Assembly (NCBI RefSeq): GCF_028561755.1 | Contig: NZ_JAQQTD010000005.1 | Span: forward strand, 62,001-126,000 | DNA from: Altibacter sp. HG106 | GTDB lineage: Bacteria > Bacteroidota > Bacteroidia > Flavobacteriales > Flavobacteriaceae | Direction of reading: 5' to 3' | DNA: 64,000 nt | Part shown: positions 1 to 64,000 of the stretch, in pieces | How positions within the stretch are numbered: the stretch's first letter is position 1 | Layout of the letters: each line of letters begins with the position of its first letter | Translations under genes and position numbers: made by a program | The notes under the pieces: generated by a model | Databases searched by the model: none | The model's input: the letters and a program-made list of their open reading frames with translations, nothing else | Told to the model about the DNA's origin: nothing

Positions 1-30
1 TTGTATTGCTAAATTAAATCTAGAAATCTT

Positions 31-138
31 ATGATAACGATGTTTAAATCATTCTTATTCGTTATTACATTGCTAAAGTACTCGCTTGCTGGCGCAGTTC
101 CGACTAAGAAGACTTTAAAAGGTGTAAGAAAAAACTAA
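31..138 (+). CDS. Possible small secreted peptide (35 or 32 residues)
   Basis: A short frame opens with ATG at 31 and a second in-frame ATG at 40, and ends at TAA 136-138. The product begins with Lys-Ser, then a hydrophobic stretch (FLFVITLL), an Ala-Gly-Ala that could be a signal peptidase site, and a basic tail (PTKKTLKGVRKN). This looks like a signal peptide followed by a very short cationic peptide. No family is recognised and the frame may be fortuitous. It lies upstream of the sensor kinase in the same direction. Confidence 0.22.
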   Translation: MITMFKSFLFVITLLKYSLAGAVPTKKTLKGVRKN

Positions 139-142
139 AAAG

Positions 143-159
143 GTTAAGCAAAGTTTAAG
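143..159 (+). promoter_or_regulatory. Candidate direct-repeat operator of the downstream two-component regulator
   Basis: TTAAG occurs at 144-148 and again at 155-159, 11 bp apart (about one helical turn), with a related GTAAG at 124-128. Tandem half-sites spaced 10-11 bp are the usual binding pattern of OmpR-family regulators, and the kinase/regulator pair begins at 199. Autoregulation is an inference from spacing and position only. Confidence 0.25.
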
Positions 160-198
160 ATCGCTGGATTCGCTAATTTTTTGGTAATATAGCACTCG

Positions 199-1464
199 GT
201 GAATCGGAAAACTATTTATATCGTTCTTTTTGTGATTTCGGTCTTGGGGTTGTTTGTCATCCAATACCAATATCTGCGCATCTCTTTAAATTTAGCGAAA
301 GTTCAATTCGACCGAAAGATCGCTGAGGCGGGCGCTGCCATGCAAGAAGACCTGCAAACTCAAAACCAACTCACGTTTTTACTGGCACAAGGTCTTACAA
401 ATAACACCCAATACTTTAAACTGAGTAGCGATAGTCTGGCAGATGCCTCCCGACATTTTTTAGATGACTTTGTTACGCAACGATTGAATGAAAAGGGGGT
501 TGAAGCAACACATTCCTACCGATTGTTTACCCGAGACAGTACCTATTACCTAAAAGCCCCTAGAGAAATTGATCTGGCCGAAGGTGTTAACGCCTACACC
601 TTTGAGCTTAGCGGATATTTACCTGAGAGACTCGGACAAAAAGTGTATCTCGAATTGCAGTTTGTGGCCCTGAATCGTTATTTTCTCTTTCAACTTAACG
701 GCCTGATCATTCCAGGCTTGCTTTTTAGTCTCATCATTATTTTAGTGGTTATCTGGGTACTTCGATCGTTTTATTGGCAGCGAAAGATCATCACCACTAC
801 GAATGAATTTATCAATAATCTAACACACGAATTGAAAACGCCGGTATTTGCGATTGGGATTGCGACGAAATTGCTTCAAAAAGATGCTTCGGAAGCCCAG
901 GAACCTGTCATTCAGAGTATTCGACAACAAACAGAACGCCTTAAGCTGCATATCGAAAAAGTATTGGACCTGGCTCGAATTGAATCACGGAAGCGGTATT
1001 TTAATCTCATAGTTGTCGATTTCAAACCCAATATAGAAGCCGTGTGTACTACCTTTAAGGCTATGGCAGCCCTAGAGAATATTCCCTTTCACTATTCCCT
1101 TTCCAAGGAAGCGTTTCCAATTAAAGCAGAACCGGTACATTTGGAAAATGCGCTTCAGAATCTCTTAGACAATGCTAAGAAATACGGGCAGGAAAGTGCC
1201 ATTTCATTAGCGGCAAACATTATAGGAAATCATCTTACGATTGCAATAACGGATGAAGGTCCGGGGATTTCAGTTTCAGAACAGAAAAAAGTATTTCAAA
1301 AATATTACAGAGGTTCTCAAGAGAGTCAGAATAGGGTATCCGGCTACGGCTTAGGACTCAGTTACGTGAAAGAAGTAATTAAAAAACACAATGGCACTTT
1401 GAAGCTACAAAGTGAGCTGCAACGAGGTACAACGGTAATTATAAGAATTCCAATCCATGAGTAA
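199..1464 (+). CDS. Membrane sensor histidine kinase
   Basis: This is a 421-residue two-component sensor kinase starting at GTG. A first membrane helix (about residues 5-25) and a second (about 168-189) bracket a ~140-residue periplasmic sensor region with no recognisable domain. A HisKA domain follows with the phospho-acceptor His210 in THELKTP, then an HATPase domain with the N-box (NLLDNAKKYG), G1 box (DEGPGIS) and G2 box (GYGLGLSYV). It should autophosphorylate and pass phosphate to the regulator whose gene overlaps its 3' end by 8 bp. The ligand cannot be read from the sequence. Architecture and neighbours resemble RprX-type kinases of Bacteroidetes, but orthology is not claimed. Confidence 0.93.
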   Translation: MNRKTIYIVLFVISVLGLFVIQYQYLRISLNLAKVQFDRKIAEAGAAMQEDLQTQNQLTFLLAQGLTNNTQYFKLSSDSLADASRHFLDDFVTQRLNEKGVEATHSYRLFTRDSTYYLKAPREIDLAEGVNAYTFELSGYLPERLGQKVYLELQFVALNRYFLFQLNGLIIPGLLFSLIIILVVIWVLRSFYWQRKIITTTNEFINNLTHELKTPVFAIGIATKLLQKDASEAQEPVIQSIRQQTERLKLHIEKVLDLARIESRKRYFNLIVVDFKPNIEAVCTTFKAMAALENIPFHYSLSKEAFPIKAEPVHLENALQNLLDNAKKYGQESAISLAANIIGNHLTIAITDEGPGISVSEQKKVFQKYYRGSQESQNRVSGYGLGLSYVKEVIKKHNGTLKLQSELQRGTTVIIRIPIHE

Positions 1465-2158
1465 TAACACCCACACATTACTATTAGTAGAAGACGATAA
1501 AACGGTGGGGTACCTCCTTTCGGAATATCTAAAAATGAATGGTTTTTCTGTTACCTGGTCACCCACCGCAGCGGATGCCTTGAAAAAACTGCAAGAAGGT
1601 CATTTTCATCTCGCTATTCTCGATGTGATGCTTCCCGATAGCGACGGGTTTGCCCTCGCTGAAAAAATTAAAGAACAGCGCCCCGAGCTCTCGTTCCTTT
1701 TTCTTACCGCTCGCTCACTTAAGGTGGATGTGCTGAAAGGGTTTGCCGCCGGAGCCGTAGATTATCTGAAGAAACCAATAGACGAGGAAGAGTTAGTAGT
1801 ACGAATCAAAACGTTATTGGCGAGAATCGGTGCGGAAGGACCTAAAAAAATCAACAACGATTACGCTATTGGACAATATGTACTTCTTCCGCGTAAACAA
1901 GAACTAGTCTTTCAGGAACAATCGCAATCCCTCACGAAACGAGAAACGGCTATCCTAGCCCTACTTGCGGCTCACCCCAATGAATTGTGCAGCTATCAAC
2001 AAATACTCACTTCCATCTGGGGGAAAAACGATTATTTCAACAAAAAAAGTCTGAATGTTTTTATTTCAAAACTGCGCAAATACCTAGAAGAAGACCCTGC
2101 GGTATCTATCGAAAATGTTCACAACAGCGGTTTTATTTTGAAAGTAGAGAATGGTTAA
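1457..2158 (+). CDS. OmpR-family response regulator
   Basis: The 233-residue protein has a receiver domain (acidic pair EDD near residues 12-14, phospho-acceptor Asp56 in AILDVMLP, conserved Lys in YLKKP near 105). It is followed by a C-terminal winged-helix DNA-binding domain ending in KSLNVFISKLRKYL and a VHNSGFIL-type wing. The 8-bp overlap with the kinase gene points to translational coupling and a cognate pair. Targets are unknown; TTAAG repeats upstream of the kinase are a candidate site. Its stop codon overlaps the stop of the convergent membrane-protein gene. Confidence 0.93.
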   Translation: MSNNTHTLLLVEDDKTVGYLLSEYLKMNGFSVTWSPTAADALKKLQEGHFHLAILDVMLPDSDGFALAEKIKEQRPELSFLFLTARSLKVDVLKGFAAGAVDYLKKPIDEEELVVRIKTLLARIGAEGPKKINNDYAIGQYVLLPRKQELVFQEQSQSLTKRETAILALLAAHPNELCSYQQILTSIWGKNDYFNKKSLNVFISKLRKYLEEDPAVSIENVHNSGFILKVENG

Positions 2159-2616
2159 GCGGCGATGCCTTCCATGGTGGCCAAGGTAGTGCTCCACACA
2201 ATAACGGAAGAGATAAAGATGCCTATCGTATTGGCCAGGAACGCCTTTTTAGTCTCAAAATTAAAGAGATAGGCCGCAATCGTTCCGGCATACACTCCCG
2301 TACCAGGAATGGGCAGGGATACGAAAAACATCAATCCCCAAAACCCGTACTTTTTGATTTTATCGGCCGACCCCACTTTGGCGCGTCTCGCGACCCATAA
2401 GGCAGCTTTTTTATAAAAATACCACCGAAGACAATAGGTGTTGATGCTATGGAGAAAATATTTCATGATGGGAAATACAAGTACATTCGCCGCAAAACAC
2501 ACAACAAACACGAGATAAATGTTCACATCGTTGAACAGCCCATATGGAATACCCACCTTGGCCTCTCCGAAAGGAGAGACACTCCACAGCATTGCGATGA
2601 TAGTATCTTTTAACAC
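2155..2616 (-). CDS. Small multidrug-export-family (COG2426) membrane protein
   Basis: The product is a ~153-residue integral membrane protein with about four hydrophobic segments. The N-terminal SVSPFGEAKVGIPYG matches the conserved opening (P.xE.xGAIP-like) of the Sm_multidrug_ex/COG2426 family, and FVSLPIPGTGVYAG is a second family motif. Transport function is only a family label. The start is placed at GTG 2614-2616, giving MLKDTIIAMLW. An earlier TTG (2635-2637) is part of a TACTTTTG promoter box and is therefore unlikely to be translated. The gene is convergent with the response regulator and overlaps it by 4 bp. Confidence 0.8.
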   Translation of the reverse strand: MLKDTIIAMLWSVSPFGEAKVGIPYGLFNDVNIYLVFVVCFAANVLVFPIMKYFLHSINTYCLRWYFYKKAALWVARRAKVGSADKIKKYGFWGLMFFVSLPIPGTGVYAGTIAAYLFNFETKKAFLANTIGIFISSVIVWSTTLATMEGIAA

Positions 2617-2634
2617 AGGTACTTTTTTGAACTG

Positions 2635-2642
2635 CAAAAGTA
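2635..2642 (-). promoter_or_regulatory. -7 promoter box of the COG2426-family gene
   Basis: The minus strand reads TACTTTTG, a match to the Bacteroidetes -7 consensus TAnnTTTG, 18 nt upstream of the preferred GTG start at 2616. It argues against the TTG inside the box being the start. Confidence 0.55.
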
Positions 2643-2697
2643 CATACCCTTGAGACTAAAAACAATGGTAGGGGTACTAAATAAATGGTAAAACTAG

Positions 2698-2705
2698 TAC
2701 TTTCG
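2698..2705 (+). promoter_or_regulatory. -7-like box abutting the 47-residue gene
   Basis: TACTTTCG matches TAnnTTTG with one change (T to C) and lies only 4 nt before the ATG at 2710. If used, the transcript would be leaderless or nearly so. Confidence 0.4.
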
Positions 2706-2709
2706 CACT

Positions 2710-2853
2710 ATGAAGAACGGAACTATTTGGCTCTATATTATCTGTGCTGCCATTACGATCTTCGGAATTGTCACCGGGAAATTCCTCTTTCTACTGTTTG
2801 TAATACCCTTGGGTGGCTTGTTTCGGAAGAAGAACAACGATCAAAACGAGTAG
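2710..2853 (+). CDS. Small membrane peptide (47 residues)
   Basis: ATG 2710 opens a 47-residue frame ending at TAG 2851-2853. The product starts MKNGTIWLYIICAAITIF, has one or two hydrophobic helices (about 6-22 and 25-37) and ends in a highly polar, basic-then-acidic tail (RKKNNDQNE). This is the shape of a small inner-membrane protein. Its last 13 bp overlap the 3' end of the convergent wzi-like gene. Support comes from the adjacent -7-like box and the protein-like composition. No family is recognised. Confidence 0.5.
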   Translation: MKNGTIWLYIICAAITIFGIVTGKFLFLLFVIPLGGLFRKKNNDQNE

Positions 2854-4184
2854 CGATATCCCGCCTGTACTCCAAAAACTTCCGCACCTATATTTTGCAC
2901 ATCGGCGCCAACGCCCAGTCGGAAGCTTCCGAAGGAATGAGTATGATACGTAGCTTGCGCGTAATTATAAAGATTCTTTTGCGTGGGAGTAAAGGGTTGT
3001 CTATAGGTCCCTAAATTGACATTGTAGGAGGTTTTTAAGAGCCATTGTATGGCACCCACCGAACCCGAGACCCCAAGGTGATGCACCCGAACCCGATTGT
3101 TGGTAACGGGTGAATTGATATCATTCACTATCAGATTGCGATCGTAACCAATAAAAGGCAATCCAATTACCTGTCCTTCATGCGCCCATCCACTGCGATA
3201 TACATTGTTACCGAAGTAGCCATCAAATCCGGCACCACTGTCATTTCCACTTTGGTCGGAAGTATCAACATACTCGTATAAAATGGTATCTAGCCAGGAC
3301 GATTGTAAAGGCTGATACACCAAACCCCATACGCCATCTGGAAAATTCGACCAGCGAAATCCGCTGCCATCTTCAAAGGGGTGTTCATGATAAAAATTCC
3401 AAACCGACTGTGCTGAGGTATAGGTATAGTCTAATAAGAAGGTCCCCAAATGATTCCCCAAGGCATTCACGGCTTCACCGGGAATCGATGCATCTGCCCC
3501 GCGGGAGGCAAAAAACACGTCTACGAAGGCTTCAAAATCATTTGGCAACGGTCCGAATTCCGGAGAAGTCCCTCCCCATTGTGCCATATGCTGTAACTGC
3601 CCTTTTACTTGATGTCGTTCTGCAAAACGAAAAAGCAGTGCAATTCGCTTGTAATGAATCATGGCATCTGCCACATAACGATCGTCCGACAGTTGGTAGT
3701 GGCCAATGCCCCAATCGATCGCAAAACCGTTGGTGATGCGCAATGGGTTCTGGGCTTCCAAAAGCAATCCAGGGATAGGCCTCGCATTGCCAGACCATAA
3801 AAAGTTTTTTCGAGTGGTAGACAAGCCCTGATAGGGTTGCGAAGGCACTTGTGAACCCAGCACAGCGTGCAACCATTTGTTCGAAAACTCAAGATACAGC
3901 TCACGGGCTTGAAATTCGTCGGGCACATCATCGCGGTAATACGTACTGGCGCCTATGGCAATTTCAGCCGAGTCGGAAGTCGCCCATCCAAGCCGTCCTT
4001 CCACAAGTGGTGCCAGATTGCTAAAATTTCCATAGCGATAATTGGTATTGGCTTGCATCCAAAAAGGAACCGACGCTTCCGAAGAGAGGATGCCACTCAC
4101 ATCTACGGCCCCTTCAGCCCAAAGCTGCGCCATACTCTGAATTCCGAAGAGAAAAATGGCAATTTGGATGAACTTCTTACCCAT
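2841..4184 (-). CDS. Capsule assembly Wzi-family outer membrane protein
   Basis: The 447-residue product has a signal peptide (KKFIQIAIFLFGIQSMAQ) followed by a sequence typical of outer-membrane barrels: alternating hydrophobic strands, many aromatic residues and a C-terminal ...VQAGYRYSF ending in Phe. The early motif SSEASVPFWMQANTNYRYG and GRLGW resemble the opening strands of the Caps_assemb_Wzi family, which anchors capsular polysaccharide at the cell surface. The start at 4184 puts the signal peptide at the N-terminus; a longer frame to 4274 would overlap the Wzc gene and is rejected. It begins 7 bp after the Wzc stop, so it is the last gene of the export operon Wza-Wzc-Wzi. Confidence 0.8.
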   Translation of the reverse strand: MGKKFIQIAIFLFGIQSMAQLWAEGAVDVSGILSSEASVPFWMQANTNYRYGNFSNLAPLVEGRLGWATSDSAEIAIGASTYYRDDVPDEFQARELYLEFSNKWLHAVLGSQVPSQPYQGLSTTRKNFLWSGNARPIPGLLLEAQNPLRITNGFAIDWGIGHYQLSDDRYVADAMIHYKRIALLFRFAERHQVKGQLQHMAQWGGTSPEFGPLPNDFEAFVDVFFASRGADASIPGEAVNALGNHLGTFLLDYTYTSAQSVWNFYHEHPFEDGSGFRWSNFPDGVWGLVYQPLQSSWLDTILYEYVDTSDQSGNDSGAGFDGYFGNNVYRSGWAHEGQVIGLPFIGYDRNLIVNDINSPVTNNRVRVHHLGVSGSVGAIQWLLKTSYNVNLGTYRQPFTPTQKNLYNYAQATYHTHSFGSFRLGVGADVQNIGAEVFGVQAGYRYSF

Positions 4185-4191
4185 GTATCGC

Positions 4192-6576
4192 TTAATTTTT
4201 AGAAAAAAATCGCTGCCAGAAGCTGCTGGGAGCATCGCTGCGGTAGACATAGCCGTATTTATTGCCGTACCCAAAATTGGTCATATCAACATTGTTCAAC
4301 ACCAGGGCTACGTTCTCTAATTTTCCTTCCAATAGGGCATCCTTCGGGAAGCTCAGTAATTTTTTATCGCTATAATTCGCGCGAATCACGTACAAGGTAA
4401 TATCTGCCCATTTGTTGATAAGAATGGTGTCGGTTACCAATAAGGAAGGAGCGGTATCTACAATCACGTAGTCGAACTCATTTTTAATTTCGTTGAAGAA
4501 CTGCCCGGTACGGTCACGCATTAATAGTTCAGCCGGATTGGGTGGAATCGCACCACTCAACACAATGCTGATATTGTCGTGGGTAGTGCTGCGATGGGTC
4601 ACCTCTGCCACCGTCATGGAGGGATCGATAATATATTCGGTGAGTCCCTTTTTCTTCGCGTCGCTTTTCGACAAATAGCGATGCAATTGCGGGTTTCGAA
4701 TATCCGCGCCTACCAAGGCCACTTTTTTGCCCGTAAGCGCAATGGTGAGCGCCAAATTAAAGGCTACCATTGTCTTGCCCTCCCCTTTGATGGTGGATGT
4801 TACAAAAATGGTACGGGTATCTTGCTTTTCTTTTTTATTTCCGAAGAGTAAGAATTGAAGGTTCGTTCTAAGAATACGGAAGGATTCGGCCAAAATGCTT
4901 CGGTCGTTCTCCTGAATTAATTGTTCATCTCCCTTTTTAAGTTTCGGAATTTCTCCTACGAACGGAATCTGTGGAAGTACTTTATTCACATCACTGCGAT
5001 TCTCTACCTTGGTGTTTAGCAATTCGGCTCCGTAGATCACCAAAAACGGAAGCAATAGTCCGGCCAGTCCCGCCCCAAGATAAATAAGCATGGAGTTTGG
5101 TGCTACGGGCGCTTTCCCGGTATAGGCCGCGTCTACCACTTTCGCCTTGGCTGAAGTGGCCGCCAGAGAAATACTGGCTTCTTCCCGCTGCTGCAATAAA
5201 AATAAATAAAGTTGTTCCTTAATCGACTGTTGTCGTTCTATGCCCCGAAAGATCTTTTCCTTGCTCGGCACTTGAGAAAGTCGCGCATTGAGAGAACCCT
5301 CACGAGTATTGAGGTCACGTAAGGCTATTTGCAACGATTGACGGGTGTTTTGCAAACTCGAAAGGATGCCATTTCGCAATTCGTCTAATTGATTATTGAC
5401 ATTTACAACGACCGGGTTTTTGGAGGTTGAATTTTTAAGCAATCTGTTTCGCTCTAACACCAATTGATTGTAGTTAGAAACGGCTTCGCCCACCTGTGAT
5501 TCTTCTAAGGCGATATTCGCAGGGAGTAAGTCGGTTGCCCCAGCACCTTCCATGTACTCAATCATGGTACTGGTAAGCTCCAATTGGGTGCCTACATCGA
5601 GTTGGCGTTTATTGAATTCACTTGCGTTTTCAAGAATCAATTGGGCTTCCGCTTCGATGTCTGTCAGGCGGTTGTTGCTTTTAAAGGTCTCTTTGTTTTG
5701 TTCTACCGAATCTAGTTCGCGGGTGATAATCTCCAGACGCGAATCGATGAAGTTAGCCGTTTTTTGGGAAATCTGACTCCGATCGTTAATGGCGTCCTTA
5801 TTATATTGAAAGACCAATTCGTTGAGGAAATCTTCGGCTTTTTCAGGCACAGCCGACTGCATTCGTAGTTGCACCACGTTGCTGTTTCCAAGTTCGTTCG
5901 CCACCTGAACCCGTCGCTGATAGCGAAGCGCCACTTGATCTAGTGGTAAGTAGGTAACACTCACTGTACGATTGGTTCCTTCTCTAAAAAAAGAGGCCCG
6001 CTCGTAATGCGGTATCAGTGTCACATCACCAAAGGGCAAGGAAACTCGATCTCCAAAGGTGTAGGTTCCTTCAATAGTGCCATTAACGCTTTCTAAATGA
6101 TATTGAGTTCGGGATTGAATTTCAATCAATAACTGGGGTGCCGGACGGGTACGCGTGCTGTCTTTAAAGGATAGGTACTGCACGGTAAATGGGCGATTGC
6201 GGTAGATTTCAGTTCCTTTTACGGCGCCAACGGACTGGTACTGAATGTTCAGATTGAGCTTTTTAACGACTTCCGTAATGAGTCGCTTTGACCGAAATAT
6301 GGCCAACTCATTTTCAATCTTACTATTCTGAAACCGAGAGAAAAACCCTCCCATTTCAGAAAAAGCTGCCAATTCACCAGCGCCACCCGACTTATCGTCC
6401 TTTACGATCACGGTCGCCTGACTTCGATACAATTTGGTGGTGTAACGCAAATAGATCATGGCAATACCAAGAGCTAACACCAACCCTATAACAAACCAGT
6501 ACCACCGCTTCAGGTAAGCCGTTAGTAATTCTTTGAGTGGACGATCGTTGGTAAGCGCTTCCGTTTTGGTTTCCAT
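4192..6576 (-). CDS. Wzc-type polysaccharide co-polymerase / BY-kinase
   Basis: This 794-residue inner-membrane protein should control capsule chain length and export. An N-terminal helix (about 25-45) opens a Wzz domain. A long periplasmic coiled-coil with a GNVR-type region follows, then a second helix near residue 495 (LIYLGAGLAGLLLPFLVIYG) and a cytoplasmic bacterial tyrosine kinase domain. Walker A is STIKGEGKT, Walker A' is VALVGADIRNP and Walker B is VIVDTAPSL. The C-terminus carries a tyrosine cluster (FGYGNKYGYVYRSD) with four Tyr, the usual autophosphorylation tail. It lies 1 bp after the Wza-like gene and 7 bp before the Wzi-like gene, so the three are one transcription unit. Confidence 0.92.
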   Translation of the reverse strand: METKTEALTNDRPLKELLTAYLKRWYWFVIGLVLALGIAMIYLRYTTKLYRSQATVIVKDDKSGGAGELAAFSEMGGFFSRFQNSKIENELAIFRSKRLITEVVKKLNLNIQYQSVGAVKGTEIYRNRPFTVQYLSFKDSTRTRPAPQLLIEIQSRTQYHLESVNGTIEGTYTFGDRVSLPFGDVTLIPHYERASFFREGTNRTVSVTYLPLDQVALRYQRRVQVANELGNSNVVQLRMQSAVPEKAEDFLNELVFQYNKDAINDRSQISQKTANFIDSRLEIITRELDSVEQNKETFKSNNRLTDIEAEAQLILENASEFNKRQLDVGTQLELTSTMIEYMEGAGATDLLPANIALEESQVGEAVSNYNQLVLERNRLLKNSTSKNPVVVNVNNQLDELRNGILSSLQNTRQSLQIALRDLNTREGSLNARLSQVPSKEKIFRGIERQQSIKEQLYLFLLQQREEASISLAATSAKAKVVDAAYTGKAPVAPNSMLIYLGAGLAGLLLPFLVIYGAELLNTKVENRSDVNKVLPQIPFVGEIPKLKKGDEQLIQENDRSILAESFRILRTNLQFLLFGNKKEKQDTRTIFVTSTIKGEGKTMVAFNLALTIALTGKKVALVGADIRNPQLHRYLSKSDAKKKGLTEYIIDPSMTVAEVTHRSTTHDNISIVLSGAIPPNPAELLMRDRTGQFFNEIKNEFDYVIVDTAPSLLVTDTILINKWADITLYVIRANYSDKKLLSFPKDALLEGKLENVALVLNNVDMTNFGYGNKYGYVYRSDAPSSFWQRFFSKN

Positions 6577-6577
6577 A

Positions 6578-7351
6578 CTATCGCGTTAATAAAATGACGG
6601 TGCTAAGCACTACGGTTACTAATGACAACAGAGCCGGAACATCCGGAATAAAACCAGATTTACGTACGCCTTTTAGAGATGGTTCTACGTACACAATGTC
6701 GTTTTGTTTCAGAAAGAAAAACTCACTGGTAAAGAAGTCGGTTTTCGTAAAATCGACAGTAGTAACGCGCTGCTTTCCATTCACTTCCCGGATAACGGTC
6801 ACGTTTTCCCGATTGCCATCCTCAGTAAAATCACCGGCCAATCCAATGGCCTGGGGTAAGGTAACCCGTTCGTCTTCAATTTTGAAGACACCGGGAGTTT
6901 GCACCTCCCCGATCACCGTCACCTTGAAGTTCACAATGCGCACATCTACTACCACATCGGTTATATATTCCTTAAGCAATTCGGTAAGCTGTGCCGCTAC
7001 ATCGCCACGGGTCTTCCCGGCCACTGGAATACTTCCCAAGACCGGAAACTGAATCTCGCCATCGGTATCGACCAGATAGCCTTGGAGTCCGATATTATTT
7101 CCGCCTGCCGCTTGATTCTCCATGCCCGTGTTTCGTTGGAACGGAGCTGCCACAACCTTATCGATAGAAGAAACGGTTATGTATAGAATATCGTTGTTTT
7201 CGATGATCGGATTGAACTCTTGAGAGGTCATCGTTTGATCTAAGTTCGCTGCGTCCTGGAAATAAATAATTTCCTTTTTAGTAGCACAGGACTGAAAGAG
7301 CCACAGCCCTGCCAGGATAACCGCTGCACGGAGAACGACGTTGTATTTCAT
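6578..7351 (-). CDS. Wza-like polysaccharide export lipoprotein
   Basis: The 257-residue lipoprotein starts MKYNVVLRAAVILAGLWLFQSC, a lipoprotein signal with Cys at residue 22. A Poly_export domain (NDILYITVSSIDK...; YLVDTDGEIQFPVLG) is followed by an SLBB domain (VTVIGEVQTPGVFKIED) and a C-terminal hydrophobic segment (LLSLVTVVLSTVILL). It should form the outer-membrane export channel working with the adjacent Wzc. The start at 7351 is chosen because a longer frame (to 7420) runs through the promoter box at 7387-7394 and would bury the lipoprotein signal. Confidence 0.9.
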   Translation of the reverse strand: MKYNVVLRAAVILAGLWLFQSCATKKEIIYFQDAANLDQTMTSQEFNPIIENNDILYITVSSIDKVVAAPFQRNTGMENQAAGGNNIGLQGYLVDTDGEIQFPVLGSIPVAGKTRGDVAAQLTELLKEYITDVVVDVRIVNFKVTVIGEVQTPGVFKIEDERVTLPQAIGLAGDFTEDGNRENVTVIREVNGKQRVTTVDFTKTDFFTSEFFFLKQNDIVYVEPSLKGVRKSGFIPDVPALLSLVTVVLSTVILLTR

Positions 7352-7386
7352 GAATGGAGTATCGATAATCTTCTGAAAATTAGTTG

Positions 7387-7394
7387 CAAAGGTA
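7387..7394 (-). promoter_or_regulatory. -7 promoter box of the wza-wzc-wzi export operon
   Basis: The minus strand reads TACCTTTG (consensus TAnnTTTG), 35 nt upstream of the wza-like ATG. The export genes can therefore be expressed independently of the biosynthetic genes upstream. Confidence 0.6.
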
Positions 7395-7432
7395 CGTATT
7401 CTTAAGGGGACGAATTTCACTTTTATCGGACT

Positions 7433-9376
7433 TTATGATTTGGGCTGATCGAGTTGTTCAAATTCTGAGTTATTACTCTTGAATTCAGGTACTAACTCTT
7501 TAAGCAGGCGTACGACCTCCTTATCTTCTTTGTGCGTGGCTGCCTTAATAATATGTTTGACCTGCTTTTTGATCATTTGGAACTCTCCCACCGGTACTTT
7601 TGAAATCATAATCTTAGGGTGGTGCGTGGGTAATGAGGTGGAAGTATCATTCAATAGCTCTTCAAAAAGTTTTTCTCCGGGTCGAAGGCCGGTAATCTTG
7701 ATATCGATATCCTCATAAGGTTCTAATCCGGAAAGTTTGATCATACGTTCTGCCAAACTTAAGATCCGTACCGGCTCACCCATGTCGAATACAAAGATCT
7801 CTCCTCCTTTTCCCATGGTTCCGGCTTGAAGTACTAGCTGACAGGCTTCTGGTATGGTCATAAAATACCGAATAATGTCGCGATGCGTCACGGTTACGGG
7901 ACCTCCCTGAGAAATTTGCTTTCTAAAATGAGGAATGACCGAGCCGCTCGAACCGAGAACATTTCCGAAGCGGGTGGTAATAAATCGGGTGCGAACATCT
8001 TTTTCATTCTGTAACGATTGAACGTACATTTCGGCCACACGCTTGCTGGCTCCCATCACATTGGTTGGGTTCACCGCCTTATCGGTAGACACCATCACGA
8101 ATTTATCGATCTTGTGATTTACCGCGAGCACCGACAGGTTGACGGTTCCTAAAATGTTCACATAGATCGCTTCATGCGGATTCCGCTCGATGAGCGGTAC
8201 GTGTTTGTAGGCAGCGGCGTGATAGACCACATCAAACCGATATTTGGTAAACAAAAGCTCCAAGCGATACATGTTGCTGATGTCGGCCAGCTCGGTTATA
8301 AAGTTCAGTGAAGGGTGATTGAGGTTCAGGTATAATTCTAATTCGTGTAAATTCGTTTCCGCCTGATCGAGAATAATAATATACGCCGGTTCGAAATTGG
8401 CGATCTGCCTAACAATCTCACTACCGATAGACCCCGCACCGCCGGTGACCAAAATGGTCTTTCCTTGAAGATCTTCATGAATCACCGAAGAATTGATAGA
8501 AATGGGTTGCCGCTCCAATAAATCTTCAATCTGGATCGGTTTGATCTGATTTTTGATGTCCTCCTTGGAATTCCATTGCTCTAACGAAGGAACATTAAGC
8601 ACTTCAATATGCTGTTCTAAGCAGGTTTCCACCAGCTCGTTGCGTTCTTTTCCGGTAAACGCCTCGCTTACCATAAGAACCCCTTCAATGTCTAGCTCCG
8701 AAAGTGTTTTCGACAGATTTTCCCGAACCGGAATAACCGGTTTGCCCATAATCTTATACCGTTTCGAATCGAAGTGCTTGCTCAGAAAGCCAACCAGGTT
8801 ATACGGCAAATTCGCTTCGGTAGTCAGGGCGCGTCCCACAGATAGAGTATGATCATCAACCCCTAGAATCGCCACCCGTTTCTTTATGGTATTGGTGGAA
8901 ACATTCTTCATGAACAAGTAGCTCTCTTTTACAGCGATTCTGAAAAACAGCATGGCAAAAAAGGAGATCAACATGTACAGGATTAAGGAGGTGGTTAGAA
9001 AGATCTTTTCCCCACCAAAAAGATAATAGCTCCAAGAAATTACCGCCGCTGTTGCTGAAGTAGATACCGAAGATAATCCTAATTTCAGTAGATCCATGAA
9101 GGTGGAGTGACGGATGATCCCCGAAAATGTCTTAAAAATAAAGAAAAAGAGCACATTCAATCCTAGTAAAAGCAAGGCCTGCTCAAACAAAGAGAACGTC
9201 TCATGAAAATTGATGGGTGTATTTGCCAATATGAAATACGTGAGCACTAAAGCGCTCATACACAAAAAGGTATCAATCAGTATCACAATCCAACGAGGAA
9301 GGTACTTCTGATCTAACAATCGAATTCGATTGTCGCCTGAATAGAGTTTTCGTAACAGTTTTTGTGATGGTTTCAC
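7433..9376 (-). CDS. Membrane-bound UDP-sugar 4,6-dehydratase (CapD/FlaA1/PglF type)
   Basis: The ~647-residue protein has four N-terminal membrane helices, a first Rossmann-like CoA_binding_3 domain (KRVAILGVDDHTLSVGRAL) and a C-terminal SDR catalytic domain. The latter shows the NAD motif TGGAGSIGSEI near residue 305, the family motif YHAAAYKHVPLIERNP, and the catalytic segment STDKAVNPTNVMGASKR with the TDK...M arrangement of FlaA1/PglF-like enzymes. The likely reaction is UDP-GlcNAc to the 4-keto-6-deoxy sugar, feeding the aminotransferase next door. GTG 9376 is preferred as start, because the TTG at 9397 lies inside a TATATTTG promoter box. Confidence 0.88.
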   Translation of the reverse strand: MKPSQKLLRKLYSGDNRIRLLDQKYLPRWIVILIDTFLCMSALVLTYFILANTPINFHETFSLFEQALLLLGLNVLFFFIFKTFSGIIRHSTFMDLLKLGLSSVSTSATAAVISWSYYLFGGEKIFLTTSLILYMLISFFAMLFFRIAVKESYLFMKNVSTNTIKKRVAILGVDDHTLSVGRALTTEANLPYNLVGFLSKHFDSKRYKIMGKPVIPVRENLSKTLSELDIEGVLMVSEAFTGKERNELVETCLEQHIEVLNVPSLEQWNSKEDIKNQIKPIQIEDLLERQPISINSSVIHEDLQGKTILVTGGAGSIGSEIVRQIANFEPAYIIILDQAETNLHELELYLNLNHPSLNFITELADISNMYRLELLFTKYRFDVVYHAAAYKHVPLIERNPHEAIYVNILGTVNLSVLAVNHKIDKFVMVSTDKAVNPTNVMGASKRVAEMYVQSLQNEKDVRTRFITTRFGNVLGSSGSVIPHFRKQISQGGPVTVTHRDIIRYFMTIPEACQLVLQAGTMGKGGEIFVFDMGEPVRILSLAERMIKLSGLEPYEDIDIKITGLRPGEKLFEELLNDTSTSLPTHHPKIMISKVPVGEFQMIKKQVKHIIKAATHKEDKEVVRLLKELVPEFKSNNSEFEQLDQPKS

Positions 9377-9394
9377 AGGCTTTTGTTCAGACTG

Positions 9395-9402
9395 CAAATA
9401 TA
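9395..9402 (-). promoter_or_regulatory. -7 promoter box before the 4,6-dehydratase
   Basis: The minus strand reads TATATTTG (TAnnTTTG), 18 nt before the GTG at 9376. It sits in the short gap after the aminotransferase stop codon and may give the dehydratase gene its own promoter. Confidence 0.5.
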
Positions 9403-9411
9403 CTTAATTCT

Positions 9412-10542
9412 CTAACGAAACTGACGGATAACAGCGGCAATTCGACTGCGTTCCGTGTCCGTTAAATTCGAGCCCGAAGGAAGACACAATCCATTTTCAA
9501 AAAGCGTTTGGGCTACCGTGCCTCCATAATACGGCGCGTTCTCGTACAAGGGCTGCAAATGCATGGGCTTCCACAAGGGACGAGCCTCAATATTATCTTC
9601 ACCAAAAGCTTTGCGTAATTCTTCTGCGGAAAAGCCGGTTTTCTTTTTATCAATGGTAATACAACTCAGCCAGTGGTTGGATACAAAACTTTCATTAGGT
9701 TCGGTAAATACCTCAATACCTTCCCAACCAAAAAATTGCTCTTTATAGAATTGGTTCATTTGTTGCCGTAACCCTATGTGAGTATCGAGTACTTCCATCT
9801 GACCGCGACCAATGCCCGCAGCAATATTGCTCAATCGATAATTATAGCCTAAAACAGAGTGCTGATAATGCGGCGCTTCGTCCCTAGCCTGTGTTGCCAG
9901 AAATACCGCCTTTTGTTTTTCTGCTTCGGAAGCACACACCAAGGCACCTCCTCCGGAAGTGGTGATAATCTTGTTTCCGTTGAACGACAACACGCCAAAA
10001 TCGCCAAAAGTGCCACAGGGAACGCCCTGATACGTACTGCCCAAGGCTTCGGCTGCATCTTCAATCAATGGAATGTCGTAAGTCTTACAAAGATTTCGGA
10101 TGTCATCTATCTTACAGGGCATTCCGTAGAGATGCACAGCAATCACAGCTTTGGGACGTTTTCCTTGTTTCAAACGATCTGTGATAGCGGCTTCCAGATG
10201 ATTCGGGCACATATTCCACGTAGCTGGTTCGCTATCCACAAACACCGGGTTCGCGCCTTGATAGATGATAGGATTGGCGGAGGCGGCAAAGGTCATACTC
10301 TGACACATCACTTCATCTCCAGAACCTACTTCAAGAAGGGCCAGAGCCAGATGCAGGGCCGCCGTACCGGAACTCAGTGCCGCCACTTCTTTTTGATGTC
10401 CCAAATAGTTGGATAAAGCCGCTTCAAACCCGTTTACATTAGGCCCCAGGGGTGCGATCCAATTGGTATCAAAAGCTTCTTTTACATAGGCTTCCTCGGT
10501 TCCGCCCATATGAGGAGACGACAAATAGATGGTTGAACTCAT
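9412..10542 (-). CDS. DegT/DnrJ/EryC1-family sugar aminotransferase (PglE-like)
   Basis: This 376-residue PLP enzyme should put an amino group on a nucleotide-linked keto sugar. The opening IYLSSPHMGGTEEAYVKEAF, the Asp motif IPLIEDAAEALGS and the PLP-lysine region FGVLSFNGNKIITTSGGGALV (Lys of GNK) are those of the DegT/WecE family. Length is normal. It overlaps the acetyltransferase gene by 4 bp and lies just upstream of the 4,6-dehydratase, so the natural substrate is probably UDP-4-keto-6-deoxy-GlcNAc. The exact sugar stereochemistry cannot be seen. Confidence 0.9.
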   Translation of the reverse strand: MSSTIYLSSPHMGGTEEAYVKEAFDTNWIAPLGPNVNGFEAALSNYLGHQKEVAALSSGTAALHLALALLEVGSGDEVMCQSMTFAASANPIIYQGANPVFVDSEPATWNMCPNHLEAAITDRLKQGKRPKAVIAVHLYGMPCKIDDIRNLCKTYDIPLIEDAAEALGSTYQGVPCGTFGDFGVLSFNGNKIITTSGGGALVCASEAEKQKAVFLATQARDEAPHYQHSVLGYNYRLSNIAAGIGRGQMEVLDTHIGLRQQMNQFYKEQFFGWEGIEVFTEPNESFVSNHWLSCITIDKKKTGFSAEELRKAFGEDNIEARPLWKPMHLQPLYENAPYYGGTVAQTLFENGLCLPSGSNLTDTERSRIAAVIRQFR

Positions 10543-11150
10543 GTTAGGTTGTTTTTAATCATTTTGGCAGGATTGCCGTAAACAGTGACATCATCGGGGA
10601 TATCCTTAGTGACCACCGCTCCGGCACCAATAACAACATTGTTTCCGATATTGAGTTCAGGAAGTATCACACTTCCTGCTCCTACGAGCGTTCCACTGCC
10701 AATAGTGACGCCGCCCGCTACGGCAGCCTGTATCGCTATGTGAGAAAAATCGCCAATCCGCACATTGTGAGAAACGGTCGCGTGATTGTTAATAATACAA
10801 AAAGCGCCTACCGAAACTGCGGCATCTAATACCGCTAACGGATGCACCAGAGTACCCTCACCGATGAAGACAGACGGATACACCACTGCGGAAGCATGAA
10901 CAAAACTTGGGAAAGGTCCTGAGAGTTGGTTCACTAGCTTTTTTCGAATAACATTATTGCCAATAGTTACGCACGCCGCCCCCTTCGCTACAGTAGCATT
11001 ATCTCGCTTTGAAACGGGGATGTCTAAAATCATTTTTTTGGTAGGGTGGTCGTCATATACACAACTGGGTTCGTATTCGCCTAAGGAGCGAATCAACTCA
11101 ATGGCAGCATAGCAATGACCGCCGCCTCCGTATAGATGAATTGTTTTCAT
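10539..11150 (-). CDS. NeuD/PglD-like left-handed beta-helix sugar acetyltransferase
   Basis: The 203-residue protein has an N-terminal Rossmann-like UDP-binding part (IHLYGGGGHCYAAIELI) and a C-terminal hexapeptide beta-helix. The conserved catalytic His region is INNHATVSHNVRIGDFSHIA, and GAGSVILPELNIGNNVVIGAGAVV follows. This matches the NeuD/PglD family, which N-acetylates UDP-4-amino sugars or O-acetylates sialic acid. The order phosphoglycosyltransferase, acetyltransferase, aminotransferase, dehydratase favours the PglD role (UDP-diNAc-bacillosamine). It overlaps both neighbours by 4 bp. Confidence 0.88.
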   Translation of the reverse strand: MKTIHLYGGGGHCYAAIELIRSLGEYEPSCVYDDHPTKKMILDIPVSKRDNATVAKGAACVTIGNNVIRKKLVNQLSGPFPSFVHASAVVYPSVFIGEGTLVHPLAVLDAAVSVGAFCIINNHATVSHNVRIGDFSHIAIQAAVAGGVTIGSGTLVGAGSVILPELNIGNNVVIGAGAVVTKDIPDDVTVYGNPAKMIKNNLT

Positions 11151-11758
11151 GATTCTGTTGTTCCTTTAAACGGTAGGGTTGTCGCCGTATTCTCTGTGTT
11201 TATATCTTTCCGAAGAAAAACCTTAAAAACGGTTTTCCAGAGGATTTTCATGTCCAACGAAAAACATTGGTGTTCCACATAGTATACATCGTGTTCAAAT
11301 TTCTGTTCCCAAGAGATAGCGTTACGTCCATGTACTTGCGCATAACCGGTAATCCCTGGTCGTACCCAATGACGCTTGCGTTGCTGTTCGTTATACAGCG
11401 GAAGGTATTCGGGCAATAACGGTCTGGGGCCTACTAAACTCATGTCACCTTTGATCACGTTCAATAGCTGCGGAATCTCATCCATAGAGGTCGATCGCAC
11501 CCAGCGTCCCAATGCCGTTAGCCGATCGGCGTCGGGCAGTAGCTTTCCTGAGGCATCTTTTTCATCCGACATGGTTTTGAACTTGATAATATGAAACAAC
11601 CGCTCGTTCTTTCCGGGACGCCGCTGCAAGAAAAACGGAGACCCCTTAGTGGCAATCCACAAAGCCACCATCACCCCGAGAAATATCGGAGATAAGACGA
11701 TCAAAAAAAGGAGTCCGCAAAGCGTATCTAATATAGGTTTAACAACGTTCTTATACAC
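11147..11758 (-). CDS. Monotopic phosphoglycosyltransferase (PglC-like initiating sugar transferase)
   Basis: The 203-residue bacterial sugar transferase has one N-terminal re-entrant hydrophobic helix (LDTLCGLLFLIVLSPIFLGVMVALW), then FFLQRRPGKNERLFHIIKFKTM, the DEIPQLLNVIKGDMSLVGPRPLLPEYL core with the Asp-Glu dyad, and RPGITGYAQVHGRN. The length is that of the small PglC class, without the WbaP/WcaJ N-terminal extension. It should transfer a phospho-sugar, probably diNAcBac-1-P, to undecaprenyl phosphate and so start the repeat unit. The start is GTG, 4 nt after a -7 box. Confidence 0.92.
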   Translation of the reverse strand: MYKNVVKPILDTLCGLLFLIVLSPIFLGVMVALWIATKGSPFFLQRRPGKNERLFHIIKFKTMSDEKDASGKLLPDADRLTALGRWVRSTSMDEIPQLLNVIKGDMSLVGPRPLLPEYLPLYNEQQRKRHWVRPGITGYAQVHGRNAISWEQKFEHDVYYVEHQCFSLDMKILWKTVFKVFLRKDINTENTATTLPFKGTTES

Positions 11759-11762
11759 GGTG

Positions 11763-11770
11763 CAAAAATA
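11763..11770 (-). promoter_or_regulatory. -7 promoter box abutting the PglC-like gene
   Basis: The minus strand reads TATTTTTG, 4 nt before the GTG start and directly after the stop codon of the upstream glycosyltransferase. The resulting mRNA would be leaderless or almost so. Confidence 0.5.
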
Positions 11771-12934
11771 CTAAATGTTTGCCAGCAATCGCTGATATTC
11801 GCTGAATAAGGCGTCCCATAATTCGGTGCGTTCGAGTCGGTTTAAAATACTTGATCGCGCCGCTTGCTTCATCACTTGGTACGCTTCGGAAGGTGGTAAA
11901 ACCTCTTCCATGGCATGTTGTAGTGGGAGTACTTCCTTCGGGGGTATCAGCAAGCCATTATGTCCTTCCTCAATAATTTCATTACATCCGTTGATATTGG
12001 TAGCGATCACGGGAAGTCCCATGGCTCCGGCCTGCATTACCACGTTCGGAAAACCTTCGCGATAGCTTGGGAAAACCAACACCTGACTCATAGAAAGATA
12101 CGGTCGAACGTCCTGGACGAAGCCTGTGGTATGAATACCAGGATGGGTTTCGATGGTTTTGAGCGTTTGTGGATGTAATGGGTCCAAATCGGATTCGAAA
12201 GGCCCCACCAGCAGTAAAACCAATCCTTCTTGCGTCTGGGAAAGAGTGTCAAAGGCCGTAATCAATTCATTAATGCCTTTATCTCCTACCAAACGGCCTA
12301 CAAAGACAAACACAAAACCTGTTTCCGGGATGCCCAAAGACGAGCGTAGGGAACATCTGACTTCTTCGGAAACCTGATGCGGACTGAAATAGTGGGTATC
12401 AATTCCATTGCTACTGCCATTTCCAATGATCTTGAGCTTCTCGGGATCGGTCCAGTGCTGCTCTTGGATAAAGTCCAGAAGCCCTTTTGAATTTGGAAAG
12501 ACATGAGTCGCCGTGCGATAGGTCCATTTTTCTACCGTATTCAACAGCCGACGCTTTAATCCGGTAGCCTCCATTAACGGCATCCCGGCCACGGTATGGA
12601 TGCGTATCGGAACGCCAGCCAAATACGCGGCAAGCATCCCCACCCAACCCGCTTTGGGCGTGTGCGTATGGACTATTTCAGGTTGTTCTTTCCGAAGAAA
12701 TCGATACAATAGATAGATGGCCTTTATATCTTGAAACGGAGTGATTTTTCGACGTAAGGGGAGCGCTTTGGTCCGCACACCTTCTTGCCTACCATAGGCC
12801 TGCAAACGTGCTGCTTCGGAAGAAATAGCGATCACCTCGAAGAAATCCGACATATAGGCGAGTTGCCCTTCCAGAAGTTTCTCAAGCGATAAGGGAACCG
12901 TGGTGATGCGAATAAGTTTCGGTTTTTTCATCAT
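11771..12934 (-). CDS. Family 4 glycosyltransferase
   Basis: The 387-residue retaining GT-B enzyme of family GT4 has an N-terminal acceptor domain (EIVHTHTPKAGWVGMLAAYLAGV) and a C-terminal nucleotide-sugar domain (FVFVGRLVGDKGINELI; VFPSYREGFPNVVMQAGAMGLPVI, the E-x7-E motif). The overall pattern resembles PglA/WbpH-like enzymes that add HexNAc to a lipid-linked sugar, which would fit the bacillosamine genes, but donor and acceptor are not determined. The start ATG overlaps the previous stop (ATGA). Confidence 0.88.
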   Translation of the reverse strand: MMKKPKLIRITTVPLSLEKLLEGQLAYMSDFFEVIAISSEAARLQAYGRQEGVRTKALPLRRKITPFQDIKAIYLLYRFLRKEQPEIVHTHTPKAGWVGMLAAYLAGVPIRIHTVAGMPLMEATGLKRRLLNTVEKWTYRTATHVFPNSKGLLDFIQEQHWTDPEKLKIIGNGSSNGIDTHYFSPHQVSEEVRCSLRSSLGIPETGFVFVFVGRLVGDKGINELITAFDTLSQTQEGLVLLLVGPFESDLDPLHPQTLKTIETHPGIHTTGFVQDVRPYLSMSQVLVFPSYREGFPNVVMQAGAMGLPVIATNINGCNEIIEEGHNGLLIPPKEVLPLQHAMEEVLPPSEAYQVMKQAARSSILNRLERTELWDALFSEYQRLLANI

Positions 12935-14010
12935 TTGAGCGTATCCTTATATAATTCGATGTGTTGGTCTATTGTTTGCGCAATATCATATTGTTGCGCT
13001 CTTTCGATACAGCGGTGCACCGTTTCCCTATACATTTTATCATCGTTTCGCAACTGTGCTATCGTTTCGGCCAAGGCAGCATCATCTCCTTTCGGAAATA
13101 ACAAACCGGCACCTTCCACCAGATCTTTTAGGCCGGGAACAGATGAAGCTACAAAGGGTCTGCCGCTTGCCATTCCTTCCAGACTTGCCAACGATAAGCC
13201 CTCATGCCCAGAGGATAAGATCACCACGTTGGAAGCTTTGAGCAGCTCTGGTATATCTTTCCGAACACCCAGAAAAGCAACCCGGTGACTTAGTGTAAGC
13301 GATGCGGCCAGCTCGACACAGTCGGTTTGCGTCGGTCCCTCTCCTACCAATATCAATCCAACCGAGTTCGGAAGGTGCTGTAAGGCCCTAATAACCGTGG
13401 CCTGGTCTTTGGGCGGATGAAAGCGAGACACCTGCAATATCTTAAAATCAACAGAGGCATCGAAAATGTCTTCACGACTAGGAGAAGCCTCTCGAATGGC
13501 TTGTAGTGAGACACCATTTGCAATGACCACACAGTTGTGCGCAATGGATGGAATATGCGTAACGAGTGCCTCTTTAACTTCGTCGGTGATGGTAATGATG
13601 GTGGTGTAGCGGCCGTATATCCAGGAATCCAGCCGCCCAAGCCAGGAGGAGCGTCTACGATTGCTGGTACTGTGTTCGGTATAGATCATTTTGGGTTTTC
13701 GCCTCAGGCCCAATGATGCTATGGCCGCCCAGTACAACGCCGGGAACAAATGCACATGTATTAGGTCGTACTGTGATAGCAGTCTTCGTATCTTAATGAT
13801 TAATAAGGGCTGGTACACACTACCTTTAGACAGGGAATGAATAGTACAGTTTGTTTGTTCCTGTAGCGACTCAAGAAAGGGTGTGGACGTCCCATCCAGC
13901 AAGGCAAGGGCTACCTCCATATCATGAGCTTTGAAGCCGAGAATGCTGTCGTGGACTAACTTTTCGGCGCCTCCCGTTCTAAGGCTATTAATGAGGATGA
14001 GTACTCTCAT
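12931..14010 (-). CDS. Family 4 glycosyltransferase
   Basis: The ~359-residue GT4 enzyme has N-terminal motif MRVLILINSLRTGGAEKLV, typical of capsule and O-antigen GT4 enzymes. The C-terminal domain holds ILQVSRFHPPKDQATVIRAL and VILSSGHEGLSLASLEGMASGRPFV (E-x7-E motif). The start at 14010 is preferred because it places that motif at the N-terminus; the frame extends to 14055, further inside the polymerase gene. Even so it overlaps the polymerase gene by 23 bp. It should add one sugar of the repeat unit; specificity is unknown. Confidence 0.86.
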   Translation of the reverse strand: MRVLILINSLRTGGAEKLVHDSILGFKAHDMEVALALLDGTSTPFLESLQEQTNCTIHSLSKGSVYQPLLIIKIRRLLSQYDLIHVHLFPALYWAAIASLGLRRKPKMIYTEHSTSNRRRSSWLGRLDSWIYGRYTTIITITDEVKEALVTHIPSIAHNCVVIANGVSLQAIREASPSREDIFDASVDFKILQVSRFHPPKDQATVIRALQHLPNSVGLILVGEGPTQTDCVELAASLTLSHRVAFLGVRKDIPELLKASNVVILSSGHEGLSLASLEGMASGRPFVASSVPGLKDLVEGAGLLFPKGDDAALAETIAQLRNDDKMYRETVHRCIERAQQYDIAQTIDQHIELYKDTLK

Positions 14011-15184
14011 TCGGTTTGTTTTTCGAGATTGCGTAATAAGAGCACCACAGACCAAATACGATCAACCATGGCATAAACATGTTCTTCTGGCGAAGCATGA
14101 TCCCTAAGTTTCCAAGAATCATGGAAAATGCGATCGCACCAAAAAGAAAAAATAGAAAGCTGCTTTTTAGTATGTAAGGCGCCTCTTTCCAGGCTTTCAG
14201 CGGTTTCTTTATCAAAAAGGAGACACTAAAGAGCAACAACACTAGGTTCTCTACGGAAGCCAACAATCCTAAAATACCGTTGCTGTCGAAGAAGAAAGGA
14301 CGGTATAGGAACGTAAAAATTTTCATAGGAATAGAATACTGCGAAGTATCTATACTCGATCCCGTATCGGCGCGATTCAAGCTAGAGGATTTGTCACTGG
14401 CGTATTGTGAAATGGTTTCTGTTTCCAGATTTTCAATTTGCACAAACTGCAACACGAAATCCAATAAGAATACGAAACCCCCAATGAAGACAAAGAGCAG
14501 TACCAATTTTTGATACCCTTTTAATCCGCGACCATCAAATAGAAAGGCAATTCCGAAGGAAACCACTAAAAACATCAAAATATGCGGTCGAACGATCAAA
14601 ATGAGCAGGGAGGCGATAAGCAATAAGGACCAGCGTCTCTTGAATTTGATCATGGCGAAAAGAAACAGGATCACCGCTGTGAACATCAACGTATCTTTTC
14701 CGATTCCGGAAGACCAGAAATGAAAATTCGGAAGAAAAAACAGATACGGAAATACGGGAATATTAAAAAGGCGGATCGCCGACAGATCTCCCTCATCCGT
14801 AAGGTATTTTTTACAAATTCTGAAGAGCAATACAAATCCTATAAATCCAATGCAGGCGTAGATCATGTTTCCGGTAAAAAAGGAAAGCTGTAAGGTGTTT
14901 GCAGGTACATAGTTGATAAGATACATCCACGGGGTCCCATAGCGTTGAGATACCTGGGCAAGCACTTCCGAAAATTCAAGCACGGCGGGATATTCCCAAT
15001 AATGCTGCGCATCTCCCCCATTAGAGCTGATGTACCAATGAAAAAAAATAGCAATGGCAAAGTGGAAGAAAAAGAGTTTGTTCAGACTGTTGCGTTCCTT
15101 TCTTGTAAAATCGCGGAAAAGCGACTTAAAATTGAAGGTCACCAAGGTGATAATGATGAGCACGCAAAGGTCTAATACGATCAT
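13988..15184 (-). CDS. Probable Wzy-type polysaccharide polymerase
   Basis: The 398-residue integral membrane protein has about ten hydrophobic helices and a larger non-membrane loop (about 255-300, rich in Ser and Asp) between helices. Length, topology and position among glycosyltransferases fit a Wzy polymerase, a group with very low sequence conservation. FLPNFHFWSSGIGKDTLMF is a motif seen in EpsG/Wzy-like proteins as far as I recall. The call rests on topology and on this being the only polymerase candidate in a locus that has a flippase and Wzc. It overlaps the sulfotransferase gene upstream by 4 bp. Confidence 0.68.
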   Translation of the reverse strand: MIVLDLCVLIIITLVTFNFKSLFRDFTRKERNSLNKLFFFHFAIAIFFHWYISSNGGDAQHYWEYPAVLEFSEVLAQVSQRYGTPWMYLINYVPANTLQLSFFTGNMIYACIGFIGFVLLFRICKKYLTDEGDLSAIRLFNIPVFPYLFFLPNFHFWSSGIGKDTLMFTAVILFLFAMIKFKRRWSLLLIASLLILIVRPHILMFLVVSFGIAFLFDGRGLKGYQKLVLLFVFIGGFVFLLDFVLQFVQIENLETETISQYASDKSSSLNRADTGSSIDTSQYSIPMKIFTFLYRPFFFDSNGILGLLASVENLVLLLFSVSFLIKKPLKAWKEAPYILKSSFLFFLFGAIAFSMILGNLGIMLRQKNMFMPWLIVFGLWCSYYAISKNKPNESTHPH

Positions 15185-16065
15185 ACGGTCGCTTCTTTTT
15201 CGAATATCTGGTTTAGTTTCGCCTTGGTAGCATCTGATAATCCCATTTCTGGTCGTTTGCCAGAACTAAGCCTGCGGTATAACCAATGCTTAAAGGTACT
15301 CGGAAATAGGAAAGAGAAAAAGTCTTTGAGTCCGATTCGCTTCAACACAAAGAGCAACCCCTTTGCTTTTGGGGTGCGGGTGCTATTTTCTGCAACGCCC
15401 TCTACGCTAAAATCTAACGGGATTTCCAAAAAGGTAGAAAGTTCTTGGGCCACCTGTTCTTTATCTGCGATAAAGTCTTCAAACGAAATCACACAAACAT
15501 CCTTGAAGTACTTTTTAAATGTGTTTATGGGACGCTCATAAAAACTCATATTCAAGCAACTGTGCCAAGGAAGTGAACCGTTGTGATACCTCTCAATTTC
15601 AGCCTCCATAACAGACTGAAAGCTTCGTAATTCCTGACTTAAGCCTACTAACATTCGGTATTGTGAGAAAGCGCGAGAAAGCGGCTCACGGGTTACCACG
15701 ATGATTTTTGCATCTGAATTGTATTCAAAAATACGTTCTGCGACTCCCGGAGCATGCAAATACATCGTACTTCCTTCCAGCAAATAGCGCTCTTTCCCTG
15801 CCAACGAAAATAATTGTTCATATTGCGACCTGTCCTGGACGTTGGCAATGTGATGTGGCTTCGGAAATTGTTCTTCGAAATATTTTGCTTCTGAAAAAAA
15901 ACGGGACGGATCATATAAGTGCTTCGGAAGCGATGTTGCAAAATAATGCGGCTCTTTGATGGGACTCGCATAGATGGCTTCCTGACGGCCCAACAAATCC
16001 ATCAAACCGGTGGTGCCCGCTTTCATGGCACCAATTAGAAACAGGTTTGCTTTCTTCGTACTCAT
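15181..16065 (-). CDS. PAPS-dependent sulfotransferase (first of two)
   Basis: The 294-residue Sulfotransfer_1-family protein carries the 5'-phosphosulfate loop FLIGAMKAGTTGLMDLL at the N-terminus and the 3'-phosphate motif IIVVTREPLSRAFSQYRM near residue 120. EPHYFA and the following Phe/Tyr-rich region are typical of carbohydrate sulfotransferases. It should transfer sulfate from PAPS to a sugar hydroxyl of the repeat unit or of the lipid-linked oligosaccharide. Co-occurrence with cysCDNQ in the same gene string supports this. It overlaps the GT2 gene by 4 bp. Confidence 0.9.
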   Translation of the reverse strand: MSTKKANLFLIGAMKAGTTGLMDLLGRQEAIYASPIKEPHYFATSLPKHLYDPSRFFSEAKYFEEQFPKPHHIANVQDRSQYEQLFSLAGKERYLLEGSTMYLHAPGVAERIFEYNSDAKIIVVTREPLSRAFSQYRMLVGLSQELRSFQSVMEAEIERYHNGSLPWHSCLNMSFYERPINTFKKYFKDVCVISFEDFIADKEQVAQELSTFLEIPLDFSVEGVAENSTRTPKAKGLLFVLKRIGLKDFFSFLFPSTFKHWLYRRLSSGKRPEMGLSDATKAKLNQIFEKEATV

Positions 16066-16982
16066 CCCTTAATTTTTTTTAGCACCCGATACCCATCTAC
16101 CCAGGCCGTTGCAGACAACCATCGCATCCAGCGCTGCAAGCTTTTTTTGGTCCAGCCTTGCACCGCTTGCTGTAAGGCTTGTCGTTCTTTTTTGTTGTAC
16201 TTGCCGTAGCTCTGAAAATAGCGAATGGCGATGAAGCGATGGAAATACGTTGAAAAATAGGGTTTCTCCTTTTCTGAAAGCTCTTGATACACCCCTTTGA
16301 TGTCCTGAAGATATTGAAGGAAGTCTTCGGAAGAAAATACCTGAGCCGAACCTGAAGCTATTACATTTTTCCGATAAAAGGACAAGGCCTTATTAATGAA
16401 AAGCACCTGGTGGTGAACACACAACCGAATCCAAAGATCGTGATCTTCGTGCTGGCGCATTCCGGGACGAAATCCACCTGCCCTTAAAAACAAGGATTTC
16501 CGAAGCACTACATTAGACGAATTGACAAGCGGGAGGTGCTTACTGATAACCTTGAAATAGCTAAGCAGTTCGGTTTCGCCATCCTTCGGCAGTAGTTCAT
16601 GCGTATAGCGTTCTGTTTCTTGTTCGAAAACACGACTTCTTCCGGTGGCTACGATTGCGGCCTCAGGGTATTGCTCAATGCCTTTAACCACCTCTTCCAG
16701 AAAGGTAGGCGCCCACCAGTCGTCTGCATCCAAAAAAGCGATCCATTGGTGTTGCGCCTGTGCGACGCCGTGATTCCGCGCGATCGAAACGCCTTCATTT
16801 TGTTTTTCGACCAGTGTGATACGCGCATCCGAAAACGTGTTCACCACGTCTACAGACGCATCAGAACTACCATCATCCACAAGGATCACTTCAAATTGGG
16901 TATAGGTTTGCCCGAGCACCGACCGCAGTGTTTCGGCGATATAGTCTTGTTTGTTATAAAGTGGAATAACAATCGAGATCAT
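16062..16982 (-). CDS. Family 2 glycosyltransferase
   Basis: The ~306-residue inverting GT-A enzyme starts ISIVIPLYNKQDYIAETLRSVLGQ, followed by VILVDDGSSD and the metal-binding IAFLDADDWW (DAD). A later RQHEDHDLW corresponds to the catalytic ED region of GT2 enzymes. The start at 16982 is chosen because it begins the family motif and lies 2 bp after the upstream stop; a longer frame overlaps the sulfotransferase. It should add the third non-initial sugar of the unit. Confidence 0.88.
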   Translation of the reverse strand: MISIVIPLYNKQDYIAETLRSVLGQTYTQFEVILVDDGSSDASVDVVNTFSDARITLVEKQNEGVSIARNHGVAQAQHQWIAFLDADDWWAPTFLEEVVKGIEQYPEAAIVATGRSRVFEQETERYTHELLPKDGETELLSYFKVISKHLPLVNSSNVVLRKSLFLRAGGFRPGMRQHEDHDLWIRLCVHHQVLFINKALSFYRKNVIASGSAQVFSSEDFLQYLQDIKGVYQELSEKEKPYFSTYFHRFIAIRYFQSYGKYNKKERQALQQAVQGWTKKSLQRWMRWLSATAWVDGYRVLKKIKG

Positions 16983-16984
16983 GG

Positions 16985-17887
16985 CTAGGCGTTGGATTTC
17001 CAATGAGACAAATCGCGTCCGGAGAGTTGTTCTAATAGCGCAACATCCTTCTGAAAATAGGCTTTTAACATCGGGATCATCTCGGCACTATCCTCGTGTG
17101 TCAGCGAAACATCATGCGCCACATTTTTTTTATTTATGGCATTGGCGAGTCCGAGCCCCCCTTTGATACCCAAGCGTTTTTTCAATTGGGTCGCAGCGAT
17201 CAGGAATTGCGACAGCATATAGCTTTTTCGAACCTTCTTTTTGTTCACTACGTCGTAGGAGTCTAAAGAAACCGGAGTTACGCCAAGAAACGCTTGTAGC
17301 TTAAGGAAGGCGGCATCGGCATCATTTTTAAGATCATCTATGAATATAAGGTGGAGTTGCTCTTTCGGAATGTAGTTTAGCGCGCGTTTTACTTGGGCTC
17401 CTAAGGAGCAAGCGTCGCCGTATTGTAGCAAACGCGGATCTGAGCAACCCAGCGGGATCCTTTTCCCGTCCTTCCGAAGCGCTTGTAAGTCCCATGCTGT
17501 CTTAGGAGATGCTTCATTTTCACTCCCACCATACAGTAACTCCTGATGCAGTGAAAAATACATGCTGCTGGGTTCGCGAAGCATGATGATGAATTTAGCG
17601 TCCGGATGGAATGCTAAAATATTTTGAACAGCTACTTCGGAATACAAATACCAAACAGAGCCTTCACATCGATAGGAATGTTCTTGTGAGGCCTCGTCAA
17701 ACAGCGACAGATACGAATCTAAGTCAAAGTAATACCGATGGCCGCTATCAGTATTGAAGTAATGAGGCTCTTTCTCTGGACTCATAAAGATCTCGGGGTG
17801 CTGTGACATATAATAGATCATTGACGTCGTTCCACATTTTGGGGCACCCAGTAGAAACAAGTTTGGTTTGTTGGTCTCAGTAGGCAT
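16985..17887 (-). CDS. PAPS-dependent sulfotransferase (second of two)
   Basis: The 300-residue sulfotransferase has the PAPS loop LFLLGAPKCGTTSMIYYM and the 3'-phosphate motif FIIMLREPSSMYFSLHQEL. It shares the fold and the EPHYFN motif with the neighbour at 15181-16065 but differs through the middle and C-terminal thirds, so the two probably sulfate different positions. It overlaps the flippase gene by 1 bp and is followed directly by the GT2 gene. Confidence 0.9.
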   Translation of the reverse strand: MPTETNKPNLFLLGAPKCGTTSMIYYMSQHPEIFMSPEKEPHYFNTDSGHRYYFDLDSYLSLFDEASQEHSYRCEGSVWYLYSEVAVQNILAFHPDAKFIIMLREPSSMYFSLHQELLYGGSENEASPKTAWDLQALRKDGKRIPLGCSDPRLLQYGDACSLGAQVKRALNYIPKEQLHLIFIDDLKNDADAAFLKLQAFLGVTPVSLDSYDVVNKKKVRKSYMLSQFLIAATQLKKRLGIKGGLGLANAINKKNVAHDVSLTHEDSAEMIPMLKAYFQKDVALLEQLSGRDLSHWKSNA

Positions 17888-19176
17888 CAGATAATAGCGG
17901 TGTTAATGTTTAGGTGTTTTTTTACGTATCGCCATAGGATGATATTCTGTAGCACGAGAATCACACTATAGACAAATGCAGCACCTTCCAAGTCGTAGAG
18001 AAGTATTGACGGAATGCTAATGATAACATTTACAATCAGGAAGATAAGATTGTTTTTGGAAAACACCCCTTGATTTCCGGTCATATTTAATAGCAATCCT
18101 ACGGAGCCTGTCATGGCACTAAAGAGTTGTCCAACACACATGATAAATAGCGCCCAATAGGAAGCTTCATAAGCTGCACCAAAGACATACCCCAATAAGG
18201 TTGTTCCGCCAAGCATAAAAACTAATGCTATTGGCAGCGAGCAGGCAAAGATAATACGCCCCGTTTTTTTCACAATGCGCTGCAAAGAGGCTCTCTGATC
18301 ACGCTCATAGGCCGACGAAACAAAAGGGGCAATGGCTCTGTTCAAGGCATCCAGAGTAAAGGAAACCAACGAAGAACCTCTCCAAGCAATTTCGAAAAGC
18401 GCGACGGCCTCCACACTTCCGAAGATGGCTAGGACATAAGTAAGCAACCGAGTTTTTACCATTTGGATGCCGCTGTTAACGGTAAACGGAATGGTTTCTT
18501 TGATCCATTCTTTCGTATTAAATATTGGGGTTACAGATGCCAATTTTCGTAAAAGCGAACGATGGAGAAAAACGTATCCTAATACGAAGCCTGCGAAAGC
18601 AGCACCTACTTGGAGCAACATTGCATCCTGAGGGGTTAAGTTCATATTAAAGGCCCAACAGATCACAAGAGCGGCGGTTAGAAGTAGGTTACGGAAGAGG
18701 GTGTCTGGAAGTTCAGACATTAAAATCAGCTTCATCCCTCGTAAAAATGCAGTTCGCAACGCATTAATTCCTAATAAAGGGAGTAATAAAAAAGCGAGCG
18801 CAACCGTCTCTACGAGTACGGTATCGAGATTTTTCCACCACACAACATACAGTAACCCCGAAATGGCTGCAACCACAAGAATCGCTATCCCTGCATATTG
18901 ATGGGATTTGATGAGAAGTCCCTTTATCGCATCATAATTATCGTGAACCTCATACTTGGAAACGTATCGAGTAATGAGATTGGGAAGTCCGGCAGTAATT
19001 GGAACCGATAGTAAAGTAATAGTGGTTAGCGCTAGAATATAGTACCCAAAATGCTCTACGGTTAATATTCGCGCTAGCAAGATTCCATTCAGAAACGTAA
19101 AAAACGCAGCTCCAAATTTAATGGCAATACTAGATACCGAGGCTGTTTTTATGTCCTTTCGAGAGAATAGCTTCAA
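17887..19176 (-). CDS. Wzx-type polysaccharide flippase
   Basis: The 429-residue protein of the MOP/PST superfamily has about 12 membrane helices. Typical segments are SVSSIAIKFGAAFFTFLNGILLARILTVEHFG at the N-terminus and the GLPNLITRYVS region. It should flip the undecaprenyl-linked, probably sulfated oligosaccharide to the periplasm for Wzy polymerisation. It lies 6 bp after the acetyltransferase gene. Family-level assignment is firm; the substrate is inferred from neighbours. Confidence 0.85.
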   Translation of the reverse strand: MKLFSRKDIKTASVSSIAIKFGAAFFTFLNGILLARILTVEHFGYYILALTTITLLSVPITAGLPNLITRYVSKYEVHDNYDAIKGLLIKSHQYAGIAILVVAAISGLLYVVWWKNLDTVLVETVALAFLLLPLLGINALRTAFLRGMKLILMSELPDTLFRNLLLTAALVICWAFNMNLTPQDAMLLQVGAAFAGFVLGYVFLHRSLLRKLASVTPIFNTKEWIKETIPFTVNSGIQMVKTRLLTYVLAIFGSVEAVALFEIAWRGSSLVSFTLDALNRAIAPFVSSAYERDQRASLQRIVKKTGRIIFACSLPIALVFMLGGTTLLGYVFGAAYEASYWALFIMCVGQLFSAMTGSVGLLLNMTGNQGVFSKNNLIFLIVNVIISIPSILLYDLEGAAFVYSVILVLQNIILWRYVKKHLNINTAII

Positions 19177-19182
19177 AACATC

Positions 19183-19749
19183 TTATTGAAAAAGTTCGGG
19201 ATGATTCTTCATTTCTTCATGCGTCCAATGCCACCATTCCAACGCTTCGATATGACGAATTTTTTCCTCTTCAAATCGAAATCGCTTTACCTTCGCGGGA
19301 ACACCGGCAACTATAGCATAGGGTGGAATATCTTTTGTGACAATACTTCCCGCTGCAATTACAGCGCCGTTTCCTATGGTCACACCTGGCAGAATTAACG
19401 CATTGTCCCCAATCCAAACATTGTGTTGAATGGTTACATCCTTCTTTTCATCCATGGGACTGGAAAACCCAAGTTTTTTTGCTAACGCATACTGAAGATT
19501 GACGGTTTGTGTACTGTGATTTGATGTAATAATCTTTACCTGATCACCAATAGCACAATATTTCCCGATGTGACAGCGCCCCGAACCTTTTACCGTGATC
19601 GCCCCATTAACCCTTGAACCTTCGCCGATAGAGAAACCATTAACAATTCGCGATCCACGACCAATATAAGTTCCTGAATTGTTCGAAATAGACGCAATCT
19701 TGAGGATCCATCGTTGAATCGTAGCTTTTCTACCTTTGAAGACTATCAT
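19183..19749 (-). CDS. Left-handed beta-helix acyltransferase
   Basis: The 188-residue hexapeptide-repeat protein is of the xenobiotic/maltose acetyltransferase type. Repeats run through [20 protein letters not shown] to [32 protein letters not shown], with the usual catalytic-loop [14 protein letters not shown] containing a conserved His. A C-terminal helix ([14 protein letters not shown]) is typical of capsule-locus members. It probably O-acetylates the polysaccharide. It follows cysN by 5 bp in the same operon-like string. Confidence 0.82.
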
Positions 19750-19754
19750 AATGA

Positions 19755-21011
19755 CTATAAAATCATTCCCGCTGCAACGGTCTCGTGCGTACTCTCATCG
19801 ATCAGCACAAAGCTACCCGTAACTCGGTTGTCGCGGTACTCATCGATCATCAAGGGACGTGTGGTACGCACCGTGACACGCGCGATATCATTCATCTCTA
19901 GGTCTTTGTTCTCTTCATTCCTATTGTACGTGTTAATATCGATCTTATAGAACACATTCTTGATCATCGCCCGCTGTTCATTCGCCGTATGAACAATCAC
20001 ATATTTTGCACGAGGTTTTGCGGTATCGTTGTGCAACCAACAGATCATCGCGTCAAATTCCTGGGTGGGCGTAGGTTGATTGTTCTCTTTCACAATCATG
20101 TCGCCCCTACTGATATCGATATCATCTTCCAACGAAATGGAAACCGACATGGGCGCGTAGGCCTCTTTTAGTTCGCCATCAATCGTATCGATGCTCTTGA
20201 TCGTTGAATTGAAGCCCGAAGGAAGGATACTAATCTTGTCCCCTGGGCGGAAAATGCCGCTGGCCACTCTTCCGGCGTAGCCGCGATAATCACGATGTTC
20301 TTCACTTTGGGGTCGGATTACGGTTTGCACCGGAAAACGCGCATCTACTTTGTTAATGTCACTACTAATGTGCATATGCTCAAGCGTGTGCAATAGCGGC
20401 GCTCCCTGGTACCAACTCATGTTTTCAGAACGATTCACCACGTTATCACCGTTTAAGGCGCTAATGGGAATAAATCGAATATCTTTTGTGTATAGTTTCG
20501 AAGAGAATTCTTCAAACTGGGCGATGATTTCTTCGTAGCGTTTTTCGGAATAGTCTACCAAATCCATTTTGTTCACGCAGACGATCAAATGTGGAATTTG
20601 AAGCAGCGATGCGATGAACGCGTGGCGTTTAGTTTGTTCAATCACACCATTTCGTGCATCCACTAATACCAATGCCGCGTTCGCTGTGGAGGCGCCAGTC
20701 ACCATATTACGGGTGTACTGAATATGTCCCGGAGTATCAGCAATAATAAATTTTCTTCGAGGGGTTGTAAAATACCGATAAGCAACATCGATAGTGATCC
20801 CTTGTTCGCGTTCGTCTCTTAGACCGTCTGTGAATAGCGCTAAATCAACACCTTCATGTCCTTTTCGCTTACTGGTGGTTTCTACAGCTTCCAACTGGTC
20901 TTCAAAGATCGCTTTAGAATCATACAGTAACCGACCGATCAAGGTACTTTTTCCGTCGTCGACACTTCCTGCGGTAGTAAATCGTAGTAACTGGTTGTTA
21001 TCTATTGCCAT
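19755..21011 (-). CDS. cysN: Sulfate adenylyltransferase subunit 1 (GTPase)
   Basis: The 418-residue EF-Tu-like GTPase activates ATP sulfurylase. Motifs: G1 [11 protein letters not shown] (residues about 13-23), G3 DTPGHIQY, G4 NKMD, plus CysN-type switch [20 protein letters not shown]. It is shorter than E. coli CysN (475), with no fused APS kinase, which is here a separate gene. Its ATG follows directly on a five-copy octamer array. A 629-bp insert with a four-helix-bundle gene separates it from its partner cysD, a pair normally adjacent. Confidence 0.95.
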
Positions 21012-21051
21012 TTGTTAATTTGTTAGTTTGTTATTTTGTTATTTTGTTATT
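21012..21051. repeat. Five-copy octamer array upstream of cysN
   Basis: Plus strand: TTGTTAAT, TTGTTAGT, then three TTGTTATT. The array touches the cysN start codon, so it forms the immediate 5' untranslated region. Its period (8 bp) and the leading TTG on the plus strand mirror the larger array at 21492, where the minus strand reads TTGGTGAA/TTGGTGAG. Confidence 0.9.
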
Positions 21052-21091
21052 TCGTGAACTAGGTATTGAAATTTCGCTAGGTTAACTCTAT

Positions 21092-21457
21092 TTAGATATT
21101 GTTTCTTAAGAACCTGATATATCCATTAATTAGTTTCAGGCTTTTGTCAACTTTAACTCGCACTTCTTTTAATTTTTCTTCGGAAATATAGTCCCAATTC
21201 ACTGCTTCTAAAGAGTGGTCCAAAATTTCCGCTACAGAACCTCTTGCCTGTATTAAAAATTTAATTTGATCTTTACTATGGTACCGTCCCCATCCTTCTG
21301 CAATATTTGCAGTTGCTGAGCGCGTTGCCCGAAGCAATTGTGAATACAGCTGATATTTTTCTTCTTTGGGCAAATATGACAAAATTTCTGTCCGTATATA
21401 CGTCTTTAAGTCATTACAGCTCTTCCAACACTCTAAAGTCTCAAAATTTGAAGCCAC
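21092..21457 (-). CDS. Four-helix-bundle protein (23S rRNA intervening-sequence protein family)
   Basis: The 121-residue helical protein starts at GTG. The pattern ETLECWKSCNDLKTYIR, YQLYSQLLRATRSATANIAEGWGR, IKFLIQARGSVAEILDHS is that of the IVS/S23-like family (PF05635, TIGR02436). Members form pentameric four-helix bundles and are structurally related to the Avd accessory protein of diversity-generating retroelements. Its molecular function is unknown. No rRNA, reverse transcriptase or variable repeat is nearby. It is inserted between cysD and cysN, in the same direction, with 8-bp repeat arrays on both sides. Confidence 0.9.
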   Translation of the reverse strand: MASNFETLECWKSCNDLKTYIRTEILSYLPKEEKYQLYSQLLRATRSATANIAEGWGRYHSKDQIKFLIQARGSVAEILDHSLEAVNWDYISEEKLKEVRVKVDKSLKLINGYIRFLRNNI

Positions 21458-21458
21458 T

Positions 21459-21482
21459 GTTTACTTATTTACTCGTTTATGT
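21459..21482. repeat. Short degenerate octamer array before the four-helix-bundle gene
   Basis: Plus strand: GTTTACTT, ATTTACTC, GTTTATGT, three imperfect 8-bp units that end next to the GTG start codon of the helical-bundle gene. The unit differs from those of the two larger arrays but keeps the period. Confidence 0.5.
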
Positions 21483-21491
21483 GAATTATTT

Positions 21492-21640
21492 CACCAACTC
21501 ACCAACTCACCAACTCACCAACTCACCAATTCACCAACTCGCCAATTCACCAACTCACCAATTCACCAATTCACCAATTCACCAATTCACCAACTCACCA
21601 ATTCACCAACTCGCCAATTCACCAATTCACCAATTCACTA
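21492..21640. repeat. Eighteen-copy octamer tandem array (CACCAAYT)
   Basis: There are eighteen contiguous 8-bp units (21492-21635), CACCAACT or CACCAATT with two CGCCAATT variants, then a partial unit reaching the cysD stop codon at 21641-21643. Since 8 is not a multiple of 3, the array is open in several frames and gives spurious translations with a repeated HQFTNSP-like motif. It is not a CRISPR array: no spacers, and the unit is too short. Copy number is a likely site of slippage. Confidence 0.95.
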
Positions 21641-22546
21641 TTAAAAATATCCTTGTCGTTTGCGATCTTCCATCGCTGTTTCACTGCGTTTATCATCGCT
21701 TCGGTTCCCTCGCTCGGTTTGTTTCATAGAAGCTACTTCGGCCACGATTTTTTCCAGGGTATCGGCATCCGACTCAATTCCTCCGGTGATGGTAATATCT
21801 CCCAGTGTCCGGAAACGAATCTTCTTGGTGACCACTTCTTCGTTTTCTTCCAATTTTAAGAATTCGGAATTCGGAATCCAGGAATCATTGCGCCATACTA
21901 CTTCACGTTCGTGTGCGATGTACAGTGATGGAATCTGAATGTTTTCTCTCAAAATATAATTCCACACATCCATTTCGGTCCAGTTGCTAATCGGAAACGC
22001 TCTAAAATGTTCTCCTTCAAAGTGTTTTCCATTGAGTAAATTCCACAACTCAGGTCGTTGGTTCTTTGGATCCCATTGTCCGAAATCATCACGATGCGAA
22101 AAAAATCGTTCTTTCGCACGTGCTTTTTCCTCATCACGGCGACCTCCTCCGATGGCACAATCAATCTTATTGCTTTCAATAGCGTCCAATAAGGTGGTGA
22201 TCTGTAACGCGTTTCGCGTTGCATTCTTTCCTTTTTCCTCTGCCACCCGACCTTGATCAATCGATTCTTGAACCGAACCTACAATGAGTTGAGCCCCTAA
22301 TTCCGCTACCAAATCATCACGAAATTTAATGGTTTCGGGAAAGTTATGTCCCGTGTCCACATGCATTAACGGAAACGGAATTCGCGCCGGATAAAATGCT
22401 TTTTTTGCTAAATGGGTTACCAAGATGGAGTCTTTTCCTCCTGAAAAAAGTATGACCGGGTTTTCAAATTGCGCCCATACTTCCCGAAGGATATAAATGG
22501 CTTCTGATTCGAGTTCATCGAGGTAATTTAAATAGTATTTACTCAT
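21641..22546 (-). CDS. cysD: Sulfate adenylyltransferase subunit 2
   Basis: This 301-residue catalytic subunit of ATP sulfurylase makes APS from ATP and sulfate. It has the PP-loop [10 protein letters not shown] (residues about 31-40) and the CysD signatures [26 protein letters not shown] and [12 protein letters not shown]. Length matches E. coli CysD (302). It overlaps cysC by 8 bp, and its stop codon abuts the octamer array. Confidence 0.96.
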
Positions 22547-23138
22547 GATTAGGGTTCAGTTTATCTTCTAGGTATTGCAAAATTATCGCAACCGATTCAG
22601 TTAGCGAAACTTTTGATGTATCAATTTGAATATCAGGTGAAACAGGCGCTTCATACGGCGCATTAATCCCTGTGAAATTAGTGATCTCTCCCTTCCGCGC
22701 CTTAGCGTACAATCCTTTCACATCCCGACGCTCGCATTCTTCCAAAGGGGTATCGATAAAAATTTCGATATACCGCGTATCTCCTACCGTTTGCTTCACC
22801 ATCGTACGATCTTTTTCATACGGAGAAACAAAAGCTGCCAGTACTACCAAACCGGCATCCGCCATTAAGTTGGCTACCTCCGCAATACGACGAATGTTCT
22901 CGGTTCGATCTTCCGGAGAGAAGCCCAGGTTATTGTTCAATCCCTTCCGAACATTATCACCGTCCAGTGAATAGGTATGCATGCCCTTTCGGAACAGCGC
23001 TTCTTCTACCGCGTTGGCGACTGTCGACTTACCCGAACCTGACAGTCCGGTAAACCATAAAACATAGCTGGGATGTCCCATCAGTGCTTCTCGCTGCGTC
23101 CTAGTGATCTGAAAGTGATGTGGAATAATGTTTTCCAT
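22539..23138 (-). CDS. cysC: Adenylylsulfate kinase
   Basis: The 199-residue APS kinase makes PAPS, the donor for sulfotransferases. Walker A is GLSGSGKST (residues 31-39); [26 protein letters not shown] and the lid [17 protein letters not shown] are all CysC signatures. Overlap with cysD (8 bp) and a 3-bp gap after the DUF2061 gene show a tight operon. With cysQ, and without PAPS reductase in this window, the product PAPS is most simply used by the two sulfotransferases downstream. Confidence 0.95.
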
Positions 23139-23141
23139 AGC

Positions 23142-23570
23142 TTAGTTATTTTGACGTTCATCGAGTCCGAGATTAATTCGATACCAGGCCCGTTCATGCA
23201 GGTAATACAACAGCATCTTAGTAATTAATTCGGCCGCACCAATTTTGAGTCCGGTGAAGGGGTTTCCTGAAATGATCCAGGAGATGATCATGGTGTCGGT
23301 AGTACCTACCGCTCGCCAAGTAATAGTTTTCGCCAAATGGCGCTTATGGCTCTCCCGCAAATTGCCGTTCTTGTCCAGGTTGATATTAAACCAGGCTCGT
23401 TCGTGTAGGTAATACAACAGCATTTTGGTAAGCACTTCGGTAACTCCAATTTTCAAGCCCGTAAGCGCATTTCCCGTAATGAACCATGAAAGCAAAATAG
23501 TATCCAGGGTTCCGAGAATACGCCAGGTGATGGCTTTTGTGATGTGCCGTAAATGCGACTTATCCGCCAT
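23142..23570 (-). CDS. Tandem-DUF2061 membrane protein
   Basis: The ~142-residue protein is made of two near-identical ~65-residue DUF2061 units. Each has the order HxxKxxTWRxxGTxDTxxxSWxIxGNxxTGLKIGxxE, then TKMLLYYLHERAWxxIN. Each unit has two hydrophobic segments and a conserved charged end. Function is unknown. Its place between cysQ and cysC suggests a role in PAPS or sulfate metabolism, such as sulfate entry, but that is inference. The start at MADKSHLRHIT (23570) is preferred; an upstream ATG at 23591 overlaps cysQ by 32 bp. Confidence 0.85.
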   Translation of the reverse strand: MADKSHLRHITKAITWRILGTLDTILLSWFITGNALTGLKIGVTEVLTKMLLYYLHERAWFNINLDKNGNLRESHKRHLAKTITWRAVGTTDTMIISWIISGNPFTGLKIGAAELITKMLLYYLHERAWYRINLGLDERQNN

Positions 23571-24354
23571 ATTGAACAATGAAATAATCATTCAAAAGAT
23601 GTTCTTTATTGTATTTCATTGGAGCTTGCGTTTTGGCGTTTAGCACCGAAACCCCTACGGCCTGACAAATAGCTTGACCCGCCGCCGTGTCCCACTCCAT
23701 CGTAGGTGCATAGCGCGGATAGATGTGGGCATTTCCTTCCGCAACCAAACAGAATTTCAGAGAACTGCCTTTTGATACAATTTCCACTTCCTGTTCCGCT
23801 TCCACCTCCGCAATAAAAGCTCGCGTATCATCATTCAAGTGCGAGCGACTCCCAACGATCTTTACAATTCCATTGGGGCGTTGCGGTTGCAAGGGCGTTG
23901 CTAGGTTCATGATTTCGGCAACCGATTCATGCTCGGTTTCCAATTCAGCTTTAAAAGCCTGGGTGCCGGTTTCATTAGTGAAATACAAGGTTTTGAAAAC
24001 AGGAACATAAATAACGCCTACCACGGGTGACCCGGCTTCCACCAAGGCAATGTTGACCGTAAATTCGCCATTGCGCTTAATAAACTCTTTGGTTCCGTCT
24101 AATGGATCTACGATCCAGCACTGCGTCCAATCTTTCCGCTCGGCATAGTCGGTTTGCTTATTTTCCTCGCTAATGATTGGAATTGGTGTCTCTGTCAAAA
24201 ATGTGTTGATGACAGCATTGGCGTTCTTGTCGGCCTGTGTTAATGGGGAGTCGTCTTCTTTGTGTTCTACTTCAAAAGACGAATTGTAGACCGACATAAT
24301 TTCTTTTCCACCGGCTATCGCTGCCGTAATAGCTGTTTCTAAGTAGGTACTCAT
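23560..24354 (-). CDS. cysQ: 3'(2'),5'-bisphosphate nucleotidase
   Basis: The ~264-residue inositol-monophosphatase-like enzyme hydrolyses PAP (3'-phosphoadenosine 5'-phosphate), the by-product of sulfotransferases. Metal-binding motifs: ISEENKQ near residue 70 and WIVDPLDGTKEFIKRNGEFTVNIAL, plus the C-terminal MEWDTAAGQAI. First gene of the string, it overlaps the DUF2061 gene by 11 bp. The ATG at 24354 is the start; the TTG at 24375 is inside the promoter box. Confidence 0.94.
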   Translation of the reverse strand: MSTYLETAITAAIAGGKEIMSVYNSSFEVEHKEDDSPLTQADKNANAVINTFLTETPIPIISEENKQTDYAERKDWTQCWIVDPLDGTKEFIKRNGEFTVNIALVEAGSPVVGVIYVPVFKTLYFTNETGTQAFKAELETEHESVAEIMNLATPLQPQRPNGIVKIVGSRSHLNDDTRAFIAEVEAEQEVEIVSKGSSLKFCLVAEGNAHIYPRYAPTMEWDTAAGQAICQAVGVSVLNAKTQAPMKYNKEHLLNDYFIVQYGG

Positions 24355-24372
24355 AGGTTTGCTTTGAGCGCG

Positions 24373-24380
24373 CAAAGATA
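24373..24380 (-). promoter_or_regulatory. -7 promoter box of the cysQ-to-polysaccharide operon
   Basis: The minus strand reads TATCTTTG (TAnnTTTG), 18 nt upstream of the cysQ ATG, with a TTG about 18 nt further upstream that could serve as -33 element. Genes from cysQ down to the glycosyltransferases are spaced so tightly that this may be the main promoter of the sulfated-polysaccharide string. Confidence 0.6.
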
Positions 24381-24482
24381 CAACAATTGCCCTAACATCA
24401 AGGGTGATAGCGCGTTAATTACCTAGATCGACCTATGTTTAACATATTGTTTTTCAGTTTGTTGTAGGTTTTTGTGTGTTTT
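24376..24482. other. Gap between cysQ promoter and tandem lipoprotein operon
   Basis: Apart from the cysQ promoter at its edge, this AT-rich gap shows no gene and no convincing terminator hairpin. Confidence 0.5.
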
Positions 24483-27400
24483 TTAAAACTGAAAGGCAAA
24501 AGCGGCTGTTACGCGACTGCCATCTTCACCGGTAAACCAACTAGCACGACCTTGCAAGGCGTGGGTCCAGAACATCTTAATTCCACCTCCGTAGGCATCG
24601 TGCCATACATCAGACGTATCGGAAGTGGTCCACACCCTTCCTATATCGTATCCTCCGTAAATTTCAATGGAAAGCGGAAACAAAAATGTTTTCATTTTCT
24701 GAAAGCGATATGAAAGATCTGCCTTTCCCAGTGCAGCGTGAAATCCGGTAAATCGCTGATTACGGTATCCCCGCAATCCATTGGAAGCACCGAGATTCGG
24801 ACTCAAATAAAAGACGGGTTGGTCGCCTAAACTCAGTTGTGCCTGTGCCTGTGTAGTGAGCACCAACCGTCGATTGCTTAACAATGCGTTGTAGAACAGT
24901 ACGCTGCTGTTAACAAAGCCCGAAAGTTGCGTAGATTGGAGATGATCAATAGCTCCTATAGATGTAGAGAATCCCATTCCCTTGGTAGGAAGCGCGTCAT
25001 CGTCAATATTTTCGTAGCGAAATGTGAATTCTGGAATACCCCAATAGTCTCGATCTGTTTGATTCAAAGAAAGATTCGAAATCACGTTCTTACCATTCGG
25101 AATGATCTGAGTTCCCTGCAGACGGTACTTCAATTGAAAGAAACTCCCATAATCGCCCTCCCGTTCCAGGCCTACAGCTCCCACGTATTGTTCCAGGTTT
25201 ACCCGATTGAAATCCAAACTAGTGGTAGCTTCCTCATAGCGTGTCTCATTTCCGAAACCAAAAAAGTTCCGTGTAAAATTCTTGCTGGTAAAGCGTCCTT
25301 CTGCCATAAAATTGATATCCGAAAAAATAGCCGCGTACTTTTTGGTGAGCATCACTTCTATTCCCTGTGTAATACTGTGATAATTAAATCCAACATGCAT
25401 GTAGCTTCCATACGGATTAGCGATAAATTTCACCTTCTCTTTCCCATACCCCGCATGGTAGGAAGTTCCGGTATCGGGGTTGTATCCTACCCCTAGTTCG
25501 ATACTCCCTGTGGACGTTGGCTTTCTGGTGTAATCATACAGGTTGGCCTCATAGAAATTGGTCATGCGAACTTGTGCCCCACCTTTTTCGGCAACTTCGT
25601 TCTTTTTAGCGCGCTGATCGTAGATCTTTATCTTCTTGCCTTCGGAAGCACGATAGGTATCCTTGTTCTGACCGCCAATAATGCGGAGTAGAATGGCGTT
25701 CTTCGCACTTCCCTTGATTTCAAATACATCGTCATCATCTAAGCCGTACAGCCAGAGTTCCTCAGTTTCTTCGGAAGAAAACGTACGATCAAATAATACA
25801 TCGTCTTTTTCTCCATCTTTGATGCGATAGGCGATAATTTGGGTTCGCCCATCGGGAAAACGTTCAATCACAAAATGATCGTCTTTGTCGGTTCCAGTGA
25901 TCATTTGGAATTTCAGGTATTCGTCATAATACCGGTTCACAATGGATTCCAGATTCTCTTTTCGCGCCAGTAAGTGTTCTTTAATTTGGGTGATTGTAGT
26001 GTCTTGCACCTCTTCGGGTAGCTGACGAAACGCGCGATCTACAATTTCTGGAGTGATTTCTCTCTGAATAAATTGTGCTTGTGCAACCCATACTGATCGA
26101 TCGCTTCGTTTTACCAGCGCACGATCTAATTGAGAAGCCGCTGCATTGAACCAGGCCACATCCTGAATATCGGGTCCATAGACGCCAAACTGGTTGGCAC
26201 TTCCCATGATGTTCTTGAGGACATTGAGGAAGCGTCCGTCGAAATTCGCAAACACCTGGTCGCGATCTCTCGGAATGGGTTCGAACACCAGGTTTCCGTC
26301 TTCATCTTCAAATTCGGCCCAGCGCCATTGATCACTATGTCGGTCCCAATCCCCTACCAACATATCGAAGATGCGGGCTCTGATGTAAGTTTCTTCATCT
26401 AAAATATAGTCTTCATCCTCCCGTAGTTTCATTAGCAGGTCGTCGGTACTTTCCACATCGTCCGGGTATCCAAAACTTCGACGGTTTTTGTATTCTTCCG
26501 CAGGACGCTCAACGATCATATACAATTGATCTCCGTACTCCTCGCTGTACTTTCCCAGCGCTCGTTGCTTCGGAACATAAAATAACTGTGGCGTGGTGTA
26601 ATATACTTGAGCGGCTTCCGCCAGCGTAGGAATCGCAAAGGCGCCATACGGATGAGCAGCGGTATAAAAATCGAGGATCAATGCTTCGGGTACGGTATTG
26701 GTAAAATACTGTTCTCCATCGACACCCTGAAAAGCGGTATTCTGAAGAAATTGTACAGCGCTCTTCCGCAGCGCCCGCATATTGTATTCCTTTCCATCTT
26801 TGGTTTCCAGGCGAAGGGAACGCGTTTGATTTCCACCACCGGGTCTAATAACTTCCAATCCGCCGTATAAGGTATCCAATAAAGCGGTGGGAGCGGTTAC
26901 TTTTGTTCCATAGACATCGCGATAATGCTCACCCCAAACCGATTTAAAAAAGTCGGTTTTTTCTACCTCATCCAATTCGTAGACCGAAGCGTCGTAGGTT
27001 TTGGGATAGGTTTCAGGCAGCTCCTCAAAGGTTGGAGGCGTTACCGGTGCCACAATTTCCTGACGGTATAAAAGCCTGGGGTTGGATCCTTCGAGGCCGT
27101 AAAACGACGCCCAGGTGCTCTGATCTTCATACACCTCAATACTTACGTAGCCCGAATTTCCGTAGGAAAAGATACCATTGTCTCCGGTAGTCGCCGGCCG
27201 TGTACCGCCACCGGCACCTGAGATGATTTGCTTGAACGGCCCTTGTTCTATGTACTGTAAGTTCTTTTCATGCCCGGATATCATGACGATTCTATGATCC
27301 TCTTTATCTAATAAGTCTTTTAATTGGGTAGCGAATTCGTTATAACGAACGTTAAAGCGATCTTGAATAGAAACGGCTCCTTGCGATCGAATTTGATTGA

Positions 27401-28139
27401 TCAAGGTCGCAACACCGGGGAGGGGAATCCTTCCTTGCAGCGGGAATATATGATCGCGAAAGGAAAACCGACCAGCATGAAATCCATTGGTAAATACCGG
27501 GTGGTGCATCGCCACAAAGATCAATTTGTTCGCATTTTTCTTAATTTCTCCCTTTACCTCCAACATGAGCTTTTCGCGCGATTTAATCTCACATTTATCG
27601 TTCATTTTATGGTGCTTGTCCCAATCGGCTAGGTACCACTGACTATCAATAATGATCAATTGAATGTTGTCACCAATTTCGATGCTTTCGAGCGGACAAC
27701 CATTATTGGGGGTAAGCACGTCGTCTGCTTTCATGCGGTCCTCCAAATAATCTTCCATGGCTTCTAGTCCGTCGTTCTTATCATACCCCCAGTCGTAATT
27801 TCCCGGTATGAAATAAGGATACGCGTTGGCTTTTTGAGCGAGATCAATCAGTGGGTTTAGCTGCTGTACCATACCGGCTGAGTCCTTAGCCTTTACGTTG
27901 TCGCCCATCGCCATCAGAAATCGATTTTTGGCTTGTGTTTCCAACAGGGTTGTTTCCATAGCGTCAAAAAGCTGCGGAGACCCTTTATAAGTAGTTCCCA
28001 CTATTAAAAATTGTTGCACGACCTGTTGGGTTGGCTGGGTCGTTTCCGAATTCGCTTCGGGTTCCAGCATCACACCTTTGATAGCACATCCTTGAAGCAC
28101 TATAAATGCGAGTAGAAAGAGGTATTGTTTGTTCATCAT
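24483..28139 (-). CDS. Lipoprotein with degenerate metallophosphoesterase, middle domain and Omp85-like barrel (copy 1)
   Basis: This 1,218-residue outer-membrane lipoprotein (LQGC lipobox, Cys18) has three parts. Residues about 45-370 follow the calcineurin-like phosphoesterase pattern but lack key metal ligands: the first Asp motif is replaced by VGTTYKG, GNHE is GNYD and GHxH is GHEK, while GDN and AMHHP remain. The middle part (about 390-850) holds GDWDRHSDQW near residue 596 and PRDRDQVF near 622, and an RTX-like Asp-rich strip (GLDDDDVFEIKG). The C-terminal ~350 residues form a D15/Omp85-type barrel with GLRGYRNQRFTG and end in Phe. No POTRA domain is seen. It is the last gene of three tandem paralogues. 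Confidence 0.85.
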   Translation of the reverse strand: MMNKQYLFLLAFIVLQGCAIKGVMLEPEANSETTQPTQQVVQQFLIVGTTYKGSPQLFDAMETTLLETQAKNRFLMAMGDNVKAKDSAGMVQQLNPLIDLAQKANAYPYFIPGNYDWGYDKNDGLEAMEDYLEDRMKADDVLTPNNGCPLESIEIGDNIQLIIIDSQWYLADWDKHHKMNDKCEIKSREKLMLEVKGEIKKNANKLIFVAMHHPVFTNGFHAGRFSFRDHIFPLQGRIPLPGVATLINQIRSQGAVSIQDRFNVRYNEFATQLKDLLDKEDHRIVMISGHEKNLQYIEQGPFKQIISGAGGGTRPATTGDNGIFSYGNSGYVSIEVYEDQSTWASFYGLEGSNPRLLYRQEIVAPVTPPTFEELPETYPKTYDASVYELDEVEKTDFFKSVWGEHYRDVYGTKVTAPTALLDTLYGGLEVIRPGGGNQTRSLRLETKDGKEYNMRALRKSAVQFLQNTAFQGVDGEQYFTNTVPEALILDFYTAAHPYGAFAIPTLAEAAQVYYTTPQLFYVPKQRALGKYSEEYGDQLYMIVERPAEEYKNRRSFGYPDDVESTDDLLMKLREDEDYILDEETYIRARIFDMLVGDWDRHSDQWRWAEFEDEDGNLVFEPIPRDRDQVFANFDGRFLNVLKNIMGSANQFGVYGPDIQDVAWFNAAASQLDRALVKRSDRSVWVAQAQFIQREITPEIVDRAFRQLPEEVQDTTITQIKEHLLARKENLESIVNRYYDEYLKFQMITGTDKDDHFVIERFPDGRTQIIAYRIKDGEKDDVLFDRTFSSEETEELWLYGLDDDDVFEIKGSAKNAILLRIIGGQNKDTYRASEGKKIKIYDQRAKKNEVAEKGGAQVRMTNFYEANLYDYTRKPTSTGSIELGVGYNPDTGTSYHAGYGKEKVKFIANPYGSYMHVGFNYHSITQGIEVMLTKKYAAIFSDINFMAEGRFTSKNFTRNFFGFGNETRYEEATTSLDFNRVNLEQYVGAVGLEREGDYGSFFQLKYRLQGTQIIPNGKNVISNLSLNQTDRDYWGIPEFTFRYENIDDDALPTKGMGFSTSIGAIDHLQSTQLSGFVNSSVLFYNALLSNRRLVLTTQAQAQLSLGDQPVFYLSPNLGASNGLRGYRNQRFTGFHAALGKADLSYRFQKMKTFLFPLSIEIYGGYDIGRVWTTSDTSDVWHDAYGGGIKMFWTHALQGRASWFTGEDGSRVTAAFAFQF

Positions 28140-28145
28140 TTGGGG

Positions 28146-31100
28146 TTAAAAGTCAAATCCAAGTCCGAATACAATTCGTTTGCCTTCGGTACTTCTAAAA
28201 TAGCTAGCGGTAATACTCATGCCGCCACGACCGTTGATCCAGAGTCCGCCTCCATAGTCATTATGCCATCGTTGCGAATTGCCACTGGGTGTCCACACCC
28301 TGCCCAGATCGGCACCACCATAGACACCAATTTGAACCGGAACCAAAGAGATATTGAATTCGTCGAAACTATACCGTACATCAGCACTTCCAACCAAGGA
28401 AGACTTTCCGGTAAATCTTTCTTCCCGAAACCCTCGTAAGCCATTGTTCGCCCCCAAACGAACGCCTTGATAAAATTCGAATCTATTTCCGAAGTTAAAT
28501 TGCCCGCGCACGTTGGTACGTAAAACGAGTTTCTTATTTTTAATCAGGCTGTTATAAAAGCCCAATCGGGTGTTTAAATATCCAAAAACGCGATCGATAT
28601 CCTGAAGGTTATCGGTAACCCCCACATTCAAATCGAACATCATACCCTGCCTTGGATTACGCGGATCATCGTAACTGCGATAGCTATAGATACCTTCTAC
28701 TGTGGCAAAATAATCGGTCTCCTCAGGACGCGTTTCATTTCCGGGATTGGTGCTTCCGGTAATGGGACTATTGATGGTAACCGATTCGGCCTTCCCTTGA
28801 AGTTTGAAGAAACTACCAAAACTCGAATTTCGAACCAGAGCCCCTTCAGCACTCAGCCGTTGTATTTCCACACGGTTGGCATCGTAGCCTAATGCATCTT
28901 GAAAGTTGGCAGTTTCGTTTCCGTAGCCAAAATAATTTTCGATGTAATTCGGACTCGTTATTCGGGCACCGATATGAAGGTTCAGATCATTTTTAATATT
29001 CGCAAACTCCCCCTCATACAAAACATCAAAACTTTGCGTATCAAAATAATATCCGGCATTCACCACATGCTTTTGAGAAAACGGGTTTTGTGTAAAACTA
29101 TTCAGCTCGTACGCGTACTGCCCTCCCAGTCGGAATCCATCATCGGGATTGTAACCGGCAGCAGCATTGAAGAGATGGGTTTTCGATATTTGCTTTCGGT
29201 ATTCGTAGGTATTTAAGTTGTAGACGTCGGTAAATCTAATATTTCCACGGTATCGCTCTGCGATGGTATTTGGCAGGCTTTCATGATCGTACACCTTCGT
29301 TCCGCTTCCGTTGATCAATTGATAGGTATCATCTCCATGACCTCCAATAACGCGCACCAGAATCGGACTCCTATCTTCGCCTTCAATACGAAAGCTATCA
29401 TTGCCATCCAGCCCGTACACCCAGACTTCTTTAGTTTGCTCTGGGGTGACGGTTCGCTCGGTAAATAGCGTGCCTGCCTCCCCTTCTTTGTAGGCGAATT
29501 CCCGAATAGTGATGCTACCGTCTTTCTGCCGTAAAATCTCAAAATAGTCGGGCCCGTCGGTACCCACAAAGGTTTGTAGGCTCGACAAATAATCGTAATA
29601 ATTCCCGGCAATCTCAACCAGGCTTTCGCGACGCTGACGCAGCGCAGCCTTAATGTCTTCTAAGCTTTCGTCGCGTACTTCCGATGGAATGGCCTCAAAG
29701 GCAGCGTCAATGACCCGGTCGGAAATTTGTTGTTGAAGTTCTGCCGCCAAGAATTGCCATTGAGGTTTGCCGCTTCCCTGAAGTAATGCGCGGTCTAGCT
29801 TCACTCCTTCCTCATTAAACCAAGCTACGTTTGGCATGGCTTGATTGTATAAATGACGGCGATAATTGTTTCCGAAGATAGAACTGGCCAGATCGATCAC
29901 CGTTCCTTCCATAGAAGAAAAAGCGTCATTTCTACTCCTCGAAATAGGCACGTACACATTGACGCTATCGGCTCTAAAATACTCCGCCCAGCGCCAATGA
30001 TCGGGTTCACGGTCCCAATCCCCAATCAACATGTCGAACAATCTATTTTTGATATAAGCTTCCTCATCGAGCGCGATCTCCCTTCCTTGACGGAGTTTCA
30101 GAAGAATATCGTCTGTAGTTTCTACATCATCCGGATATTGAAAATTGCTTTCCCCTTCACTGCTTTCAGTGGGCAACAATGAAATCACATACAGCTCATT
30201 TCCAAAATCATTATTGTAGTTCCCCAGTGCTTTTTGCTTCGGAACGTAAAAAAGCTGTGGTTCATTATGAAAGAGTTCAGCAGCTTCAGCCAGGCGGCCA
30301 ATGGCTAGAATCGAATACGGGTGTGAGGCGGTATAAAATTGTTCGTTGAACGAATCGGGCAGGTCTACTTTTGAACCTTCCGATAGTTTCTCTCCTTCTT
30401 CTAAGGCCTGTTCCTGCGGAAGCTCTTGCGTATATTGAAGGGCGTTTTTCTTGAGAGAACGCATTCGATATTCATTGCCTCTGGCATCCCGCAACCTAAG
30501 GGTTTTGAAGGACGACTCGCTCGCTTCACGCAATACGGTTAATCCGCCGTATAAGGTATCGAGTTGCGCGACGGACGCTTCAATAGGAGTTCCATAAGCG
30601 GATCGGTATTTTTCTCCCCAGACCGTCTGAAAAAACAGCGTTTGGGTTAAGCTGTCTTGTTCGTATATGGGCACCGTTACCGTGGGTTCAAATGTTGAGG
30701 GGAGATTGTTTGTTCCGTAATATTCGTAAGGAGCATATAATTTCTTTTCGAAGAGGAGTTTTGGGTTTAATTCGGCATCTACCCCGTAATATCGAACGTA
30801 AGAAGAGCCATCTGTAAATACATTGAGTACCGCAAAACCTTGTCCGCCATAACTAAACAAACCATCCTCGCCTAAGGCGGCGTACCCTTGCTTTGCGCCC
30901 GACCCGGATACAATTTGGATTAGCCCTTCTTTTTCAATGTGCTGAAGGGTGTGTTCATGACCGGAAGTAAAAACCATTCTACCGTGAGCCTTAGCGACTT
31001 CCGACAGGCGTATCATAAATTTATTGTACAATTCGTTGTAGCGGTCCTGTACAGACACCCCGCCTTGGGCACGCACCTGAGCCACTAGCGACGCCAGGCC

Positions 31101-31865
31101 GGGTAGCGGAATTTTTCTTTGGGTGGGATATAGGTGTTTTTTTAAGGCATAATAACCACCATGAGTTCCATTAGTAAACATGGGGTGGTGCATGGCGAAA
31201 ACTACCGTCTTATTTCGGTTTTTATTGAGCTCCAGCTCTAATTCAATAAAGAACTTTTCCCGAGATTTGATCTCGCATTCGCGATTCATGATGGGATTGC
31301 GGTTCCAGTCTTCCAAGTACCACTGACTATCAATTAGAATCAATTGAATGTTATCAGAAACGGCAAAACTTTGTAATGGACACCCATTGGTAGGTTGAAA
31401 GGCGTTTTTGTCTAAATTTTCTTGAATATAGGCTTGCTGTCGCAGCACTCCCTCGATTCCCCCGCTATAGTACTCGTGATTCCCGGGAATAAAATAGGTC
31501 TCCCCTTGAAACTCTTGTAACGATTCAATTTGCGCATCTAGGTAGTACTCACTGATCTCTCGCAGTGGATCATTTTCAGGAGGCAATCCATCTGGGTAGA
31601 TATTATCTCCAAGAAAAAGAGTGTAATCGCCTTTAGTGTCTTCGTTCTCATCGCTAATGTACTTCCGAAAGGCTACGAGCGCGTCACTGGGACGGTCTGC
31701 CGGTGAAATACCGGCATCTCCCACCAAATAAAACGTTTTTTCGATAGTCTTCCCTTTCGGAAACTGAGGTTTGGCTTCAGCATCTGCGTATTGTGGCGTG
31801 TAGGTAGCGCACGCCGAAGCGATAAATACAAGGGATATGAGTACGTACTGAACTACTTTCGTCAT
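28146..31865 (-). CDS. Lipoprotein with intact metallophosphoesterase, middle domain and Omp85-like barrel (copy 2)
   Basis: The 1,239-residue middle member of the tandem set has lipobox ASAC (Cys19). The phosphoesterase domain is complete: VGDAGIS, FLGDNIYPDG, IPGNHEYYSGG, AMHHPMFTNG and TSGHEHTLQH supply all the usual metal ligands, so this copy is probably an active calcineurin-like phosphatase. In contrast, the middle-domain motifs that are strict in the two sister copies are changed: GDWDREPDHW instead of GDWDRHxDQW, and SRSRNDAF instead of PRDRDQV. The C-terminal barrel has GLRGFREERFTG and ends in FDF. It is 9 bp after copy 3 and 6 bp before copy 1. Confidence 0.88.
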   Translation of the reverse strand: MTKVVQYVLISLVFIASACATYTPQYADAEAKPQFPKGKTIEKTFYLVGDAGISPADRPSDALVAFRKYISDENEDTKGDYTLFLGDNIYPDGLPPENDPLREISEYYLDAQIESLQEFQGETYFIPGNHEYYSGGIEGVLRQQAYIQENLDKNAFQPTNGCPLQSFAVSDNIQLILIDSQWYLEDWNRNPIMNRECEIKSREKFFIELELELNKNRNKTVVFAMHHPMFTNGTHGGYYALKKHLYPTQRKIPLPGLASLVAQVRAQGGVSVQDRYNELYNKFMIRLSEVAKAHGRMVFTSGHEHTLQHIEKEGLIQIVSGSGAKQGYAALGEDGLFSYGGQGFAVLNVFTDGSSYVRYYGVDAELNPKLLFEKKLYAPYEYYGTNNLPSTFEPTVTVPIYEQDSLTQTLFFQTVWGEKYRSAYGTPIEASVAQLDTLYGGLTVLREASESSFKTLRLRDARGNEYRMRSLKKNALQYTQELPQEQALEEGEKLSEGSKVDLPDSFNEQFYTASHPYSILAIGRLAEAAELFHNEPQLFYVPKQKALGNYNNDFGNELYVISLLPTESSEGESNFQYPDDVETTDDILLKLRQGREIALDEEAYIKNRLFDMLIGDWDREPDHWRWAEYFRADSVNVYVPISRSRNDAFSSMEGTVIDLASSIFGNNYRRHLYNQAMPNVAWFNEEGVKLDRALLQGSGKPQWQFLAAELQQQISDRVIDAAFEAIPSEVRDESLEDIKAALRQRRESLVEIAGNYYDYLSSLQTFVGTDGPDYFEILRQKDGSITIREFAYKEGEAGTLFTERTVTPEQTKEVWVYGLDGNDSFRIEGEDRSPILVRVIGGHGDDTYQLINGSGTKVYDHESLPNTIAERYRGNIRFTDVYNLNTYEYRKQISKTHLFNAAAGYNPDDGFRLGGQYAYELNSFTQNPFSQKHVVNAGYYFDTQSFDVLYEGEFANIKNDLNLHIGARITSPNYIENYFGYGNETANFQDALGYDANRVEIQRLSAEGALVRNSSFGSFFKLQGKAESVTINSPITGSTNPGNETRPEETDYFATVEGIYSYRSYDDPRNPRQGMMFDLNVGVTDNLQDIDRVFGYLNTRLGFYNSLIKNKKLVLRTNVRGQFNFGNRFEFYQGVRLGANNGLRGFREERFTGKSSLVGSADVRYSFDEFNISLVPVQIGVYGGADLGRVWTPSGNSQRWHNDYGGGLWINGRGGMSITASYFRSTEGKRIVFGLGFDF

Positions 31866-31874
31866 AATTCTTTC

Positions 31875-34800
31875 TTACATAGAAATTGCCGCACGGAAGG
31901 AGAATTGGATCCCCTCATCGGAAGCGAAGGCATTAACCGTTCCACTCACCAGATCTGCGACATTCAACCAAAAACCACCTCCATACGCGCTGTGCCAGAC
32001 ATCGGAAGTATCATTGGGCACCCATACACGCCCTACATCATACCCACCAAAGATTCCTATTTGAACCGGAGCCAAGCCTGTCTTAAAGCTGTTAAAACTG
32101 TAGCGGAGGTCTGCATTCCCGGCCACGGCACTTCGTCCCGTAAATCGATCACGACGGTAGCCGCGCAAACCGTAATCACGCCCCAATTGTGCTCCCTGAT
32201 AGAATTCAAAATTATTACCAATGTTGAATTGTCCTACGGCTTGTGTTTTAAGCACCAATTTTCGATCGGCTGTCAAAGAATTATAAAATCGCAACTGCGG
32301 CACTACGTAGCCAAAAACACGGTCGCTATCTTCTGTGTTTTGTGTCCCTCCGGTGGTAAGGTGAAAGAACATTCCTCGGGTTGGATTGGCAGCGTTGTCT
32401 AAACTTTCGTATTCGTATGTTCCTTCAATAGAAGCAAACGATTTTGTTTCATCTAGTTCTATAGGCGGATTTTGTGTGATAAATCGATTGGGCGTTCCCT
32501 CTACTTCAAAAGCTTCGTATTTCGCTTGAAAGCGGAAGAGACTTCCATAGGGTGAATCGCGCTGTACTCCAATACTTCCGCCGTACTTCCCAATGCGCAC
32601 CCGGTTGTAATCTCGATCAAACATGTCGGGAAATTCGTATTCCAGGTTTTCCGTTTCGTTTCCGAAGCCAAAGAAGTTCTCCGCAAAATTTGGATTTCGG
32701 AATTCACCCCCTACAAGGAAATTCCATTGCCCAAAAATATTGGCGAACTCTCCAGAGTATTCCAGGTTATAGCTCGAAGTAGCGAAATAATATCCAACTG
32801 CGAGTCGGTGTTGCTGCGCAAACGGATTCTGCTGAAAGCCTTGCACCGTGAATACATCGCTTACCCCAATCAAGAAGCCGTCATCGGGATTAAATCCAAC
32901 CGACGGCAGTAACAAGTTTGTAGTTTTTTTCTCCTTCAGGTAATTGTAGGTGTTGAAGTTATAGTTGTCGGTGAGTCGAAAGGACGCTCCACCTCGCTCT
33001 TCGATGGTATTTTTCTTACTGCGTTGATCGTATACCTTAATGGCTCTTCCATTCGTGATTCGATAGGTATCGTTGTTCTGCCCACCGATGATACGAATAA
33101 AGATAGGAGCATCCCCGTTGCCCTTAACCTCAAAGACATCGTCATCATCCAGACCGTAAATCCAAAGTTCTTTGGTGTCTTTTTTATCATAGGTCCTATT
33201 GACGACTTGCGTCCCTTTTTCGCCATCTTTAATACGAGACACAATAACTTGTGTTTTGCCTTTTGGCATTCGGATGATCTCTATATAATCATCTTTGTCA
33301 GTTCCGGTAACGGTTTGTAAATTGGAAAAGTAGTCGTAGTATTCGCCTGCAATGGTAACAATATTATCGCGGCGTCCTTTTAAGTTCGATTTGATCTGTT
33401 CGGCACTTTCATCCTGAACTTCTTCCGGAAGCGCACTAAACGCCTCTTCAATTACGGCGTCGGTTACATTCTGCTGAATGTAGGCTGCTTCTTCTAACCA
33501 GCCTTCTCTTCCGTAGTTCTCAATAAACGCACGATCCAACTTAATTCCGGCACTGTTGAACCATTTGGTATGTTCTAATTCAGGGCCATACACCTGAAAC
33601 TGTCGCGCCGTATTGAATAGTGTTCGAATCACGTTTAGGAGTCCGCCATCAAAATTAGCATACACCTGATCTCGGTCCCGTGGAATCGGTACGAAGACAT
33701 CGGTACCGTTGTCTTTTTTATATTCGGCAAAACGCCATTGGTCGTTATGACGATCCCAATCCCCAATCAACATATCGAAAATCCGAGCACGCATGTAGGC
33801 GCGTTCGTCGAGTATATTTTCTTCATCGCTACGCAGTTTATCCAGCATGTCATCGGTGCTTTCAATATCATCGGCATAGTCGAAAATCGCCCCATCGTAC
33901 TCCTCATCCGGGCGTTCAACGATCATATACAAGGCATCTCCATAGGTTTCATTGAACTTGCCAAGCGCTGCTTGCTTGGGCACATAATACAATTTTGGAT
34001 TGGTATGGAACACTTTGGCCGCGTCTGCCAGCGGTGGGATGGTAAAAGCGCCATAAGGGTGTGCGGCTGTATAAAAGTCTAAAATAAGGTCTTCTGGAAC
34101 GGTATCTTCAAAACCAACTTCCACCACACGGTCTTTGATGAGTACGGTTTGAATGAATTGCACCGCACTTTTCTTTAAGGCGCGCATATTGTAATCACGC
34201 CCCCCTTTTCCTTTTAATCGAAGCGAAACAGTTTGGTGCCCCCCTCCGGCCCGCTCTACGGTTAATCCGCCGTATAAGGTATCAAGCATGGCAACGGGCG
34301 CTGTTACTTTTTTGCCATACACCGCTCTGTAATGCTCTCCCCATAAGGTTTTGAAAAATCCGGTGCGGTCTACGAGGCTATCGTTATATACCGAAGCCTG
34401 GACGGTTTGTGGATAGGTTTCCGGCAAGGTTTCAAGGTCGTAGGTTCTTGGTTTCGGAAGTATTTCTTTCTGAAAGAGTACTTCAGAAGAACCATCATCG
34501 TTTGCCTTCAACATGGTGAGTTGGGTAGCTCCGTTGGTAAGCACGTCCAGTTTAGCAAATCCTAATCCGCCATAACTAAACTCCCCGTATTCTGCGACGG
34601 AAGCTGGGGTAGGCTTGCTACCGCCACCGGCCACTACTTGTTTCAGTCGTTTTCCATTGATATATTGCAGGGAACGGTCGTGCCCCGACACAAATACAAG
34701 TCGGTTGTGATCTTTCGCTAACACTTCTAATCGATCCATTAGTTCTGCGTAGCGCTCGTTGTATCGATCTTGCATATCGATAGCGCCCTGATTTCTAATT

Positions 34801-35534
34801 TGCGTAAGAAAAGTACCCAAACCGGGAAGTGGAAGCAGGTGATTCTTAATACTATATTTTCCGCCATAGGGTCCATTCGTTAAAATGGGATGATGCATGG
34901 CGAATAAGATGGTTTTTTCTTTGTTCTTTTTTAATTCCCCTTCAATTTCAATAAACAATTTGCTGCGCGTTTTGATCATGCATTTATCATTCATCTGGGG
35001 ATATTCGTCCCAATCAGACAGATACCACTGACTGTCTATTAAGAGCAGCTGTACATCGTCACCAACTTCAATGCTTTTTAAAGGACAACCGTTATTGGGT
35101 TCCAGAATATCTTCCTGGTCGCGCACCTCCTTCAACAAATCTTCAATATCTTCAAGGCCATCAACCCCTTGTTGCCATTCTCCTTCCCCAGGAAGAAAAT
35201 AAACCGTTCCTTTAAAATCTGAAACGGCTGCAAGTTGTGCTTCGATGTCTTTTTTGGAAAGTTTATCCCCGCTCTTTACAAAACTATTTCCCAGAAATAA
35301 TACGTGGTCGTCCTGGGTAGCATTCTTTTCAAGATATCGCTGAAAGGCAGGAAGGGCATTTTTTTCGGCATCAAAACCCAGATCACTTAGTACATAAAAA
35401 GTTTCGTCGATTTCGGTGTTTGGAAGGTTTGATTGTGATTGCCGATTGGAATCTTTATATTGAGGTTTATAGGTGGCGCAACCCGCCCAAATTGCTGCTG
35501 CCAGAAAAGTTATAATGATGTTAATTTTGTTCAT
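31875..35534 (-). CDS. Lipoprotein with degenerate metallophosphoesterase, middle domain and Omp85-like barrel (copy 3)
   Basis: The 1,219-residue first gene of the tandem set has lipobox WAGC (Cys19). In its phosphoesterase domain the first Asp is kept (LSDLGFD) but GDN is GNS, GNHE is GEGE and GHxH is GHDR, so catalysis is unlikely. The middle domain keeps GDWDRHNDQW (near 590) and PRDRDQVY (near 618), as in copy 1. The barrel has GLRGYRRDRFTG; unlike its sisters the last residue is Met (AAISM), not an aromatic, which is unusual for a barrel signal. The divergent gene at 35589 lies 54 bp away. Confidence 0.85.
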   Translation of the reverse strand: MNKINIIITFLAAAIWAGCATYKPQYKDSNRQSQSNLPNTEIDETFYVLSDLGFDAEKNALPAFQRYLEKNATQDDHVLFLGNSFVKSGDKLSKKDIEAQLAAVSDFKGTVYFLPGEGEWQQGVDGLEDIEDLLKEVRDQEDILEPNNGCPLKSIEVGDDVQLLLIDSQWYLSDWDEYPQMNDKCMIKTRSKLFIEIEGELKKNKEKTILFAMHHPILTNGPYGGKYSIKNHLLPLPGLGTFLTQIRNQGAIDMQDRYNERYAELMDRLEVLAKDHNRLVFVSGHDRSLQYINGKRLKQVVAGGGSKPTPASVAEYGEFSYGGLGFAKLDVLTNGATQLTMLKANDDGSSEVLFQKEILPKPRTYDLETLPETYPQTVQASVYNDSLVDRTGFFKTLWGEHYRAVYGKKVTAPVAMLDTLYGGLTVERAGGGHQTVSLRLKGKGGRDYNMRALKKSAVQFIQTVLIKDRVVEVGFEDTVPEDLILDFYTAAHPYGAFTIPPLADAAKVFHTNPKLYYVPKQAALGKFNETYGDALYMIVERPDEEYDGAIFDYADDIESTDDMLDKLRSDEENILDERAYMRARIFDMLIGDWDRHNDQWRFAEYKKDNGTDVFVPIPRDRDQVYANFDGGLLNVIRTLFNTARQFQVYGPELEHTKWFNSAGIKLDRAFIENYGREGWLEEAAYIQQNVTDAVIEEAFSALPEEVQDESAEQIKSNLKGRRDNIVTIAGEYYDYFSNLQTVTGTDKDDYIEIIRMPKGKTQVIVSRIKDGEKGTQVVNRTYDKKDTKELWIYGLDDDDVFEVKGNGDAPIFIRIIGGQNNDTYRITNGRAIKVYDQRSKKNTIEERGGASFRLTDNYNFNTYNYLKEKKTTNLLLPSVGFNPDDGFLIGVSDVFTVQGFQQNPFAQQHRLAVGYYFATSSYNLEYSGEFANIFGQWNFLVGGEFRNPNFAENFFGFGNETENLEYEFPDMFDRDYNRVRIGKYGGSIGVQRDSPYGSLFRFQAKYEAFEVEGTPNRFITQNPPIELDETKSFASIEGTYEYESLDNAANPTRGMFFHLTTGGTQNTEDSDRVFGYVVPQLRFYNSLTADRKLVLKTQAVGQFNIGNNFEFYQGAQLGRDYGLRGYRRDRFTGRSAVAGNADLRYSFNSFKTGLAPVQIGIFGGYDVGRVWVPNDTSDVWHSAYGGGFWLNVADLVSGTVNAFASDEGIQFSFRAAISM

Positions 35535-35562
35535 ACGGAAAATTAAACGGGGTTATTTTTAG

Positions 35563-35569
35563 TAATTTG
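35563..35569 (+). promoter_or_regulatory. Weak -7-like box before the HD-PycTM gene
   Basis: TAATTTG is a one-base-shorter relative of TAnnTTTG, 19 nt before the ATG at 35589, in the 54-bp divergent gap. Weak support. Confidence 0.3.
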
Positions 35570-35588
35570 GTTCTATAAAAGACGATCT

Positions 35589-36812
35589 ATGAGTGACATA
35601 ATAAAAGCTGCCGATTCTTTCATTCAACAGCTATTTAAAGAAGAGCTTCCCAGCTCTTTTGTATACCATAATTATACCCACAGTAAACGTGTTTATAAAA
35701 GTATAAACGAAATCATTGAACATTCACAATTTTCTGTTAAAGATGCAACAATACTGCGGCTTGCGGCATTATTGCACGATACAGGTTATATAAAAACCCG
35801 GGAGGGTCATGAGGAAGAAAGTGTCAAAATTGCACACGAATTTCTCACTGAAAAAGGAGTCGAAAAAGACATCATTGAAGGCGTTGAGAGATGCATCATG
35901 GCGACGAAATTTAAGGGAACTCCGGAAGGACCTCTCGAAGAGGCTATTAGAGATGCCGATGCGTCACACTTCGGAAAAGATTACTTTAAAGAAGCCAGTG
36001 AATTTTTGCGACAAGAATATATCTCTCAGAATGTGGAACACTTCACCCCGAGGGAATGGCGCGATGAAAATATAAAGCTATTGACAGAAAAGCATAAGTT
36101 TTATAGTGAATACGGACTTAAAGAGTGGCAAAAACAAAAAGAAAAGAACCTGGCCGATCTGCTGAAAGACAGAAAAAAAGACAATAAGAAATTAAAGAAA
36201 GAAGAGGTCAAGGCCAAATTGAAGGCCAAATACAAGGATATGAGTCCGGAACGCGGCATTCAGACCTTTTACCGTGTCGCCCTTCGAAATCATATTAAAT
36301 TGAGCGATATAGCCGATACCAAGGCCAATATCTTGCTGTCTGTAAATGCGATTATCATCTCTCTGATTCTCGCTAATCTGTTTTCAAAATTTGATACTAA
36401 CCCCTTCATTGTATGGCCTACAACCATTTTCGTGATCTCTAGTGCAACTACTATGATCCTCGCTGTGATCGCCACCCGTCCCAATGTGACACGTGGAGAA
36501 TTTACCAAAGAAGATGTGGCTAATAAGAGTGTGAATTTGACCTTCTTCGGAAACTTTCACAGAATGAAATTGTCGGAATACGAATGGGCCATTGAAGAGC
36601 TACTGAAAGACCGTGATTATGTGTATTCTTCGCTTACTAAAGACTTGTACTTTCTAGGTGTCGTCTTAGATCGAAAATATAGGATCTTACGACTCACCTA
36701 CACCATTTTTGTCATAGGGACTATCGTATCAATCATCGCATTTGGAGTGTCCTTCGGACTCGCAGATGTGGGTGTTGACGACGTTTCCAATATGGTGACA
36801 CCTACTCAGTAG
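35589..36812 (+). CDS. HD-domain phosphohydrolase fused to a Pycsar effector (PycTM) membrane domain
   Basis: The 407-residue protein has an N-terminal HD domain (His31 in YTHSKRV, His63-Asp64 in ALLHDTGY, later DADASHFG), a charged Lys-rich linker (about 185-220), and a C-terminal domain. The last matches the DUF5706/Pycsar effector family: RNHIKLSDIADTKANILLSVNAIIISLILANL with two or three membrane helices and a final helix at the C-terminus. Pycsar effectors are activated by cCMP or cUMP and damage the membrane in antiphage defence. No cyclase is recognisable nearby, so this may be an orphan effector, or the HD domain may degrade a nucleotide signal. It is convergent with, and overlaps by 11 bp, the GAF-protein gene. 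Confidence 0.85.
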   Translation: MSDIIKAADSFIQQLFKEELPSSFVYHNYTHSKRVYKSINEIIEHSQFSVKDATILRLAALLHDTGYIKTREGHEEESVKIAHEFLTEKGVEKDIIEGVERCIMATKFKGTPEGPLEEAIRDADASHFGKDYFKEASEFLRQEYISQNVEHFTPREWRDENIKLLTEKHKFYSEYGLKEWQKQKEKNLADLLKDRKKDNKKLKKEEVKAKLKAKYKDMSPERGIQTFYRVALRNHIKLSDIADTKANILLSVNAIIISLILANLFSKFDTNPFIVWPTTIFVISSATTMILAVIATRPNVTRGEFTKEDVANKSVNLTFFGNFHRMKLSEYEWAIEELLKDRDYVYSSLTKDLYFLGVVLDRKYRILRLTYTIFVIGTIVSIIAFGVSFGLADVGVDDVSNMVTPTQ

Positions 36813-39183
36813 GCTGTTGGGTGTTGATCTCTTCAATAAGATCTTCGTAGGTGTAGTACTTTTTCTCGTTGTCCTTCTGCTTCGAGTAAATGACTCCCAC
36901 GCGAATAGCTTTTAGACCCGTTACTCCCTGTAAGTCCTCCAGTTCTAGAATCTCCACGTCCTTATTCAAACGTTTGTTCTTCTGAAGAAAGGCAACATAT
37001 TTCATATATTCCTTCTCGTCTTCCTGCTGTGAATAAACAATGGTTATTTTCCCCGCTTGCGTGATGCGCTCATCGGTCCCTTTAATGTTCGCTTTGTCTA
37101 CACGTTTTTTCACTACTTCATAGCGTGCATTGTACGTACCATCTACGTCAAAACGCTTTTCATCCATTCGAAATCTGAGTGCCAACGGACTATTAAACGA
37201 TAAGATCATTGACGCCACATCCATAGGGATGGGAAGCTCTTCTTTCAAACGATAGAATTGATTTTCCATTTCGCACATTACCTGCAGTTGCCATAGGCGC
37301 AGATTGTACAGATAGATTTTATGAAACGTATTATGTCGTGTAATCGATTCGCCTATGTACATATTGTGCTCAACGCCGTCTGTTTTAAAGCGCTCGTAAT
37401 AGTGCGGGTACATCTGCTGCGCTTCCATTTGGTTGCGGTCGAGGATGGCAGCTAACTTCTTGTTCACCTGCATGACCGATTCGTCATAATCCTTACGGTG
37501 CTTGTACACCAATCCGGATGTCATGTCGATCATCTCGTAATAGTCTTGTATTAATGCCTTCAGATTTTCGTTCTTCTTTCGAAGGTGATTAAACAAGGGG
37601 ACTATTTCCTTTCGGATAAACTGCTGTACTTGCTTTTCACTATTAACTTGCAATTCTTCATTTAGGTTCTCCAAATATTGTTCTATTCGGAAACGCATCT
37701 GCTCATAGATAGGAAGGGCTTCAATTTTGTGAACCGAATCGATTACCTTTTGAATGTATTCCAATTGAAGCATAAGGTCCTTAATGGTGGCCTGGTTGCG
37801 AATGTTGGAAGACTCCTTGATGTCTATTTGGCCGTACAATGGGTACACCCCTTCAAATACGATCTCTCTAAAATAAGCATTGAAGCCCGAATTTTGCGCT
37901 TTTAGGACCCGATGCGCCTCTCTTCGGAATTTCCAATGAACGCTTGGGTGAATGGAGGTACACTCTTCCTGGATCAATAACTCTATTTCATTCTCCACCG
38001 TTTCTTTCGATCGTTTTACCGAATCGATCAAGAACGGCATAATATCGTGCAGTTTGTTTGCATTAATGCTATTCAAAGCACGCGCTTTTGGAGACACAAT
38101 CTCCAACATTCCATATATTTCATCATCACTTCCCACGGGAGTGATAATAGCGCTTTTCACATTTTGACGCAGCAATTTCGCGTATAAGACATTGTCTGGG
38201 TATTCTTTCGCGAATTTCGGAACATCAGAAATGCAATAGAACGCCTTTTTCTTAAACAGGGTGTAATACGATTTATCACATAGTGCCTCCTGACAGGAAG
38301 CCTCGTCCTTGCCTTCTAAAATATAGCTCTTGGTCTGTAGGTTTGTCGGTAAAAACTCGTCGTCTTCCTTGTTGTAGAGTGTAAACCCTACATCCAACTC
38401 ATTATCGCCAAACAACGAACGCATGATACGTCGAAATTCAGGTGCGAAGGTCGCCTCTTTGGTGTCCTTCTGAATTAAATTCGATTTAAAATCAGATAGC
38501 GACACGTCTGCCGTAGCATCAAACATATTAGCAATGACGAAGCCGCTAAACTTCCAGCTATTCGGCGGGAAAATCTTTTTCCACAATTTGACATTATCAA
38601 AATTGTCCATTAAGGATTGCAGGTCCTCTTCGGAAATATCCTTAGTCCCTTTTTTCTTTTCAATGGTTACAAAATCAGCATTGTACAACACCTTGTAAAA
38701 ACGCATGATTCCGGAATGATCTGGAATTTGATAGTAAAAAGGACGTCGGAAATCGAAATGTTTTCCGTAGTAGTTTTGAAGAATGATGCTACACCCCATC
38801 AAATAATACTGATCGTCATTGAAATTGGAAAGCTCCAGCTGATACTCGGCTCCAGCCTCTTTGATAATCTTCTGGTAGCGCGCTGTAGAACGGAAAATAT
38901 CTTCCTGAAAAGGAGAGGTAGCTATCTTGATTTCATTACTCTGAAGCACTTCGGGAAACAGATCCTGCGTAATCGAATCAATCTGTTCTTGATACTTAGC
39001 TGTTTCTCCCATCGCCAATCCTTCGGAAAGTACCGGGTATTCATCGGCGATCGCGATTACTTTTTCAGCGCGTTCGCGCACAAGAGGATGTGCATCCTCG
39101 AGCCGCTCACGATAGGCATCAAAGAGTTTTTTAAAGCTAATTTCTATGTCTAAGGGAAAATCCCTTTCGTTCGATTTCATCAT
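36802..39183 (-). CDS. GAF-domain protein of unknown function
   Basis: The ~793-residue, apparently cytoplasmic protein has no signal peptide or clear membrane helix. A GAF-like segment is visible around residues 310-400 (AIITPVGSDDEIYGMLEIVSP followed by a helix). The rest is mostly helical and charged, and the C-terminal ~100 residues (KITIVYSQQEDEKEYMKYVAFLQ; AIRVGVIYSKQKDNEKKYY) look like a small alpha/beta domain. No kinase, GGDEF or class III cyclase motif is seen. Similar long GAF proteins are common in Flavobacteria but their role is not known to me. ATG 39183 is used; the frame also has a TTG one codon upstream. Confidence 0.7.
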   Translation of the reverse strand: MMKSNERDFPLDIEISFKKLFDAYRERLEDAHPLVRERAEKVIAIADEYPVLSEGLAMGETAKYQEQIDSITQDLFPEVLQSNEIKIATSPFQEDIFRSTARYQKIIKEAGAEYQLELSNFNDDQYYLMGCSIILQNYYGKHFDFRRPFYYQIPDHSGIMRFYKVLYNADFVTIEKKKGTKDISEEDLQSLMDNFDNVKLWKKIFPPNSWKFSGFVIANMFDATADVSLSDFKSNLIQKDTKEATFAPEFRRIMRSLFGDNELDVGFTLYNKEDDEFLPTNLQTKSYILEGKDEASCQEALCDKSYYTLFKKKAFYCISDVPKFAKEYPDNVLYAKLLRQNVKSAIITPVGSDDEIYGMLEIVSPKARALNSINANKLHDIMPFLIDSVKRSKETVENEIELLIQEECTSIHPSVHWKFRREAHRVLKAQNSGFNAYFREIVFEGVYPLYGQIDIKESSNIRNQATIKDLMLQLEYIQKVIDSVHKIEALPIYEQMRFRIEQYLENLNEELQVNSEKQVQQFIRKEIVPLFNHLRKKNENLKALIQDYYEMIDMTSGLVYKHRKDYDESVMQVNKKLAAILDRNQMEAQQMYPHYYERFKTDGVEHNMYIGESITRHNTFHKIYLYNLRLWQLQVMCEMENQFYRLKEELPIPMDVASMILSFNSPLALRFRMDEKRFDVDGTYNARYEVVKKRVDKANIKGTDERITQAGKITIVYSQQEDEKEYMKYVAFLQKNKRLNKDVEILELEDLQGVTGLKAIRVGVIYSKQKDNEKKYYTYEDLIEEINTQQPTE

Positions 39184-39291
39184 CAAATTTCTATCAATAA
39201 ATTAAAAGTACTTAATTATTCGACTCCGCACCTAACATATTAAGGTTCTTAACATTATTATAATAGTTTTTAAGGAGCGCAAAATAACTAT

Positions 39292-39299
39292 TACTTTTG
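39292..39299 (+). promoter_or_regulatory. -7 promoter box of the TlpA-like gene
   Basis: TACTTTTG (TAnnTTTG) ends 21 nt before the ATG at 39321. Confidence 0.6.
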
Positions 39300-39320
39300 T
39301 CAAAATAAGCGAAACTACCT

Positions 39321-40445
39321 ATGAGACGATTCAACGCCCTTTTTATTACAATTTCCTTACTGCTATTTTCTTGCGACACGCAAAGTGATCAATTCACCAT
39401 CTCGGGTCAAGCAGAAGGCTATGATGACGGAACTGCAATTTACGTTTACGAAGTAGGAGCCGATAACCGTCCGGCTGTTATTGACACCCTAACGATCAAC
39501 GGAGGCCGTTTTGAAGGGACCTATCCCAAGACCGAAAAATTATCCGTAAACTATCTCAACGTAGATGGCGCACAGGCAAACGTGGTGTATTTTCCGGAGA
39601 ATGAGAATCTAAAAATGACTCTTTTTAAAGATAGTCTGGCAGCCTCAACCGTTTCCGGAGGAAAATTGAATAATGCGTATGCCGACTTCACCAAACGCAT
39701 CCGAGGATATAACGCTCAAAAGCAAGCGCATTTAGAACGCTATCAGCAGGCGCGTGCCGAACAAGACAATGTTCTAGTCGCACAAATTCAACAAGCCAAC
39801 ATCGATTTAGTGGCGGAAGAAAACGCCTATAAAAAACAATTTATCACCGAAAATGGTAATTCGCTCTACGCAGCAATGCTACTCACCGAAATGGTAAGTC
39901 GCAAAGAAGCAACCCCTGAAGAAGCAAAAGCGATGATTGCCGAGTTTTCTCCTAAAGTCGCAGGCTCTGCCGTAACGAAAAACCTGGAACGCTCACTGAC
40001 CCAAATGAAGAAAGTTGATATAGGTGGTGAAGCGCCTAACTTCAGCGCTCCTACACCAGAAGGAGAGATGCTCGCCTTAAACGACGTGCTGGGAACCTAC
40101 ACCATTATTGATTTTTGGGCCTCTTGGTGCAAGCCCTGTCGTCGTGAAAATCCTAATGTGGTTCGCGTGTATGAAAAATACCACGACAAAGGGTTGAACA
40201 TCATCAGTGTAAGTCTCGACCGACAAGGACAAAAAGACCGATGGTTACAGGCCATTGAGGATGATAATATGGATTGGTATCATGTTTCCAATTTACAATT
40301 TTGGCAAGACCCTATCGCGCAAACTTATAACGTTCGTGCCATCCCAGCTACCTTTCTCTTAGATGAAAATGGAAAGATTATCGATAAGAATTTAAGGGGT
40401 GCTGCTCTGGAGGATCGAATTGCCGGTTTGTTAGGCGGACAATAA
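39321..40445 (+). CDS. DUF4369/TlpA-like thiol-disulfide lipoprotein
   Basis: The 374-residue lipoprotein (LLFSC lipobox) has an N-terminal DUF4369 domain (FTISGQAEGYDDGTAIYVYE) and a helical middle. Its C-terminal thioredoxin-fold TlpA/ResA domain has the active site WASWCKPCRREN near residue 270 and the cis-Pro region VRAIPATFLLDENGKI. Proteins of this kind reduce or isomerise disulfides in the periplasm of Bacteroidetes. It has its own promoter and ends 6 bp from the convergent SIMPL gene. Confidence 0.92.
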   Translation: MRRFNALFITISLLLFSCDTQSDQFTISGQAEGYDDGTAIYVYEVGADNRPAVIDTLTINGGRFEGTYPKTEKLSVNYLNVDGAQANVVYFPENENLKMTLFKDSLAASTVSGGKLNNAYADFTKRIRGYNAQKQAHLERYQQARAEQDNVLVAQIQQANIDLVAEENAYKKQFITENGNSLYAAMLLTEMVSRKEATPEEAKAMIAEFSPKVAGSAVTKNLERSLTQMKKVDIGGEAPNFSAPTPEGEMLALNDVLGTYTIIDFWASWCKPCRRENPNVVRVYEKYHDKGLNIISVSLDRQGQKDRWLQAIEDDNMDWYHVSNLQFWQDPIAQTYNVRAIPATFLLDENGKIIDKNLRGAALEDRIAGLLGGQ

Positions 40446-40451
40446 ACTGGT

Positions 40452-41126
40452 CTACTCCAATAAAAAACTTACGTTTACGACGGCGGTAATTTCTAACTCA
40501 CCCGGAGCTAAGGCTTTCCCGGCGCTACTTTCCTGCATGGCCATTCCACGTAGTATCGGTTGAGGGCCGTTAGAGGGTTGAAACTCGGTGATAAGCACCG
40601 CTTTTCCGATATCTTGACCTACCGCCGCAGCGTATTCAGTAGCTTTCTTTTTGGCATTTAGTATCGCCTTGGTGCGTGCTTCAGTGCGTAATTGTTCCGC
40701 TTTAGAGGAAGCAAACTGTATGCCGTCAATTCTATTGATCCCTGTCTCCAGTAATCGATTCATCACCGCATCATATTTTTCAAGATCGCGCAGCGTAATG
40801 GCGATCGCCTGATTGGCCGCATAGTTATAATTCTTGGTATTGTGGTTGTAGTTTTTGTTGAGTCGGATGTACTCAGTTCGCACATCTTTTTCAGCAATAC
40901 CCATGGCCGACACCGCCTGCAAGACACTTTTAACGATCGCATCGTTATCACGTTTCACGGTTTGGGCGTCATCACCCGTAGACTCCACTCGTATGTCGAT
41001 GGTTACTTCATCAGGAACCACCGTTACGGTTCCTTCTCCTGAAACTTGTACCTGAGGTGGTGTGGATTCTTGTGCCATACTTAGCGTTGTTAAGGTTACG
41101 AATAAAAGTAAGAATATCTTTTTCAT
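40452..41126 (-). CDS. SIMPL-domain (DUF541) secreted protein
   Basis: The ~224-residue protein has a signal peptide (KKIFLLLFVTLTTLSMAQ) and one SIMPL/DUF541 domain: VSGEGTVTVVPDEVTIDIRVES at the start, YDAVMNRLLETGINRIDGIQF in the middle and KATEYAAAVGQDIGKAVLI near the end. The family is periplasmic or secreted and linked to stress and outer-membrane processes; its activity is unclear. The start at 41126 places the signal peptide first, 10 bp after the rhomboid gene stop, so the two are probably co-transcribed. Confidence 0.88.
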   Translation of the reverse strand: MKKIFLLLFVTLTTLSMAQESTPPQVQVSGEGTVTVVPDEVTIDIRVESTGDDAQTVKRDNDAIVKSVLQAVSAMGIAEKDVRTEYIRLNKNYNHNTKNYNYAANQAIAITLRDLEKYDAVMNRLLETGINRIDGIQFASSKAEQLRTEARTKAILNAKKKATEYAAAVGQDIGKAVLITEFQPSNGPQPILRGMAMQESSAGKALAPGELEITAVVNVSFLLE

Positions 41127-41136
41127 GATGTTAGGT

Positions 41137-41787
41137 TTAAATGTTTCCAAGCTTATGAAGTACAAACAGTATACCAATAGGCACCGCCAGCACTAAAACA
41201 ATCCATAAATTGGTTTCTAAAAGACCGGGCATAAACAATAAGGTAAGAGCATACCCCGCGATAGCGCCTCCTAAATGGGCGTCATGGCCAATATTCCCGA
41301 TGCGCTTCTTCATTCCGTAAATGGAATAGAGCAAATACAACAACCCAAAGATCCAGGCCGGAATGGGAATGGGGATAAAGAACAAGTACAAGCTCATATC
41401 GGGATAAAATAGAATCGCCGAATACAATATTCCGGTAACCGCCCCGCTGGCGCCTACCGCACTGTAATGGTACTCCTCTTTATGAAAGTAGAAGCTCAAT
41501 AGGTTTCCAACGAGCAAACTCGCCATATACACCAATAAAAAGCGAACGGTTCCCAGCGCATTAATAACAATATTCGCAAAGAAATAGAGCGTTAGCATAT
41601 TGAACAGCAGGTGTGCCGTATCTACATGTAAGAATCCAGAGGTAATCATTCGTATTTGCTCGCCACGGCGAATGCTGGCAATATTGAACTTGTATTTTTC
41701 AAAGAAGGAAAAGTCATTAAAGCCTTTTAAAGAAATAATTACGTTGGCGGCAATAATAATAAGGGTTACAATGGCGATATCTAGCAT
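41137..41787 (-). CDS. Rhomboid-family intramembrane serine protease
   Basis: The 216-residue protein has about six to seven membrane helices. Catalytic residues are visible: Asn63 in HLLFNML, Ser114 in VGASGAVTG and His171 in HDAHLGGAIAG. It cleaves membrane-anchored substrates; none can be named. A TATTTTTG box lies 4 nt before its ATG, giving a nearly leaderless transcript. It heads the rhomboid-SIMPL unit and is divergent from the lipid A acyltransferase gene. Confidence 0.93.
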   Translation of the reverse strand: MLDIAIVTLIIIAANVIISLKGFNDFSFFEKYKFNIASIRRGEQIRMITSGFLHVDTAHLLFNMLTLYFFANIVINALGTVRFLLVYMASLLVGNLLSFYFHKEEYHYSAVGASGAVTGILYSAILFYPDMSLYLFFIPIPIPAWIFGLLYLLYSIYGMKKRIGNIGHDAHLGGAIAGYALTLLFMPGLLETNLWIVLVLAVPIGILFVLHKLGNI

Positions 41788-41791
41788 CTTT

Positions 41792-41799
41792 CAAAAATA
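41792..41799 (-). promoter_or_regulatory. -7 promoter box of the rhomboid-SIMPL unit
   Basis: The minus strand reads TATTTTTG, 4 nt before the ATG at 41787. It faces away from the TAGTTTTG box at 41831-41838 within one 63-bp divergent region. Confidence 0.55.
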
Positions 41800-41830
41800 A
41801 AGAATCAATTCGTGATGCAATAAAATTACT

Positions 41831-41838
41831 TAGTTTTG
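41831..41838 (+). promoter_or_regulatory. -7 promoter box of the lipid A acyltransferase gene
   Basis: TAGTTTTG (TAnnTTTG) ends 12 nt before the ATG at 41851. The TTG within it is in frame with the gene but is not a likely start. Confidence 0.55.
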
Positions 41839-41850
41839 CGGTACTATTTT

Positions 41851-42726
41851 ATGCAACGGCTACTTTATTTTCTGGTCTATCCTATTCTTTGGTTGATATC
41901 ACTCCTTCCTTTTTGGTTGTTGTATCTCAAATCAACCTTGCTCTTCTATGTCGTGTACTATGTGATTGGCTATCGGAAAAAAGTGGTTCTGAGTAATTTG
42001 GCGTTAGTTTTTCCGGATAAAACAACTTCGGAACGCCGTGCCATTGCGAAAGGGTTCTACCGGCATCTCTGTGACCTCATTTTCGAGACAATAAAAGGAA
42101 TTACCATTTCTGAAGCCACCTTGCGGAAGCGTTATGTTATCGAAAACGCTGAAATTTTTGATGCTTACCACGCCGAAGGACGCAGCTTGTTGGTGTGCTG
42201 TGCCCATTATGCGAACTGGGAATGGAGTTCCCTGGTACCTGTGATGACGAAACTCAAAGGGTTTGGCGTATACAAACCGTTGGTGAATCCCTATTTTGAC
42301 AGCTTAGTAAAAAATATTCGCGGGAAGTTTGGTGCGACCATCGTTTCTAATAAAAAAGCAGTGACCACACTTTTCAAAATGAGCAAACAACAGATCCCCT
42401 CGATCACGCTCCTGGTGGCCGATCAGACCCCGAAGCTGGGCGCGTTTAAGTTGCGAGACACTTTTATGGGTGTTGATGTTCCTGTCTTCACCGGACCGGA
42501 AGATCTGGCCAAGCGATTGGATTTTAATATTGGATATCTGAAAACGCAGAAAGTAAAACGCGGCTATTACAGGGTAACACTTATCCCCTTGTCGGAAACT
42601 CCACAGCAAACAGCGCCGTTTGAGATCACCCGCTTGTTTTTAGATGAAATTGAAAAACAAATTCACGCGGCACCCCAATACTACTTGTGGTCGCATAAAC
42701 GCTGGAAACACAGAAAAACCGACTAA
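41851..42726 (+). CDS. Lipid A acyltransferase (LpxL/HtrB family)
   Basis: The 291-residue inner-membrane acyltransferase adds a secondary acyl chain to lipid A. It has an N-terminal hydrophobic segment (LLYFLVYPILWLISLLPFWLL), the catalytic H-x4-E motif CCAHYANWEW (His119, Glu124), and the family motif VADQTPKLGAFKLRDTFMGVDVPVFTGPEDLA. It ends YYLWSHKRWKHR, the usual W.H.RWK end. The gene stands alone between divergent and convergent neighbours. Confidence 0.92.
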   Translation: MQRLLYFLVYPILWLISLLPFWLLYLKSTLLFYVVYYVIGYRKKVVLSNLALVFPDKTTSERRAIAKGFYRHLCDLIFETIKGITISEATLRKRYVIENAEIFDAYHAEGRSLLVCCAHYANWEWSSLVPVMTKLKGFGVYKPLVNPYFDSLVKNIRGKFGATIVSNKKAVTTLFKMSKQQIPSITLLVADQTPKLGAFKLRDTFMGVDVPVFTGPEDLAKRLDFNIGYLKTQKVKRGYYRVTLIPLSETPQQTAPFEITRLFLDEIEKQIHAAPQYYLWSHKRWKHRKTD

Positions 42727-42728
42727 CC

Positions 42729-44219
42729 TTATACCTCGAACCAATCGTCTTGCAATACCGAGGTAGGTGCTTCGGCCTCCGAGACATGTGTAAATACTCC
42801 GTGATTCAATCGATAATCATGTTTCCAGTGATTGTAGTTTTCAGACAATTCGATTAAACTGTCGCAGATGAATTTGGCTTCCGCCTGGGTGGTAGTAGGA
42901 TGAATAGAGATTCGAACCCAGCCTGGTTTTAACAGAAATTCACCCAACTGTACTTTCCCTATAATTTCGTCTGATTTCTCTTGATCAAGCTCGAGTAAGT
43001 AATGTCCGTACGTTCCGGCACAACTGCAGCCCCCGCGCGATTGAATGCCATAGCGGTCGCTCAACATCTTTACCGCCAGATCGTGGTGTAGTTCACCAAT
43101 GATCAAACTGATCACTCCTAGTCGCTCCCGGTGATTTCCCGCAAGGATGGAAATTCCTGGAGCCGCATCCAAACGATCAAAAATATACTCCAACAGCTCA
43201 TGTTCGCGTTTCATAATATTCGACACCCCCATTTTTTCTTTCAGTTTAATGGCCAGGGACGTGCGAATGACCTGCAAAAATCCTGGGGTGCCCCCGTCTT
43301 CTCGTACTTCAATATTATCGATGAATTTATGCGTGCCCCAGGGTGTGGTCCAATCTACGGTTCCTCCACCGGGGCAATCCGGGACCATATTCTTGTACAG
43401 TTTTTTATTAAAGATGAGTACCCCACTGCTACCGGGACCTCCCAAAAATTTATGTGGAGAGAGAAAGATGGCGTCTAAAGCTTCTTCTTCGTTCTCGGGG
43501 TGCATATTAATGTCGATATAGGGTGCAGAACAGGCAAAATCCACAAAACAGAGTCCGTTGTTTCTATGCATCAATGCCGCTACGTCATGATACGGCGTTC
43601 GAATACCTGTAACGTTCGAGCAACTTGTTATGGACGCAATTTTGACTTCGCGGCCCTCATATTTCTCAACCAAGCGCGCTAGCGCATCCATGCAAAATAA
43701 ACCTTCCTCGTTGCAAGGAATCACCTCTACCGTAGCCACGGTTTCAAGCCAGGAAGTTTGATTGCTATGATGTTCCATATGCGACACAAAAACCACAGGG
43801 CGCTGCGCTTCCGGCAACGAAAACTGATCCTTTATCTGCTCAGGGATTTTTAATCCCAGTATCCGTTGAAATTTATTCACGGCTCCCGTCATTCCCGTTC
43901 CGGTAGTTATGAGTACATCATCGGCACCTGCCCGTACATGTTGCTTGATAATATCTCGAGCGCGTTGATACGACTGTGTCATCGTGGTACCCGTCACTGC
44001 GGTTTCTGTGTGGGTATTGGCTACAAAAGGCCCAAAATTATTGAGAATCTTCGCTTCGATAGGATGGTACAATCTACCGCTGGCGGTCCAATCGGCATAG
44101 ACAATTTTTCGCTTTCCGAAGGGAGACATAAACTCTTGGTCAATACCTAGAATTTCTTTTCTGAACGGTTCGAAGTACGATTCCAGCGCCGTACGAGAGG
44201 GTTGCGTTACGGGTTCCAT
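42729..44219 (-). CDS. Class V aminotransferase-fold protein (cysteine desulfurase-like)
   Basis: This 496-residue PLP enzyme of the NifS/SufS superfamily has the PLP-lysine in FLSPHKFLGGPGSSG, an Asp-Phe motif CFVDFACSAPY, and HMEHHSNQTSW in the substrate region. RGGCSCAGTYGHYLL corresponds to the cysteine-bearing loop of desulfurases and contains two Cys. It is about 90 residues longer than SufS. A true desulfurase role is possible but unproven; such long forms are often annotated only as aminotransferase class V. It has no partner suf/nif genes here. Confidence 0.82.
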   Translation of the reverse strand: MEPVTQPSRTALESYFEPFRKEILGIDQEFMSPFGKRKIVYADWTASGRLYHPIEAKILNNFGPFVANTHTETAVTGTTMTQSYQRARDIIKQHVRAGADDVLITTGTGMTGAVNKFQRILGLKIPEQIKDQFSLPEAQRPVVFVSHMEHHSNQTSWLETVATVEVIPCNEEGLFCMDALARLVEKYEGREVKIASITSCSNVTGIRTPYHDVAALMHRNNGLCFVDFACSAPYIDINMHPENEEEALDAIFLSPHKFLGGPGSSGVLIFNKKLYKNMVPDCPGGGTVDWTTPWGTHKFIDNIEVREDGGTPGFLQVIRTSLAIKLKEKMGVSNIMKREHELLEYIFDRLDAAPGISILAGNHRERLGVISLIIGELHHDLAVKMLSDRYGIQSRGGCSCAGTYGHYLLELDQEKSDEIIGKVQLGEFLLKPGWVRISIHPTTTQAEAKFICDSLIELSENYNHWKHDYRLNHGVFTHVSEAEAPTSVLQDDWFEV

Positions 44220-44251
44220 GCGTTTCTGTTAATCGTTATAAAGATAGAAAA

Positions 44252-45637
44252 TTAAGACATATAGGATTCAATTTCACGAATAAAACGATCGGCAAGGGCA
44301 TCGGCTTTCTCCTGACTTTTAGCTTCGGTATAAATTCGAACGATGGGTTCGGTATTCGACTTACGGAGGTGTACCCAATTGTCGGGAAAATCGATCTTCA
44401 CTCCGTCTACCGTATTAATTTCTTCGGAAGCATAGGTTTCCGAAATACTTTTGAGTAATGCATCTACATCGAGTTCGGGCGTTAATTGTATTTTTTTCTT
44501 ACTCATAAAATAGGCCGTGTACCGTTTCCGAAGCTCACTTACCGATACTTTCTGTTCCGCCAAATGACTTAGTAGTAAGGCAATACCCACTAAGCTATCT
44601 CTTCCGTAGTGCAGCTCGGGATAGATGATGCCCCCATTTCCCTCTCCACCGATCACCGCATTGGTTTCTTTCATTTTGGTGACTACATTTACTTCGCCTA
44701 CCGCACTCGCCGTGTACTGGCCTCCGTGCTTTTCAGTCACATCACGCAGGGCGCGCGAAGAAGACAAATTGGAAACGGTATTCCCAGATTGATGCCCTAA
44801 AATATAATCGGCCACGGCTACTAAAGTATATTCTTCTCCAAACATCTGCCCTTTTTCGTCTACAATCGCCAATCTATCTACATCCGGATCTACCACAATT
44901 CCGAAGTCGGCTTTTTCATCGACCACCTTTTTCATGAGATCCCCTAAGTGCTCTTTCAAAGGTTCCGGATTGTGTGGAAATTCCCCATTGGGAGTACAAA
45001 ATAGTTTTACGGGATGAACATCCAGCGCCTCGAGCAACAAAGGAACGGCAATTCCTCCCGTGGAATTGACACCGTCGACCACAATTTTAAAATTTGCTTT
45101 TTTAATGGCGGAAACGTTCACCAAAGGCAACTCCAAGATCTCGTCTATATGCAGATCGATATAGGCATCGTTCTTAGTGATTTTTCCCAACGCATCTACC
45201 TCACTGAAATCGATGGCACCTCCCTCGGCAATATCCAGAATTTCCTGTCCGGCCACCGCATCTAAGAACTCACCTTTCGCATTGAGCAGTTTTAAGGCAT
45301 TCCATTGTTTGGGGTTGTGACTGGCGGTTAGAATAATACCTCCATCGGCATGTTCCATGGTAACCGCCATTTCTACGGTGGGTGTTGTTGACAGTCCAAG
45401 ATCTACCACGTGAATACCAAGACCCACTAAGGTGTTCATTACCAATTGTTGCACCATCTCTCCCGAGATGCGGGCGTCTCTCCCTACCACGACACGATAG
45501 TTTTCTTTATTCCGTTGTTTTTTGATCCAACTTCCGTAGGCCGAAGCATATCGAACGGCGTCAATAGGAGTTAAGTTGTCTCCGGGCGTGCCTCCAATGG
45601 TTCCACGGATTCCCGATATAGATTTAATAAGTGTCAT
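44252..45637 (-). CDS. glmM: Phosphoglucosamine mutase
   Basis: The 461-residue alpha-D-phosphohexomutase has the catalytic phosphoserine loop TASHNPKQW (Ser106), metal loop DPDVDRLAI, sugar loop GGEGNGGIIYPELHYGRD and phosphate loop RKSNTEPIVRIYTEAK. The GEGNGG sugar-binding motif and the start SGIRGTIGG fit the GlmM/ManB-like group usual in Bacteroidetes, so GlcN-6-P to GlcN-1-P is the likely reaction; mannose mutase activity cannot be excluded. It would supply UDP-GlcNAc, also needed by the polysaccharide locus. It overlaps the acyltransferase gene by 4 bp. Confidence 0.85.
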   Translation of the reverse strand: MTLIKSISGIRGTIGGTPGDNLTPIDAVRYASAYGSWIKKQRNKENYRVVVGRDARISGEMVQQLVMNTLVGLGIHVVDLGLSTTPTVEMAVTMEHADGGIILTASHNPKQWNALKLLNAKGEFLDAVAGQEILDIAEGGAIDFSEVDALGKITKNDAYIDLHIDEILELPLVNVSAIKKANFKIVVDGVNSTGGIAVPLLLEALDVHPVKLFCTPNGEFPHNPEPLKEHLGDLMKKVVDEKADFGIVVDPDVDRLAIVDEKGQMFGEEYTLVAVADYILGHQSGNTVSNLSSSRALRDVTEKHGGQYTASAVGEVNVVTKMKETNAVIGGEGNGGIIYPELHYGRDSLVGIALLLSHLAEQKVSVSELRKRYTAYFMSKKKIQLTPELDVDALLKSISETYASEEINTVDGVKIDFPDNWVHLRKSNTEPIVRIYTEAKSQEKADALADRFIREIESYMS

Positions 45638-46704
45638 TTTCTAAATTTTGATTTGAGGTTGAGAAAATAGGTTTCTACATACCGATAAGAAACATGTGCT
45701 ACTATCAGCGTTATAACTAGCGTGCTAAACTGTGTCAAAATAATCGCTGCTACGGCACCTAATTGCGCAGCCCATTCTCCTTTTAAAAATAGGTACACCA
45801 CAAAGTTAAGCACTATGGCGTGATACATGTAAATTCCGTAGGAAATATTTCCAAAATAATTCAGTAAGGGATTGGATATGATTACGTTTCGGTGATTGTG
45901 GGCGGCGGTATGAACAAAGAGACAGAATAATACTACGGTGAGTACATGCTTCCCTTGATAGGTTGGCAACAGCAGCCAATCGGTGGTGAAATAAACGAGG
46001 GTGGCAACGCAAATACTCAGCGGAATCCAAAGCGAACTTTTCAGAAACTGCAAACGCCCCTGTGCCTCCATGAGCGCAATGATTCCTCCTCCAAACAAGT
46101 AGAAATAAACCATTTGATATTTCCGAAGCAAATAAAACGCCTCCCAATGAAATAAAAGTAGATATATCCCCACCAACGCGGTTAAGACTATTAAAATTCG
46201 TTTGGTCCGGATTAGAAATAGCAGCGGCGCAACGAGCAAATAAAACTGCTCTTCGATTCCAATAGACCAAAGGATCTCCAAGATTCCACCCGGTTCATAA
46301 AGGCTGGCGCTGATATTTGGGAAAAAGAAAACGGAGAGACCCAATGCCTTCCAAAAGGGATAATTCGAGTCGTAGGCGATTCCTAAAGCCGGGAGCGCTA
46401 TCCAGTAAAAAAAGAATCCAAAGAACAATACCAAATAATACAGCGGAAAGATGCGGAGGATCCGGCGCATATAGAAATTCGAAATAGAAAAGGTTCCATT
46501 TTGTTTGGCCCGATAGATCAATCGGATAATCAGAAATCCACTTAGCACAAAAAACATATAAACGGCTTCGATGCCCCGCTGAAAGATGGGCGCGTCATTA
46601 AAGTAGGGTAATCCTTGACTCTCACAGAGCTTCGGAACATGATAGATAAGTACCATGGTTGCCAGAAGGAATCGCAAGACGTCTAAATTGGGCAGTCGCT
46701 TCAA
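45634..46704 (-). CDS. Acyltransferase-3 family membrane protein
   Basis: The 356-residue integral membrane acyltransferase (OafA/NodX-like) has about ten helices. The N-terminal PNLDVLRFLLATMVLIYHV contains the family Arg and His, and FMRRILRIFPLYYLVL and WSIGIEEQFYLLVAPLL are further signatures. It O-acylates an extracytoplasmic glycan, substrate unknown. The start appears to be TTG (46702-46704), supported by the family-like N-terminus; no in-frame ATG lies nearby. It overlaps glmM by 4 bp. Confidence 0.88.
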   Translation of the reverse strand: MKRLPNLDVLRFLLATMVLIYHVPKLCESQGLPYFNDAPIFQRGIEAVYMFFVLSGFLIIRLIYRAKQNGTFSISNFYMRRILRIFPLYYLVLFFGFFFYWIALPALGIAYDSNYPFWKALGLSVFFFPNISASLYEPGGILEILWSIGIEEQFYLLVAPLLFLIRTKRILIVLTALVGIYLLLFHWEAFYLLRKYQMVYFYLFGGGIIALMEAQGRLQFLKSSLWIPLSICVATLVYFTTDWLLLPTYQGKHVLTVVLFCLFVHTAAHNHRNVIISNPLLNYFGNISYGIYMYHAIVLNFVVYLFLKGEWAAQLGAVAAIILTQFSTLVITLIVAHVSYRYVETYFLNLKSKFRK

Positions 46705-46745
46705 AAAGGCAGGTTTTACGCAGCTAAATTACATATATTTATGCA

Positions 46746-47330
46746 ATGAATTTTTTGGCGCATATCTATCTTTCCGGAACCGATGAAGGCGTTATAATCG
46801 GAAACTTTATTGCCGACGGGATCAAAGGCAAACGCTATCTAAAGTACCCGGAAGCCATTCAGAAAGGAATATTACTGCACCGAGCCATCGATACCTTTAC
46901 CGACCAACACGCTACGGTAAAACAGAGCACGGCCCGACTGCATCAAAACTACGGTCACTACAGCGGTGTTATTGTAGACATTCTTTATGATCATTATCTT
47001 GCTAAAAATTGGTCTCAGTACCACGAGCAACCCTTATCTGAGTTCGTACAAAATTTCTATGCCCTGTTGCGGGAGAACTTCGCGGTGCTCCCCGTGCGCA
47101 TCCAACGAATGATGCCGTATATGATTACCGATAATTGGTTAGAAAGTTACGCTTCGGTAGCCGGCATCAGCCATATTTTAAAGCAAATGAACGTGCGTAC
47201 TAAAGGCGTTTCCAAGATGAATTTTGCCGTCATTGAGCTGGAGGCTTATTACGAAGAGTTTGAAGCTGAATTCACTTCTTTTTTTTCTGAATTGATTATC
47301 TTTTCCCAACAAAAATTAGCCACACTATGA
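46746..47330 (+). CDS. Acyl carrier protein phosphodiesterase-like protein (AcpH/DUF479)
   Basis: The 194-residue protein opens MNFLAHIYLSGTDEGVIIGNFIADGIKG, the conserved His and Asp motif of AcpH. HRAIDTFTDQH and VDILYDHYLAKNW supply further HD-like metal residues. AcpH removes the 4'-phosphopantetheine of ACP. Its stop overlaps the gamma-glutamyltransferase start by 4 bp, a coupling with no obvious functional link. A degenerate TATATTTA lies in the 41-bp divergent gap. Confidence 0.88.
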   Translation: MNFLAHIYLSGTDEGVIIGNFIADGIKGKRYLKYPEAIQKGILLHRAIDTFTDQHATVKQSTARLHQNYGHYSGVIVDILYDHYLAKNWSQYHEQPLSEFVQNFYALLRENFAVLPVRIQRMMPYMITDNWLESYASVAGISHILKQMNVRTKGVSKMNFAVIELEAYYEEFEAEFTSFFSELIIFSQQKLATL

Positions 47331-49045
47331 AATCACTTCCCTACCTTCTTCTATTATTTTTGAGCCTCTGGGCCTGTAAAGACAAACCTGCCCCGGCTGA
47401 GCCTGCAGCTCCTGTAATTGGGACCCTTGCAGAAAATGCCATGGTAGTTTCTGCTCGAGAAGAAGCGTCCAAAATCGGGGTCGAAATATTAAAGAAAGGA
47501 GGGAATGCCTTTGACGCAATGGTCGCTACCGAAATGGCACTTGCCGTTGCCTACCCGTATGCCGGAAATTTGGGGGGAGGTGGCTTTATGGTATACAGAA
47601 CGCAATACGGTGAAATTGGCGCCTTAGATTATCGAGAAAAAGCGCCCTTAGCGGCAGAGCGGGATATGTATTTAGACAGCGCCGGAAATTACCTTTCGGA
47701 AAAAAGTAAAGTCGGCGCACTCGCTGTAGGGGTTCCCGGAACCGTTGCCGGCATTTTTGCCGTTCATCAAAAGCTAGGCACCCTTCCTATGGAAGAATTG
47801 CTTCGTCCCGTGATAGCGCTGGCACGAAATGGCTATGTGGTGACTGAAAAACAAGCGGGAAGATTTGAACAATACGCCTCGGTATTTGAAAAAGTAAATG
47901 AAGAAGCTTCGCTGTATACCCTGGGACAAAAAGCGGGAGATACCATCAAAAATGAAGCGCTTGCGGCTACCTTAGAACGCCTGGCAGATAAAGGAAGATC
48001 GGAGTTCTATCAAGGTGAAACCGCCGAAAAACTGGTGGCTTTTTTACAGTCAAAAAATGGCATCATCACCCTAGAGGATTTGGACGCCTATGAAGCGCAA
48101 TGGCGAGAACCGGTTCAATTCACGTACAAGGGTCTCAATATTATTTCGATGTCTCCTCCTTCCAGTGGAGGCGTGTGCCTGGCGCAGATCATGAAGATGG
48201 TCGAGCCCTATGATTTGTCGGAGTATGGCCATAACAGCACCAAGTCGATTCAATTGCTTGCGGAAGCAGAACGACGCGCGTATGCTGATCGGAGTTACTA
48301 TTTAGGCGATCCCGACTTTGTTGAGATCCCATTAGACACCCTGATTTCTGAAGGGTATGCAGTCTCGCGTATGGAAAACTTTACCTTTCAGGCGGCCACT
48401 CCTTCCTCTGAAGTAACCCACGGAAATATTACCATGGCAGAAGCAGCGATGGCGGAAAGTATGGAGACCACTCACTATTCTATAGTCGATGCCTTCGGAA
48501 ATGCTATTGCTGTCACCACCACCTTAAATGGAGCTTATGGCTCCAAGCTGTATGCCAAAGAACTCGGATTCTTTCTGAACAATGAGATGGACGACTTTAG
48601 TGCCAAACCCGGAACACCAAATATGTTCGGACTCATTGGCGGGGAAGCCAATGCCATTGAACCTCAAAAGCGCATGCTGAGTTCGATGACCCCCACCCTG
48701 ATCGAAAAGGAGGGAGCGTTTTGGATGAGTGTAGGTACGCCGGGAGGCTCTACTATCATCACTTCCGTTTTACAAACCATACTAAACGTTTATGAATACG
48801 ACATGAGCATGCAGGAAGCTGTGAACGCCCCGCGATTTCATCATCAGTGGTTGCCCGATATTGTGATGTTTGAACCCGATTCTTTTCCGCAGCCAACCTT
48901 AGACAGTTTATCGCAATTAGGATACACCATCGATGTCAACAACGCACCCGTAATTGGAAAAGTAGACGCTATCCTGCGACTTCCTGACGGAACCTTGGAA
49001 GGAGGGGCCGACCGACGCGGGGATGATACCGCTGTGGGTTATTAA
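47327..49045 (+). CDS. ggt: Gamma-glutamyltransferase lipoprotein
   Basis: This 572-residue Ntn-hydrolase precursor carries a lipoprotein signal (LFLSLWAC) and a short Pro/Ala linker. The large subunit has GGNAFDAMVATEMALAVAYPYAGNLGGGGFMV. Autocleavage should occur before the Thr of METTHYSIVD (near residue 381), followed by NAIAVTTTLNGAYGS and MLSSMTPTLI of the small subunit. It acts on glutathione and other gamma-glutamyl compounds in the periplasm or at the outer membrane. Length is typical. Confidence 0.94.
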   Translation: MKSLPYLLLLFLSLWACKDKPAPAEPAAPVIGTLAENAMVVSAREEASKIGVEILKKGGNAFDAMVATEMALAVAYPYAGNLGGGGFMVYRTQYGEIGALDYREKAPLAAERDMYLDSAGNYLSEKSKVGALAVGVPGTVAGIFAVHQKLGTLPMEELLRPVIALARNGYVVTEKQAGRFEQYASVFEKVNEEASLYTLGQKAGDTIKNEALAATLERLADKGRSEFYQGETAEKLVAFLQSKNGIITLEDLDAYEAQWREPVQFTYKGLNIISMSPPSSGGVCLAQIMKMVEPYDLSEYGHNSTKSIQLLAEAERRAYADRSYYLGDPDFVEIPLDTLISEGYAVSRMENFTFQAATPSSEVTHGNITMAEAAMAESMETTHYSIVDAFGNAIAVTTTLNGAYGSKLYAKELGFFLNNEMDDFSAKPGTPNMFGLIGGEANAIEPQKRMLSSMTPTLIEKEGAFWMSVGTPGGSTIITSVLQTILNVYEYDMSMQEAVNAPRFHHQWLPDIVMFEPDSFPQPTLDSLSQLGYTIDVNNAPVIGKVDAILRLPDGTLEGGADRRGDDTAVGY

Positions 49046-49195
49046 AAATAGCTGGTTTCTGGTCGTTCATCGATAAAATCGTCCATAGAGCGATTTGTAA
49101 GTATTTTACTACAAAAATCCCTATTTTTACCGCCCGAAATTCTTTACTTGTAAGAAGTTACACACAGCTGAGGCATTGCTAGGTGCATTCTATTC
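49046..49195. other. Gap with a weak promoter candidate
   Basis: This 150-bp gap holds a TATTTTTA at 49122-49129, one base off the -7 consensus, 66 nt before the next ATG, and a weak 6-bp inverted repeat (AAATCG/CGATTT). Nothing else is recognised. Confidence 0.35.
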
Positions 49196-50209
49196 ATGAG
49201 AGAACGATCTATTGTAAGCGATATTTCAACCCTGCTCCCGCTATTTATTAGCGGGCTTCTGTGTATTGGTCTTTCTTTTCTTTTGTGGCAAAAAACGACC
49301 ACCGACCCCACCTTCGTTACCACCCTTAATGAGGTCTCTATCGTTTTTATCAGCATCAGCGGTTTTTTAAGTGCGATCATCATGGTTTATCTGGTCGCTG
49401 CCGCCATGTCTATGAAACGCAACCGAACTACCGCCATCGATAGTTTGAGCAAGGTCACGCAAAAAATGCATCACTTCCGCAATATCGTAGAGCTTTTGCT
49501 TCGGTCGAAGATGTGGCTTTCTGGATTGAAAGAATACATCGATGAAGAATTTTCGGGCCTTACCTTCTTTGATGTCAAAGAATTTTACAAGGGTAAATCA
49601 AAACTTGCCATTGAATTTTTACAGGAAAATCACCACTACGCCGACACAGAAAATCTCTATCTCGAATTGAAATCGCTTTTAATGACCCATCCCAGAGAGA
49701 AATCCCTTCCGGAAGCGATCAAATACCCACGAGCGTACGCCAACGAAATCGTTCAAAAATGGCTGGAACATAAATGTGGTTCGGGCTTGTGGTACTATTT
49801 TGGGTATAAGTACGGAATTTATAAAGAATCTCTCGATTACAACGCTGTCTTTGAAAGACATCAGGAAAAGATCATGACCTTAGCGCATAGCATTGACGCT
49901 GAAGCTTTTGAAGACTCTTCTTTCAACGAAGTCTTCTTGTCGAAATTAGGCGAGTATATGTCACAGGAAGTCATTCCTAAACTGCTGCAATTTCAGGAAA
50001 AGACGGGGCGTAGGGTACCGGGAATGCTACGATATTTGTATATCATCTTTTTAGTGCTCATCATAGCTGGCGTACTCTTACCGCTGTTACATTTGCTCTT
50101 TTCATTTACCATCATTGCCTTGGTGATTAGCTATGCGCTTGTCATCAGTACCCTGTTCTTTATCAGCATCTCCTTACTTCCGTTTCTTTCCCGCGAAATC
50201 AATCGATAA
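49196..50209 (+). CDS. Unknown membrane protein with terminal helix pairs
   Basis: The 337-residue protein is not recognised. Two helices near the N-terminus (about 10-28 and 41-68) and two near the C-terminus (about 283-305 and 307-333) enclose a ~210-residue soluble, helix-rich domain with many aromatic and charged residues (GLTFFDVKEFYKGKSKLAIEFL; HKCGSGLWYYFGYKYGIYKESL). It could be a membrane-anchored sensor or scaffold. It stands between ggt and uvrA in the same direction with its own upstream gap. Confidence 0.7.
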   Translation: MRERSIVSDISTLLPLFISGLLCIGLSFLLWQKTTTDPTFVTTLNEVSIVFISISGFLSAIIMVYLVAAAMSMKRNRTTAIDSLSKVTQKMHHFRNIVELLLRSKMWLSGLKEYIDEEFSGLTFFDVKEFYKGKSKLAIEFLQENHHYADTENLYLELKSLLMTHPREKSLPEAIKYPRAYANEIVQKWLEHKCGSGLWYYFGYKYGIYKESLDYNAVFERHQEKIMTLAHSIDAEAFEDSSFNEVFLSKLGEYMSQEVIPKLLQFQEKTGRRVPGMLRYLYIIFLVLIIAGVLLPLLHLLFSFTIIALVISYALVISTLFFISISLLPFLSREINR

Positions 50210-50280
50210 GCCGTTCTTTTTTTCTTCTGAAACCTTCGCATTGAAGATGGATAGAAGTGTGAATTTTCAATTCAATTAAG

Positions 50281-50288
50281 TACCTTTG
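50281..50288 (+). promoter_or_regulatory. -7 promoter box of uvrA
   Basis: TACCTTTG (TAnnTTTG) ends 6 nt before the ATG at 50295. It decides the start: the in-frame TTG at 50286 belongs to the promoter. Confidence 0.6.
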
Positions 50289-50294
50289 CAAACT

Positions 50295-53126
50295 ATGGAA
50301 AAAAAGGAGGATGTGATTGAGGTTTTGGGGGCTCGTGTTCACAATTTAAAGAACATAGACGTTTCCATTCCAAGAGAGAAATTAGTAGTGATTACAGGGC
50401 TTTCCGGCAGCGGAAAATCTTCTCTGGCGTTCGATACGATTTACGCCGAAGGACAACGTCGTTACATTGAAACCTTTTCGGCTTACGCCCGTCAATTTTT
50501 AGGAAGTTTAGAACGACCCGATGTCGATAAAATTGAAGGCCTATCTCCCGTTATTGCCATCGAGCAAAAAACCACGAGTAAGAGTCCGCGTTCCACGGTT
50601 GGCACCATTACCGAGATTTATGATTTTTTACGCCTATTGTTCGCACGCGCCAGTGACGCTTACAGCTACAATACCGGCCAAAAAATGGTGAGCTACAGCG
50701 ACGAACAGATCAAACAGCTTATCATAGACGAATTTAAAGATCGCAAGGTAAGTGTACTCGCCCCTGTCATTCGCTCTCGAAAAGGGCATTACCGTGAATT
50801 ATTTGAACAAATTGGCAAGCAAGGGTTTGTAAAAGTTCGGGTAGACGGCGAGGTTATGGACATCGTAAAAGGCATGCGCATCGATCGGTACAAAACACAC
50901 GATATCGAAATTGTGATCGATCGCCTTAAGATTTCTGATGCCAGTGATCAGGAAAAGCGTCTTTCAGAAACGATCGTAACCGCCATGTATCATGGGGGCG
51001 ACGTACTGATGGTGTTGGATAACGAAACGAACGAAGTACGGTATTTTAGTCGGTCGCTTATGTGTCCGTCTTCCGGTATCTCCTACCCCAATCCCGAACC
51101 CAACAATTTCTCGTTTAACAGTCCGAAGGGCATGTGCCCCGAATGCAAAGGTCTGGGGAAATTACACAGGGTGAATTTAGAAAAAATTGTTCCCGACCCT
51201 TCCCTTTCCATAAAACAGGGGGCGTTGGCACCGCACGGCCCGCAAAAAAGCAAGTGGGTCTTTAAACAATTGGAGATCATTGCCAAAAAATATGATTTCG
51301 AATTGAGTGACCCGTTTTCCAGTATTCCGGAAGAAGCCAAAAACATGATTTTTCACGGAGGAAACTCTTCCTTTGACGTCGAGTCAAAAACGCTCGGGAT
51401 CACTCGCAATTACAAAATTGATTTTGAAGGTGTTGCGACTTTTCTTCAGAATACCTTTGAAGCCAACGAATCGAAATCACTGCGTCGCTGGGCGAAGGAA
51501 TACATGGATAAGGTAGATTGTCCGTCTTGTGAGGGCAACCGACTTCGGAAAGAGTCGCTTTATTTTAAAGTAAATGGCAAAAATATCGCCGAATTAGCCC
51601 ATATGGACATTGTGGAGCTAACGCAATGGTTCGACGATTTAGAATCGGAATTATCGGATACTCAACAGAAAATCGCTACAGGTATAATCAAAGAAGTACG
51701 CGCGCGACTGCGTTTTTTGAATGATGTAGGACTCACTTACCTCGCCCTCAACCGAAGCTCGAAGTCACTTTCGGGCGGAGAGGCGCAGCGCATCCGACTC
51801 GCAACGCAAATAGGTTCCCAACTGGTAGGGGTGCTTTACATACTGGACGAACCCAGTATTGGGCTTCATCAACGCGATAATGAACGGCTCATCCATTCGC
51901 TGCTTCAGCTTCGGGATATCGGAAATTCGGTAATCGTAGTAGAGCACGATAAGGAGATGATCGAAAGTGCCGATTATGTCATTGATATTGGTCCGGCGGC
52001 CGGCAAACACGGAGGAGAAATCGTTTCCGAAGGAACTCCAGAAACCATCTTACAAACCCATACGCTCACCGCCGATTACCTGAATGGCACCAAGGAAATT
52101 GAACTTCCGAAGAAACGTCGCAACGGAAACGGAAAAACCTTGACGCTGTCGGGAGCCACCGGAAATAACTTGAAGAATGTAACTGTGAGTTTCCCGTTAG
52201 GAACCATGATTGGAGTCACCGGAGTTTCGGGAAGTGGTAAATCGACTTTGATCAACGAAACCCTCTACCCTATCTTAAATGCGCATTTTTTTAATGGGGT
52301 CAAAAAACCGATGCCCTATCAAAAAATTGAAGGCCTGCAGCATTTAGACAAGGTGATTGACATTAACCAATCGCCTATCGGGAGAACACCACGTTCGAAT
52401 CCGGCTACGTACACCGGAGTGTTTTCGGAGATACGGAGTTTGTTCGCGAAGATTCCAGAAGCACAAATTAGAGGATATAAACCAGGACGTTTCAGTTTTA
52501 ACGTGAAAGGAGGGCGGTGTGAAACCTGCCAGGGAGGTGGATTACGCGTCATTGAAATGAACTTCCTTCCCGATGTGTATGTGGAATGCGAAACCTGTCA
52601 GGGAAAACGCTTCAACCGTGAAACGCTGGAGATTCGCTACAAAGGAAAGTCCATTTACGACGTACTGGCCATGACAATTGACGAAGCCTGTGAGTTCTTT
52701 GAGCATATTCCGAAGATCTATCGAAAATTAAAAACGATCAGAGACGTGGGCCTAGGATATATTACCTTAGGGCAGCAATCTACTACCCTATCTGGAGGTG
52801 AGGCACAACGTATTAAACTCGCTACGGAACTCTCTAAACGAGACACAGGCAACACCTTCTACATTTTAGATGAACCTACAACAGGCTTGCACTTTGAAGA
52901 CATTCGAGTGTTGATGCAAGTACTGAACCGCTTGGTGGAAAAAGGAAATACCGTCTTGATCATTGAACACAACCTGGATGTGATAAAAATTGTAGATTAC
53001 ATTATTGATATCGGGCCTGAAGGTGGGAAGCAGGGTGGAACAGTGATTGCCACCGGCACGCCGGAAGCTATAAGTGAGGAAACAAAAAGCCACACGGCAC
53101 GTTTCCTAAAAAAAGAATTACATTAG
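50295..53126 (+). CDS. uvrA: Excinuclease ABC subunit A
   Basis: This ~943-residue DNA-damage recognition ATPase has two ABC modules: Walker [10 protein letters not shown] near residue 37 and GVSGSGKST in the second half, with signatures [10 protein letters not shown] and [10 protein letters not shown] and Walker [11 protein letters not shown] / [10 protein letters not shown]. The UvrB-binding and insertion regions are present. The C-terminal zinc finger (CETCQGG ... CETCQGK) is intact. In the first finger the leading pair reads CPSS instead of CxxC while the second pair CPEC is kept, so that finger has lost a ligand. It probably forms one unit with the LOG gene, 6 bp downstream. Confidence 0.97.
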
Positions 53127-53132
53127 CACGCT

Positions 53133-53822
53133 ATGAGAAATGAATTACCCCCAAAAAACTGGAATGAAGTAAAAACAAACGACTCCTGGGCTATTTTTAA
53201 GATCATGGGAGAGTTTGTAAATGGTTACGAAAAACTGAGTAGAATAGGTCCTTGTGTTTCCATTTTTGGATCGGCACGTACCAAACCCGGCCATGAATAC
53301 TACGAATTGGCGGTAGATATCGCCAAAAAAATCACCGAGAACGGCTATGGAGTAATTACCGGTGGTGGCCCCGGAATCATGGAGGCCGGTAATAAAGGCG
53401 CGCATTTAGCAGGAGGAACCTCTGTGGGGCTCAACATCACCCTGCCTTTCGAACAGCACGATAATCCGTATATTGACAGTGATAAAAGCATTGATTTCGA
53501 TTACTTTTTTGTTCGGAAAGTAATGTTTGTTAAATATTCGCAAGGATTTGTCGTCATGCCGGGCGGTTTTGGAACCCTCGATGAGTTTTTTGAAGCCCTA
53601 ACGCTGATTCAAACGCACAAGATCGATAAGTTTCCGCTGATCTTGGTAGGAAGCGAATTTTGGACAGGGCTTTGGAAATGGGTCAAAGAGACCTTGCTAG
53701 AGGCCAACAACAATGTCAGCAAAGAAGATCTAGACCTGGTACATATTGTAGACTCTTCCGATGAAGTGCTACAAGTACTCAATGATTTCTATAATAAATA
53801 TAATTTAAGCCCCAATTTCTAA
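53133..53822 (+). CDS. LOG-family nucleotide hydrolase
   Basis: The 229-residue Rossmann-fold protein of TIGR00730 has GGGPGIMEAGNKGA and MPGGFGTLDEFFE, the active-site PGGxGTxxE motif of LONELY GUY phosphoribohydrolases. Members cleave nucleoside monophosphates to base and ribose-5-phosphate; the bacterial role is mostly nucleotide turnover. It is co-directional with uvrA with a 6-bp gap. Confidence 0.92.
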   Translation: MRNELPPKNWNEVKTNDSWAIFKIMGEFVNGYEKLSRIGPCVSIFGSARTKPGHEYYELAVDIAKKITENGYGVITGGGPGIMEAGNKGAHLAGGTSVGLNITLPFEQHDNPYIDSDKSIDFDYFFVRKVMFVKYSQGFVVMPGGFGTLDEFFEALTLIQTHKIDKFPLILVGSEFWTGLWKWVKETLLEANNNVSKEDLDLVHIVDSSDEVLQVLNDFYNKYNLSPNF

Positions 53823-53835
53823 CAACTCCCTAGTT

Positions 53836-55083
53836 ATGTTACATAAACGGTTATCGATCGTATGGTTGCTCCTGCCCTTTTGGGTGGTCGGGCAAACGCC
53901 TATTAAAACGATGTTTTACAACCTTTTAGAATTTCCTTCTGCTAATCCAGACAATAGAGAATTGATTCTTCGCGATATTCTGGACGAATACCAACCCGAT
54001 ATTTTTATGGTTTGCGAGTTGGAAGATGCTGCGGGAGCCAATCTTATTTTGAACGAGTCTCTCAATTATGATGAATCACGCTATACCCGTGCGCAGTTTA
54101 TTCCGAATCAATCAGGCGGATCAGACATTCAGCAATTGATTTACTTCCGTCAAGACAAATTTAGCATTGAAACCACACAGGTCATTACTACGGATGTTCG
54201 CGATATCAATCGCTACCTCCTGAAGCTCAAAACCACCGATGCCGATACAGACCCTGTATTCTTAGATATTTATGTGGCTCACCTAAAATCAAGTACGGGC
54301 GCCAGTAACGAAGCCGAACGCTTAGACATGGTTGAAGAATTCACCCAAACCTTAGGAGACCTCAATCCAAATTCTTATGTGCTATTCTCAGGAGATTTGA
54401 ATGTGTATTCGGCCTTTGAAGATGCCTACGAAGAATTGCTCGACCCAACCAATGAAATTGTGTTGGTAGATCCCATCGATCGCGCCGGAGCGTGGAATAA
54501 TAATATCAATTTTCAAGACGTTCATACGCAAAGTACACGGGTGAGTTCGGGACCTTTTGGCGCGGGAGCCGGCGGCGGACTGGATGATCGATTCGACTTT
54601 ATACTGATGTCTGAAAACATGCAAACCGACCCAAAGATGCGATACGTAACCAACACCTACGCAGCCTATGGGAATAACGGCAATTGTTTTAATGAAAACA
54701 TCAACAATTCGGGGTGTACCGGAACGTTTAGTCAGTCGCTTCGAAACCTGCTCTACAATATGAGCGATCACCTCCCCGTAGTCATGACCTTAGAAACCAA
54801 TAAAGAATTTGAAACGTTTAGTGGCATAGATTTTGAAGCTTCCGAAGCGGCATTGAAATTGAAAAATACCGTGGTCACTGAAACTCTTTCTTTTGTCGTA
54901 CGTGACGCTACCCAATATCCCATTGACATCGCTATCTACAATGTATTGGGACAGCGAATTAAAAACCATACCCTTTTTGGGCGTGGTTCTTTGGAGGTAG
55001 ACGTTTCTGAACTCGCCAGTGGCGTGTATTACGTAAAAAGTTCGATTTCTGGTTCGACCCTAAAATTCATAACATCTCGTTGA
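53836..55083 (+). CDS. Secreted endonuclease/exonuclease/phosphatase-fold protein with T9SS sorting domain
   Basis: The 415-residue protein has a signal peptide (SIVWLLLPFWVVGQ) and an EEP-fold domain: MFYNLLEFPS, ICELED-like MVCELEDAAG, YVAHLKSS, LFSGDLNVYS and the terminal SDHLPVVM. Residues about 335-415 form a type IX secretion C-terminal domain (IDIAIYNVLGQRIKNHTL, VDVSELASGVYYVKS). It should be exported to the cell surface as a nuclease or phosphodiesterase. Its stop overlaps the TTG start of the next gene (TTGA). Confidence 0.9.
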   Translation: MLHKRLSIVWLLLPFWVVGQTPIKTMFYNLLEFPSANPDNRELILRDILDEYQPDIFMVCELEDAAGANLILNESLNYDESRYTRAQFIPNQSGGSDIQQLIYFRQDKFSIETTQVITTDVRDINRYLLKLKTTDADTDPVFLDIYVAHLKSSTGASNEAERLDMVEEFTQTLGDLNPNSYVLFSGDLNVYSAFEDAYEELLDPTNEIVLVDPIDRAGAWNNNINFQDVHTQSTRVSSGPFGAGAGGGLDDRFDFILMSENMQTDPKMRYVTNTYAAYGNNGNCFNENINNSGCTGTFSQSLRNLLYNMSDHLPVVMTLETNKEFETFSGIDFEASEAALKLKNTVVTETLSFVVRDATQYPIDIAIYNVLGQRIKNHTLFGRGSLEVDVSELASGVYYVKSSISGSTLKFITSR

Positions 55084-57893
55084 GACGTCTCGTTTTTAGC
55101 ATATGGATAACGCTTTTTGTAGCGCCCGTTATCGTGGCGCAAAATCATATTTCGTTATCGGTACATTATAAAGAAGCCAAGCAATCACTAGAAATTCAGC
55201 AGCAACTAACGTATACTAACACCTCAGATAGTACCTTAACGGAGCTTCATTTTTTTGACTGGCCCAATAGTTATTCCAGTAAAACAACACCCCTCGCTAA
55301 GCGCTTTGCCGAAAACTTTAATAGTTCGTTTCATTTTGAAAAGAATGACGAACGAGGAAGAACCACTCTTCATAGTGTCACTACCGAAAAGAACTTCCCG
55401 CTACCGTGGAGACGTGGTGCCGAGGATGATATTTTAATAGTCTCTTTAGTTGAACCGCTTCCACCGGGTGAAACCGTGGTGATCAACGCCATGTACACCG
55501 TGCGACTGCCAAAGGATAATTTTACGCGATACGGCTATGTGTCTGATGGAAGTATCAAACTAAAATATTGGTTCTTAGCTCCCGCCGTTTTTGATGGAAC
55601 GTGGCAAGTGTACAGCAATAAAGGCACTGATGATCTTTACCTCCCTCCTACCCATTTTGATGTTGTGGTGAAGACTTCTGGTAGTTTTCAGCTCTTTTCT
55701 GAACTCAACGTGACAACCCAACAACGGATGGGACCCGAACAGACCTGGGTGCTTCAAGGTAAAAACCGTCAGAATGCAATCATTCATCTTGAAAAAACAC
55801 CCACCTTCAGCAGTATCGTTACCGATCAGTTTGAAATCGTTACTAACCTAAAAGATGAAAAGGTTACGCCAACGATAAAAGCCCTTGCTGTCGATCGTAT
55901 CTCGGGATTTCTCGCCGACCGTTTAGGTCCTTATCCGCACGAGAAAATGCTTATTTCCGAAGCAGCATACCGAAATCGACCGGTTTATGGGCTCAATCAA
56001 TTACCCAACTTTATCAGTCCGTTTCCCGATGGCTTCGAGTACGACATGGAGCAATTGAAAACCATGACCCGACAGTACCTGGAGAATACCTTGAGTGTAC
56101 ACGATCGGGAAGATTACTGGTTGCTCGGCGCGCTTCAGATCTATCTAATGATCGATTATGTAGATACCTATTATCCGAATATGAAGATCATCGGTACCTT
56201 GAGCGACTGGTGGGTGATTCGATGGGCACATGCAGCCGACCTGGAGTTTAATGACCAATATCCGCTGCTCTATTTGAACATGGCGCGAAATAACCTTCAC
56301 CAAAAGCTGACTACTCCTAAAGATTCGCTGCTTAAATTCAATAAGAACATCGCCAATGATTACTACGGCGGACAAGGGTTAAAATATGTAGAGGATTATA
56401 TTGGAAAAGACGCTTTGCAGCAAGGCATTAAAGAATTTTTGGAGACCTATCGCCTGAAGCCTAGTACCCCAAAAAGCTTCCAGTCGATACTCGAAAAACA
56501 CACAAACCTTCCTGTAAATTGGTATTTTGAAGACTACGCCGATACCCGAACGACCATCGACTTCAAAATTAAAAAAGTGAAAAAGCGAGGCGATTCGCTT
56601 GACGTGACCCTGAAAAACCTGGAAAATAACAAGCTTCCGGTGGCGCTGTATGGAATCAACAAAGACGAGGTGCTTTTTAAAAAATGGGCGCGTCCCTTCG
56701 ACAGTACTACTACGGTTACCGTGCCGGCATCGAATGTTCGCAAGCTTGTGGTGAACTATGACGGTGTGATTCCCGAATTCAATCAACGAAACAACTATAA
56801 AAAAGTCAAAGGGTTGCTAAATCGACCCTTGCAATTCCGACTCTTTCAGGATGTGGAAGATCCCAACTACAACCAGTTGTTCTTCATGCCGATCTTTGAA
56901 TATAACTTCTACGACGGACTTAGTTTTGGGATGAAACTGTACAATAAAACGGTGCTGCCAAAAGGGATACATTATAAATTAGAACCTCAGTACGGCCTTA
57001 AATCCAAAACCCTGGTAGGAAGCGGAAGTATTGCCTATACCGACCTCAAGGAGGGCAATAAACCTTATGCGGTTCGATATGGTATCTCAGGAAATTATTA
57101 TTCCTATGACGAAGGCCTTTTCTACCGACGCTTCACTCCGTATATGACCATCGCCTTCCGAAAGAATGATATCAGAAACAATGAAAAGCAATACATCAAT
57201 CTTCGGAATATTAATGTGAGCAGAGATGAAGACCCCAACGATCCCAATCAAGATCCTGATTATAGCGTCTTCAACTTTCAATATGTGTACTCCAATCCGA
57301 ATTTGATCAATTATTTCCGAGGCGTGGTAGATTATCAGATTTCCAGTAAGTTCAGTAAGATCTCTGCGGAATTGGAATACCGAAAATTATTTCTGAACAA
57401 TCGCCAATTGAACCTGCGTTTCTTCGCCGGAACCTTTCTATTTAACGATTCCCGAAGCAATGGTGATTTCTTCAGCTTTGCATTAGACCGACCTACTGAT
57501 TACCTATTTGATTATAATTACTATGGCCGAAGCGAAGACAGCGGTTTGTTTAGTCAGCAGATTATCATCGCCGAAGGAGGCTTTAAATCGCAACTAGAAC
57601 CTGCCTTTGCCAATAGTTGGATCGCTACGGTAAATGCCAGTACCAACCTCTGGAAATGGATCTATGCCTATGGCGATGTGGGCCTCATTCACAACCAAGG
57701 AAGGGGTACCCAGGGCGTGTTTGACACTGGTATTCGAGTGAGCTTGGTGGCAGATTATTTTGAGTTGTTCTTTCCGCTCTACAGTAACCTTGGATGGGAA
57801 CCGGGATTGCCTAATTACGACCAGCGTATCCGATTTATCGTCACCTTGAGTCCGAAGACCTTACTCGGACTTTTCACTCGTGAATGGTATTGA
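55080..57893 (+). CDS. M1-peptidase-like outer membrane protein lacking the zinc motif
   Basis: The 937-residue protein starts at TTG with a signal peptide (RRLVFSIWITLFVAPVIVAQ). The N-terminal half follows the layout of gluzincin M1 aminopeptidases (beta-sandwich; GPYPHEKMLISEAAY; WYFEDYADTRTTIDFKIKKV at the end). Where HExxH and the downstream Glu belong, it reads KTMTRQYLENT (near 327) and WLLGALQIYL (near 346), so zinc ligands are absent. The C-terminal ~350 residues are barrel-like, rich in Tyr, Phe and Asn, ending in REWY. It is probably a surface or outer-membrane pseudoenzyme. It is coupled to the T9SS nuclease gene by a 4-bp overlap. Confidence 0.8.
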   Translation: MRRLVFSIWITLFVAPVIVAQNHISLSVHYKEAKQSLEIQQQLTYTNTSDSTLTELHFFDWPNSYSSKTTPLAKRFAENFNSSFHFEKNDERGRTTLHSVTTEKNFPLPWRRGAEDDILIVSLVEPLPPGETVVINAMYTVRLPKDNFTRYGYVSDGSIKLKYWFLAPAVFDGTWQVYSNKGTDDLYLPPTHFDVVVKTSGSFQLFSELNVTTQQRMGPEQTWVLQGKNRQNAIIHLEKTPTFSSIVTDQFEIVTNLKDEKVTPTIKALAVDRISGFLADRLGPYPHEKMLISEAAYRNRPVYGLNQLPNFISPFPDGFEYDMEQLKTMTRQYLENTLSVHDREDYWLLGALQIYLMIDYVDTYYPNMKIIGTLSDWWVIRWAHAADLEFNDQYPLLYLNMARNNLHQKLTTPKDSLLKFNKNIANDYYGGQGLKYVEDYIGKDALQQGIKEFLETYRLKPSTPKSFQSILEKHTNLPVNWYFEDYADTRTTIDFKIKKVKKRGDSLDVTLKNLENNKLPVALYGINKDEVLFKKWARPFDSTTTVTVPASNVRKLVVNYDGVIPEFNQRNNYKKVKGLLNRPLQFRLFQDVEDPNYNQLFFMPIFEYNFYDGLSFGMKLYNKTVLPKGIHYKLEPQYGLKSKTLVGSGSIAYTDLKEGNKPYAVRYGISGNYYSYDEGLFYRRFTPYMTIAFRKNDIRNNEKQYINLRNINVSRDEDPNDPNQDPDYSVFNFQYVYSNPNLINYFRGVVDYQISSKFSKISAELEYRKLFLNNRQLNLRFFAGTFLFNDSRSNGDFFSFALDRPTDYLFDYNYYGRSEDSGLFSQQIIIAEGGFKSQLEPAFANSWIATVNASTNLWKWIYAYGDVGLIHNQGRGTQGVFDTGIRVSLVADYFELFFPLYSNLGWEPGLPNYDQRIRFIVTLSPKTLLGLFTREWY

Positions 57894-57894
57894 T

Positions 57895-58128
57895 ATGAAA
57901 CTCTTTAACAACGTCCGTCTCGTCGTGCTACTCTGCCTTACCTTAGGGTTGGCACCTTTCTTTCCCGAACCTCATCTATGGGGAAAATTGAAATGGATTG
58001 CCGGTGGTGCCGCGGGAATGCAAGCCATGGACTATTTTGATCTCTTGTTACACGGACTCCCATTTCTTTTACTTATTCGTATCGTAATCGTGGAATCGTC
58101 GAAATATTTCAAAAGAAATCAGGAATAA
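57895..58128 (+). CDS. Small two-helix membrane protein
   Basis: The 77-residue protein opens MKLFNNVRLVVLLCLTLGLAP and has a second hydrophobic segment (FDLLLHGLPFLLLIRIVIV), with PEPHLWGKLKWIAGGAAGMQAMDYFD between. The start at ATG 57895 lies 1 bp after the upstream stop; an earlier in-frame ATG at 57880 is inside the previous gene. Function is unknown. The coupling suggests it is made together with the barrel protein. Confidence 0.72.
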   Translation: MKLFNNVRLVVLLCLTLGLAPFFPEPHLWGKLKWIAGGAAGMQAMDYFDLLLHGLPFLLLIRIVIVESSKYFKRNQE

Positions 58129-58187
58129 GAGCTGTTTTTTTGAAAGGTTTGTAAATCTTTAACATTGCAAATTCGGGCGATTTTCGC

Positions 58188-58195
58188 TATTTTTG
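58188..58195 (+). promoter_or_regulatory. Promoter of the E1 gene
   Basis: TATTTTTG (TAnnTTTG) lies 19 nt before the ATG at 58215, with a TTG 20 nt upstream of the box that fits the -33 element. This is the best complete promoter seen in the window. Confidence 0.65.
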
Positions 58196-58214
58196 CGCCA
58201 TTCAAAACGTTCCT

Positions 58215-60629
58215 ATGCAAACAGACCCAAAGACCGACAATCCTATTTCCTTTGAAGATTTCAAAGCCGAAGTACGCAACGATTACAAGATCGCGGTGAC
58301 AAGTCGCGAATGTAGTTTATTAGGACGCCGGGAAGTTCTTACCGGAAAGGCCAAATTCGGAATTTTTGGTGACGGAAAGGAAGTGCCTCAGCTCGCTTGG
58401 GCCAAAGCCTTCAAAAATGGCGATTGGCGCAGCGGATACTATCGCGACCAAACCTTTATGATGGCGATCGGGAAACTAACAGTCGAGCAGTTTTTTGCCG
58501 GTCTGTATGCCCACACCGATTTGGAAGTAGATCCTATGAGCGCCGGGCGCCAGATGGGCGGCCACTTTGGAACCCACAGCTTACATGCAGATGGTAGCTG
58601 GAGGAAGCTCACCCAACAAAAAAACAGCAGTGCCGACATCTCTCCTACCGCAGGACAAATGCCCCGACTGCTAGGATTGGCACAAGCCTCTAAATTCTTT
58701 AGGAACGAAGCGGGTGTTTCTCACCTTACTGAATTTTCCAATCAAGGAAATGAAGTGGCCTGGGGTACCATAGGGAATGCCAGCACCAGTGAAGGTCTTT
58801 TTTGGGAAACCATCAACGCGGCGGGTGTCCTTCAGGTTCCTATGATCATTAGCGTATGGGATGATGAATACGGAATTTCAGTGCACGCCAAACACCAAAC
58901 TACCAAAGAGAATATTTCTGAAATCCTCAAAGGGTTTCAGCGTACCGAAGAAGCGGCAGGCTATCAGATCATCCGAGTAAATGGCTGGGATTACGCCCAA
59001 TTAGTGGAAGCCTATAAGCAAGCCGGAGCACTTTCTCGTAACGAGCATATCCCTATTCTTATTCACGTACAGCAACTTACCCAACCACAAGGACACTCGA
59101 CCAGTGGTTCTCACGAACGATATAAAAGCGAAGAGCGATTGCAGTGGGAACGCGAGCACGATTGCAATGTGAAAATGCGAGAATGGATGATTGCCAACGA
59201 CCTGGCGACCGATGAAGAGCTTACCGAGTTGGAAAAGGAATGTAAGAAAGCGGTGCGCGATGGAAAGAAGGCAGCCTGGGAAGCCTTTATTGCTCCACAA
59301 AAGAAAGAACAACAAGAAGCCCTCACCTTATTAGGAAATCTAGCGGAAGCCTCACAAAACAAGGTCTTTATCACCAAGATCAAAGAAGAGCTGGCTTCAG
59401 AAAAAGAGCCTTTGCGCAGTACCATCGCTAGTGCGGCCAGAAAAGCATTGCGCTATGTGGCTTCAGAACGTACTTCCGAAAAGAAACAATTACAGGACTG
59501 GATTGATAATTATTTTGAGATCATACAGCCTAAATACAGCGCGCACCTCTATTCCGAAGGAGCTAAAAAAGTAACCGATGTGCAAGCAGTTGCGCCCGAA
59601 TACAGCGACGATTCAGAACTTGTAGATGGACGGATCATCTTACGTGATAACTTCGACTATATTTTTGAAAACCGCCCTGAAACTATGGTGTTCGGAGAAG
59701 ATAGCGGAACCATTGGGGATGTCAATCAAGGACTGGAAGGACTTCAGGAAAAACACGGAGCACTTCGCGTCGCCGATGCCGGAATTAGAGAGGCTACTAT
59801 TTTGGGCCAAGGTATTGGGTTGGCCATGCGTGGCCTTCGCCCCATCGCTGAAATTCAATATCTCGATTACATCCTATACTGTTTGCAGATCATGAGCGAT
59901 GATCTGGCTACCTTGCGATATCGTACCCATGGCATGCAGAAAGCACCGCTGATCGTGAGAACACGGGGACACCGACTCGAAGGTATCTGGCATAGCGGTT
60001 CGCAAATGGGTGGATTGATTCACCTGCTACGAGGAATCCATATTCTGGTGCCAAGAAATATGACGCAAGCCGCAGGATTTTACAATACCTTGCTCGACAG
60101 TGACGAACCCGCGTTGATCGTTGAATGTTTGAATGGTTATCGCCTTAAGGAAAAAATGCCAAAGAATATCGGAGCCTTTAAAACTCCGGTTGGACAGATT
60201 GAGGTGATGAAAGAAGGAACCGACATTACCTTGGTTTCCTACGGAAGCACCCTTCGCATCGTTCAAAGCGTGGCTCAGGAGCTATTGCAAGTAGGCATTG
60301 ATGCCGAAGTGATCGACGTGCAATCGCTAGTACCCTTAGATATCAAAGAAGAGTTGGTGCAAAGTGTGGCGAAGACAAACCGACTTCTCGTGATTGATGA
60401 AGATGTGCCTGGAGGGGCGTCGGCCTATATCCTTCAGCGTATCGTGGATGAACAAAACGGATATCAATATCTAGATAGCAAACCGCAGGCCTTAACGGCA
60501 AAAGCACACCGACCCGCCTACGGCACCGACGGAGATTATTTCTCAAAACCTTCCGCAGAAGATATTTTTGAAAAAGTATATGCGATCATGCACGAGAGTA
60601 ACCCAGAGAACTATCCGAAACTTCGCTAA
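58215..60629 (+). CDS. 2-oxoacid dehydrogenase E1, fused alpha and beta subunits
   Basis: The 804-residue thiamine-diphosphate enzyme joins two halves. The alpha half (about 1-380) has the metal-TPP region TIGNASTSEGLFWETINAAGVLQVPMI. The beta half (from about 470) has PETMVFGEDSGTIGDVNQGLEGL, RVADAGIREATILGQGIGLAMRGLRPIAEIQYLDY and VIDVQSLVPLDIKEELV. Fusions of this kind in Bacteroidetes are annotated as branched-chain 2-oxoacid (2-oxoisovalerate) dehydrogenase E1; the E2 and E3 genes are not in this window. The enzyme would make branched acyl-CoA primers for iso-fatty acids, which fits a flavobacterium. Confidence 0.92.
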   Translation: MQTDPKTDNPISFEDFKAEVRNDYKIAVTSRECSLLGRREVLTGKAKFGIFGDGKEVPQLAWAKAFKNGDWRSGYYRDQTFMMAIGKLTVEQFFAGLYAHTDLEVDPMSAGRQMGGHFGTHSLHADGSWRKLTQQKNSSADISPTAGQMPRLLGLAQASKFFRNEAGVSHLTEFSNQGNEVAWGTIGNASTSEGLFWETINAAGVLQVPMIISVWDDEYGISVHAKHQTTKENISEILKGFQRTEEAAGYQIIRVNGWDYAQLVEAYKQAGALSRNEHIPILIHVQQLTQPQGHSTSGSHERYKSEERLQWEREHDCNVKMREWMIANDLATDEELTELEKECKKAVRDGKKAAWEAFIAPQKKEQQEALTLLGNLAEASQNKVFITKIKEELASEKEPLRSTIASAARKALRYVASERTSEKKQLQDWIDNYFEIIQPKYSAHLYSEGAKKVTDVQAVAPEYSDDSELVDGRIILRDNFDYIFENRPETMVFGEDSGTIGDVNQGLEGLQEKHGALRVADAGIREATILGQGIGLAMRGLRPIAEIQYLDYILYCLQIMSDDLATLRYRTHGMQKAPLIVRTRGHRLEGIWHSGSQMGGLIHLLRGIHILVPRNMTQAAGFYNTLLDSDEPALIVECLNGYRLKEKMPKNIGAFKTPVGQIEVMKEGTDITLVSYGSTLRIVQSVAQELLQVGIDAEVIDVQSLVPLDIKEELVQSVAKTNRLLVIDEDVPGGASAYILQRIVDEQNGYQYLDSKPQALTAKAHRPAYGTDGDYFSKPSAEDIFEKVYAIMHESNPENYPKLR

Positions 60630-60732
60630 AAATCTATGAATTCGATATTAAAAATGGCTTTTTTCTGAATTTTATTTGGAAAAGAGCAAATTTTTATTGA
60701 ATCTTTACAACAACATAAGCAATACACAAGTC

Positions 60733-60783
60733 ATGCTAGGATTTAATTTCAATTTAAATAATAATAACAACGGAACCCCGTAG
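60733..60783 (+). CDS. Asparagine-rich leader peptide of asnB
   Basis: ATG 60733 opens a 16-codon frame, MLGFNFNLNNNNNGTP, ending at TAG 60781-60783. Seven of 16 codons are Asn, five of them consecutive (60757-60771). The next gene is asparagine synthetase, and a terminator with a competing antiterminator follows the leader stop. This is the defining layout of a ribosome-mediated attenuator: ribosomes stall on Asn codons when Asn-tRNA is scarce. Translation has not been shown, but chance clustering of Asn codons exactly here is unlikely. Confidence 0.85.
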   Translation: MLGFNFNLNNNNNGTP

Positions 60784-60784
60784 C

Positions 60785-60821
60785 AGAAACTTGTACCCTA
60801 TACCGAACCCGTCAAGTTTCT
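60785..60821 (+). promoter_or_regulatory. Antiterminator hairpin of the asnB attenuator
   Basis: AGAAACTTG (60785-60793) is perfectly complementary to CAAGTTTCT (60813-60821), a 9-bp stem. The right arm takes two bases of the terminator's left arm and its loop, and the rest of the terminator's left arm falls in the antiterminator loop, so the two structures compete. The left arm begins 2 nt after the leader stop codon. A ribosome at the stop would cover it (terminator forms), while one stalled at the Asn run would leave it free. Confidence 0.8.
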
Positions 60822-60840
60822 AACCTGACGGGTTTTTTTA
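60806..60840 (+). terminator. Intrinsic terminator in the asnB leader
   Basis: AACCCGTCA (60806-60814) pairs with TGACGGGTT (60826-60834) in a perfect 9-bp stem, followed by a run of T to 60839. It lies between the Asn-rich leader and the asnB start at 60873, so it would stop transcription before the gene. Confidence 0.88.
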
Positions 60841-60872
60841 TGACTGAAAACTAACAACCAAAAATAAATATC

Positions 60873-62567
60873 ATGTGTGGAATTGTATGTGCCTTCGAAC
60901 TTAAGCAACCTGTAGATGCGTTGCGACCTCAATTATTAAGCATGGCGAAATGCCTCAGACATCGCGGTCCCGACTGGAGTGGGATCTATACCGATGACAA
61001 GGCGATTATGGCGCACGAACGCCTGGCCATTGTAGATCCAACCTCTGGGAAGCAACCCTTATATTCGGAAGATAAAACGCTTATCTTGGCTGCCAACGGT
61101 GAGATCTATAACCATTTAGAACTTCGGAAACAATTCAAAGATTCCTATACTTTTCAGACGAAATCAGATTGTGAAGTGATTCTCCCGCTCTTCAAAGAAA
61201 AAGGAACCGACTTTCTTGATGAACTTAACGGAATCTTCGGGTTTGCTGTCTACAATGCGGAAACACAAGAATATCTTATCGCGCGAGATCATATGGGAAT
61301 CATTCCCCTCTATATGGGCTGGGACGCCAACGGCACGTTTTACGTAGCTTCCGAATTAAAAGCGTTGGAAGGTGTTTGTACCAAGATCGAGCTCTTTCCT
61401 CCTGGACATTATTTACATAGCAGCGACTCCGAACCGCAACGCTGGTTTACACGAGACTGGATGGAATATGAGAACGTTAAAGACAATATCACCAGTATTG
61501 ATGAGTTGCGAGATGCCTTAGACGCGGCGGTTCACCGTCAATTAATGAGTGACGTACCCTATGGCGTGCTATTATCAGGCGGACTGGACTCTTCTATTAC
61601 GTCTGCCTTGGCAAAAAAATATGCAGATATGCGGGTAGAGTCGGGAGATACCGAAAGTGCCTGGTACCCTAGATTGCATTCATTTGCTATTGGCCTAGAG
61701 GGGTCACCCGACTTGGCCGCGGCTCAAAAGGTAGCCGATCATTTAGGAACGGTGCATCACGAAATACACTTTACCATACAAGAAGGAATTGATGCCCTAC
61801 GCGATGTAATCTACCATGTAGAAACCTATGATATCACAACCATTCGCGCTTCTACTCCGATGTTCCTGTTAGCCCGTGCCATTAAAGCAATGGGGATTAA
61901 AATGGTTCTTTCTGGAGAAGGGGCCGACGAGATCTTCGGAGGGTATTTGTACTTTCATAAAGCCCCATCTGCGAAAGATTTTCACGAAGAGAATGTACGA
62001 AAGTTAGATAAGCTTCATATGTACGATTGTTTGCGTGCAAACAAATCGTTAGCCTCCTGGGGAATCGAAGGGCGCGTTCCATTTTTAGACAAAGAGTTTA
62101 TGGATGTTGCCATGCGGTTGAACCCCAAAGACAAGATGATCATCGCAGGACAAGACAATTCTCGTGGACGTCAAGCCATGGAAAAATGGGTGCTTCGAGA
62201 AGCCTTCGGAAACATGCTTCCAGAGGCCGTGGCATGGCGACAGAAAGAACAGTTTAGTGATGGCGTAGGGTACAGTTGGATTGATACCTTAAAAGAGATG
62301 GTAGCTAATGAAGTTTCCGACGAACAACTGGCAAATGCCAAATATCGCTTTCCGTATCAAACACCCACCAGCAAAGAAGAGTTTTATTACCGAAGCATCT
62401 TCGAAGAGCACTTCCCAAGTGATGCGGCGGCCACTACAGTGCCCTCTGTGCCAAGTGTGGCCTGTAGTAGTCAAGTAGCATTAGATTGGGATGAGAGTTT
62501 TAAGAACCAAAACGACCCCAGTGGTCGAGCGGTGGCAAAAGTTCATGCCGATGCGTATCAGAAATAG
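60873..62567 (+). CDS. asnB: Asparagine synthetase B (glutamine-hydrolysing)
   Basis: The 564-residue enzyme has Cys2 as glutaminase nucleophile (MCGIVCAFE), RHRGPDWSGIY and AANGEIYNHLELR in the N-terminal Ntn domain, and the ATP pyrophosphatase loop LLSGGLDSS (about 234-241) with VLSGEGADEIFGGYLYF in the synthetase domain. Length fits E. coli AsnB (554). It amidates aspartate using glutamine and ATP. Expression is probably set by the Asn-codon attenuator directly upstream and ends at the terminator at 62615. Confidence 0.97.
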   Translation: MCGIVCAFELKQPVDALRPQLLSMAKCLRHRGPDWSGIYTDDKAIMAHERLAIVDPTSGKQPLYSEDKTLILAANGEIYNHLELRKQFKDSYTFQTKSDCEVILPLFKEKGTDFLDELNGIFGFAVYNAETQEYLIARDHMGIIPLYMGWDANGTFYVASELKALEGVCTKIELFPPGHYLHSSDSEPQRWFTRDWMEYENVKDNITSIDELRDALDAAVHRQLMSDVPYGVLLSGGLDSSITSALAKKYADMRVESGDTESAWYPRLHSFAIGLEGSPDLAAAQKVADHLGTVHHEIHFTIQEGIDALRDVIYHVETYDITTIRASTPMFLLARAIKAMGIKMVLSGEGADEIFGGYLYFHKAPSAKDFHEENVRKLDKLHMYDCLRANKSLASWGIEGRVPFLDKEFMDVAMRLNPKDKMIIAGQDNSRGRQAMEKWVLREAFGNMLPEAVAWRQKEQFSDGVGYSWIDTLKEMVANEVSDEQLANAKYRFPYQTPTSKEEFYYRSIFEEHFPSDAAATTVPSVPSVACSSQVALDWDESFKNQNDPSGRAVAKVHADAYQK

Positions 62568-62614
62568 CTCTTAAAGTTTCCTAAAACTAGGCCATTGGCT
62601 GTTAAATAAAGACT

Positions 62615-62646
62615 AAACGCTTCTCTCGCCGGAAGCGTTTTTTTTA
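62615..62646 (+). terminator. Intrinsic terminator after asnB
   Basis: AAACGCTTC (62615-62623) pairs with GAAGCGTTT (62632-62640), a 9-bp stem with an 8-nt loop, followed by more T residues. It ends the asnB transcript 48 bp after the stop codon. Confidence 0.88.
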
Positions 62647-62676
62647 TATTAAAAAACAACCTTAAACCAACACCTT

Positions 62677-64000
62677 TTGCAGATTTCCGAAGAGAAAGCG
62701 ATCTATGAACAACAATTGGATGATATTATTGGACAAATTCGCCCAGAAGGACGCACTATTTGTCCGCTGCCTCATGGTGGACATCTCTTCTTAGAACACG
62801 ATGTTCCCTTTCTATTAATTTATCGGAAACGCGAGAACGATGCTGCCACACTTCGACTGGCAAGAACGGGCGCTTCGTATTTGATCATTGGGACGGAATC
62901 ATTTGACTTCTTCAAAGAGTTATTACATCGTATTACCGAACAGATGGCAGATCGTTTTGGCTCGTTTCTGCTACTCGAACTTTTTGCAGGAGCGCAATCG
63001 AGTACTGAATTCGTAATCAAAGGTCCGGCTCACAAACTACCGGCCTCCCTAGAGATGTTGCAAACAGCCTTGGCAAACATCGATAGTAGACGGTATCGTG
63101 TTTCTCTTTCGGCTCGCGTGGAGAAAACAAAAGAACGCCAACGGAAGTCTGATTCGGAACTGTTTACAATAGACCACCTCAAAAAATTAGGAGGAACGAG
63201 TATCGGTATCGAAGTTCCCCCCGTTTATCGAAACGCCGCTGGAATAACCTTTCCTGTATACTTCAGAAAATTTAGAGATCAATGGGCTGATGCCATACGC
63301 AAGGCGGTATTCGAATTCGTGCGTGTGCAAACCTCTTCCCCACTCGCCCACTATCACACCCTGGGTAAGCGTGAAATCCATAAAGAAGTTTTTAAGATAG
63401 ATCGCCAAATGGCGGCCATTCAATCGAGTTATCAATTTTTATTGTTGGTCGCTCCCGTAAACATTCAAGCGTTACGGAGTCGGTTTTTTGCTTCAGACTT
63501 TAAAGAAATCAACGAGTATCACTATCGTCTGCTCCCCATAGATCCGGATCTCTTGAAACGGAAATTGTACAATTTGCGCATTGATGAAATTGATGATCCG
63601 GCACTTGCTTACCTCTTCGATGAAAAACGAGAAGAGATTGATCATGAATTAACCATGTTGAAGGAACGCGGCTCGAAGAATTTCCTGTATAGCAGTATTC
63701 GTTTGTACAAGGGGCTCACCAAGAAGGTGCTTTCAGAAGCCGAAAAGATTCTAGAAGAATTACCCAAAGATCAACCAAGAACGGCGGAAGCATTAATCGA
63801 CGCCTATCAATTTCGAGAGTTAGCAACGCAAGAATTTGAATATTTTAGAGGCCAGTCAGAAACGTTTCAGTCGAAAGTACACATTCGGGACGACGTCAAC
63901 ATTATCATGGTTTCCAACGGTGAACTCTACCTTCCTTCCGATTATACCCTCTCCCAGAAGGAAGCGCAAGCGCTCATTCAACACGAAATTGGGACGCATG
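62677..64000 (+). CDS. MATCAP/DUF1704 (QEGLA-motif) peptidase-like protein, 5' part
   Basis: A frame is open from TTG 62677 to the window edge (441 codons); an in-frame TAA at 62650 and no in-frame ATG near the start leave TTG as the best start. The segment PLPHGGHLFLEHDVPFLLIYR and the long helical middle match the 'flavohemoglobin expression-modulating QEGLA motif' family (DUF1704, PF08014). The last visible residues are ALIQHEIGTH, the zinc-binding HExxxH motif shared with the eukaryotic tubulin tyrosine carboxypeptidase MATCAP. The QEGLA part lies beyond the window. The bacterial substrate is unknown. Confidence 0.85.
   Translation, partial: MQISEEKAIYEQQLDDIIGQIRPEGRTICPLPHGGHLFLEHDVPFLLIYRKRENDAATLRLARTGASYLIIGTESFDFFKELLHRITEQMADRFGSFLLLELFAGAQSSTEFVIKGPAHKLPASLEMLQTALANIDSRRYRVSLSARVEKTKERQRKSDSELFTIDHLKKLGGTSIGIEVPPVYRNAAGITFPVYFRKFRDQWADAIRKAVFEFVRVQTSSPLAHYHTLGKREIHKEVFKIDRQMAAIQSSYQFLLLVAPVNIQALRSRFFASDFKEINEYHYRLLPIDPDLLKRKLYNLRIDEIDDPALAYLFDEKREEIDHELTMLKERGSKNFLYSSIRLYKGLTKKVLSEAEKILEELPKDQPRTAEALIDAYQFRELATQEFEYFRGQSETFQSKVHIRDDVNIIMVSNGELYLPSDYTLSQKEAQALIQHEIGTH

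Follow-up and report, generated by a model that had tools for sequence, protein, structure and literature searches.

In Altibacter sp. HG106, a flavobacterium, the gene asnB (60873–62567), which encodes a glutamine-hydrolysing asparagine synthetase of 564 amino acids with the Pfam domains Asn_synthase and GATase_7, is preceded by a short Asn-rich reading frame and an intrinsic terminator, and is presumed to be the gene that they regulate. Coordinates refer to the window, that is, the whole stretch of 64,000 nucleotides that was analysed, and all features given here lie on its forward strand. The leader frame (60733–60783), which would encode MLGFNFNLNNNNNGTP, starts with ATG at 60733 and stops with TAG at 60781–60783, its Asn codons being the 5th, the 7th and the 9th to 13th. 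Just after the stop codon lies segment 2 (AGAAACTTG, 60785–60793), the 5′ arm of a putative antiterminator, whose 3′ arm, segment 3 (CAAGTTTCT, 60813–60821), overlaps the 5′ arm and loop of the terminator. The terminator itself (60806–60839) consists of a 9-bp stem (3:4; 60806–60814 with 60826–60834) and T residues at 60833–60839, and its T-run is separated from the asnB start by 33 bases. The initial annotation had described a leader of 16 codons with seven Asn codons, five of them consecutive, a perfect 9-bp pairing of segments 2 and 3, and a competing 9-bp terminator at 60806–60834 plus T-run, all of which can be read in the sequence; the gap between leader and segment 2, given there as 2 nt, is 1 base. 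It had missed a third stem (1:2), in which segment 1 (ACAAGT, 60726–60731), directly 5′ of the leader start codon, has ACTTGT (60789–60794) as its partner. In the linker between segments 2 and 3 (60795–60805), CGCGATATA or ACCCTATA follows the T of segment 2, is kept within groups and occupies the same place in relatives; it has no evident pairing partner, a pause signal being one guess.

When both strands of the 64-kb window were scanned for ATG frames of 8–36 codons that are enriched in a single amino acid and have a terminator on their 3′ side, this site alone was found. A covariance model (R1), built from 26 sequences and extending from the stop codon to the T-run with the leader excluded, matched the complete genome (3.18 Mb) significantly at this site only (E 2.8e-9; next 0.146). 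Rfam searched at E values up to 1 returned two matches (0.6 and 0.78), both far under their gathering scores, and its T-box model gave no match at E up to 1 within 60000–61500. R1 was also searched in 397 genomes of the family. The best 29 non-own loci returned, nine of which were elements already inside the model alignment, all lay 5′ of asnB and all followed an Asn-rich frame. Among 20 further matches, examined mostly by score order with some skipped, nine had both asnB and an Asn-rich frame (L119–L123, L127, L130, L133 and L134) and 11 had neither. The latter (42–52 bits) resemble ordinary terminators and were not counted as elements, and the tally of 172 of the 397 genomes with an R1 match therefore overstates the spread of the element, while some weak matches outside the examined set may be true elements. 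The collected 64 elements, minus the nine duplicates, gave 55 distinct ones. Since the arrangement is kept across dozens of genomes, a chance origin can be excluded.

The 55 elements were aligned (alignment A2; 55 rows, 54 distinct) and the two competing stems evaluated. For the 2:3 stem, 99.3% of cells are paired (8 pairs counted), and in 13 sequences A-U is replaced by G-C at the outermost pair, the only one with double-sided changes; five others have one-sided changes and two are invariant. The covariation score of this stem was reached by none of 500 shuffles, its counts of double-changed pairs and of pair types are not above the shuffles (499/500 reach them), and pairing drops to 25–69% in slid registers. 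For the 3:4 stem, 96.3% of cells are paired, double-sided changes occur at six of the nine pairs (52 cells), no shuffle out of 500 reached the covariation score and no slid register was more than 45% paired. A smaller first sequence set gave the same picture for both stems. The initial annotation had proposed that the upstream regions of relatives be compared for conserved Asn-rich leaders and covarying stems; the frame is kept in 25 of 80 named asnB loci as well as throughout the 55 distinct elements, and compensatory changes are found in both stems.

The composition of the leader points in the same direction. Leaders of the 55 elements contain 3–10 Asn codons (median 7) in 11–19 codons (median 15), and Asn makes up 47% of the residues after Met. 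The leader of L106 has GTG at its script-assigned start. Because AAT and AAC are rich in A, and runs of them would be expected to fold poorly, the Asn codons might serve as nothing more than an unstructured A-rich spacer, with regulation depending on translation generally or on a protein. The codon use makes this extremely unlikely: AAT (266) is mixed with AAC (101), whereas other codons made of A and T alone are far fewer (TTA 43, TTT 26, ATT 11, ATA 7 and AAA 6), which argues that the amino acid Asn itself is conserved, and changes in the length of the Asn run preserve the leader frame. At the Asn codon four before the stop, AAC prevails (37/53), and at the two places preceding it AAT (41/49 and 51/53).

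A nearly fixed geometry connects the leader with the stems. Counted from the first base of the stop codon, the end of segment 2 lies at a distance of 12 bases in 50 of the 55 elements; counted from the first base of the run-end Asn codon, its start lies at 17 bases in 47. As a ribosome reaches approximately to +12 from its A-site codon, segment 2 should be covered right up to its end by a ribosome at the stop codon, and should be left free, with a few bases to spare, by a ribosome on the final Asn codon of the run. The initial annotation had argued for just this coverage at the Altibacter locus, and its argument fits the spacing across the elements as far as distances go. In folding calculations through segment 3, whose end was placed by a simple rule, a ribosome on the Asn run gave a mean of −7.19 kcal/mol (−4 or lower in 55/55 elements) and a ribosome at the stop codon −1.24 kcal/mol (−4 or lower in 2/55). 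With full-length RNA, the terminator is energetically preferred for either ribosome position (−19.9 and −19.2 kcal/mol), which implies that the antiterminator must win by forming first, during RNA synthesis.

Based on these data, the element is very probably a ribosome-mediated transcription attenuator that senses tRNA-Asn charging and controls asnB, as the initial annotation had suggested, and this reading is well supported by the conserved frame, the covarying stems and the near-fixed geometry. It rests on anatomy, conservation, covariation of three stems and fixed spacing, from which we infer the start site, leader translation, stalling, read-through and the direction of the response. Transcription would start approximately 15–25 bases 5′ of the leader. 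When asparagine is plentiful, the ribosome would reach the leader stop codon and cover segment 2, allowing the 3:4 terminator to form. When asparagine is short, the ribosome would stall in the Asn run, leaving segment 2 free to pair with segment 3 as soon as the latter is made, and RNA polymerase would read on into asnB. If no ribosome is on the leader, segment 1 may pair with segment 2, which would free the terminator again. The features by which attenuators of this kind are recognised are found at the locus: a presumably translated leader rich in codons of the end product (7 of 16 codons being Asn), a terminator between leader and structural gene, an antiterminator that shares segment 3 with the terminator so that the two are mutually exclusive, and an anti-antiterminator stem, which is weak in four elements.

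Nearly all leaders end in one of two residues, Pro (42/55) or Thr (12/55), encoded by several codons, the remaining one ending in Arg. This raises an alternative in which the leader is an arrest peptide that senses something else and stalls the ribosome at Pro-stop, as in the well-known arrest peptide TnaC. Such a leader is very unlikely, considering that the leaders differ in their longest Asn run (1 to 10 codons), that their N-terminal part is unconserved and that the run-end Asn codon keeps a fixed distance from segment 2; besides, stalling at the stop codon would place the ribosome over segment 2 and so promote termination.

The 1:2 stem, which involves bases 5′ of the leader start, was evaluated by folding the 16 bases preceding the start codon against segment 2. 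The mean energy was −5.56 kcal/mol, compared with −5.16 (sd 0.11) for permuted partners, a control that takes no account of relatedness among the elements, and −2.85 (sd 0.21) for shuffled sequences, none of 200 being as low in either case; a control stretch 30–45 bases before the leader start gave −1.04 kcal/mol. Double-sided changes include CAAGCT/AGCTTG (L108), AAGGT/ACCTT (L112), ACAGGTTC/GAACTTGT (L099), GCACAAG/CTTGTGC (L130), AAGCAC/GTGCTT (L134) and CGACA/TGTCG (the L021/L107 group), and little or no 1:2 stem is seen in L106, L116, L120 and L133. Folding without a ribosome is equivocal, segment 2 pairing upstream in 26 of the 55 elements and downstream in another 26. Since segment 1 precedes the start codon, the 1:2 stem should form when the ribosome is absent from the region; in the trp attenuator, 1:2 pairing frees the terminator. 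The 1:2 step is the weakest and least certain part of the proposed mechanism.

Genome context is compatible with asparagine sensing. The genome of Altibacter sp. HG106 has one asnB match and an asparaginyl-tRNA synthetase gene (asnS) above the curated cut-off, and no match to asnA was found in it; hence, the supply of free asparagine should govern tRNA-Asn charging, which the mechanism requires. Upstream of the element, a gene for an E1-type dehydrogenase is present in 23 of the 25 element-bearing named loci (L011 and L033 being without a match), and the terminator could accordingly be imagined as the ordinary 3′ terminator of that gene, with the Asn-rich frame arising by chance. That reading is barely credible, since the element remains beside asnB even in the 13 of the 23 loci in which over 600 bases separate the end of the E1 match from the leader, and since 55 elements share the Asn-rich frame and show a covarying antiterminator.

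A probable promoter element (TGAATCTTTAC, 60698–60708, 25–35 bases 5′ of the leader start) is suggested by the positions of promoter-like motifs in the 55 elements, which we take to be of the Flavobacteria '-7' type. With a looser motif set, whose variants were picked after viewing the sequences, these motifs are most frequent 30–40 bases 5′ of the leader start, where three 5-base bins hold 52 matches, with a second, smaller rise 55–65 bases upstream, and in the loci without the element they peak 31–35 bases 5′ of asnB itself (30 matches, 54 loci). The strict form TAnnTTTG occurs in very small numbers, 2 of the 54 loci without and 1 of the 25 loci with the element. An asnB transcription start downstream of 60840, which the initial annotation had named as an observation that would count against attenuation, is unlikely because of the 33 bases left there and the promoter-like motif preceding the leader. 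In L059, L069, L020, L026 and other leaderless asnB loci, inspection by eye showed TTTAAATTTGAAA-like motifs in several copies together with a promoter-like motif near asnB, and the leaderless loci viewed have a divergent small gene; these loci are perhaps controlled by a DNA-binding protein instead.

Within Flavobacteriaceae, the element has a limited distribution, a point that was missed by the initial annotation. It was found 5′ of asnB in L001–L019, L021, L022, L025, L033, L034 and L039, carriers including Aequorivita, Patiriisocius, Cochleicola, Marixanthomonas, Luteirhabdus, Thermobacterium, Pukyongia and Gilvibacter. Only 79 of the 80 named loci are informative, since L050 has only 7 bases upstream, and the element is absent from 54 of the 79; it is therefore not general for asnB. 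On an AsnB tree of 81 rows, built by a quick method, leader presence needs two changes, and none of 500 shuffles needed as few. One supported group of 28 rows contains all 26 leader rows, including that of the window, and two rows without the leader, Salinimicrobium and Gillisia, which we read as probably one gain and one loss. The initial annotation had held that relatives lacking the Asn-rich frame would speak against an attenuator; such relatives do exist, forming those 54 loci, yet all but the two rows fall outside a single AsnB clade.

Similar leaders were looked for more widely, asnB upstream regions being sampled from the order, the class, the families of G679 and G428, the genus of G550 and the order of G724. 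In genus g294 of family f5, all four genomes (two of them identical here) have an asnB leader of the same plan and unlike sequence, with 8 Asn codons each and the peptides MIFLNNNNNINNNPYAKA, MKKNLLNNNNFNNNSYP and MKKNLLNNNNLNNNSYHR. In family f9, the same plan in unlike sequence was found in three of four genomes, one leader (MNIRNINNCNNLNTPLRLRQ) having 7 Asn and the others 5 of 24 and 4 of 23. Visual inspection served to identify the g294 and f9 antiterminators as well as two of the three f9 leaders. A scan for a leader frame plus terminator covered L168–L186 and L188–L212, the misplaced stretch L187 being left aside, and only L177 (g294) and L181 (f9) passed; L139–L167 and L213–L232 were scanned for Asn-codon runs only, L167 being the asnB of the genome that also carries L133. 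The 14 asnB loci from the order of G724 showed no convincing Asn leader. In L078 and L190, an Asn-rich frame before asnB overlaps the probable promoter and has no terminator, and these two were not counted. In L191 (1280–1503, reverse complement; family f28, one genome in the family search), a frame of 28 codons with 10 Asn precedes asnB and is followed by a G+C-rich hairpin without a T-run, close to the asnB start, possibly representing a translational attenuator.

Asn leaders are also found before asnA (PF03590), the gene for an ammonia-dependent synthetase unrelated to asnB. In family f64, an Asn leader (e.g., MRHFRNNLQNNNSNNNLIRDWKAIAPLEN) and a terminator (AGCCTTCC...GGAAGGCT) precede asnA in 22 of the 31 loci scanned out of 46 matching genomes, all 22 belonging to genera g359 and g462 (L251, L253 and L265–L284), and no Asn leader was seen in the nine asnA loci scanned from genera g460/g461. 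In the class sample of 11 asnA loci, an Asn leader was present only in the two of family f64. Segment 2 of these elements (GGAAGGC) lies within the leader and is located 15–16 bases past the final Asn codon in 15 of 22 loci; for the remaining seven, the script had picked an Asn codon lying 3′ of the cluster. The bases of GGAAGGC are kept, but the leader frame in which they are read differs between loci (frame 1 in 12 and frame 0 in 4).

Such analogous leaders elsewhere, including those at asnA, had been missed by the initial annotation, and they bear on two of the alternatives above. The asnA and f9 leaders seen, as well as three of the four g294 leaders, end without Pro, contrary to an arrest peptide stalling at Pro-stop. 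Asn leaders of unlike sequence before two unrelated synthetase genes, found among asnB and asnA upstream regions and R1 matches, are at odds with a mere A-rich spacer. All three alternatives considered, i.e., the E1 terminator, the arrest peptide and the A-rich spacer, were rejected. With the asparagine-sensing attenuator as the preferred reading, we lean towards the view that this kind of control arose several times independently within Bacteroidota, on the non-homologous asnB and asnA, under one geometric rule, in which the antiterminator segment starts approximately 15–17 bases past the final Asn codon in the cluster and lies barely outside the stretch covered by a ribosome stalled there. 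As part of the same view, the extra stem in Flavobacteriaceae would also tie read-through to initiation, and Pro or Thr before the stop codon (54/55) may delay translation termination, keeping the ribosome over segment 2.

Leader-peptide attenuation is textbook knowledge for the trp, his, leu, thr, phe and ilv operons of Proteobacteria. The asnB element resembles the enterobacterial trp and his attenuators in its short leader rich in codons of the pathway end product, its competing 1:2, 2:3 and 3:4 stems and its intrinsic terminator before the structural gene. It differs in sensing Asn, in its flavobacterial host, in having segment 1 located 5′ of the leader start codon and not within the leader, and in a segment 2 that begins directly after the stop codon. 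In Firmicutes, asn genes are controlled by the T-box, which likewise reads tRNA-Asn charging and controls a choice between terminator and antiterminator; unlike the asnB element with its Asn leader, a T-box RNA makes direct contact with the tRNA and works without a leader peptide. No asparagine attenuator was found in the open-access literature at title and abstract level among the matches listed; a comparative study of attenuation by Lopatovskaya et al. in 2010 could contain related predictions. In the same bacterial family as the host of the asnB element, the main text of a study on Flavobacterium psychrophilum reports 'strong clues' to leader-peptide attenuation upstream of amino-acid biosynthesis operons, with conserved 5′ elements upstream of pheA and hisG among others, and that main text does not contain 'asn' (PMC9723704). 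The three named Flavobacterium loci in our set (L070, L073 and L074) are without an Asn frame, and a MAG labelled Flavobacterium sp. NORP82 (L021) has one and groups with the leader clade.

Taken together, leader-peptide attenuation is a known kind of regulation, and the sensed amino acid, the target genes and the apparent repeated origin seem to be new. A compact and nearly invariant geometry in Bacteroidota, whose ribosomes make little use of Shine-Dalgarno pairing, with an apparent repeated origin on unrelated genes, is the notable aspect of these elements. Asn attenuators would offer a natural test of ribosome-polymerase coupling in Bacteroidota, and the asnB leader would provide a ready-made reporter for asparagine starvation.
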